IMG/VR virus record: IMGVR_UViG_3300030419_001062
Coordinates: 1-29,702 of that record
Origin: a virus
Direction: 5' to 3' (one strand)
Length of the DNA stretch: 29,702 bases
The notes under the pieces were generated by a model that worked only from the letters and a program-made list of their open reading frames with translations, had not been told where the DNA came from and searched no databases. A program made the translations under genes and the position numbers. Shown here piece after piece: positions 1-29,702 of the stretch (positions within the stretch are counted from its first letter, which is position 1; each line of letters opens with the position of its first letter).

Positions 1-85
1 AAAAGACCAGATAGATATGAAAGTTATTGATGGTGAGGATTATGCAAAACAACTCGTTGAGCAAAGAAAACGGAAATATGCATAA
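1..85 (+). CDS. C-terminal end of an unidentified phage protein (partial)
   Basis: An open frame enters from the left edge and reads 27 codons, first full codon at base 2, ending in KRKYA and a TAA at 83-85. The TAA shares its last base with the ATG of the next gene (TAATG), the same coupling used along the rest of the operon, so this is the tail of a real gene. The visible part is charged and helical, with a basic C-terminus. By position ahead of connector-like genes it could belong to a head or portal-region protein, but too little is present to name it. Confidence 0.65.
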   Translation, partial: KDQIDMKVIDGEDYAKQLVEQRKRKYA

Positions 86-837
86 TGACATATACAAATA
101 GAATACAACAATTAACAGGTGATGGTGGTGCAGAAGGAACATATGATGAATATTGTACTGAAGGGGCTAAGGCTATTATTAATCTTATGCCTCCTTCTAT
201 TTTAGAGCAAATATCTACAGTTACCACATTTACTCTTAACCTTGATATTGATGGTAAGAGAATATTGAATGTTATGAGAAATGATGGTTCATATGACAGA
301 CCTTGTAGAAAAATATCATCTGGATTACGTGGTAATGCAGAAGATTCAGGAGATATGAACTATGCTGTTGCTAGTGACCCAGTATATTATGTAGAGTCAG
401 AAAAGATTTATATTAAACCTGAACCTGCATCAGATAAAGGAATTTGCAATTATGCTACATATCCTACTATAGATGCTAGTGCTTCAAATGTTGGTTCTTT
501 AGATAAGTTTCCAGATGAATATGAACATTTAATTGTATTGTATGCATCAATAAAAGAATTACAAAAACAAATGTACGATATGAAAGCATCTCTACCAACA
601 CACAGTCAAAACAATGTGGATTCATATACTGAAATATCTGCATCTGATAATGGTTGGAGGGCTGTTAGATATTATATAGAGACAGAAGAAGATGTTGAAC
701 TATCACAAGCATCAGTACAGGCTCTTACATCTGAAATGCAACAGTATATTGCAAGGTATCAATGGTTACAAGGGCAACAAGCAAAATTACAACAAGAATA
801 CGACCAAGGTATTCAAGCAATGATGGCGAGGGGTTAA
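85..837 (+). CDS. Putative head-tail connector / virion structural protein
   Basis: Encodes 250 residues starting at the ATG that overlaps the preceding stop (TAATG). No catalytic motif is visible. The first 150 residues look like mixed alpha/beta, with a segment around residues 100-115 rich in Tyr, Val and Ile. The C-terminal third is helical and Gln/Glu-rich: a stretch from about residue 140 (DEYEHLIVLYASIKELQKQ) and a strongly coiled-coil-like run at about 215-245. Position at the start of the visible late operon and size suit a neck, adaptor or tail-tube connector protein, like T7 gp11 in placement only. The function is inferred from context; I do not recognise the family with certainty. 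Confidence 0.7.
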   Translation: MTYTNRIQQLTGDGGAEGTYDEYCTEGAKAIINLMPPSILEQISTVTTFTLNLDIDGKRILNVMRNDGSYDRPCRKISSGLRGNAEDSGDMNYAVASDPVYYVESEKIYIKPEPASDKGICNYATYPTIDASASNVGSLDKFPDEYEHLIVLYASIKELQKQMYDMKASLPTHSQNNVDSYTEISASDNGWRAVRYYIETEEDVELSQASVQALTSEMQQYIARYQWLQGQQAKLQQEYDQGIQAMMARG

Positions 838-838
838 T

Positions 839-1621
839 ATGGCTACTGGACCAAGAAAAATGTCAGTTCAGAATATAATCAGCAGAATCAAGGTTATATT
901 CCCAGAAGTTTCTGACTCTTATTTAGTTAATTTAATTAATGATTCCATTCTTGAGATTGGTAAATATAATGTTAAAATGGAATTTGCAAAAACAAATGTT
1001 ATAAAGGGTCAAAGATGGTATAACATTAGCGATAATGCAGGTATAGAAGTAAATAAAATTAGCAATGTTAGTTATATGGATGATTCTGGTGATTATATAA
1101 AGATACCTAGATTAATTAATCATCATTTAATTCAATTAACAGATACAGATGAAAGCGTTGATACACCTTCATACTCAGCAACTTCAGGATATAAACACCC
1201 TGAAGAATATATAAGATGGTTCGTTGAGAATGACCAACTAGGAATTGTTACATCTAAAGGGAATGACCCTGATAAATCAAATCAAAAAGAAGGGGATTAT
1301 AAATCAATAGATGAATCAGTTACTAATGGGCTTTTATATCATTTTTATTCGGAGCCTGATATTATTGCAGTCTCAGATACTTTCTCTACCACGTATCCTG
1401 ATTTGGATAATTCATTGCATCTTCCAATAGTTGATTATTGTAAAAATAGATTATTTATGGATAGAGCAGGTGCATCGCAAGACCCTAATATGGCTCAAAT
1501 CGCTATGGGTATGTCAGCACAACATCAAGTTAAATGGGATGAGTCTATTAAAAAATTTATTGCTAAAAGAAAAGATAAAATTGGTGGTCCTAGGGTGCTA
1601 TCAGTTCCAAGTTTGAGATAA
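839..1621 (+). CDS. Putative virion structural protein, connector/neck-like
   Basis: Encodes 260 residues, ATG two bases after the previous TAA. The N-terminus is helical (SVQNIISRIKVIFPEVSDS then NLINDSILEIGKYN). The middle (about residues 55-180) is beta-rich and polar. The C-terminal segment is helical (VDYCKNRLFMDRAG, then a basic helix with KKFIAKRKDK). A short helix near the N-terminus, a beta core and helices where the chain contacts neighbours are common in head-completion and tail-adaptor proteins, and this gene sits beside another such candidate. No enzyme signature is seen. It could equally be a minor tail protein. Confidence 0.7.
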   Translation: MATGPRKMSVQNIISRIKVIFPEVSDSYLVNLINDSILEIGKYNVKMEFAKTNVIKGQRWYNISDNAGIEVNKISNVSYMDDSGDYIKIPRLINHHLIQLTDTDESVDTPSYSATSGYKHPEEYIRWFVENDQLGIVTSKGNDPDKSNQKEGDYKSIDESVTNGLLYHFYSEPDIIAVSDTFSTTYPDLDNSLHLPIVDYCKNRLFMDRAGASQDPNMAQIAMGMSAQHQVKWDESIKKFIAKRKDKIGGPRVLSVPSLR

Positions 1622-1622
1622 T

Positions 1623-1817
1623 ATGAGTTATACTAAAGTATCACAAGCATCATCATCTTATAATAAAGTTAGCGTTCAATCTATTACGTATTCAAAATTA
1701 ACACCTAATGCTACTACATATACTACACCTTCAGCATTATTCCCATTAGGTATAATGACAACATGGAATATAGGTGCATTTGTTTGGAACACATTAAATC
1801 AAAATTGGGAGGATTAA
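1623..1817 (+). CDS. Small Tyr/Ser/Thr-rich fibre-region protein
   Basis: Encodes 64 residues. The first half holds an irregular short repeat of the form Tyr-x-Lys-[Val/Leu] (YTKVS, YNKVS, YSKLT) about every 9-10 residues. The second half is hydrophobic and ends in Trp/Asn-rich sequence (FVWNTLNQNWED). Short Y-[TS]-K repeats occur in small structural proteins next to phage tail fibres, so a small tail or fibre-associated protein is likely. The ATG is one base past the previous stop, and the stop abuts the TTG start of the next gene. No other function can be read. Confidence 0.6.
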   Translation: MSYTKVSQASSSYNKVSVQSITYSKLTPNATTYTTPSALFPLGIMTTWNIGAFVWNTLNQNWED

Positions 1818-2525
1818 TTGGCTAGTCTAACAGGTACAAGTGTAAAAACTACATATAAAGATTTATTAACAATATCTGGAACTACAGCAGGTGAAGGTTT
1901 AACAAGTTCTAAAAAGACTATTTATGATGGTCTTGGGAATACTGCACCAATGGTACTTAGTACAAGTGCTATAGGATTTTTAGGTGCAGTTACAGTTGGT
2001 AATGATAATTACACAGGAAACGATAGTAATGATTTTATTGTTTATGGTACATCTGGTGGAAGTTCTAGTACAGATGAACCTCATATGAAATATGATGCAT
2101 CAGCAAGAGAATTAAAAATAAACGATGGAGATGTTATTGTTGATGGAGATATTCATTGTGAATATATAAAATTAGTTAATAGTTCGTATAATAGTGGTAC
2201 TGCAACAAGTGCTTTTGCTATGGGTGCTGATGGTAGTTTATCAATATTAAGAGATGTACAAACAAAAGGAGCAGTAAAATTTCAAGAGGCTGGTTATGAC
2301 GATTTAGTCGTGAAAGCATCTACAGGTGTCTTCGAGAAAGGCGATGGCACAAAAGGAAAAGTGACACTTGGAGATAGTGAAGTTACGCTATCGAAAGGGT
2401 CTTCAGCATTGGTAACAGCAAAAGACGATGGAACTCTAAGAGTAACTTCCGTTAGTTCTTTACCAGGTTCCCCGTCTAATGGCGATATGGTAAATAAAGA
2501 TGGTGCTATATACATTGCTGGTTAA
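1818..2525 (+). CDS. Putative tail-fibre-like structural protein (TTG start)
   Basis: Encodes 235 residues from a TTG placed directly after the previous TAA (TAATTG), preceded by GGGAGG. The protein is rich in Gly, Ser, Thr, Asp and Val with alternating beta patterns (DGDVIVDGDIHCEYIKL at about residues 105-120). It ends in a segment of a kind often seen at the ends of phage fibre proteins (SLPGSPSNGDMVNKDGAIY). The last ~75 codons (from about 2300) are visibly richer in G/C and in codons such as GTC, TCG, CCG and ACG than the part before. This may be a mosaic junction where a fibre tip module was exchanged. Fibre function is inferred from composition and neighbours. Confidence 0.65.
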   Translation: MASLTGTSVKTTYKDLLTISGTTAGEGLTSSKKTIYDGLGNTAPMVLSTSAIGFLGAVTVGNDNYTGNDSNDFIVYGTSGGSSSTDEPHMKYDASARELKINDGDVIVDGDIHCEYIKLVNSSYNSGTATSAFAMGADGSLSILRDVQTKGAVKFQEAGYDDLVVKASTGVFEKGDGTKGKVTLGDSEVTLSKGSSALVTAKDDGTLRVTSVSSLPGSPSNGDMVNKDGAIYIAG

Positions 2526-2550
2526 TAATAATAAACAAAGGAGATAGGTT

Positions 2551-4197
2551 ATGGCTTGGAAACAAGTAGCCCTGAATGGTGAATCACCAGAATTTGCTGA
2601 CTTAACCGTAACTGGAGACTTAACAATATCTGATGGTGGTAGCATTAAAGAAGCAGGTGGAACTGCCGCAATCACAATAGATGGCTCTGGTGAAGTAACA
2701 AAAATCGGTCAAGATAGCCCTAGTGATGGTCAAGTTCTTTCATGGGATAATAGTAATAGTAAAGTAGTATGGTCAGCAGTTTCATCTGGCACAATGTCAG
2801 ATTTAGTTGATGACACTAGCCCTCAGTTAGGTGCTAATTTAGATACTAATTCACACAATATATTAATAGATGATGCACATTTCATTGCTGATGAAAATGG
2901 TAATGAGCAGATTGTTTTTACAACAACAGGTAGTGCTGTTAATTATATTAATGTACAAAATTCATCAACTGGCAATACACCATTTATATCATCATCTGGT
3001 TCAGACACAAATGTTGATTTAACATTTTCAACTAAAGGTTCTGGTGTTGTTAAAACTAAACAGGCTGATTTGAAAATTACTGGTTCTGGCTCTGCTAAAC
3101 CAGGGACAATCGTACTTGAAGAAGCATCAGATAATGGTAGTAATACTGGTACACTAAAACCTGCCGCAAGTCTTGGTGCAGATAGAACATACACATTACC
3201 AGACGCAACAGGTACTATTGCAATGACTGATAGTGCATTAACTGGTAATACAAGTGGTACTGCCGCAGGTTTATCATCAACTCTAGCAGTTAGTTCAGGT
3301 GGAACTGGTGCTACTTCATTAACAGATGGTGGTATTCTACTCGGTAGTGGTACAAGTGCAGTTACAGCAATGGCAGTTCTCGGTGACGGTGAAATGATTG
3401 TTGGTGATGGCACAACAGACCCAGTTGCAGAATCAGGTGCAACTCTTAGAGCAAGTATTGGTTGTGATGCCGCAGGTACTGATAACTCTACAGATGTAAC
3501 TCTTGCTAGTGTTACTGGTAACTATTTGAGTATTTCTGGTCAAGCAATTACTGCCGGAACTGTACCCGTATCTCTAGGAGGAACTGGTGCAACATCTGCA
3601 TCTGCTGCCGCAACTGCACTTGGTCTTGGAACTACTGATAGTGTTACTTTTAGAAGTGGAAAACTCTTAGCCGCAAATGATGGTAAAGCACAACTTACAT
3701 TAAGTGCTGATAATAGTGATGACGCAGGTGATGATTGGTATGTTACTGCCGAAGCAGACCAAACATTTACTATTGGCAATGATAAAGCATCAGCAGGTAC
3801 AGGAGTTGCATTATTAACTATCACACCTAATGCTACTGCTACAGATAGTGTTGTAACAATAGCAGGTGACCTAGTAGTTAATGGTGATACAACAACTGTT
3901 AATACATCTACATTAGAAGTAGAAGATGTTCTTATTACAATAGCAAAAGGTGGTGATTCAAGTACAGCAAAAGCAGGTATTGTTGTAAATAATGGTGATG
4001 GTACAAACGAACCTGCATTAATGTGGAATAATAGTGGAACTGGTTCTGAGTGGACAGTAGAAAGAGAAAGTAATACTACTAAATTACCTATCGCTACAAT
4101 GAGCCAAGGAACATCAGATGGTACAGGAACTAATGACCCAGTTGGTGGTTTTCATTATAATACTGATGCTGATACTCTTTGGATTAGAACATCGTAA
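2551..4197 (+). CDS. Putative tail fibre protein with beta-repeat tip
   Basis: Encodes 548 residues; ATG preceded by a good Shine-Dalgarno, AAGGAG at 2538-2543. Starts MAWKQV, sharing MAWK with the proteins at 4642 and 11094. The sequence is Gly/Thr/Ser/Asp-rich and beta-repetitive. SGGTGATS (about residue 250) and LGGTGATSASAA (about residue 345) belong to the SGGTGA-type repeats typical of phage fibre and side-tail proteins. A later block (NGDTTTVNTSTLEVEDV, about residue 445) resembles a segment found in fibre proteins of marine phages. It lacks Cys apart from one residue, which fits an extracellular trimeric fibre. Likely role: adsorption appendage. No chaperone or peptidase motif was seen at the C-terminus. 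Confidence 0.8.
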   Translation: MAWKQVALNGESPEFADLTVTGDLTISDGGSIKEAGGTAAITIDGSGEVTKIGQDSPSDGQVLSWDNSNSKVVWSAVSSGTMSDLVDDTSPQLGANLDTNSHNILIDDAHFIADENGNEQIVFTTTGSAVNYINVQNSSTGNTPFISSSGSDTNVDLTFSTKGSGVVKTKQADLKITGSGSAKPGTIVLEEASDNGSNTGTLKPAASLGADRTYTLPDATGTIAMTDSALTGNTSGTAAGLSSTLAVSSGGTGATSLTDGGILLGSGTSAVTAMAVLGDGEMIVGDGTTDPVAESGATLRASIGCDAAGTDNSTDVTLASVTGNYLSISGQAITAGTVPVSLGGTGATSASAAATALGLGTTDSVTFRSGKLLAANDGKAQLTLSADNSDDAGDDWYVTAEADQTFTIGNDKASAGTGVALLTITPNATATDSVVTIAGDLVVNGDTTTVNTSTLEVEDVLITIAKGGDSSTAKAGIVVNNGDGTNEPALMWNNSGTGSEWTVERESNTTKLPIATMSQGTSDGTGTNDPVGGFHYNTDADTLWIRTS

Positions 4198-4430
4198 TGG
4201 GACTAATCAGTAAGGGTGATTTGAACACTAAGAAAGATAAGCAGAAAACATGGGGGGAGGCTCTTGAAAGTCTCCCTCACAACCCTGTAGTTTTGACTGT
4301 CCAAGATATAAATTGGATATTGTCTATGTTGATGAACTCAAAATGTGAAATGCGAGAATTAGAATCAGCAGTAGATGTAATTAATAAACTAACAGCAATG
4401 CAGAAAAGTCTTATAGCAAATAACGGATGA
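4197..4430 (+). CDS. Small helical protein, tandem paralogue 1
   Basis: Encodes 77 residues; its ATG overlaps the stop of the fibre gene by one base. The core from about residue 34 (VQDINWILSMLMNSKCEMRE) can be aligned with the next gene product ([20 protein letters not shown]): I-x-W-I, then M/L-N-S, then a helix ending in [LM]QKS. The N-terminal 30 residues are polar and basic. It is a soluble helical protein sitting between two fibre genes. It may help assemble or chaperone fibres, but that is inference from position; no family was recognised. Confidence 0.65.
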   Translation: MGLISKGDLNTKKDKQKTWGEALESLPHNPVVLTVQDINWILSMLMNSKCEMRELESAVDVINKLTAMQKSLIANNG

Positions 4431-4639
4431 AAAGAACACAACCATTTACAATAAAGGAAATATCATGGATTGGTGCTACAATGCTTAATTCTCAAGTTTC
4501 AGGGAGACAAGCAATTATTGTAGCATCAATTTTAAAAAAGTGTGATAATGCTCTACAAAAATCAGCAGAAGAAACTGGTGAATTAGATTTAGCAGAGGGA
4601 TTAACACCTGATACAGTTCCTTTTAAACTTAAATATTAA
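4427..4639 (+). CDS. Small helical protein, tandem paralogue 2
   Basis: Encodes 70 residues, starting at an ATG that overlaps the stop of the preceding paralogue (ATGA). The pattern [20 protein letters not shown] followed by a helix and LQKS matches the core of the 77-residue neighbour, so the pair probably arose by tandem duplication. The C-terminus differs: acidic and then [12 protein letters not shown]. The gene ends three bases before the collagen-like gene, so all three are co-translated. Function unknown; a fibre-assembly accessory role is possible. Confidence 0.65.
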
Positions 4640-4641
4640 TT

Positions 4642-5871
4642 ATGGCTTGGAAAAGAATATTAACTACCGATGATACATCATCAGGTCCACCAGGTCCTAC
4701 TGGTTCAGCAGGTCCCACAGGTCCTACAGGTCCAACCGGTCCCACAGGTCCAACTGGTCCTACTGGCTCAACTGGTTCCGCTGGTCCCACAGGTCCAGCA
4801 GGTCCAGCAGGTGCAGACGGAGATGATGGCTCAGATGGAGCAACAGGTCCTACTGGTCCTACAGGTCCACAAGGTCCAGCAGGTCCACAAGGTTCTACCG
4901 GTCCTACTGGTCCAAGTGGTTCTAACGGCTCTAATGGCTCAGATGGTGCTGATGGTGCTGATGGTGCAACTTGGCATTTTAGTTCATCGGCAGGTGCTCC
5001 ATCTGCTCCCACGGGGAAAAATGGAGACTTTGCGTATCATTCAGGTACAGAAAAAATTTATTACAAAGATAGTGGAAGTTGGAGTGAAAAATCTGATTTA
5101 ACTGGTTCTACAGGTCCTACAGGTGCTACGGGACCTACAGGTTCAACAGGACCTACAGGACCAGCAGGACCACCTGGACCAGACGGACCAACAGGACCAG
5201 ACGGACCAACAGGACCAACAGGACCAACAGGTTCAACTGGAGGAACTGGTCCGACTGGACCAACGGGACCTGCAGGTGCTGATGGTGATGATGGTGACGA
5301 TGGTGCTACGGGACCTACAGGTCCAACGGGACCACAAGGAGCAACAGGACCTACAGGACCTAGTGGAAGCAACGGTTCAAATGGTTCAGATGGAGCAGAT
5401 GGAGCAGACGGTGCTACATGGCATTTCTCAACTAGTGTAAGTGCTCCTTCAGCCCCTACAGGAAAGAATGGCGATTTCGCATACCACTCAAGTACTGAAA
5501 AGATTTACTATAAAGCGAGTGGCAGTTGGTCTGAGAAATCAGATTTAACTGGCTCAACTGGACCTACAGGACCTACAGGACCTGCCGGTGCAGACGGTTC
5601 AGATGGTGGAACAGGACCTACTGGACCCGCAGGACCACAAGGACCAGCAGGACCACAAGGACCATCAGGACCCGCAGGTGGAACTGGACCTACAGGACCT
5701 ACTGGACCTACTGGACCCGCAGGACCACAAGGACCGACTGGAAGTGCAGGTACAGGGCTAGGTCATGCCACTAACGATATAATAAGTAGTGGAGAATTTA
5801 AAATTCATGTCGATACAGACGCACCTGGGTCAAGTGATGGTTCTGATGGCGATATTTGGTTTCAATACTAA
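4642..5871 (+). CDS. Collagen-like (Gly-X-Y) fibre protein
   Basis: Encodes 409 residues starting [11 protein letters not shown]. Three Gly-X-Y tracts (about residues 14-108, 154-257 and 303-371) are dominated by GPT and GPA triplets with some GPQ, GSN and GAD. They alternate with two copies of a ~50-residue non-collagen module (ATWHF...GSWSEKSD). The C-terminus (about 372-409) is non-repetitive ([19 protein letters not shown]) and may nucleate trimers. Such tracts form triple-helical rods in phage and bacterial surface proteins, so this is probably a fibre shaft. Pro is mostly at X and Thr/Ala at Y. Glycine codons are mainly GGT up to about 5125 and mainly GGA after it. The prolyl-hydroxylase-like gene three genes downstream may modify it. 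Confidence 0.9.
4966..5124 (+). repeat. Non-collagen module, copy 1
   Basis: A 53-codon block inside the collagen-like gene, starting [20 protein letters not shown], separating Gly-X-Y tracts 1 and 2. It differs from copy 2 at five residues only (hand alignment), but most synonymous positions differ. It looks like a small beta domain ([17 protein letters not shown]) that punctuates the rod. Confidence 0.85.
5413..5571 (+). repeat. Non-collagen module, copy 2
   Basis: The second copy of the 53-codon block, starting [20 protein letters not shown], separating Gly-X-Y tracts 2 and 3. Of 48 residues identical to copy 1, I count about 31 written with a different codon. At least three are serines that swap between AGT and TCN codons. 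Confidence 0.85.
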
Positions 5872-6833
5872 TGGCTGACGTATTTGGAAGAACTTGGTTG
5901 AAAAAAGGTGGCTCTTGGGCACCTATGGAACAAGGTACTCATAGGATATATACAAATAATGATGCTGAAGATGGTTGGGGAACTGGTACTAGCGAACAAG
6001 GTGAGGCTCTTGCATATGTTAAAATAGATAGTTCAAATTACGTAAGATGCTATCCTTCTAAACAAGACGGTCCTCATAGAAGTGACCTTATAATGGATTA
6101 CGATTTTATGGAAAATCTAAGAATAGGGGTTACAGGTAATCAAACATATGAAGGAAGTTATAAAGGAGGAGATGTAAAAGACCAGTCAAGTAATCAAATA
6201 AATCAAGCACAGGCACCTCCATCAGGTGCTACTTGGGTTAGAGGTGCAATGTCAAGTGGTGATAGATACATTTTTGGTTACTTTGATTTTGATGGTACAA
6301 ATGATTATTTAGCGTGTCAAAATGATTCTGGTAGTACATATGATATTGACCCAAATGACGGATTGTCTGTTTCTACATGGTGCTATTCAGATGGGAATCA
6401 TAATGGAATAATGCTTTCTGGTGATGACCCTGCAGGTAGAGCAAGAATTTTTCAACTAAAGATGAAAAGCACTGGTAAATGGTTAGCAATATGTTTTAAA
6501 AACGGTGGTACATCTACAATCCCAGCAACAATAGCAGGTAGTAATACTACATGGACTCATGTTGCATTTACAGCAACAAAGAGTGGAAATGACCATATAG
6601 TAAAGTTATATATCAATGGGCAACTTGAAGATACTGAAACATGGACAGACTCTAGTGGAAATATGTCATCTGGTACGCCACAATGTACTATAGGTATGCA
6701 AGAACATGGAGATAATGGAAACCCTTTTAATGGTAGAATAGCAACTGTAAGAATGTGGCAAGATAGGGTTTTAACTGACGCTGAAGTGGAAGAAGATTAC
6801 GACCATTGGGCTACGTTTCGTTTTGGACACTAA
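5871..6833 (+). CDS. LamG / concanavalin A-like lectin domain protein, probable receptor-binding tail protein
   Basis: Encodes 320 residues from the ATG that overlaps the collagen stop (TAATG); an in-frame TTG at 5856 exists but would overlap more. Residues 1-130 are unassigned, with WLKKGGSWAPMEQG near the start. Residues about 137-310 fit a LamG/ConA-like jelly-roll: FDFDGTNDYLACQND, then GLSVSTWCYSD, then TWTHVAFTATKSGN, then VKLYINGQLEDT, then FNGRIATVRMWQDRVLTDAE. These are the usual landmarks of the family (start strand, W-x-H-V-A strand, Y-I-N-G hairpin, closing I-x-x-V-R strand). LamG domains bind glycans, so this is a good candidate for an adhesion or receptor-binding protein next to the fibre genes. 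Placement in the virion is inferred. Confidence 0.85.
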   Translation: MADVFGRTWLKKGGSWAPMEQGTHRIYTNNDAEDGWGTGTSEQGEALAYVKIDSSNYVRCYPSKQDGPHRSDLIMDYDFMENLRIGVTGNQTYEGSYKGGDVKDQSSNQINQAQAPPSGATWVRGAMSSGDRYIFGYFDFDGTNDYLACQNDSGSTYDIDPNDGLSVSTWCYSDGNHNGIMLSGDDPAGRARIFQLKMKSTGKWLAICFKNGGTSTIPATIAGSNTTWTHVAFTATKSGNDHIVKLYINGQLEDTETWTDSSGNMSSGTPQCTIGMQEHGDNGNPFNGRIATVRMWQDRVLTDAEVEEDYDHWATFRFGH

Positions 6834-7080
6834 ACATACTAGAAAGTGGCTTGTTGTCACTAGAGAAGAATATGATAATCTTGTTATCGATTGGGATTCA
6901 ATAAAGGAGACTGATGCTAATCATGTTAGATGGAATAATGATGAAAGCGAATGTATATTGGCATATAATGGTGCCAAACCTTCCTTTCTATCAAATATTA
7001 CTGGTGTTATTAATCACGGTGAAGTTTTAGAATTACTACTTACGTCTGATTGGGTAAGCCCTGACGAAGATGAAATATAG
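6823..7080 (+). CDS. Small acidic protein of unknown function, fibre region
   Basis: Encodes 85 residues from a TTG at 6823, overlapping the end of the LamG gene by 11 bases; its own stop overlaps the oxygenase start by 11 bases. The sequence (RKWLVVTREEYDNL, later NHGEVLELLLTSDW) is compact, Asp/Glu/Trp-rich and probably globular, without membrane segment or cysteine cluster. Overlap on both sides suggests translation coupled with the LamG and oxygenase genes. No family is recognised with confidence. Confidence 0.6.
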   Translation: MDTKHTRKWLVVTREEYDNLVIDWDSIKETDANHVRWNNDESECILAYNGAKPSFLSNITGVINHGEVLELLLTSDWVSPDEDEI

Positions 7081-7630
7081 AATATTAAAAGATTCAGTTC
7101 TTCAAAATTGGTATTTAGTTGGTGATTTTCTTAGTGATGATGAAATCAACTTAATAAATAATATTGTTCGAGATACTGACTATACTACTGGTAATATTAT
7201 CGGGGGGAATCCTGATGGTTATAGAAATAGCCAGATCAAATGGATTCCATTCGATAATGAATGGTTATATGATAGGATATGGGATTGGGCTAATGTTGCT
7301 AATAATGATTTGTGGAATTTTGATATTGAAGGATTTAAAGACCAAACGCAATATACATCATACGATGCACCAGCAGGTCATTATGATTGGCATTTAGATA
7401 TTTTAGGTGATGACATCAATCATAGAAAAATTAGTTTAGTATGCCCATTAAATGATGGGTATGAAGGTGGTAAACTGCAATTTAAGTTCGGTAAAGATTA
7501 TCAAGAGATAAATCTTTTAAAGGGACAAGCAGTATTTTTTCCTTCGTTTTATTTACATAGAGTAACACCTGTTACTAAAGGTAACAGAAAAAGTTTAGTT
7601 CAATGGGTTTCAGGAGACCCTTATAGATGA
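7070..7630 (+). CDS. 2-oxoglutarate/Fe(II)-dependent oxygenase, prolyl 4-hydroxylase (P4Hc/PKHD) type
   Basis: Encodes 186 residues, the normal size for a single-domain P4Hc enzyme. The double-stranded beta-helix landmarks are present. The HxD iron motif is H108-L-D110 in AGHYDWHLDI; R119 and the ISLVCPLN strand follow; YEGGKLQF is the usual Y-x-GG-x-L-x-F; KGQAVFFPSF precedes the distal iron ligand H163 in YLHRVTPV; R173 in GNRKSLVQW is the expected 2-oxoglutarate carboxylate ligand. The family hydroxylates proline or other residues using O2, Fe(II) and 2-oxoglutarate. The gene is co-transcribed with the collagen-like fibre gene, making it the nearest obvious candidate substrate. Other substrates are possible because such oxygenases are widespread in marine phages. 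Confidence 0.88.
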   Translation: MKYRILKDSVLQNWYLVGDFLSDDEINLINNIVRDTDYTTGNIIGGNPDGYRNSQIKWIPFDNEWLYDRIWDWANVANNDLWNFDIEGFKDQTQYTSYDAPAGHYDWHLDILGDDINHRKISLVCPLNDGYEGGKLQFKFGKDYQEINLLKGQAVFFPSFYLHRVTPVTKGNRKSLVQWVSGDPYR

Positions 7631-7758
7631 AGAAAAATGAAAAAGTTTTATTAAGTTCGTGGATATTTTTGCTCCTGCTAATATTATTCACTATTACATT
7701 CAATGCTTGTGATGGTGGGTGGTCTGTAGGAGGATTAGATATTCCGGAAAAATTGTGA
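7627..7758 (+). CDS. Very small predicted lipoprotein (43 aa)
   Basis: The ATG overlaps the oxygenase stop (ATGA) and the TGA overlaps the next gene's GTG (GTGA). The 43-residue product starts MKKNEK, followed by a hydrophobic run (WIFLLLLILFTITF) and Asn-Ala-Cys at residues 26-28. That is a signal peptide II pattern, although the lipobox (F-N-A-C) is weak at -3 and -2. The mature part would be only 16 residues, C28 to L43 (CDGGWSVGGLDIPEKL). Asp at +2 is the residue that favours inner-membrane retention in enterobacteria. It opens the lysis-like cassette. It could be a minimal outer spanin, an exclusion lipoprotein, or something else. Confidence 0.6.
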   Translation: MKKNEKVLLSSWIFLLLLILFTITFNACDGGWSVGGLDIPEKL

Positions 7759-8057
7759 GTGAAGGTAAACCTAAGACGGCAAGGTCGTATCGTGGGTCTG
7801 TCGTGGATGATAATGCCATCATTAGTATTAATATTAAGTGGCTTATTCAAATGTGTGTACTTGTTGCTGGACTTGTTTATTCGTACTATCAAGTTATCCA
7901 GAGGATTAGTGACCTTGAACGAGGAATGGTCGATGCTAATACCACAATTACAGAACTTGTCCAAAAGCATATAGCAGAAGAAGAAGAACGCTATGCTGAA
8001 ATGGAAGAAGACTTGAAATGGTATCAAAAAGCACTAGGAAAAAAGAAGAAGAGGTAA
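7755..8057 (+). CDS. Single-TM protein with coiled coil; inner-spanin-like or holin-accessory candidate
   Basis: Encodes 100 residues from a GTG overlapping the lipoprotein's TGA; the longer open frame back to 7719 lies inside that gene and is less likely. A polar N-terminus (residues 1-28) is followed by one membrane segment at about 29-47 (WLIQMCVLVAGLVYSYYQV). A long charged coiled coil (about 48-95: ISDLERGMVDANTT, then EEEERYAEMEEDL) and a KKKKR tail complete it. A membrane anchor plus coiled coil is the architecture of inner spanins, and the neighbour is a lipoprotein. But spanin pairs usually have the lipoprotein second, so the assignment is tentative. Confidence 0.7.
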   Translation: MSEGKPKTARSYRGSVVDDNAIISINIKWLIQMCVLVAGLVYSYYQVIQRISDLERGMVDANTTITELVQKHIAEEEERYAEMEEDLKWYQKALGKKKKR

Positions 8058-8060
8058 AAA

Positions 8061-8381
8061 TTGGAAGAATTTCTAGCACTATACAGCGAAGCGGGTATGA
8101 TAGGTGTCGTAGGGGCTATGTTTATGTTTATGGTCTACTCTATGAACAAACGAGGAAATGAACAAGCAGAAGCATTACAGAATTTAAAAATAGAAAATAA
8201 AGGACAAAGTGAAACGCTTGAAAATATGGAAGGAATGGTTATCAAACTTATTGGGAGATGGAATCAGTCAGATGATAAATTGGACCGAAAGTTTGATGCA
8301 CTCAATAAAGAAATTAATGACTTGGATAACCAAGTATCTGAAATCAAAGGCTCAATGAGCAGAATAAATGGAAGTAAATAA
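8061..8381 (+). CDS. Holin-like membrane protein with coiled-coil tail (TTG start)
   Basis: Encodes 106 residues from a TTG four bases after the previous stop, with AAGAGG upstream. There is a short N-terminus, then one hydrophobic segment at about 11-28 (AGMIGVVGAMFMFMVYSM). A long polar coiled coil follows (LKIENKGQSETLENM, then LNKEINDLDNQVSEIKGSM). The layout resembles small one-TM phage membrane proteins near endolysins. It may be a holin or holin regulator acting in the inner membrane with the M15 peptidase three genes downstream. The sequence alone does not separate holin from another phage membrane protein. Confidence 0.65.
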   Translation: MEEFLALYSEAGMIGVVGAMFMFMVYSMNKRGNEQAEALQNLKIENKGQSETLENMEGMVIKLIGRWNQSDDKLDRKFDALNKEINDLDNQVSEIKGSMSRINGSK

Positions 8382-8527
8382 TGGATAGCATAAAAGTTAC
8401 ATCAGTATCATTTGCCAATTATGGCGTTTATTTAGCAGAGTTTAATTTATTTCTGCAATGTATCGTTGCAGTAATGAGTATTGTTTATCTTGGTCATAAA
8501 ATAGTTAAAATAAAAAAGGAGGTCTAA
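8381..8527 (+). CDS. 48-residue single-TM protein, holin candidate
   Basis: A short gene between the coiled-coil membrane protein and the 75-residue gene. ATG at 8381 overlaps the previous TAA (TAATG); stop TAA at 8525-8527. The product begins MDSIKVTSVSFANYG, has one membrane segment at about 19-38 (LFLQCIVAVMSIVYLG) and ends in a basic tail (KIVKIKKEV). Size, one TM and a cationic C-terminus fit a small holin. The strong ribosome binding site of the next gene lies inside its last codons. It has no recognisable domain; holin is inferred from the lysis context. Confidence 0.6.
   Translation: MDSIKVTSVSFANYGVYLAEFNLFLQCIVAVMSIVYLGHKIVKIKKEV
8516..8523 (+). promoter_or_regulatory. Strong ribosome binding site (AAGGAGGT)
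   Basis: A near-perfect Shine-Dalgarno, AAGGAGGT, seven bases before the ATG at 8531. Most genes in this operon rely on stop/start overlap with weak sites, so this is among the strongest initiation signals in the window. It predicts high expression of the 75-residue protein. Confidence 0.7.
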
Positions 8528-8530
8528 ATA

Positions 8531-8758
8531 ATGGACTTAAAAAAGATGCTATTAGAATTAGCACAAGCACAAGCAGATAAAATGCAAGAAGAAGCAGTAG
8601 GGTGGCTAGGCTCTGATGAGTTTGCAGACCAGATTGCTACTAAAATCAATGAAAAGATTGATATTCCATTTGTATCTGAAGAGAAAGAACAAATCTTTTT
8701 TGAAAGAGTTGTTGACATTGTAACTGATTTACTAGAAGGTGTATTTAAGGGGAAATAA
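8531..8758 (+). CDS. Small acidic helical protein in lysis cassette
   Basis: Encodes 75 residues behind the strong AAGGAGGT site. All helical by eye: MDLKKMLLELAQAQADKM, then ATKINEKIDIPFVSEEKE, then ERVVDIVTDLLEGVF. Acidic overall, with no membrane segment or Cys. The last helix is amphipathic, so it could lie on a membrane or pair with a holin. It may act as an antiholin-like or accessory lysis factor, but only the neighbourhood supports that. It ends one base before the next gene. Confidence 0.6.
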   Translation: MDLKKMLLELAQAQADKMQEEAVGWLGSDEFADQIATKINEKIDIPFVSEEKEQIFFERVVDIVTDLLEGVFKGK

Positions 8759-8759
8759 A

Positions 8760-8960
8760 ATGTTATCAATATTATTAACAGTAATGCTTATGGATGCAGA
8801 TAGTGTAAAAGTAAAACCAACTATTCATCCTACATATAATGTAATGGCTTTAAATACTGAAGATATTAAAAAGAAAAAGAAGAAGAAAGGTAAGAAACTA
8901 GGCGAGAAAGGCAAGAAGAAGAAAAAAGGTTTTTGGTCTAAAATGTTTGGAGCCAAGTAA
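8760..8960 (+). CDS. Lysine-rich cationic small protein
   Basis: Encodes 66 residues from the ATG at 8760 (GGGGAAATAAA upstream); an earlier TTG at 8739 would sit inside the previous gene. A short hydrophobic N-terminus (MLSILLTVMLMDAD), a neutral middle (about 15-37), then a C-terminal half dominated by lysine with blocks of seven and five consecutive Lys, ending FWSKMFGAK. Highly cationic small proteins in lysis loci include disruptins, which act on the outer membrane. A DNA- or LPS-binding role is also possible. The stop overlaps the endolysin start (TAATG), so both are made together. Confidence 0.65.
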   Translation: MLSILLTVMLMDADSVKVKPTIHPTYNVMALNTEDIKKKKKKKGKKLGEKGKKKKKGFWSKMFGAK

Positions 8961-9337
8961 TGCCTAAATTCGGAAAAAGAAGTAAAGAACGTCTTAAAGG
9001 CGTTGATGCTAGACTTGTAAATGTTCTTAATGAATTAATTAAAATAATGGATGTAACTATCATTGAAGGATTGCGTTCAGAAGAAAGACAGAAAGAGTTA
9101 TTGGCTAAAGGTGCTACGAAAGTAAAATATTCTAAACATATGGAAGGGAAAGCAGTTGACCTTGCACCATATCCTATTGATTGGAAGAATAGAGATGGAT
9201 TTCATTATATGGGTGGAATGATTCGTGGTATTGGTCACCAACTCGGCATTAATGTTCGTTGGGGTGGAGACTGGGATTCTGATGGAGATGTTAAAGATAA
9301 TGGTTTTGATGATTTAGTTCATGTGGAGATAAAGTAA
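8960..9337 (+). CDS. Peptidase M15-type endolysin (D-Ala-D-Ala / L-Ala-D-Glu peptidase family)
   Basis: Encodes 125 residues, a single catalytic domain. Zinc-binding motif SKHMEGKAVDL gives H60 and D67; the third ligand and catalytic acid are in DLVHVEI near the C-terminus (D118, H121). EGLRSEERQKELLAKG (about residues 36-51) is the conserved helix before the active site, and RWGGDWDSDG (about 100-109) is the usual W-G-G-D-W loop. This matches the VanY/T5-endolysin type of peptidoglycan peptidase. No signal peptide is visible, so export would depend on a holin; holin-like genes lie immediately upstream. ATG overlaps the previous stop. It probably cuts the peptide stem at lysis, although a virion role cannot be ruled out. 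Confidence 0.9.
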   Translation: MPKFGKRSKERLKGVDARLVNVLNELIKIMDVTIIEGLRSEERQKELLAKGATKVKYSKHMEGKAVDLAPYPIDWKNRDGFHYMGGMIRGIGHQLGINVRWGGDWDSDGDVKDNGFDDLVHVEIK

Positions 9338-11092
9338 TTGCCAGGTAAACATTATAAAAAGTATTCTTATGGAGGTCCTATTTTAGGACCTTCACACGAG
9401 GAGGGTGGCGTTATGATACCCGTTAAGAATGGAAAACATCCAATTATAGAAGCAGAAGGTGGTGAATTCATTGTAAGTAAAGATGCTATGGAAAAACACG
9501 GTGATAAAATTGTTGCTCTAAATGCAGATGGTAATGATGCTCCTTTATTAGAGGGCTACTATCAATCCGGTGGTCCTCTAATTCAACAAGAGAATATTGT
9601 AGATGTTCCACCAGAAGTATTGAGCAATGATTCAGCAACATGGATTAGAGATGCTGTTCAAAAATATATACCTAGTGATGACCCAAACGATACTGAAGCA
9701 TTAATTAATTTTGGTGAAGCGATATTACCTACTAGGCTACCTACGATGGATGATTTCAGAGCAATATGGAATAGTGATAATCCTGCTCAAGAATTGTTTA
9801 ACTTTAGTTTAATGCTTGGGCTTACTAAAAAATTCCCAAAAAAGAAACCAAAAGGGAAAGCAACTGGATATGATACAGATATAACTCCTGAAAAAATTCA
9901 AAGAGATGTAAAACATCAAGTAAAGAAAGCAGATAATGCTAGAAAAGCAGGTATTGTTCCTATTCTTAAAGGTGGTAGAGAAGGAAAAGGACTTGATGAG
10001 ACTAAAGCAAGAACTAAAACATCATTAGGTGGTGAAAGAGAAAAGTATGATTTGCAAGGTCAAAGTTATGCAGAGTGGCAATTCAATCAAAAACAATGGG
10101 GTTTATCTGGTGATGGATTCATTATAAATAGCCCTGGTAGTACTTTTAATGGATGGTCTGCACAGAGATTAAATAATGGGAATTATAAGTTTTTTGATAG
10201 AAATGGTAAAGAAGTAAAAAATCCATTGAGTATGGATGAAATTGATAAATTAGATTTAAAGGGTCAAAGAAGCATGGACTCACATAATTACGCTGATATA
10301 AAAGAATTATTAAGGAAAGAAGGTATTCCTGATGATGACATTGTATATAGAATAAGAGTTGATAAGCCAGATAAAACTGGTAAAGAAATGAAAATGGTTA
10401 ATGAAGAAGTTTTTAATGCATATACAGAATCAAAAATAATAGAAAGTTCTATTGTAGCAAGGCACGGTCCAGAGGCAATGAAAAAGCCAGGTATTATTCC
10501 TGCTGTTGGACAAAAGTTTAAAATGATGCCAAGAGAAAAAGGTGGATTGCATGAAAATGGTGGTAGAATATATGAAATTATGGTAGATAATAAACCTGTA
10601 TATGTTCAGTCTAATAGAATCGCAGGTATAAGTGGTGGTTCAAAAAGAGGGTGGTTTATAGTTGATGAAAAAGAACTAGCAAACCCAGGTGCTCCAAGAG
10701 TAAATGATGTTAATAGCCCTAAATATTTAGGTGTTAATAAAAAAGAAGTTAGAAGAACTTTACAGTCAGGTGAAAACCCTCAACAAAGACATAATAGGAA
10801 GGTTCAGCAAAATATAGAACAACAACCAAAAGAGGTAAAGACAGAATTTTCTGAGTCTAGTGGTGATTTAATGCAATATAAAACTGAAGATAGAGGTGAC
10901 CCAGCAAGATTATTAGCAAGGTTGCAGAAAGAGAAAAAGGCAGAAGCACAATCTTTAGCAAAATGGAATAAGAAATATAGTAAAGCAAAACAATCAGGTA
11001 AAGTTCCTCAAGGTATGACAAGAAAAGAATGGATAGAAACACAACAGTATGTTGAGATAATTAAACAAAAGATGAAAGACCAAGGAGAATAA
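9338..11092 (+). CDS. Virion structural protein with N-terminal Gly-Gly motif
   Basis: Encodes 584 residues from a TTG directly after the endolysin stop (TAATTG). Residues 11-66 hold a motif seen in large phage structural proteins: YGGPILGPSHEEGGVMIPV, then IIEAEGGEFIVSKDAM and HGDKIVALNADG. A second Gly-rich segment is at about residues 395-440 (EKGGLHENGGRIYE, then GISGGSKRGWFIV). The rest is charged and mostly helical, with a Lys-rich stretch at about 165-175 (KKFPKKKPKGK) and a helical C-terminus (ARLQKEKKAEAQSLAKW). No catalytic site is visible. Size and place between lysis and tail-hub genes suggest an internal or tail-associated protein. The motif may mark a processing or partner-binding site, which is speculation. 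Confidence 0.7.
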   Translation: MPGKHYKKYSYGGPILGPSHEEGGVMIPVKNGKHPIIEAEGGEFIVSKDAMEKHGDKIVALNADGNDAPLLEGYYQSGGPLIQQENIVDVPPEVLSNDSATWIRDAVQKYIPSDDPNDTEALINFGEAILPTRLPTMDDFRAIWNSDNPAQELFNFSLMLGLTKKFPKKKPKGKATGYDTDITPEKIQRDVKHQVKKADNARKAGIVPILKGGREGKGLDETKARTKTSLGGEREKYDLQGQSYAEWQFNQKQWGLSGDGFIINSPGSTFNGWSAQRLNNGNYKFFDRNGKEVKNPLSMDEIDKLDLKGQRSMDSHNYADIKELLRKEGIPDDDIVYRIRVDKPDKTGKEMKMVNEEVFNAYTESKIIESSIVARHGPEAMKKPGIIPAVGQKFKMMPREKGGLHENGGRIYEIMVDNKPVYVQSNRIAGISGGSKRGWFIVDEKELANPGAPRVNDVNSPKYLGVNKKEVRRTLQSGENPQQRHNRKVQQNIEQQPKEVKTEFSESSGDLMQYKTEDRGDPARLLARLQKEKKAEAQSLAKWNKKYSKAKQSGKVPQGMTRKEWIETQQYVEIIKQKMKDQGE

Positions 11093-11093
11093 A

Positions 11094-12803
11094 ATGGCTT
11101 GGAAAAATGTTAAACAAACCCCAAAATATTATAATGGTGGTGTAATCCAACAACAGGCTAATACAAGTGTTTGGGGTGGAATATCAAATGCAGGTGATGC
11201 AATAGCAGATGTTGTTGCACATCATTATCGTTCACAAAAACCTCCTGTTACAGCAGAATATGGTATGTATATACCTCAAGCACGTCAAGGTGCACCTGTC
11301 CAACAAGCAAGTAGTAATCCTTGGAACTTTGCAAACATTGATTCTCCTTCAATGTCTGATTATGTTAGGCAATATGGCAAAGGATTAGATAGAAAAAGCG
11401 ATGATGATAAAAGAGGCTTTTGGGATATGATGATTACAGATAATATCATCGGTGGTCTTTATGGTGCAGGTAAATCAGTTTATGATAAAGGCAAACTAAG
11501 AAAACAAGCAAAGAAATCTGCTATTACAGAAGGTGATGCACACACACAAGAAATGCTACTTAAAGAAAAAGGCGTGACAGATTCTAATTATGATGCATTA
11601 AATCAAATTGTAAATGATAGAAAAAGAGACAGATTTCATAGACTTAAACAACAAGAACTAGACAGAGATATGAAAGGTGCTATGAATAGAATGAAATACG
11701 AAGCAAAGAAAAGGGTTGATAACCCATTCGTTCCAGCAGAAGGTGATTTAGATGAGATTAAATTTAATCCTGTTCAAATGGATGTTAATGAGAATATACA
11801 GGACGTATTAGATAGCAGACCTAAGAAAAGAACAGGTTCTGATAAACTTGAGGATTGGATTTATGATAAAGTAGATTCATGGAAAGATAAGAGATGGCAA
11901 AAGAAGAATCTTAAAGAAGGCTCTGGTAATGCTAGAACAGATTTATTATCAATGCTTAAAAATGAAAGACCAACTAGCAATCTAGAATGGAGTCATCAAG
12001 GAGATATAGAAGGCGATGATTTTAAATTTGATTATAATTTAAACAAAGGTGTTTCAGACAATCTTGATTTTGTAGGTAAAAAAGCAGGGCTAGAAGAAAA
12101 GCAAAGACTAACTAGGTTAAAAGAAGGTTTTGGTGGTCATATTTCAGATGTGTGGCGAGAGTTTGGAATGCTAGATGAGGATAAATTAAAATCAAATATA
12201 CAAGGGGCACCAACTCAATTAAGAAGAGAATCAAGTGATTTTTCAACTTCCAATATAAAGCCTGTAGGGATTAGTGAAGAAGATTTCCAATTTCAGGTAG
12301 AACATGGTGATGATATTAGAAATGTTAAAGCATTAGAAGCACAAGCATTGCAAAAGCAAAAAGAGAGTGATAAAGCACGTGATAATGTAATGCGAATGAA
12401 TATAGATGCTCCTAATAAATTAAGAAGTGCTACTAATAATATTAAGCCTAATATGACAACATTACCAGTCAGACCTGTCCCTGGTCGAAATGTTGCACCA
12501 ACTCCTTATGGTGAACGTGATATTACAAAGCCAAGTTGGTTACACCCTGAAGGTGGCATGGTTAGAGAATATGAAACTGGTGGATATTTATCACCAAGAC
12601 GACCTCCTAGTTATGCACATGGTGGGAATGTTGCTCAAGTAGGTGCGAATAATCAAGCAATGAATACAAAACTACTTGAAGGGCAACAAAATACACAAGG
12701 ATATATAACAAATGATAGCATTAGGCAAGGTAGAATGAGAAAATTTATTGCAGAATTAAATAATCAAAGTCCTATGTTTATAGATACAATACTAAGAAGA
12801 TAA
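11094..12803 (+). CDS. Putative virion structural protein (MAWK N-terminus, Gly-Gly C-terminus)
   Basis: Encodes 569 residues; ATG preceded by AAGGAG. Starts MAWKNVKQTPKYYNGG, sharing MAWK with the two fibre proteins. Residues 20-110 are Gln/Pro/Ala-rich; the centre is long, charged and helical (DRDMKGAMNRMKYEAKKR). The C-terminal ~90 residues bring a Gly-Gly pattern (HPEGGMVREYETGGYLSP, then AHGGNVAQVGANNQAMNT) similar in flavour to the start of the previous gene's product, and then TKLLEGQQNTQGYITND. No TM segment or enzyme motif. It probably forms part of the tail or internal core with its neighbour. Two adjacent genes carrying related Gly-Gly motifs may act as a pair. Confidence 0.65.
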   Translation: MAWKNVKQTPKYYNGGVIQQQANTSVWGGISNAGDAIADVVAHHYRSQKPPVTAEYGMYIPQARQGAPVQQASSNPWNFANIDSPSMSDYVRQYGKGLDRKSDDDKRGFWDMMITDNIIGGLYGAGKSVYDKGKLRKQAKKSAITEGDAHTQEMLLKEKGVTDSNYDALNQIVNDRKRDRFHRLKQQELDRDMKGAMNRMKYEAKKRVDNPFVPAEGDLDEIKFNPVQMDVNENIQDVLDSRPKKRTGSDKLEDWIYDKVDSWKDKRWQKKNLKEGSGNARTDLLSMLKNERPTSNLEWSHQGDIEGDDFKFDYNLNKGVSDNLDFVGKKAGLEEKQRLTRLKEGFGGHISDVWREFGMLDEDKLKSNIQGAPTQLRRESSDFSTSNIKPVGISEEDFQFQVEHGDDIRNVKALEAQALQKQKESDKARDNVMRMNIDAPNKLRSATNNIKPNMTTLPVRPVPGRNVAPTPYGERDITKPSWLHPEGGMVREYETGGYLSPRRPPSYAHGGNVAQVGANNQAMNTKLLEGQQNTQGYITNDSIRQGRMRKFIAELNNQSPMFIDTILRR

Positions 12804-15800
12804 TGCCTAAAGAAATACAAGAAATAAATAAGTTCAATACAGGAACTATTATGAATCCTTCATCTAGGGATATTCCTATAGATGCGGCAAGATATTCAAA
12901 GAATATAGATGCAGTCTCAGAAGATGGTAAATTAAAAGGTATACCTGCTGATAAGAAATTATTAGCAGATGGTACTTGGGCTGAATATGCATCATCTGAG
13001 GCTGTACTTGCAGTTGATATGGACTCTGAACCTGCTATTATTAATAATGATGGTCAGTATGATATTATCTATTTTGATAAAGATTCTACAGAAATTAAAA
13101 ATATTACCGACTTATATGAAAAGAATGGAAGTATTGCTACTGCTAGTATGGGTTCAGGTTTGGGCAATAGTGAGTATTATGTAGAGATGGAGGTAAATAA
13201 TAAAGAAGCACATATAGCAATGGGACCTGCATCAACTGATTATCCTCGTTGGGCTGGATATATAGAACATAAACAATTTGGTACTGCAACTACTACTTTA
13301 ACATTAGAAGATGCTAGGCTTACAAACCCCTCAGCATTTCCAAATATCTATCAATTTGTAGAAGCAACATTTGATGGTGTAAGATACTTATACGGAATAG
13401 AGTGGCAAGGTAAATCTGTATATCAATTTAATTGGGTTGATAAAACTTTTATAAAGAAATCTTTAGAGATTTTTACAAGTACACAAGGTATCTCATTAAA
13501 TTCAGATGGTAGTTCATTATTTGTTTTAGATGTTGATAGTACAAGTGTTGTACATTCTATTGATTTAAATGAAATGGTTAGTGAGTTTGATGTTCAAATT
13601 ACACATAATGCTAATTACTCTGATATGCTATATGTTGGTTCAACTCTTTGGTTTTCATGGATGGGTAATTACAATGAAAACTTTACTGATAATTTATGGG
13701 TTGGTAATTGTGCAGGGAGTAATTTCACATCATCTACAACAGGAACACAAAATGTTATTGACAGACAGCCAGAGAATGGAGATGAATCTGATTCTGATGC
13801 AGTAGGCGATTGGGTTACAACTGCTAATTCAACAACTATGTCTGGTATGCATGTTGAATTTCGTTCTCCTAGATGGAATTTGGTTGATGTTGGTAATGAT
13901 GATTATTGTGGTATAACTACTGAAGTTCAAAAAGATGGAAGCCCTTCTACAGCAGTTTACTTTAGAAAAGATAGTGGTACTGGTGCAAGTGTTGGTATAC
14001 GAGTAAAAACAGTTGTTCAATGTATATATAAAGGGAATACAGCAGGTACTAAATTAGGAGGTATTGGTTCTGGTGGTATATTATTACATCTTGTAAATAC
14101 TAATAGTTATGACCTTCAAGCAACCGGTAATGACATTATGCACTCTGCTACTGGTAGACAAGGTGGTAAATATATAATAACTATTGGTGATGATGCTAAC
14201 GATACGGATGTTACTCAAGTATATAACTATCCCATGCCTGATATGGATTCAAAATCTAATGGCGATTCACTTGGAACAAAATCACTAGCCGCAGATGTTG
14301 ATGTGCCTAGTGCGGCAGTATTTGACCATGGGAGTAGTAGTATTTCATTATTTGCAGGTAAAGGTGGTGGTAGATGGGCACACGCTACTGACCTTACAAG
14401 TGTAAGTATTGGACAAGAGGCTGATGTTAGTTTGTCATTTACTAAGACTGTTACTAGTTATGGAACTCCTGGCTCTGGTACAACATTTATATCAGGTGAA
14501 AGAAAAGGATTTCCTACTGGTCATACTTGTTTTTATAAAGTTTCATTTATGTATGATGGTTATCAAGAAGGTCCATTAAGTGATGATTTTAGAGTTAGAA
14601 CTACCGCTGATTTAAGTATAAGTGCTGGTAATGGTATCAATGTTCAAATTAATATTAGGAACCTTGCATCATTCAATAAAAGAATATCTCATATTAATTT
14701 ATATCGTGCTGATGCTACAACTGAAGATGCTACTGTTAAAGAGAATGGTTTTTATAGGCTTGTAGACCAAATTTCATTAAAAAGTGGATGGGCATCGGTA
14801 ACTGACTCTGCTGATAATCCTACTTGGGGTAATTATAGAACTAAAACAATTCCAGATAAAAATGAAGCAGGTGCATCATTTGAAGCAAGAACTGGAATTA
14901 CTGAAGCGTTATTAAACTTTACACCTAATTATAAATATAGCACACAACTTAATAATCAATTATTTGTTGCTGATTGCTATCATCCTGATTTAGGAGAAAA
15001 GTTTTCTAATTTTATGTTCAAATCAAAGCCATATAACTTTGACCAGTTCGATGTTTCAATGGATTTATTAAGGTTGCCAACTAAGCCTACTGCTATAAAG
15101 GCTTTTCAGGGTCGTATATATGCATTTTCAGAAAATACTATATATAAAATAGAGCCTAATAGTTTTTATATAGAAGATACACTCGAAGGAATTGGTTGTT
15201 TAAGTAAGGCTTCTATATGTGTTACTGATTATGGAATGTGTTTTGCAGATGATAAAAATATTTATTTACACGATGGTAGAAGACCTGTTCCAATAGGTGA
15301 CGCAATATTAAGAACTTCAGATAGTGCAGTTGACAATACAAATGTTAGTTGGTATAAAAGACAAGATAAAAACCCATCTATAGTATTTGATGCTGAACGT
15401 GGTTCATTTTTGGTTTTCTTCAAAGGTGGTGATGCTAATTTCTATGTTTGGGCTTATAATATGGCAAGAAGAAGATGGGACCTTTATGATACTGTAGGAT
15501 GGAAAAATGGAACAGTATTTGCTGGACCTAAAAATGAGATATTATTTGCAGGTTCAAGTGTTCAAATATTAATTCATTATATGGGAAGTACATCAAATCA
15601 AAGAGATTGGCATTACGAAACAAAGAATATTTCATTAGGTTCTGATACTCAAAAGAAGATGTTTTATAAAGTAAAGTCACAAAAAGATTCAAATGTTGTA
15701 CTTCAATATCAAAAGAATGGTACTGGTTCTTGGTTGGCACTCCAAAACCCTGATAGTGAAAGAATACTTTCAACAGATAAGAAATTTGAATCAATAGCAA

Positions 15801-15880
15801 TCAAGGCTTATACAAGTAGTAATCCAAAAGAAGAATTAGATTCTTTAGGAATTGTATTTAGGAGGTTAAGTGTTAAGTAA
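12803..15880 (+). CDS. Large tail-hub / nozzle-like structural protein
   Basis: Encodes 1025 residues; ATG overlaps the previous stop (TAATG). The N-terminus (NKFNTGTIMNPSSRDIPIDA, then a Lys/Gly turn) resembles the start of podovirus nozzle/stabilisation proteins, where a pattern of G-x-N-x, dipeptide A-x-N and a short G-x-L is usual. Most of the chain is beta-rich with repeated Gly/Asp/Ser turns (LDVDSTSVVHSIDLNE). There is an Fn3-like segment at about 565-665 (TCFYKVSFMYDGYQEGPLSD). A propeller-like C-terminal part runs from about 755 (IKAFQGRIYAFSENTIYKI; DYGMCFADDKNIYLHDG). Beta-propeller nozzle proteins at this place in podovirus genomes (T7 gp12-like) close the tail tube. The assignment rests on pattern and gene order, not on a database match. 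Confidence 0.7.
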   Translation: MPKEIQEINKFNTGTIMNPSSRDIPIDAARYSKNIDAVSEDGKLKGIPADKKLLADGTWAEYASSEAVLAVDMDSEPAIINNDGQYDIIYFDKDSTEIKNITDLYEKNGSIATASMGSGLGNSEYYVEMEVNNKEAHIAMGPASTDYPRWAGYIEHKQFGTATTTLTLEDARLTNPSAFPNIYQFVEATFDGVRYLYGIEWQGKSVYQFNWVDKTFIKKSLEIFTSTQGISLNSDGSSLFVLDVDSTSVVHSIDLNEMVSEFDVQITHNANYSDMLYVGSTLWFSWMGNYNENFTDNLWVGNCAGSNFTSSTTGTQNVIDRQPENGDESDSDAVGDWVTTANSTTMSGMHVEFRSPRWNLVDVGNDDYCGITTEVQKDGSPSTAVYFRKDSGTGASVGIRVKTVVQCIYKGNTAGTKLGGIGSGGILLHLVNTNSYDLQATGNDIMHSATGRQGGKYIITIGDDANDTDVTQVYNYPMPDMDSKSNGDSLGTKSLAADVDVPSAAVFDHGSSSISLFAGKGGGRWAHATDLTSVSIGQEADVSLSFTKTVTSYGTPGSGTTFISGERKGFPTGHTCFYKVSFMYDGYQEGPLSDDFRVRTTADLSISAGNGINVQINIRNLASFNKRISHINLYRADATTEDATVKENGFYRLVDQISLKSGWASVTDSADNPTWGNYRTKTIPDKNEAGASFEARTGITEALLNFTPNYKYSTQLNNQLFVADCYHPDLGEKFSNFMFKSKPYNFDQFDVSMDLLRLPTKPTAIKAFQGRIYAFSENTIYKIEPNSFYIEDTLEGIGCLSKASICVTDYGMCFADDKNIYLHDGRRPVPIGDAILRTSDSAVDNTNVSWYKRQDKNPSIVFDAERGSFLVFFKGGDANFYVWAYNMARRRWDLYDTVGWKNGTVFAGPKNEILFAGSSVQILIHYMGSTSNQRDWHYETKNISLGSDTQKKMFYKVKSQKDSNVVLQYQKNGTGSWLALQNPDSERILSTDKKFESIAIKAYTSSNPKEELDSLGIVFRRLSVK

Positions 15881-16136
15881 AAAGAGACCTCCTATTTCAC
15901 CTGATTCTGACATGAATAGAATTATACAGCAGATATATACAGATTTAAACGAGATTATTAATGCAGTAAATCAAGGGGATAGTAAATTAGAAAAATTAAA
16001 TACAGAAGGTAAGTCTGGAGATATTAGGGTGTCTCAAGAAGGGACTGATACTTTTTTAGAAATTAAAACAGATGACGGATGGGTGCGTAGTGATAAGAAC
16101 GCAACATCTGGATTCTCATACAAAAAGAGGACTTAA
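15870..16136 (+). CDS. Small virion-associated protein of unknown function (GTG start)
   Basis: Encodes 88 residues from a GTG at 15870, with GGAGG at 15861-15865, overlapping the end of the large tail gene by 11 bases. The N-terminal half is a helix (DSDMNRIIQQIYTDLNEIIN); the C-terminal half is a small beta unit (GKSGDIRVSQEGTDTFLEIK, then TDDGWVRSD). A coiled coil followed by a compact beta tip looks like a small trimeric structural protein. It lies between the nozzle-like and ejection-protein genes, where T7 has gene 13. Function not known. Confidence 0.65.
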   Translation: MLSKKRPPISPDSDMNRIIQQIYTDLNEIINAVNQGDSKLEKLNTEGKSGDIRVSQEGTDTFLEIKTDDGWVRSDKNATSGFSYKKRT

Positions 16137-16138
16137 TT

Positions 16139-17302
16139 ATGAGTATGGAATTATTAGGAGGTGGTGCATATATGGCAGGAAAACCTTTATTAGAAGATTC
16201 ACTAGCAAATATAAACCAAGACTTTACATACAATGTGCCTGCGGCACAATTTGGTCAACATGACAGTATGTCGGCTAATATGCTAGGCTTACAAAGTTTT
16301 GCTGGTCAGATGGGTGGCAGAGGAAATGAAATGTTTGGAATGGCACAAGGGTTATTTTCAGGAGACAGCCCTTATCTACAAGCAGAAAGAGAAAGACTTC
16401 TTCAAGGTGTAGATGACACAACAAGAATGCAAATGCGTAATATCGGTACTGCATTAAGTTCTAGAGGTATGGGTCAAGGTGGTTTAAGTCAAATCTTAGG
16501 TGAGGCAACTGGGAATAGAGCAAATGAGCAAGTTAGGCAAGGCAACATGGATATACTTGGAAAAGGATTCCAAGCAGGTACTCAAATGATGGGAATGGCT
16601 AATCAAGCATATGGAACACAAGGACAAGCATTAGGTCAAGCAGGTTCGCTTTCATTAGGGTTAACAGACCAGATGAATCAAATGAGTATGCAATCAGAAA
16701 GACTCGGTCATCAACAAAGACAATATGAATTAACATCTGCATATAACCAACAACTTTCTAATAGAGAAAATAAAGCAGGATTTTTAAGTAATATCATCGG
16801 CTCTGGTGCGAGTATAGCATCTGCTAAAATTATGTTTGGCTGTATCCCAGAAGGGACATCAATAGATACTCCAGATGGAGATGGTTTTAATACTATAGAA
16901 AATATAAAGGTAGGAGATAAGGTAATAGGTTATAATGGTAAACCAGTAAAGGTTCTACAAAAACATTCCTACCTAGAGAATAAAGAGGAACTTAGGTTTT
17001 ATTCTATTAAGTTTAAAGATTCAGATGGTAAAGAAAGTGAAGTCAATGTTTCTGATTCGCATAGAGTACGAGGTGTCTGTGCTAAAAATATAACTCATGC
17101 AGATATAACATCTAAGGAAGTTTACAAAGGTGTAGAACGCAGTTATGATTTATTAACTGAAGATAAAGGTTATCAAATAGACGGAATCCCTGTTAATAGC
17201 ATGATAGAAGAAATGGCTCATTCAGTACAAAATCCAAGTTTGTTAAAGGATTGGGATTTGAATTGGACAACAAGAGAAACAAAAATCACATATATAGACT
17301 AG
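16139..17302 (+). CDS. Internal virion (ejection) protein with C-terminal Hint domain
   Basis: Encodes 387 residues. Residues 1-230 are Gly/Gln/Met/Ala-rich and helical (LLQGVDDTTRMQMRNIGTAL; GSLSLGLTDQMNQMSMQSER), with a hydrophobic Gly/Ala segment at 215-231, similar in character to small podovirus ejection proteins (T7 gp14 position). Residues 235 to about 354 fit a Hint fold: C235 in CIPEGTSIDTPDG, ENIKVGDKVIGYNGKPV, block-B-like VNVSDSHRV with H308, and GVERSYDLLTEDKGYQIDG. After the Hint region only ~33 residues remain. The usual terminal His-Asn of inteins is absent (GIPVNSM), so full splicing is unlikely; thioester-driven cleavage after G234 is possible. Start at 16139 uses AGAGGA; ATG at 16172, behind GGAGGT, is an alternative. 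Confidence 0.75.
   Translation: MSMELLGGGAYMAGKPLLEDSLANINQDFTYNVPAAQFGQHDSMSANMLGLQSFAGQMGGRGNEMFGMAQGLFSGDSPYLQAERERLLQGVDDTTRMQMRNIGTALSSRGMGQGGLSQILGEATGNRANEQVRQGNMDILGKGFQAGTQMMGMANQAYGTQGQALGQAGSLSLGLTDQMNQMSMQSERLGHQQRQYELTSAYNQQLSNRENKAGFLSNIIGSGASIASAKIMFGCIPEGTSIDTPDGDGFNTIENIKVGDKVIGYNGKPVKVLQKHSYLENKEELRFYSIKFKDSDGKESEVNVSDSHRVRGVCAKNITHADITSKEVYKGVERSYDLLTEDKGYQIDGIPVNSMIEEMAHSVQNPSLLKDWDLNWTTRETKITYID
16841..17200 (+). other. Hint (Hedgehog/intein) domain, about residues 235-354
   Basis: Block A begins at C235 (CIPEGTSIDTPDG) and continues through NTIENIKVGDKVIGY. The block-B-like motif is VNVSDSHRV with H308. The terminal strand is RSYDLLTEDKGYQIDGIPVN. No homing-endonuclease insertion is present, as the gap between A and B blocks is only about 60 residues. 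The terminal His-Asn pair is not conserved. Confidence 0.75.
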
Positions 17303-17311
17303 AGGTCAAAA

Positions 17312-19294
17312 ATGGCAGTACAACAACAAGCAGGTAGAAGCCCTTGGGATTTTGCAGATTCTATAGAGTCTGCTGTTAATAATGCGATAGATATGCATTA
17401 TAAAGAAAAACAGATGAGGATTGATGAAGAGCGTTATAATGATAATAAAATGATGACGATGTTTCAACAAGAGTTCAAAAGTTATAATGACCAATTTACG
17501 CAAATGACAGAATTACTAAAAATGACAGACGACCCTACTATGATTAATGAGTTTTTAACAGGACCTGAATATCGAAGATTGCACTCCAGTATGCAAAGTT
17601 TGATAGAGAGACAATCAGAATATTTCCGTTCTCAAGGATTACCTGAAGAAGAGATTCAAAAACGAACTGCACATATGGACAATGCTCCTATTATCGATGC
17701 TCTGAAAAAAGTAAATGGACCAAAGATGCAATTTAAAGAGAATTATAATAAATATTATGCACCTTATGTTTATGGCGATGATGATGGGCTAAGTGCCAAT
17801 GACCAACATATTAAAAGTATTGCAAAACAATGGTTAGAGGATAATCCAGATTCTAGTTTCTTTGAATTTTTTGAGGACCCTACTATTCAACAGATATTTG
17901 AGAATGAACGAGATGTATATAGCACTATGAATATGTTGAGAGTCCCTAAAAAATTTAGAGATTCATATCCAATAGAAGATTCTCATAAGTTTTGGCAAAA
18001 TATGAGATGGATAGGTGAGTCTCAAGATAGCGTTGATGCTTATATGGATGCATTATCAGGTGCAGATATATTATCTGAAGAAGATGTCATACAGTATAAA
18101 AGAGATATGCAACAAGCGGCATTTAACGGTGATATGGAAGGGTATACTAAAGTATTTGAAAATATCAATAATCATCTTGCTGGTACTGAATTTAGACAGA
18201 AAAGATATGATAAAGAGATGGAATACTTAATGGCTTATCATACATTATTAAATGACCTTGCTGAATCACAAGCCGCATCAGGTGGAATAAAAGATAATGT
18301 AGAATCAGAAATTGGTAAAGTTTGGACTCGCATACAGGCACTAGAAGGTGAACAAGGGGATGATATTAGTACTATGTTTGGTCTTTACGGCAATAATTAC
18401 AATCCTATTGACAATAAAGGGAACAAAAAGAAAATAAAGAAGGGAAATAATCAGCCACTTACTCAAGCACAAATGACACAAGCCGCAAATAATCAATTAG
18501 GTCCAAATTTTGCACCTAATCTAACAAACTTAAACGCTGATAGTTCTGTACCTGTTATTAGGGATGCAATACAGGCAATGATAGATAAACAATCAATTTT
18601 TGGTGCTCCTGGTAATAAACCTAAGTTTACAGATAAACAGGCTCATATGTTATCGAAAAGGAAGAGAGTAAATATTTCTGATTCTGGAGGTAATAAATGG
18701 TATGCACAACTTGATGCTGATAACTTTCAAACTCAACTACATCTATGGGGTCCAGAAGGTGCAAGAAGATGGTTCTTCGATGTTCAAGATAAGCAATGGA
18801 AAGATTCTTCGATGATCACTTCTATGGACAACTTATCAGAGATGGGTGTAAGTGGAATTGTCGCTGATGATATTCTTTCGGGTAGATTCCCTACGGGTGG
18901 TGGTAGATTTACACCTGAAGGCTTGAAATATAAAGTTGGGTTTGATGAAAACGGATATATTCAACTTAATGCAGTTAATGAAAAAGGTGAATTTACTGAC
19001 AGAAAAGGGAATGTAGTTAATGAAGGTCAAGGTTATAAATACTCTGCTAGAAAACTAAGAGTAGGTAGCAATGACAGCCCCGCAAACGTAAAGAAAGCAA
19101 ATGAAAGGTTGATGGATAGTATGATGGAGGATACGAATAACGTAAGACTTCATAACCAACTTGGTGAGTATTATGATGAAGAAGGTGTTCAGATAATGTA
19201 TAGAGGTGCTACTGATAATAACCCTGACAAAAATACAGCAACTTCAACTTCTGTAGTTAAGAAAGATTTTGGTCCTGTTATAGTAAATGATTAA
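17312..19294 (+). CDS. Putative internal virion protein (gp15-like by position)
   Basis: Encodes 660 residues, starting nine bases after the Hint protein. Very helical, Gln/Asp/Glu/Met-rich: MHYKEKQMRIDEERYND, MTELLKMTDDPTMINE, HSSMQSLIERQSEYFRSQ. It has no TM segment and one Lys-rich patch at about 370 (NKKKIKKGNN). The C-terminal third is beta-containing and aromatic (WYAQLDADNFQTQLHLWGPE). Long helical proteins without enzyme motifs, between a small and a giant virion protein, are typical of podovirus ejection proteins such as T7 gp15. These are injected and help form the trans-envelope channel. This rests on order and composition. It overlaps the next gene by eight bases. Confidence 0.65.
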   Translation: MAVQQQAGRSPWDFADSIESAVNNAIDMHYKEKQMRIDEERYNDNKMMTMFQQEFKSYNDQFTQMTELLKMTDDPTMINEFLTGPEYRRLHSSMQSLIERQSEYFRSQGLPEEEIQKRTAHMDNAPIIDALKKVNGPKMQFKENYNKYYAPYVYGDDDGLSANDQHIKSIAKQWLEDNPDSSFFEFFEDPTIQQIFENERDVYSTMNMLRVPKKFRDSYPIEDSHKFWQNMRWIGESQDSVDAYMDALSGADILSEEDVIQYKRDMQQAAFNGDMEGYTKVFENINNHLAGTEFRQKRYDKEMEYLMAYHTLLNDLAESQAASGGIKDNVESEIGKVWTRIQALEGEQGDDISTMFGLYGNNYNPIDNKGNKKKIKKGNNQPLTQAQMTQAANNQLGPNFAPNLTNLNADSSVPVIRDAIQAMIDKQSIFGAPGNKPKFTDKQAHMLSKRKRVNISDSGGNKWYAQLDADNFQTQLHLWGPEGARRWFFDVQDKQWKDSSMITSMDNLSEMGVSGIVADDILSGRFPTGGGRFTPEGLKYKVGFDENGYIQLNAVNEKGEFTDRKGNVVNEGQGYKYSARKLRVGSNDSPANVKKANERLMDSMMEDTNNVRLHNQLGEYYDEEGVQIMYRGATDNNPDKNTATSTSVVKKDFGPVIVND

Positions 19295-22200
19295 TCAATT
19301 TACAAATACCAACGATGAAGAAATGGTAACAATGCCAGATGGTACTGTTATCCCTAAGGCTTGGGCAGAAGGTGCAGGTGTCAATAATCCATTGACAGAT
19401 GATGACGATTTAAAAATCAAACAAGTAGAACCAAAACCAAAACTAAAGCAAAAAGATAAAGATAAATTAGTTAGAATTAAATTTTCTGATAATCGTGATA
19501 GCACGATGATTGATGTAAGTATACCTTCTCATATGGTTCCATTAGTTCAATCTGATACTAGAGAAGGGCTTGAGTATAAAGAGCATTTATCATCTGTATA
19601 CAGACAACACCATAAATTAAAAGGTGGTACTGTAGGCTTTCCATTGCAGAAGAAAGCAAAAGGTTATGATGATGGAGATTCTTTACTTACAGACTTGCCT
19701 GATGTATTTGATTCTAGACTAGATAAAGAAAAAGTTTTTGGTAAGAATATTTCTCAAAAACAAGCAGATGAATTTAATTTATTTGATAGAGTAAATGCAC
19801 GATTTTGGGAGAATTTCCTACCTTTTGGTTATGAGTCAGATGTTCCTTTTAGTCAAGATGAGAATTGGACAGCAGACAGAATTGGTGAAATAGTTGGTGG
19901 TATGGCAGGTTTTGGTCTTTCATTCGCAGGTGAAATGGCTGTACTTGGTGGTACTAGTCTACCTGTTACGTCAGTAGCAAGAATGGCTAAACTAAATAGA
20001 TTAAGAAAATTAGCAAAGAGAGGTCACCAATTAGTTGACGCAGGAAAGAAGAAGCAAGGGAAAAAATTAATTGAAAAGGCTAGTAAAGGATTTAGCGATT
20101 TTACATTAGAACTTGCTGAGAAAAAACAATTAGCCGCAGGACCAAGAGGTATTCTTGGGATGAGTGAGAAATATAATGATATGCTAATTAAAGTAGCATC
20201 AGGTCAAAAAATAGGTGGCAAACTATCGTTTAAAGGGAATCCTAAAATTGCTAATGCGATGGATATGGGCATAAGAAATATGATTGGTTTCCAAGCACAT
20301 GGGCAACTTCATACAAAAGCATTGACATCAATGGAAGATAGACTTTCTATTGCAAAACATGAAGCAATTAACTCTGTTTTATTTACTGGCTTAGGTGCCC
20401 CTAAGTTCTGGTTGAAAGGTGGTAAAAAACAGGCTTGGGATTGGATTGCAGAACCAGCAGGTATTTTTGCTATAGGTTATGGTTGGGACGATAAGGACCC
20501 TCAGGGAAATCCATTATCTATGGAAGATAGACTTATTAGTGGATTTGGTATGGTAGCATTTCATGGTGCTATGATGGGTATGAATAGAATCCAGATTAAA
20601 GAGAAAATGCGAAATGTTATGATTAACCATTTAGGTTATAGCCCTGAGAAAGCAACTAAGGTAATAAAAGAAAATGTTGGTTGGGAAAGCATAATTAATT
20701 TTGGTGTCTCAAATGCAAGTAAGGTTCAAGGCGAAGTTAATTACTGGAGTAAGAGTAAAGGTAAAAATAATAAAGATACAATTAATATTTCATCTATTGT
20801 AAAGCCAACAACATCTGATGGTAAATGGAGAATGACATATAATTTTGTAAACAACCCCAATAAACAACATAAGATTGAAGGTAAAAATCAAAATGAATTA
20901 TATAGTGCATTAAGAAAGAAAGGATATAAGCCTGTAAATATTCGTGCAAATAAGAGACTCATGCCACCTAGTGAGCCTTCAAAAAGAATGACTGATAAAG
21001 TAAAAAATATTAAGAAAAATATTTCTACATTAAAAAACATAAAAGAGAGAGATAAATACTTTGAAGAAAATGAAGTAATTGTAAGAGGTAAAAAGGTTGA
21101 ATCATCAAGATTATTTGACCCTTCTAAAGATATAATTCCAGTTAGAAATGATGCAGGTAAAATTGTTGCATATGAATTAAAAACAAGAGTTAGAAAAACT
21201 ACTGGTAAACATTCTCCAGTTGAATTAAATAGGGATAATAGATTACGCTTTAGAACAAAAAAGCAATTAATGGAGTTTGTAAATAAGAATTGGCTACCTA
21301 AGAATGCGATTAATGAACAAATAAACTATTTACAAGGTGAGAGACGTAAGGTAAATACAGCATCAGAATACAATCAATGGAAGCAATTAATTGGACTTGC
21401 TAAGAAAAATGCAGGTAAAGGGAATATTAGCGAAAAAGAATTTTCAACAATTACAAAACAACTCTATCCTCAATCAGGAGGGAAATTAGAAAACTTAAAT
21501 AGATGGGAATTAGCACACTTATCTAGCATTGTTAATTTTAATAAAAATATGGTCAGATACTCACCTCCTCCTGACCATGATAATTGGTATACGAAAAGTC
21601 GTGATGTTGTAAAAGGATTTTTAGGAGACTTAACCATTCCTGTACATACTAGATTATTATTTTCAGATTCTAAGTCTGCTCATTCACTAGGTAGAAAGAT
21701 GTTGAAGTATGAATTGGAAAGACAACAGATTGCATCTGAAGGTATCAAACTTAAAAAAGTATTAGAAGACCAGTTAGGTATTAAGGGTGATGACTTTGAT
21801 AATATACTTTCTGTTATTGATGATAAGTTTAAAGATTGGGATACTGGAAATTTATCAGGCTCACGTAAAGAAATAAACATAGCAAAGCAGAAGTTTACAG
21901 ATGATATGTATTCTTTTCTTGTTAGTGCTGGTGTCGAAGTAAACAATCTTAGCAGGGGTGGTAAAAGATGGGACCCAATATTTGCAATATATGACAAAGC
22001 AGGTCAGCCACTACATATTTTTGACCCTAAAGATTCCATAAGGTTAATGGGTGGACATAAATATACAATACAAGAAGATGTTTTAAATAAAAACGGGGAT
22101 GTTACATACGTTTATAGAAATGAAGGTCGTCAATTCTTTGAAACTAAAAAAGAAGCACATGATTGGGCTAAAAAACATCACATACCTAAAGAAGCAGTAC

Positions 22201-24965
22201 ATTATACAACTAAATATAAAGACCCTTCAACAGGAGAGATAAGAAAAGGATATGAGTATAGAGGTGATGTTGCAAAAATATATAATATAAAAAAATCTAG
22301 AGATAAAAATTTAGACAACAACCAATATGCCAACTACAGAGCAGAAACTCAAAAGAAACCAGATAGGATTTTGAGAGAGTGGGAGACCGATGTGAGAGAT
22401 TCTAATGGAAATCTCAGGCAGAATGTTAGTGTTTATAATGGGAAATGGAGAACAGACCCAGTTTCTAAAAAGAAGAAAATGGGTAGAGGTGCCCAAGGTC
22501 ACTACATACCTGATTTCTTTACCAGACAATTATCCGAAAGTGCGAGAAAAGCATTAGCAACTGATAATTCTTTTAGGGCTAGAGTCGTAGAAAATATCAA
22601 GACATCAGATAAAGATTTAAAAGACCTAAGTCTAAAGAATTTAAAAGGTATACCTAGAGGCATAAAAAACGACATACAGTTATTAAAAAAGGTTAATAAA
22701 GCAGAAGCACAAGAGGTGCTTGATAATTTTATACATAATGTTGCACTCACCAAGTTTAAAAAGATGGCTAATTGGGCAGAAGGTAAAGGTGTTTACGGAA
22801 CTCAATATGTAAGACAGGCAGATTTAGACCCTCAATTTGTTTATGGTAAAAATGATGTAATGATAAAGAATGTAAAAGAGTTCAATATTAAAGTAGGTGA
22901 TAGAATAGATAATATTACTGGGTTAAAGACAAATAAAAAGAGAGGCTCTACTAAAGTTGAAAAGGTCATTGATACATATGAAAGAAATTTTGGAAAATTA
23001 CTTGCTAGATACTCTGAACAGGTAGCACATATTGTACCTTCATATAGACACTATGGTAGAGGTGGTGCTGATAATCCATCAATATCTATACAAAGAGATA
23101 AGAGTAAAGTAGTAAAAGAAATTCCATTAGAACAGAAAATAGCAAGTGAAACCAATGAAGCGTTTGCTAAGTGGGCTATCAATGCTGTAAGAAGACAAGA
23201 CAATGGGTGGGACCCTCTAGAAGCATATGGACTTAACTTCGGTAAAGGGTTTACTGCAATATCTAAAGTAACATCGAATCTTGGTCTTTCTAGTCCTTTG
23301 TCTGGTTGGAAAAACTTACTCTTAGGTCAAGCAGAGAACTTTACAACATTTGGTGCTAAGACATTTATAGAAGGTCTAGGGACTGGAATGAATGATAGTA
23401 AATTTTGGCATGATTACAATCTTGCTATTGGTGGTAGATATGCAGGTTCGTATGAATTAGGTACTAAGGGAGGTGCTTGGAGTGCTATAGGTGCAACAGG
23501 TCTTATGTCTCCTACTGAGGTTTGGAATAGACATTTTGCAGTTGCTATGGGAAGAATTGCGGCAAGAAAAGCATTTAATACATTACGCACAGGAGAAAAA
23601 GGCATCCTTGATTTCGGTAAAAAATCTTCATACAATGTAATGAAAGATGTATTCAAGTTTTCAGATAAAGAAATTTCCACTATGCTTAAAAGAGGTAAGA
23701 TGACAACAAAAGAAGAGGTTCAAGCGGCACAGATGGCTCATATTATTACTCAAGGTGCCCCTACATTACCATTTATACCTGTTTGGATGTCAAGACCTTG
23801 GGTTAAGCCTTTAACTATATTCTATAGAATTGGTTATAGAATGACAGATAATATTTATAACAATGTCTTAAAACCTCTTGTTAGAGATAACAACCCTGCA
23901 CCTCTTGCTAGGTATGCAGTATCTAGGGCACTTGCAGGTGAAGGAGTTTATTGGGGTATCCATCAAGCACTTGGAGAAGATAGAAGGAATCAGTATAAAT
24001 CAATGTCAGGTAGACTAATGGATAATATGTTTAAGGCTGAGTTCTTTGGTGTCTTTACTAATATGGTAGATGAAGATGGAAGTAGTTCAGGTTTATTATC
24101 AGAATATGAACCAGCACCATTGTCGATGGCTGATAATGTGATAGGTAATATTTTACTAGGAGGTAAGTGGACTGTAGGTGAGATAAAAAGATGGCTGAAA
24201 AGCGAAGAATACAATACAGCAGGTGGTAAAACACTAGCACAAATGGGTAAAGATATAATACAAGAGAATTATGTATTTGGAAATCATCTTATAAAGAATC
24301 TACATCGAATGAATAAATCATGGTGGGATGATGATAGATGGAAAAATAGGTATCTTAAAAATTACCAAAAAGCAGTAGAAGATGTTATAAAAGAAGAAGG
24401 ACCATATAAGGCTGGAGTAGTTGGTAAAGTATATGATAAAGATTCATATATTGGTGAGTTAGGTGCTGTAGCCCCGTATTATAGGCATTTAAAGGAATTA
24501 TTTGTTAATGATGAATCAAGTATCAAAGAGTTGGCAGATTCTTATTATGCAACTGCACATTTGGTATTTGCACAAGAACTATTAGATGAAATGGCAAACT
24601 CAGGTCCTTCAATAAAAGATAAAGAACAGGCAGTAACAAGGGCTAAACTTTTGACTGAAGAAAAATTAAAGACTGTTATTAAAAGAATGAGACCTATTCC
24701 AGAATCATGGCACAATGCAAAAACTGGTGAAAGTAAATACTATAAGTTTGCACAATCTATGGCTACCGATGAAGATAGGGAAAGATTAAAAGCAATGCTT
24801 GATAAGTACGACAAAGTATTTGTACCTAGATTAAATAAGGCTATAAGAAAATTTAGTACTATACCTTCTCATTCGCCTTGGTCGCATATTACATTCAAGA
24901 GTTTTGGCACAACTGCTAAAGACTTAAAAGCATTAAGACCAGGATTGAAAGGGCTTTCAGATTAA
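19287..24965 (+). CDS. Giant internal virion protein (gp16-like by position), 1892 residues
   Basis: The largest gene in the window. Acidic/basic low-complexity linkers open the chain (KPKLKQKDKDK at about 50). Amphipathic or hydrophobic segments at about 200-230 (IGEIVGGMAGFGLSFAGEMA) and weaker ones near 365-385 and 415-430 could insert in a membrane. Residues 480-800 are basic. The last ~600 residues are helical with a motif-rich core (SPLSGWKNLLLGQAENFTTF at about 1335; LPFIPVWMSRPWVKPLTIFY at about 1495). I see no lysozyme/transglycosylase signature, unlike the T7 gp16 N-terminus. Placement after 387- and 660-residue proteins suggests it forms the DNA-ejection channel. It could also be a polyvalent-type protein with unrecognised effector domains. 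Stop overlaps the next ATG. Confidence 0.7.
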   Translation: MINQFTNTNDEEMVTMPDGTVIPKAWAEGAGVNNPLTDDDDLKIKQVEPKPKLKQKDKDKLVRIKFSDNRDSTMIDVSIPSHMVPLVQSDTREGLEYKEHLSSVYRQHHKLKGGTVGFPLQKKAKGYDDGDSLLTDLPDVFDSRLDKEKVFGKNISQKQADEFNLFDRVNARFWENFLPFGYESDVPFSQDENWTADRIGEIVGGMAGFGLSFAGEMAVLGGTSLPVTSVARMAKLNRLRKLAKRGHQLVDAGKKKQGKKLIEKASKGFSDFTLELAEKKQLAAGPRGILGMSEKYNDMLIKVASGQKIGGKLSFKGNPKIANAMDMGIRNMIGFQAHGQLHTKALTSMEDRLSIAKHEAINSVLFTGLGAPKFWLKGGKKQAWDWIAEPAGIFAIGYGWDDKDPQGNPLSMEDRLISGFGMVAFHGAMMGMNRIQIKEKMRNVMINHLGYSPEKATKVIKENVGWESIINFGVSNASKVQGEVNYWSKSKGKNNKDTINISSIVKPTTSDGKWRMTYNFVNNPNKQHKIEGKNQNELYSALRKKGYKPVNIRANKRLMPPSEPSKRMTDKVKNIKKNISTLKNIKERDKYFEENEVIVRGKKVESSRLFDPSKDIIPVRNDAGKIVAYELKTRVRKTTGKHSPVELNRDNRLRFRTKKQLMEFVNKNWLPKNAINEQINYLQGERRKVNTASEYNQWKQLIGLAKKNAGKGNISEKEFSTITKQLYPQSGGKLENLNRWELAHLSSIVNFNKNMVRYSPPPDHDNWYTKSRDVVKGFLGDLTIPVHTRLLFSDSKSAHSLGRKMLKYELERQQIASEGIKLKKVLEDQLGIKGDDFDNILSVIDDKFKDWDTGNLSGSRKEINIAKQKFTDDMYSFLVSAGVEVNNLSRGGKRWDPIFAIYDKAGQPLHIFDPKDSIRLMGGHKYTIQEDVLNKNGDVTYVYRNEGRQFFETKKEAHDWAKKHHIPKEAVHYTTKYKDPSTGEIRKGYEYRGDVAKIYNIKKSRDKNLDNNQYANYRAETQKKPDRILREWETDVRDSNGNLRQNVSVYNGKWRTDPVSKKKKMGRGAQGHYIPDFFTRQLSESARKALATDNSFRARVVENIKTSDKDLKDLSLKNLKGIPRGIKNDIQLLKKVNKAEAQEVLDNFIHNVALTKFKKMANWAEGKGVYGTQYVRQADLDPQFVYGKNDVMIKNVKEFNIKVGDRIDNITGLKTNKKRGSTKVEKVIDTYERNFGKLLARYSEQVAHIVPSYRHYGRGGADNPSISIQRDKSKVVKEIPLEQKIASETNEAFAKWAINAVRRQDNGWDPLEAYGLNFGKGFTAISKVTSNLGLSSPLSGWKNLLLGQAENFTTFGAKTFIEGLGTGMNDSKFWHDYNLAIGGRYAGSYELGTKGGAWSAIGATGLMSPTEVWNRHFAVAMGRIAARKAFNTLRTGEKGILDFGKKSSYNVMKDVFKFSDKEISTMLKRGKMTTKEEVQAAQMAHIITQGAPTLPFIPVWMSRPWVKPLTIFYRIGYRMTDNIYNNVLKPLVRDNNPAPLARYAVSRALAGEGVYWGIHQALGEDRRNQYKSMSGRLMDNMFKAEFFGVFTNMVDEDGSSSGLLSEYEPAPLSMADNVIGNILLGGKWTVGEIKRWLKSEEYNTAGGKTLAQMGKDIIQENYVFGNHLIKNLHRMNKSWWDDDRWKNRYLKNYQKAVEDVIKEEGPYKAGVVGKVYDKDSYIGELGAVAPYYRHLKELFVNDESSIKELADSYYATAHLVFAQELLDEMANSGPSIKDKEQAVTRAKLLTEEKLKTVIKRMRPIPESWHNAKTGESKYYKFAQSMATDEDRERLKAMLDKYDKVFVPRLNKAIRKFSTIPSHSPWSHITFKSFGTTAKDLKALRPGLKGLSD

Positions 24966-25108
24966 TGAGCCAAATTTTAGATGTGTTTAAATACGTTCAA
25001 AGATTAGAAAAAAGAATAGAAAGACTTGAAAAACTTTTCAAAGAAAAGAAGAAGGAAAAGTTTGAAGTAAAACCACCTTTCTGGTATTTTAAAAGGAAGA
25101 AAAAATGA
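24965..25108 (+). CDS. Very small coiled-coil protein (47 aa)
   Basis: A short gene with ATG overlapping the giant gene's TAA and TGA overlapping the next ATG (ATGA). The product, MSQILDVFKYVQRLEKRIER followed by more Lys/Glu repeats, is a heptad-like coiled coil for about 33 residues. It ends in a basic aromatic tail (PPFWYFKRKKK). Tight coupling on both sides and a clear heptad pattern support a real gene. It may be a small partner of the giant protein or of the following protease-like protein. Nothing more specific can be said. Confidence 0.6.
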   Translation: MSQILDVFKYVQRLEKRIERLEKLFKEKKKEKFEVKPPFWYFKRKKK

Positions 25109-26043
25109 GCAGGTTCCCAGCAAAGAAAGATAAAGATAAAGGCTACGGAAGAAGGAATAAGAAATGGAGAATTCCTCAAGAAGATTATGTAAAGTTTGTT
25201 GAGTTAGTAGAGCCTGAGTTACGTGAGGCATTAAATGCTTTACAATATCCATCTGATGTTGACCCAATGACGTATGAGAGGATATACGATAAGGTAACTG
25301 GAAATATAAAAGAAGGTTCTCCATTAATTTCTTATTTTAATACAGGAGTTTATAATAAAGATTTTGATAGTGAAACGATTGGTGGATACTATAATTCTGG
25401 TGAATATATTTATGGAAGACCTCAATATACTACACCTGATACTGCATATATAAGACCACCATATTTTTTAGATAAAGAGATGGCTGAAACATGGAATACA
25501 GATATGGGTCTTGCTCCATTTTTACAAGATTGGATGTATGACCAACCTCAAGAAACTAAAGATTGGTGGGAAGAGAAATTTAAAGAGGGTAGAAAAGTTA
25601 CAGATGGAGATAATTTTAGGAAAACAGTTCTTGAAGCATTATTTCACGAAACCCTACATAGTGATGAAAAAATTCATCATGAGCAACCACAAAAATACAA
25701 AGTAAAACCTTATGGTTGGGAATTTCATAGTCCTGATGCTAAAGGGAAATATGTTGACCATCCTAAAAAGAAAAGAGACCAAGCATTTTTTAGAGATGCC
25801 ATAGAAAATACAGGTGTTATGAATAAACTATATGAATATGATGATAAAGGAAAGAAGATTGCAGGACCTAATTATACGAGAACTCAAGATGCTGAAGGCA
25901 ATATCACAAGTGAGTTTCCTGACTTTAAATTAAGTCCATTAGGGAAACATATTGATAGTATTATTGATAAATATTACAATCATCTATTAGATGAGCGTGA
26001 GCCATTTATTGGACCTCCTGTAGACCGAAGCAATATGCCTTAG
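25105..26043 (+). CDS. Putative zinc metallopeptidase-like protein with metzincin-like motif
   Basis: Encodes 312 residues; the last gene of the plus-strand operon. Its central helix VLEALFHETLHSDEKIHHE holds H181-E182-x-x-H185, with a further His at 191. The spacing of metzincin ligands (HExxHxxGxxH) is kept, with Glu in place of Gly at 188. The N-terminus is Lys/Arg-rich (residues 1-20). Residues 90-135 are Tyr/Pro-rich. The C-terminus has no TM. If zinc-binding, it could be a maturation or injected protease acting on envelope proteins. The motif could still be chance in a helical region, so the enzyme assignment is provisional. Its 3' end overlaps the convergent nuclease gene by 38 bases. 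Confidence 0.65.
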   Translation: MSRFPAKKDKDKGYGRRNKKWRIPQEDYVKFVELVEPELREALNALQYPSDVDPMTYERIYDKVTGNIKEGSPLISYFNTGVYNKDFDSETIGGYYNSGEYIYGRPQYTTPDTAYIRPPYFLDKEMAETWNTDMGLAPFLQDWMYDQPQETKDWWEEKFKEGRKVTDGDNFRKTVLEALFHETLHSDEKIHHEQPQKYKVKPYGWEFHSPDAKGKYVDHPKKKRDQAFFRDAIENTGVMNKLYEYDDKGKKIAGPNYTRTQDAEGNITSEFPDFKLSPLGKHIDSIIDKYYNHLLDEREPFIGPPVDRSNMP

Positions 26044-26512
26044 TATAAGCAAGTTCTTTGATTTCCCATTCATCAACCTCATCATTTGAAACTATATAGT
26101 GTTCTGCCGTACTATCTTTAAATATTCTTACAAACCAGTACCAGTCCACTTGCTTTGTTGCTGTTTGATGTGATTTATAATTTACACGGAATTCATCTGC
26201 TGTAGATTTCATTCCTTTTACATCAAATCTTGTTAACCCGTCCATTTCCATAATTATATCAGGTTCAGGACAGGGTTCTGTGTCTACAAGTGGTGCAGAC
26301 CTAAAGTTAATATCTTTATTTGAAAGATGGTCTTGTGCTATTAATTCTGCTATGATACCAAGTTTGCTTATTTGGTGTTCTTGTTTCCCTCTGTATTCCT
26401 TGGTGCCTTTCTTATATACTGAAGCAGATAATTTACTGCGTAGTTTAGCAAGTTCATCAGCAATCCGATTAAATACTATAGGATAGGGTTTACGCTCTTT
26501 CTTTATAATCAT
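26006..26512 (-). CDS. PD-(D/E)xK superfamily nuclease-like protein
   Basis: Encodes 168 residues and is the most downstream gene of the minus-strand block, converging on the late operon. Fold markers: E56 in KLGIIAELIAQ (first core helix), D85 in CPEPDIIMEM, and D97-V-K99 in RFDVKG, giving the E / PD / DxK arrangement. Downstream, WYWFVRIF resembles the buried strand of these nucleases. A Cys pair and an acidic tail are also present. Such nucleases in phage serve as resolvases, recombination exonucleases or restriction-like enzymes, and the sequence alone does not pick one. ATG at 26512 follows a weak TAGGTG; the upstream region is the AT-rich intergenic sequence. Confidence 0.75.
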   Translation of the reverse strand: MIIKKERKPYPIVFNRIADELAKLRSKLSASVYKKGTKEYRGKQEHQISKLGIIAELIAQDHLSNKDINFRSAPLVDTEPCPEPDIIMEMDGLTRFDVKGMKSTADEFRVNYKSHQTATKQVDWYWFVRIFKDSTAEHYIVSNDEVDEWEIKELAYTKAYCFGLQEVQ

Positions 26513-26689
26513 TTTTAATGCACCTAATCGCTTGAATACGAGACTATTTTAGCATATTCGATTCTCTTATCGAGTTTGCTAGTTTTGAACGTATTTTCAG
26601 CGTTTTTAGTAAAATTATAGGTTAGGATAGTAATATATAGTAATAATATTCCTAGTAATATATATATTATATATACTATATATCCTATA
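26513..26689 (-). promoter_or_regulatory. AT-rich intergenic region, possible promoter
   Basis: A 177-base gap between the zinc-ribbon gene and the nuclease gene, the only sizable gap in the window. On the minus strand a perfect -10-like TATAAT lies at 26619-26614, about 100 bases before the nuclease ATG, but no good -35 is seen 15-18 bases further up. It also holds a weak 5-bp hairpin (26558-26573) and the long imperfect palindrome listed separately. A 73-codon minus-strand open frame across this region begins inside the zinc-ribbon gene and is probably not real. Confidence 0.35.
26625..26685. repeat. Imperfect inverted repeat with AGTAAT direct repeats
   Basis: The left arm GGATAGTAATATATAGTA (26625-26642) matches the reverse complement of the right arm TACTATATATCC (26674-26685), allowing a 4-base insertion in the left arm. 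The centre is almost all A/T. AGTAAT occurs three times (26629, 26639, 26654), spaced about 10 and 15 bases. Could be a protein-binding site, a cruciform or terminator-like element, or an AT-rich unwinding region. Confidence 0.55.
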
Positions 26690-27025
26690 CTATAGACATT
26701 TCTTACAGATTTTTTCGGTCTTACCCATTTTTGGAAAATCATCATAGAAGTTCACTCTCGTTATTTTGTCGCAAGAAATATTCTGACCTTTTAACTGTCT
26801 TTGTTTCCAACCTTCGTGTACCCATTCCCAACAAGTATCACATTTTGGACATAGATATATAAATCCATCAGCGTTTTTCTGATAGTTAGTATCTTTACGT
26901 ACTGTAGTTGGTTTGTTGATTCCTAGCATAATATCTCCAAGTATGCTATCTGAACTCTTCAACAGTTTGAGCCATTCCTTGCCATACATGGTCTCAGGTC
27001 TTGGTCTTTGATATTTTTTACTCAC
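26690..27025 (-). CDS. Small zinc-ribbon protein (GTG start)
   Basis: Encodes 111 residues from a GTG at 27025, overlapping the previous gene by eight bases. Cysteines C59-x-x-C62 in YLCPKC and C107-x-x-C110 in KICKKC make a four-Cys zinc-ribbon pattern, with C65 and C85 in between. The N-terminal half has SSDSILGDIMLGIN and positively charged residues that could contact DNA. It lies in the nuclease/methyltransferase block, so nucleic-acid binding or a small regulatory or recombination role is possible. Exact function unknown. Confidence 0.65.
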   Translation of the reverse strand: MSKKYQRPRPETMYGKEWLKLLKSSDSILGDIMLGINKPTTVRKDTNYQKNADGFIYLCPKCDTCWEWVHEGWKQRQLKGQNISCDKITRVNFYDDFPKMGKTEKICKKCL

Positions 27026-27383
27026 TCCAGGGCTCGTATTCCATTAATTGATTATATACCCACTCTGGATAGTTTTCCATTAAGTCTTCTAATTCATCCT
27101 GACTCATTTCACGACCATGATATGTCGCACTCTCTACAAAAGCATCAGAATAATCTGGGTAATCTTCATTGTCGATACCACTAAAGACTATATCCTGTAT
27201 TTTATCTAATTGTATCATATCTTTTTCTCCTTTTTTAGATATAACTAAAGTATGATTAAGCCATTGAGCATTATACTCGTCTGCTGTTGTTGGTTCAATG
27301 TACGATTCTTGACATTTATCGCACATACCATGTGCATTAGCAGTTGGCTTATCACACTCGTGGCAATGTGTTAGGAAGGGCAT
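27018..27383 (-). CDS. Small zinc-finger/ribbon protein with acidic C-terminus
   Basis: Encodes 121 residues. The N-terminus contains C7-x-x-C10 and C21-x-x-C24 (HCHECDKP; HGMCDKCQ), a rubredoxin-like zinc knuckle. Residues 28-70 are mixed (HTLVISKKGEKDMIQLDKI). The rest is acidic and helical (SQDELEDLMENYPEWVYNQL). The pair of adjacent zinc-ribbon genes suggests a two-part nucleic-acid or protein-binding role. No enzyme motif is present. The start codon lacks a strong Shine-Dalgarno; coupling is with the gene upstream across a 14-base gap. Confidence 0.6.
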   Translation of the reverse strand: MPFLTHCHECDKPTANAHGMCDKCQESYIEPTTADEYNAQWLNHTLVISKKGEKDMIQLDKIQDIVFSGIDNEDYPDYSDAFVESATYHGREMSQDELEDLMENYPEWVYNQLMEYEPWSE

Positions 27384-27397
27384 CTTAGGTAGCCAAC

Positions 27398-27691
27398 TTA
27401 TTCATTTGAAACCTCTTCCAGCGTTCCCTCGCCTTTCGGGTCATTGGGCAACACCTTTTTCTTTTTCATTTTATGCCCTTCCTTTTTATAAGTATTTCTT
27501 AACACTCTTACTAATTTTCTTAGTTTATGCATTGGTGTTTCTATTAAAGCATCAAATCCACAGATTTCTCTCTTAATTTCAAGAGTCTGTTCAATTCCCA
27601 TATGATATTGGGCAAGTGCGTAGGACCTAATAAGGTCCCAACGCACTTCCATTTCGGGTTTCTTAGAAAGGGACATCCGAGTCTTTTTCAT
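27398..27691 (-). CDS. Small basic helical protein, unknown function
   Basis: The longest form is 97 residues, overlapping the SSB-tail gene upstream by 29 bases. In-frame ATGs at 27676 and 27652 are alternatives, and the last removes the overlap; no candidate has a clear Shine-Dalgarno. The core is helical (VRWDLIRSYALAQYHMGIEQ, then HKLRKLVRVLRNTYKK) with a basic patch, and the C-terminus is polar. No family is recognised. It lies between two genes of the DNA-metabolism block, so an accessory role there is plausible. Confidence 0.5.
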   Translation of the reverse strand: MKKTRMSLSKKPEMEVRWDLIRSYALAQYHMGIEQTLEIKREICGFDALIETPMHKLRKLVRVLRNTYKKEGHKMKKKKVLPNDPKGEGTLEEVSNE

Positions 27692-27908
27692 CGACTTTTG
27701 CTTCCTTCTCCTTCACCTCATCACCCATCCTAAGTGAGAGATATTTAATCCCACTCTTGGATGTGTTCTGCCATGCGGCTAACTCGTAGTCAACCCCGTC
27801 CACATTAACAGAGCCAACAAAGTCAGGTCTTCTTTCGTTATCTTCCTTAAAACGATTACGAAAAAGAACACCTTTCCCTGGCTCATTTTGGTATTGTTTG
27901 TCACTCAT
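27663..27908 (-). CDS. Small protein with SSB-like C-terminal tip
   Basis: Encodes 81 residues; ATG overlaps the methyltransferase stop (ATGA). The N-terminal ~58 residues read as a small beta fold (KGVLFRNRFKEDNERR, then VGSVNVDGVDYELAAW, then GIKYLSLRMGD). It finishes with an acidic tail ending DSDVPF. Bacterial SSB proteins end in D-D-D-I-P-F, the tip that docks DNA-repair partners, and this end is a close match. The beta body could be a minimal single-strand-binding or partner-docking domain; a resemblance to DUF736-like proteins is possible. Likely in replication or repair. OB-fold identity is not proven. Confidence 0.65.
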   Translation of the reverse strand: MSDKQYQNEPGKGVLFRNRFKEDNERRPDFVGSVNVDGVDYELAAWQNTSKSGIKYLSLRMGDEVKEKEAKVDEKDSDVPF

Positions 27909-28948
27909 ATGAATAACTCCTTTTGTTTTAAACTCTGTCTGTTATTAATAACTGCGACATACTCAGGATTGAGTTCTATTCCTGTGTAATGTCGACCACA
28001 TCTCTTGGCAACTTTAGCAGTAGTTCCGGACCCCATAAAGATGTCCATAACTATGCATGGTTCTACTGTGTCGTCACAAGTACAAGTTGCAACCCAATTT
28101 GTAGTTCTGTATTTCTGACCTGAGAAATTCAAGGGTTTTACACCTCTAAAACCAGTATCCATAAAATCATCTTTATCGCCATATCCATCACCTCTTACTG
28201 CTTTGTATTCTTCGGTCAATTCTTTTTCTCTAACGTAGGGGGCACCACATTGACTACAACATCCATGTTGCGATGTCCCTGCTTGAATCATTGGAATAAT
28301 AAGTTCCTCAGGGAATGTTGCAAAGTGGGCACCTGCATAATGTGCAGATGGATACCTCCAGACATCACGTTTATTGGAACCAGATTTTTCTCTGATAGGT
28401 TCAGCATCAAAGAAATAATCTCTTTGTTTGCTAAACATAAAAACGTATTCATGTGCTTTTGTACATCTATCTGTTACAGATTCGGGCATAGGGTTGGTTT
28501 TTGCCCATATAATATCTGAACGAAGTATCCACCCACGATTTTGACATTCTAATGCTAATCTCCAAGGCACTCCTGCTAGGTCTTTTTCTTGCAAACCTTC
28601 AGGCATTCTTCTAAACACTCCTTCTCGTTCTTCTCCCATACCTGCTCTACCCTTAGACGTTCTGCTCATATTCCCAACATAACTATCGCCTATGTTGAGC
28701 CAAAATGTGCCGTCATCTCTTAGAACACGCTTGGCTTGGTCGAAAATGTCACACAAGGAGGAAATGTAATCATTTAGGGATTCTTCCAAGCCAACTTGTC
28801 CAGCGTGTCCATAGTCCCGTAAGCCCCAATATGGAGGACTTGTAATTATTTGATGAACGCTCTTATCTGGGAATAGTTTTAGTTTCTTAGCAGAGTCACC
28901 TTCAATGATATTATCTACGTAATCAGACTTTTCCATTAGTAATAACAT
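27905..28948 (-). CDS. Site-specific DNA methyltransferase (SPPY-type, m6A or m4C)
   Basis: Encodes 347 residues from the ATG at 28948, behind AAAGGA with eight-base spacing; an ATG at 28936 and a longer frame to 28984 are possible but lack that site. Catalytic motif IV TSPPYWGLRDY is at about 36-46; SAM-binding motif I (DIFMGSGTT, about 302-310) comes after it, followed by YTGIELNPEYV. That is the beta-class order. S-P-P-Y is shared by N4-cytosine and some N6-adenine enzymes, so the base is unresolved. An insert with CCSQCGAPY and later CTC looks like a small zinc ribbon. No adjacent restriction enzyme is obvious, so it is probably an orphan methylase for host mimicry or regulation. Confidence 0.85.
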   Translation of the reverse strand: MLLLMEKSDYVDNIIEGDSAKKLKLFPDKSVHQIITSPPYWGLRDYGHAGQVGLEESLNDYISSLCDIFDQAKRVLRDDGTFWLNIGDSYVGNMSRTSKGRAGMGEEREGVFRRMPEGLQEKDLAGVPWRLALECQNRGWILRSDIIWAKTNPMPESVTDRCTKAHEYVFMFSKQRDYFFDAEPIREKSGSNKRDVWRYPSAHYAGAHFATFPEELIIPMIQAGTSQHGCCSQCGAPYVREKELTEEYKAVRGDGYGDKDDFMDTGFRGVKPLNFSGQKYRTTNWVATCTCDDTVEPCIVMDIFMGSGTTAKVAKRCGRHYTGIELNPEYVAVINNRQSLKQKELFI

Positions 28949-29072
28949 CAATCCAGTCCTTTGCAAATGACAGTAACATTCCAAATATTAAAAATGCTAT
29001 AGCATATGATAAAAAACCTAATCCTAGAAGTAGAAAATTTAATACCCACTCCCATAAGTTAATGATAATCAT
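28923..29072 (-). CDS. Small membrane protein (49 aa)
   Basis: Start taken as the ATG at 29072, which has GGAAGGAG five bases upstream and sits one base after the previous gene's TAG. The open frame extends further up with a run of Arg/Lys, but that stretch overlaps the previous gene. The product begins MIIINLWEWV and is hydrophobic for most of its length (LLLGLGFLSYAIAFLIFGML), with a short polar end. One or two TM segments. It overlaps the methyltransferase start by 26 bases. An inner-membrane protein of unknown function. Confidence 0.6.
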   Translation of the reverse strand: MIIINLWEWVLNFLLLGLGFLSYAIAFLIFGMLLSFAKDWIDVITNGKV

Positions 29073-29073
29073 A

Positions 29074-29268
29074 CTATCTCCTTCCATTTTTCTTCTCCTT
29101 TTTCTTTTTCTCTCTTGCCTCATATCTAATTACCCAAAATTCAGATTGGAGTTTTATTAATCTGTCATTGAGTATTTTAGTATCTTCGCCACGTTTTTCT
29201 TTCTCATCTATTAGTTTTTTATAGACACTAATTACATCTTCGTATCTTCTATATTCCTCAGGTTTCAT
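29074..29268 (-). CDS. Small coiled-coil protein, unknown function
   Basis: Encodes 64 residues; ATG overlaps the previous gene's TGA (ATGA). Helical and charged throughout: EEYRRYEDVISVYKKLIDEK, then ILNDRLIKLQSEFWVIRYE, ending in a Lys/Arg-rich tail (KKKKEKKNGRR). It looks like a small dimeric helical protein with a basic end that may bind nucleic acid or another early protein. No recognised family. Confidence 0.6.
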   Translation of the reverse strand: MKPEEYRRYEDVISVYKKLIDEKEKRGEDTKILNDRLIKLQSEFWVIRYEAREKKKKEKKNGRR

Positions 29269-29594
29269 TTTTCCACCTTTTCTTTACATAGTTCTATTAA
29301 TAGGTAGAATGTTTCTAACGGGATAGATATATATGGTGCCATTCTGTCTCCTCGGAAGACAACGCCTTCTTCTTGTTTCTCAGGTAGAATCCAAGCAGGT
29401 ACGTGCTTTCTTCTTTTACATCCATAGAATTTACCTTCTACTTCTATGTCACCCATCTCATGTTGGGCACCACCTCTGTCCCTATTAATCGCATCCAGTT
29501 TATACTTTTTTGCTAGGTTTACTGCTTGTCTTTGCAGTTCTGCCCCTCTTTGCCGGTTTCGTCTTCCCCGTCTTACGTTCTTCTGTTTTTTCAT
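29265..29594 (-). CDS. PD-(D/E)xK nuclease-like / Holliday-resolvase-like protein with altered active site
   Basis: Encodes 109 residues. A basic N-terminus (MKKQKNVRRGRRNRQRG), then E19 in GAELQRQAVNLAKK, GAQHEMGDIEV with D49, and FYGCKRRKHVPAW with K60. The C-terminal PYISIPLETFYLLIEL is the hydrophobic strand/helix usual in small phage resolvase-like nucleases. The related proteins I know of carry E-C-K at the third position (the (D/E)xK Glu), while here it reads G58-C59-K60. The protein could be catalytically weak, use another acid, or serve for binding only. Role in recombination or packaging is inferred. Its first 95 bases overlap the open frame to the right. Confidence 0.7.
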   Translation of the reverse strand: MKKQKNVRRGRRNRQRGAELQRQAVNLAKKYKLDAINRDRGGAQHEMGDIEVEGKFYGCKRRKHVPAWILPEKQEEGVVFRGDRMAPYISIPLETFYLLIELCKEKVEK

Positions 29595-29702
29595 TACTTA
29601 ATCCTCGTAGATATTCTTGGAAATTTTCTATTTCACCTTGGTATGTTGCATAGTGTTCCAATGCCTTGTCAGTTGCCATAGTTAATCTTGCGGCTTCTGC
29701 CC
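29500..29702 (-). CDS. Partial small helical protein with basic tail, right edge
   Basis: A minus-strand open frame enters from the right edge and ends at TAA 29502-29500. It reads helical (ATDKALEHYATYQGEIENFQ) then Lys/Thr/Arg-rich (KTGKTKPAKRGRT). It overlaps the 109-residue nuclease gene by 95 bases in another frame, unusual for this tightly packed block. An internal ATG at 29679-29677 could be the real start, giving a complete 59-residue gene; otherwise it is the C-terminus of a longer gene. Whether the overlapping part is translated cannot be settled here. Confidence 0.45.
   Translation of the reverse strand, partial: AEAARLTMATDKALEHYATYQGEIENFQEYLRGLSNEKTEERKTGKTKPAKRGRTAKTSSKPSKKV

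Follow-up and report, generated by a model that had tools for sequence, protein, structure and literature searches.

The C-terminus of a 387-aa protein encoded by the viral DNA analysed here has a Hint (Hedgehog/intein) fold, and is probably a non-splicing Hint domain that removes itself from the protein in a reaction dependent on Cys235. The window, i.e. the whole stretch of 29,702 nucleotides that was analysed, makes up the initial 29.7 kb of a virus record of 53,047 bases, which stems from an uncultured phage of the short-tailed type. The ORF runs from 16139..17302, and all genes and domains for which coordinates are given below as start..end are located on the plus strand. Cys235 (16841..16843), the predicted nucleophile of an N-S acyl shift, would attack the Gly234-Cys235 peptide bond, aided by His308 of block B and Asp337 of block F. 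The resulting thioester would then be resolved by water or another nucleophile, and residues 1–234 would be freed from the 17-kDa Hint part. Since the protein occupies the position of a podophage gene 14-type ejection protein, the Hint domain may be a temporary module during folding or assembly, lost by the time the N-terminal part carries out its role in the virion or envelope.

Hint fold of the C-terminal domain

The initial annotation, which was based on the letters of the sequence, had described a Gly/Gln/Met-rich protein with a Hint-type C-terminus at 16841–17200, corresponding to C235 (16841–16843) up to S354 (ending at 17200). Both observations were confirmed. Residues 1–234 (16139..16840; 24.9 kDa), the portion that would be freed by cleavage at Cys235, contain 15.4% Gly, 11.5% Gln and 8.1% Met. 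The Hint domain itself covers approximately residues 235–356 (16841..17208), as supported by Pfam, sequence searches, AlphaFold2 and Foldseek.

Pfam matches to Hom_end_hint and Hint_2 began exactly at C235, with E-values of 0.004 and 0.006 that fall short of the curated cut-offs. For Hint_2 (PF13403), the best Pfam family for the domain, the 387-aa protein scored 17.4 bits against a gathering cut-off of 28.4, and only block A was matched. Relatives of the domain with 45–50% identity do exceed the gathering score; of five that were tested from Verrucomicrobia, four did so (L080, L089, L099 and L116). The Hint region alone matched the TerL inteins of mycobacteriophages across 93% of its length (E 3e-4), and the best solved relative by sequence was PI-SceI. 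AlphaFold2 models were built with 12 homologues (mean pLDDT 81) and with 38 homologues (mean pLDDT 83, Hint core approximately 97). Comparison of both models with the PDB by Foldseek returned intein structures at a probability of 1.0 (best E 9e-7), the top matches being class 3 DnaB inteins, gp41-1, BIL2, PI-SceI and Hedgehog (1at0). The start of the Pfam matches at C235, the match to the TerL inteins, the relatives above the gathering score and the Foldseek probability together indicate more than a chance match, and the modelled structure confirms the Hint-superfamily fold of residues 235–356. The Hint call of the initial annotation, which had proposed structure prediction as a check, was thus correct, and the domain indeed has no endonuclease insert. 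PHROGs matches of the domain to terminase and helicase families were rejected as an indication of function, because they reflect inteins residing inside those proteins.

The N-terminal part is less easily placed. Residues 1–234 had no match in the phage collection, and profile comparisons yielded no significant homologue. A relationship to the A5 family was examined in three ways and found no support. The profile comparison was not significant; a larger profile compared by hhalign gave an E-value of 0.07 with an attractive-looking match (N-x-D-x-T-x-N-x-A-A-x-F), and hmmsearch against shuffled sequences gave its top scores to the shuffles. Scans of IMG/VR for close relatives, using the whole 387-aa protein and the neighbouring 1892-aa protein, found nothing. 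A helix formed by residues 217–232 (16787..16834), predicted by AlphaFold2 with moderate local confidence, ends just upstream of Cys235. In the alignments, the relatives have a corresponding segment ahead of the Hint Cys, and Lys230 is kept in 52 of 56 sequences.

A distinct subfamily and its C-terminal block

A first search of IMG/VR contigs with the C-terminal motif pattern GYxxDGxxVxSM yielded homologous domains, and profile-guided scans extended the set to approximately 25 phage loci. The set also took in 43 Verrucomicrobiota loci and one phage-like contig from an alphaproteobacterial bin. C235 (block A), H308, D337 and T340 were each present in all 56 aligned sequences; this invariance is informative, because none of these residues was included in the search patterns. 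H308 (codon 17060–17062) belongs to block B, S305-D-S-H308 (17051..17062), which has the form [T/C/S]xxH; its first position was Cys in 44 sequences, Ser in 10, and Thr and Gly in one each. D337 (codon 17147–17149) and T340 delimit block F, D337-L-L-T340 (17147..17158).

The final block, G349-I-P-V-N353-S354-M-I (17183..17206; G349 codon 17183–17185), is altered. V-N-S-M-I is near-invariant (N in 55 and S in 56 of the 56 sequences), although the invariance of V-N-S-M is partly built in, as 52 of the sequences match a pattern that contains it. The motif was nevertheless kept in nine sequences found without it, four of which match only the other pattern (L087 included) and five of which come from new genomes found by profile search. 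The helix SMIxEM, located past the Hint domain, is also conserved, which suggests an additional function. Judged by sequence, the domain is a Hint subfamily of its own, common to phages and a predicted bacterial lipoprotein.

The domain thus ends in G-I-P-V-N-S-M, where G-x-x-V-H-N is usual. N353 occupies the position of the penultimate His of inteins and S354 that of the terminal Asn, five residues after the Gly (G+5). In ordinary Hint domains and inteins from the block A scan, Asn was found at G+5 of the last block (counted from the Gly or its equivalent) in 44 matches. L057/L079 reads V-H-S-M, with His at G+4 followed by Ser, and this fixes the register. The absence of the terminal His-Asn pair, already noticed in the initial annotation, holds for the whole subfamily. 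Class 1 inteins end with Asn, Gln or Asp in register at G+5, followed by Ser, Thr or Cys; here Ser is at G+5 and Asn at G+4. Class 3 inteins have no N-terminal nucleophile but a block F Cys (WCT motif), whereas here Cys235 is present and the block F residue is Asp337. By these features, the domain falls outside both splicing classes.

Inteins cannot lose the terminal Asn, Gln or Asp, although some splice without the penultimate His, and for Hedgehog the first acyl shift alone suffices (PMC7664689). Because of the Ser at G+5 and these two requirements, the residues present would be expected to form a thioester that leads to N-terminal cleavage or transfer, and splicing by residues 235–356 is unlikely.

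Comparison with known systems gave the same picture. The class 1 and class 3 inteins (PI-SceI, gp41-1, MchDnaB-1 and MsmDnaB) share the fold at a Foldseek probability of 1.0 with E-values down to 9e-7, and class 1 inteins have the block A Cys, block B His and block F Asp in common with the window Hint. The latter differs in the Ser that replaces the terminal Asn, in having no second extein domain and in its location at the protein C-terminus. BIL domains, which are intein-like, have no +1 nucleophile and give mostly cleaved products, share the fold as well (2lwy by profile, 6y75 by structure), and cleavage instead of splicing would be expected for both. The window Hint has the cleavage-type residues, but it ends in V-N-S-M-I where BIL domains end in H-N, and it belongs to a separate subfamily in which the tail helix is conserved. 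The Hedgehog Hint (1at0) is a weaker structural match (E approximately 6e-3); it is likewise C-terminal, relies on the N-S shift alone and does not need a terminal Asn. A counterpart of the sterol-recognition region of Hedgehog was not seen in the window protein, in which approximately 31 residues, modelled with low confidence, follow the Hint domain.

Other types of Hint domain were also encountered. A scan with the block A pattern returned mostly Hint domains or inteins in large tail-type proteins ending in ...VHN, which were set aside as a different family. Many phage contigs (L004–L055) carry such domains, with ...VHN-GGGGK junctions and in many cases close to the beginning of a large tail-type protein. 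At L073:4285–6873, a phage protein in the same position as the window protein has, besides a C-terminal Hint domain that ends in ...VNSMI, a second and internal one that ends in ...LLSHN.

In the Verrucomicrobiota copies, the Hint domain makes up nearly the entire protein (approximately 175–200 aa). Most copies have a signal peptide and a lipobox-like Cys, followed by a short segment and the Hint Cys; in some Verrucomicrobiales (L080–L123), the domain is predicted to be a stand-alone lipoprotein. The distance from lipobox Cys to Hint Cys is mostly 22 residues and otherwise 14, 18 or 26; these distances differ by multiples of four residues, which is compatible with a helix. A phage-type neighbourhood was looked for around these copies and was not found; the neighbours are chromosomal, with no conserved partner. 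Distribution within the Verrucomicrobiales is patchy. One family had a match in 29 of 75 genomes, nearly always as a single copy, and another in 6 of 68 (two of them weak), and in a phylum-wide draw the only strong match was in the centre genome itself. The topology of the domain tree did not settle the direction of transfer, from phage to Verrucomicrobia or the reverse.

Gene order and exchange of the C-terminal cassette

Upstream of the Hint protein lies a 1025-aa gene in a tail nozzle-type position (12803..15880; assigned by context). Two genes follow downstream of the Hint protein, one of 660 aa (17312..19294) at the place of the second ejection-type gene and one of 1892 aa (19287..24965) at that of the large ejection-type gene. 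In phage relatives with enough flanking sequence, the Hint protein is likewise followed by a mid-size gene on the same strand and then usually by a large gene. The downstream pairs measured, for example, 636 + >1686, 561 + 1063, 1110 + >1213 and 732 + >1250 aa, against 660 + 1892 aa in the window. In L247–L249 these genes are preceded by one of 161 aa; the third gene of L075/L078 has only 437–579 aa. In L078, the gene after the Hint protein resembles a PHROG with the annotation 'released from the phage upon host infection' (E 1.3e-6); in L074, the gene before it resembles a virion structural protein (E 1.6e-17). When the 660-, 1892- and 1025-aa neighbours were compared with their positional counterparts, no significant homology emerged.

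A small protein right before two large ones and after a nozzle-type gene resembles the T7 order 12-14-15-16, although the window protein has no sequence match to T7 gp14. To our knowledge, no Hint domain has been reported for T7 gp14, and no description of the present arrangement was found in the literature searched. The initial annotation had called the protein a probable ejection protein. For this phage, the support for that part of the claim comes from the order of the 387-, 660- and 1892-aa genes, as residues 1–234 have no significant relative; judged by position, an ejection role is likely, and 'gene 14-like' describes the gene position only.

Elsewhere in the window, a collagen-like Gly-Pro-Thr repeat protein and a protein resembling (by eye) a 2-oxoglutarate/Fe(II), prolyl-hydroxylase-like oxygenase are encoded approximately 1.2 kb apart (4642–5871 and 7070–7630). 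A 125-aa protein at 8960–9337 resembles, also by eye, an M15-type D-Ala-D-Ala peptidase and is a possible lysin. Similar, non-identical copies of one ORF are found at 85–837 and at the end of the 53-kb record (L003:11131–11646), which would fit either a duplication or a genome that closes into a circle and was put together from two variants.

The best indirect support for self-removal came from a group of Hint-bearing proteins (L068–L072) whose N-terminal part belongs to a large family, of which 80 loci were kept. The C-terminal slot was scored in 78 proteins that either were not truncated at the end of a contig or could be assigned by visual inspection (L145 and L172 were reassigned in this way). 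Five contained a Hint domain, 17 an S74-like domain (SDxxLK...) and 56 neither. Pfam Peptidase_S74 (PF13884) was matched by four of the eight proteins scanned, one of them above the cut-off. The Ser/Lys(+5) spacing of the S74-like domains is that of the S587/K592 dyad of MYRF, and in the homologous MYRF domain Ser587 and Lys592 are catalytic, with the cut at the Ser (PMC3742440).

When a tree was built from the N-terminal parts, each of the five Hint domains fell on a branch of its own, with two changes forced by well-supported branches. The three slot states require 14 changes. L140 (Hint) and L142 (S74) have near-identical N-terminal parts, and their DNA is again 89.7% identical starting just beyond the stop codon; as aligned, this pair exchanges exactly the C-terminal cassette. 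Within the closest group, module-free proteins end 58–69 residues after a shared landmark, the Hint Cys is located at 57 and 60 residues and the S74 Ser at 57–67. Module-free proteins thus end approximately where the modules begin, so that the product of cleavage would look like a homologue that naturally has no module. The SMIxEM tail is absent from the module-free homologues. Residues 1–234 of the window protein have no detectable relation to this N-terminal family.

Recombination may also occur inside the cassette. Phages with near-identical N-terminal parts (L076/L077 versus L256/L258/L259, and L244/L245 versus L246) have different Hint subtypes, or Hint domains differing only in their second half. 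These comparisons suggest that such recombination is frequent.

Alternative readings and significance

The occurrence of two unrelated, presumably self-cutting domains in one slot is our main argument for self-removal. Peptidase_S74/intramolecular chaperone autoprocessing (ICA) domains, known from endosialidase, the GA-1 neck appendage and MYRF, occupy the same slot in related phages and also cleave themselves at the N-terminal junction; they differ in their unrelated fold, Ser-Lys chemistry and additional role as a trimerisation chaperone. As S74 domains double as folding chaperones, the exchange could stem from some requirement, common to both modules, that is not cleavage. The Hint domain might accordingly be a structural or binding module, either a chaperone or an inert remnant, in which Cys, His and Asp serve the fold, and many Hint domains are indeed known from sequence alone. 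We consider this unlikely, since carriers and hosts of very different kinds all keep the three residues, and since the other, unrelated module found in this slot is an autoprotease too. Together with the swap, the invariant catalytic residues argue for an autocleavage that would release the 234-residue part, as proposed in the initial annotation, according to which it may be timed with head assembly or ejection.

The Cys235 thioester could instead be taken by a small molecule, a lipid or another nucleophile, in a Hedgehog-like ligation, and the C-terminal adduct would anchor the N-terminal part, for instance in the outer membrane. T7 gp14 is the first protein ejected and localises to that membrane (PMC8954989). 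The segment upstream of Cys235 is hydrophobic or amphipathic, and in the predicted lipoproteins of Verrucomicrobiales the Hint Cys lies 14–26 residues from the lipid-bearing Cys, placing the active site near the membrane. However, a tail of just 10–30 residues or so follows the Hint domain, with no sterol-recognition-like region, and in the lipoproteins the N-terminal part is a short peptide that is lipidated already, which makes ligation rather improbable. A true intein, in which Asn353 would be the last intein residue and Ser354 the +1 nucleophile, joining residues 1–234 to 354–387, is very improbable: despite the almost invariant Asn-Ser, the conserved and extein-like M-I-x-E-M that follows and the dispensability of the penultimate His in some inteins (PMC7664689), the Asn is at G+4 where ordinary Hint domains have it at G+5, L079 has His there and then Ser, the stand-alone Verrucomicrobiales copies have no C-extein beyond 10–30 residues, and module-free homologues lack the SMIxEM tail.

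Self-removal by a non-splicing Hint domain therefore remains the preferred reading, and the subfamily appears to be built for cleavage over splicing. It may also be of use as a compact self-cleaving tag whose chemistry differs from that of engineered inteins. Podophage ejection proteins are built into the head and later pass a narrow channel, and how this change of state is controlled is poorly understood. A self-cutting cassette that is exchangeable with a known autoprotease provides a directly testable hypothesis on these proteins. It is possible, if short of probable, that podophages equip a gene 14-type ejection protein with a swappable, self-removing C-terminal cassette. Hint and S74/ICA domains would then have been recruited to the same slot, timed self-cleavage would be a general part of how the ejection machinery is built or fired, and the membrane-anchored Hint domain of Verrucomicrobiales may act on a membrane-linked substrate.

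Follow-up and report, generated by a model that had tools for sequence, protein, structure and literature searches.

A small SSB-like phage protein with a conserved SSB-Ct-like tip, encoded in a recombination and replication module

The window analyzed here, a stretch of 29,702 nucleotides, comprises positions 1 to 29,702 of the IMG/VR virus record IMGVR_UViG_3300030419_001062, which has a length of 53,047 bases. Its minus strand carries a short gene whose product ends in a motif resembling the C-terminal tip of bacterial single-stranded DNA (ssDNA)-binding protein (SSB). The gene and the features around it are listed below.

27663..27908, minus strand: gene of the SSB-like protein (phrog_7364/phrog_18154 family), 81 amino acids, ATG start; from the ORF list and profile matches, with the same module in five related phages
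27663..27683, minus strand: SSB-Ct-like tip DSDVPF and stop codon; from the ORF translation and family counts
27717..27872, minus strand: predicted four-stranded beta body, residues 13-64; from AlphaFold2 models and an 80-member alignment
27917..27921, minus strand: AGGAG, Shine-Dalgarno-like, 8 nt 5' of the ATG; read from the sequence
27905..28984, minus strand: DNA methylase (N6_N4_Mtase, E 9e-44), which neighbors the SSB-like gene also in the relative L406
29265..29594, minus strand: RusA-like Holliday junction resolvase (phrog_244, E 7.4e-7), upstream of the SSB-like gene and common to the relatives
27398..27691, minus strand: 97-aa ORF with no function assigned, sharing 29 nt with the 3' end of the SSB-like gene
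26690..27025, minus strand: 111-aa Cys-containing ORF with no function assigned, third gene after the SSB-like gene

A preliminary description of this DNA had proposed a small protein at 27663-27908, and the 81-residue minus-strand ORF, which has a good ribosome-binding site and ends in DSDVPF, bears this out. Its ATG overlaps the stop codon of the DNA methylase gene by 4 nt (27905-27908). We regard the ORF as a real gene because five phages related to the window phage have also retained it within the same module; in these phages, relatives of the 111-aa Cys-containing ORF are the first or second gene after it. The C terminus of the protein reads KDSDVPF. The tail had been called acidic, which is fair, although residues 65-81 of the window copy carry only a mild net charge of -2; across the family, the last 12 residues have a median charge of -3. 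The net charge of the body is near zero and not strongly basic (-1 in the window copy, with a family median of +1). No RNA family was found in the window, its promoter-like and terminator-like counts were at shuffle level, and repeats around the gene were not informative.

Two other regions of the window deserve mention. A collagen-like protein with long G-P-T repeats is encoded at 4642-5871 (plus strand), a few genes before 7070-7630 (plus strand), whose product resembles a 2-oxoglutarate/iron prolyl hydroxylase; the phage might hydroxylate its own collagen-like fiber. The second half (from about CIPEGTSIDTPDG) of a virion-region protein encoded at 16139-17302 (plus strand) resembles a Hint (intein/hedgehog) domain.

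The family of the SSB-like protein is already known, as PHROGs and GenBank both carry an SSB label for it, and the window protein adds a member. It matched phrog_7364 (E 5.8e-10) and phrog_18154 (E 5.5e-9) over its body, both of them labeled "single strand DNA binding protein" in PHROGs, and among 80 diverse aligned members all 80 matched phrog_18154 and 79 matched phrog_7364. By tblastn, the family was present in 30 of 50,697 phage records, mostly under an SSB annotation, and three overlapping searches returned more than 500 related stretches each, counts that are lower bounds. Used as a single query, the window protein retrieved no relative in the viral-contig scan and no match in the PDB sequence search; NCBIfam held no family for it. 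Up to E 1 it matched neither the bacterial SSB profile (PF00436), nor the DUF669/HK620-type SSB profile (PF05037), nor the T7 gp2.5-type and DUF2815 SSB profiles of Pfam. DUF736 (PF05284) scored 13.4 bits against the window protein, below the gathering cut-off of 22.1; 26 of 47 family members matched it at E <= 0.1, and 9 of 80 did so at E <= 0.01, the lowest value being 4.9e-5. Of two family profiles compared with the PDB, A1 touched solved SSBs at the tail only (E 0.058 and 0.083), next to unrelated rows, and A5 yielded chance-level rows only up to E 10 (best 0.18, short stretches), toxin B-subunit chains among them. Because profile A1 reached solved bacterial SSBs only via the tail, some of the SSB names in databases may rest on the tip. 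No published experiment on the family was found in the literature searched, where most subscription papers lie outside coverage. Weak matches to one family member were also found in 5 plasmid records. On a Caballeronia plasmid, a protein annotated as DUF736 (L349:3797-4294) resembles the family body.

Conservation of the tip was assessed in members selected by a profile of the body only, built on residues 1-65 of the window protein and the corresponding alignment columns in related copies, which gave 337 complete members, 257 of them distinct. PF ends 230 of these 257 and F or W ends 248, counts that may run high because the locus ranking used tip-containing queries and one search pattern lay within the tip; the remaining nine keep an acidic IPF or VPF ahead of a short extension. 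Homologues without the acidic tail were sought among the 257 distinct members and none was found, and the acidic SSB-like tip first noticed in the window copy is present there as DSDVPF. In a less biased set, 14 copies from named phages (of 30 records) whose match stops by query residue 61, 13 end in PF, the exception being phiVC8, in which DDDIPF is followed by a 14-residue extension. Among 80 aligned members, P80 occurs in 76 rows and F81 in 77. As a background, only 1 of 923 other ORFs in 67 family loci ends in PF and none of the 923 in [DE]x(0-2)PF; the PF tip of the family is beyond chance. One member (L063:4001-4447) has an Arg/Asp/Gly-rich linker of ~80 residues between the body and a DDEIPF tip, while the linkers of most others are short.

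So conserved a tip on so small a protein could belong to a decoy, that is, a free tip carrier that titrates the host partners of SSB and blocks repair or defense. Against this stands the constraint on the body, not on the tip alone: G32, G38, and W46 are invariant in the 80 aligned members.

The beta-like body of the preliminary description was recovered in two AlphaFold2 models, which place strands at residues 13-17, 30-36, 39-49, and 55-64 ahead of a disordered tail. The models, built from 47 and 80 rows, have a pTM of 0.47 and 0.51, and residues 11-60 of the second average a pLDDT of about 85; they share the query and overlapping rows and are therefore not independent. At the confidence of the two models (mean pLDDT 68.2 and 73.5), neither Foldseek nor VIA-align found a clear match to an OB fold or to any other solved structure. 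The best Foldseek E values were 0.31 and 0.50, and the SSB chains in the top 50 (2fxq, 7f5z, and 8uzt for the first model, 2fxq and 7f5z for the second) were weak matches of 33-55 columns at E 2.2 to 3.1. A comparison with BFVD gave 13 rows at E <= 0.001, the named ones being uncharacterized phage proteins, and an SSB of Vibrio phage JSF9 at E 1.5e-3. There was no SSB chain among the 50 VIA-align entries shown, an absence that excludes nothing. The entries for the first model include 3nm7_A (Z 4.0, rmsd 3.9, 53 aligned) and 4bg7_B (Z 3.7, rmsd 4.4, 55 aligned), and those for the second include 3nm7_C (Z 3.1, rmsd 4.7, 59 aligned). Nine and eight of the 50 shown entries for the two models, respectively, are in our assumption PUR-alpha, PC4/Sub1, MRP-type, or AcrIIA22 sheets, with Z scores of 2.7 to 4.0 that tie with unrelated proteins (DDB1, nucleoporins). 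The ssDNA-binding sheets of PC4/Sub1 and PUR-alpha are antiparallel and four-stranded, as predicted for the window protein; with Z <= 4.0 and no C-terminal helix predicted, "works like" would be the most that this comparison could mean, not membership. We treat the PC4/PUR-like resemblance of the predicted body as a weak lead, with no fold assignment. Vibrio phages VP2, H1, and phiVC8 have two bodies in one chain, an arrangement that would fit a dimer.

The small, near-neutral body and its failure to match an OB fold would also suit an adaptor, whose body binds the annealase, DnaB, or DNA polymerase (or DNA weakly) and whose tip hooks that protein to tip-reading enzymes, with no coating of ssDNA. 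Speaking against an adaptor, the conserved W46, Y41, and F/Y56, together with the glycines, would suit a nucleic-acid-binding sheet.

The gene neighborhood bears on both of these alternatives. The SSB-like gene lies in a minus-strand block that begins beyond the window with the following genes, given in coordinates of the whole record.

33503-34222, minus strand: PD-(D/E)XK nuclease
32232-32849, minus strand: annealase candidate, 205 aa
31724-32242 (L016:2022-2540), minus strand: 172-aa protein
30215-31558, minus strand: DnaB

Inside the window, the block continues with the RusA-like resolvase, small ORFs, the methylase, and the SSB-like protein. Five relatives (G045-G049) have the same module order, namely nuclease, annealase candidate, 172-aa protein, DnaB, RusA, (methylase), and SSB-like protein; their SSB-like copies are 39-48% identical and end in DVPF, DLPF, DVPF, DVPF, and NVPF. 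The copy at L350 has a seemingly shorter N terminus and retains DVPF. Across the family, 80 IMG/VR loci were taken, 79 were read (L018 is open at the contig end), and the target ORF was picked in 67. An Erf-type annealase cluster, named by profile from one member (an Erf-like ssDNA annealing protein, phrog_155, E 1e-19), lies one or two genes upstream in 58 of these 67. Other nearby clusters, each named from a single representative, are MazG-like (32 loci), DnaB-like helicase (15), and RecE-like exonuclease (8). Of 14 stretches from named phages, 12 have a DNA polymerase or an annealase (Erf or Sak) adjacent to the gene or one gene off. The context of the family is a recombination and replication module.

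At locus L016, an AAA_5 ATPase gene (8055-9065, minus strand) and then a gene at 9062-11236 (minus strand) were noted; the latter looks VWA-like, and the arrangement resembles pairs of the CobS/CobT-like or MoxR-VWA kind. The second gene also has relatives in L351-L354.

A PF00436 search of the window phage's own record gave no match, and canonical SSB was likewise found in 0 of 55 records bearing the family (11 named phages and 44 IMG/VR contigs, hand-picked, mostly longer contigs, and not random), in a search whose control was detected in 10 of 14 genomes. This suggests replacement of SSB and argues against a decoy, as does the position of the gene in the phage's own recombination and replication module; we consider a decoy very improbable. 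The preliminary description had offered "SSB-like or decoy": the very small SSB-like protein is supported by the profile match, the tail conservation, the recombination context, and the exclusion with canonical SSB, while for a decoy titrating host repair only the tip speaks, and the context fits it poorly. The 0 of 55 count, together with the position of most family members right after an annealase, weighs against an adaptor as well.

A better test of exclusion was provided by 52 loci with relatives of the window phage's annealase candidate, for which PF00436 was checked in 50 records. Among these 50, PF00436 was found in 35, the SSB-like family in 6, both in none, and neither in 9, including four short fragments (10 to 14 kb). 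The SSB-like family occurs in 6 of the 52 loci (6 of 19 and 0 of 33), all six within the 50 records. The ORF next after the annealase starts like a canonical SSB in 24 of 29 loci (of the 52); 23 of these 24 ORFs start at or <=11 nt before the annealase stop and one starts 120 nt after it, and they end in IPF or TPF (20), IGF (1), or QF (3). The probability of zero overlap between PF00436 and the SSB-like family is 3e-4 if the records are treated as independent; because the two states track two sets of related phages and are not 50 independent events, we give this probability no weight and read the exclusion simply as a consistent pattern of replacement. One record with this annealase family (L391, record G060) has neither canonical SSB nor the SSB-like family; a 173-aa open frame in it ends in DNDIPF and is maybe another tip carrier.

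The 205-aa annealase candidate itself is above the cut-off of no Pfam family; its best PHROGs family is labeled exonuclease, and a profile comparison with Erf-type proteins gave no alignment. The top PDB match of its profile was human Rad52, at a weak E of 0.11, and the protein may be Rad52-like. In the group of the window phage the annealase candidate is directly followed by the 172-aa protein, except in L351, where two small ORFs separate them. The 172-aa protein has no convincing Pfam match. Two of six members of its family match phrog_378, another SSB family, weakly (best E 0.011), and the window copy has no phrog_378 match. Because of these weakly matching relatives, the window phage may own two ssDNA-binding proteins, the 172-aa protein being a possible second one in the slot of canonical SSB; this is our chief reservation about the preferred reading given below.

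A separate candidate of this kind adjoins the annealase candidate, both in the window phage and in related phages, and would leave the small protein free to act as an adaptor, a reading that we still judge improbable given the points above. A division of labor is somewhat easier to imagine, in which the window phage relies mainly on the 172-aa protein as its SSB and the small protein supplies the missing tip. The 172-aa protein ends without a tip and occupies the slot held by canonical SSB in related modules, and two of its relatives have the phrog_378 matches; these are weak, however, and lacking for the window copy, as is a convincing Pfam match, so we hold this division of labor to be rather unlikely. 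It overlaps our preferred explanation, since binding to ssDNA or to the main SSB would still be expected of the small protein, so the likelihoods given here need not add up to certainty.

Several known proteins can be compared with the window protein. The "SSB" of Vibrio phages VP2, VP5, and phiVC8 has the same body and tip, with 41-47% identity over 51-61 residues; VP2-type copies have two tandem bodies where the window copy has one, and the window copy follows the methylase, unlike the Vibrio-type placement right after Erf or before the DNA polymerase. Bacterial SSB (PF00436), a homotetramer that wraps ssDNA, shares the acidic PF-ending tip and is present in related annealase modules without the SSB-like family; the body of the window protein is too short for the usual OB domain, with four strands and no OB helix predicted. 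DUF736 shows weak similarity to the family in the body, and DUF736 proteins are not known to carry a tip of this kind. The HK620 SSB (DUF669), described as a 21.3-kDa monomer that recruits the annealase Sak4, likewise has a PF-ending tip (NDYPPF), while the window protein has 81 residues and no DUF669 match; the last six residues of the HK620 protein are needed for the binding of Sak4 to SSB-covered ssDNA and for Sak4 stimulation (PMC5928155). Two other precedents were set aside: the SSB of phage 5A from the work on Hna is described as gp2.5-like (PMC13381803), and the Enc34 SSB is of the DUF2815 type (PMC5686142).

We conclude that the gene probably encodes a minimal ssDNA-binding protein that uses its SSB-Ct-like tip to recruit partners and stands in for canonical SSB, a conclusion drawn from sequence comparisons. 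The protein would consist of a body, a flexible linker, and the SSB-Ct-like tip. It would coat ssDNA arising from phage replication and recombination, and would take the place of the canonical SSB encoded by related annealase modules. RecO, PriA, Exo I, and primase are host partners of the SSB tip. The tip would recruit such readers of bacterial SSB tips, that is, the phage annealase and/or host RecO, PriA, Exo I, and primase, a step suggested by the tip itself, the HK620 SSB-Sak4 precedent, and the gene neighborhood. RecT-type annealases are stated to recognize the C-terminal seven residues of host SSBs (PMC10711431). A broader and more tentative proposal, to which we give less than an even chance, is that the family is a widespread phage ssDNA-binding protein with a non-OB, minimal four-stranded sheet, possibly a PC4/PUR-like dimer, that acquired its SSB-Ct tip independently and is thereby able to take over from SSB as the hub that recruits partners in annealase modules.

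Since the family is large, one biochemical result would annotate many genes. Its relatives on plasmids possibly point to a broader function. A link has been reported between the SSB C terminus and annealase activity in foreign hosts (PMC10711431), and for this reason small tip-carrying SSBs together with their own annealases could aid recombineering. If the preferred reading is true, annealase-based recombination in these phages runs with a protein of about half the usual size, and the SSB-Ct tip would be a portable recruiting code, carried by proteins that are possibly unrelated in fold to SSB.
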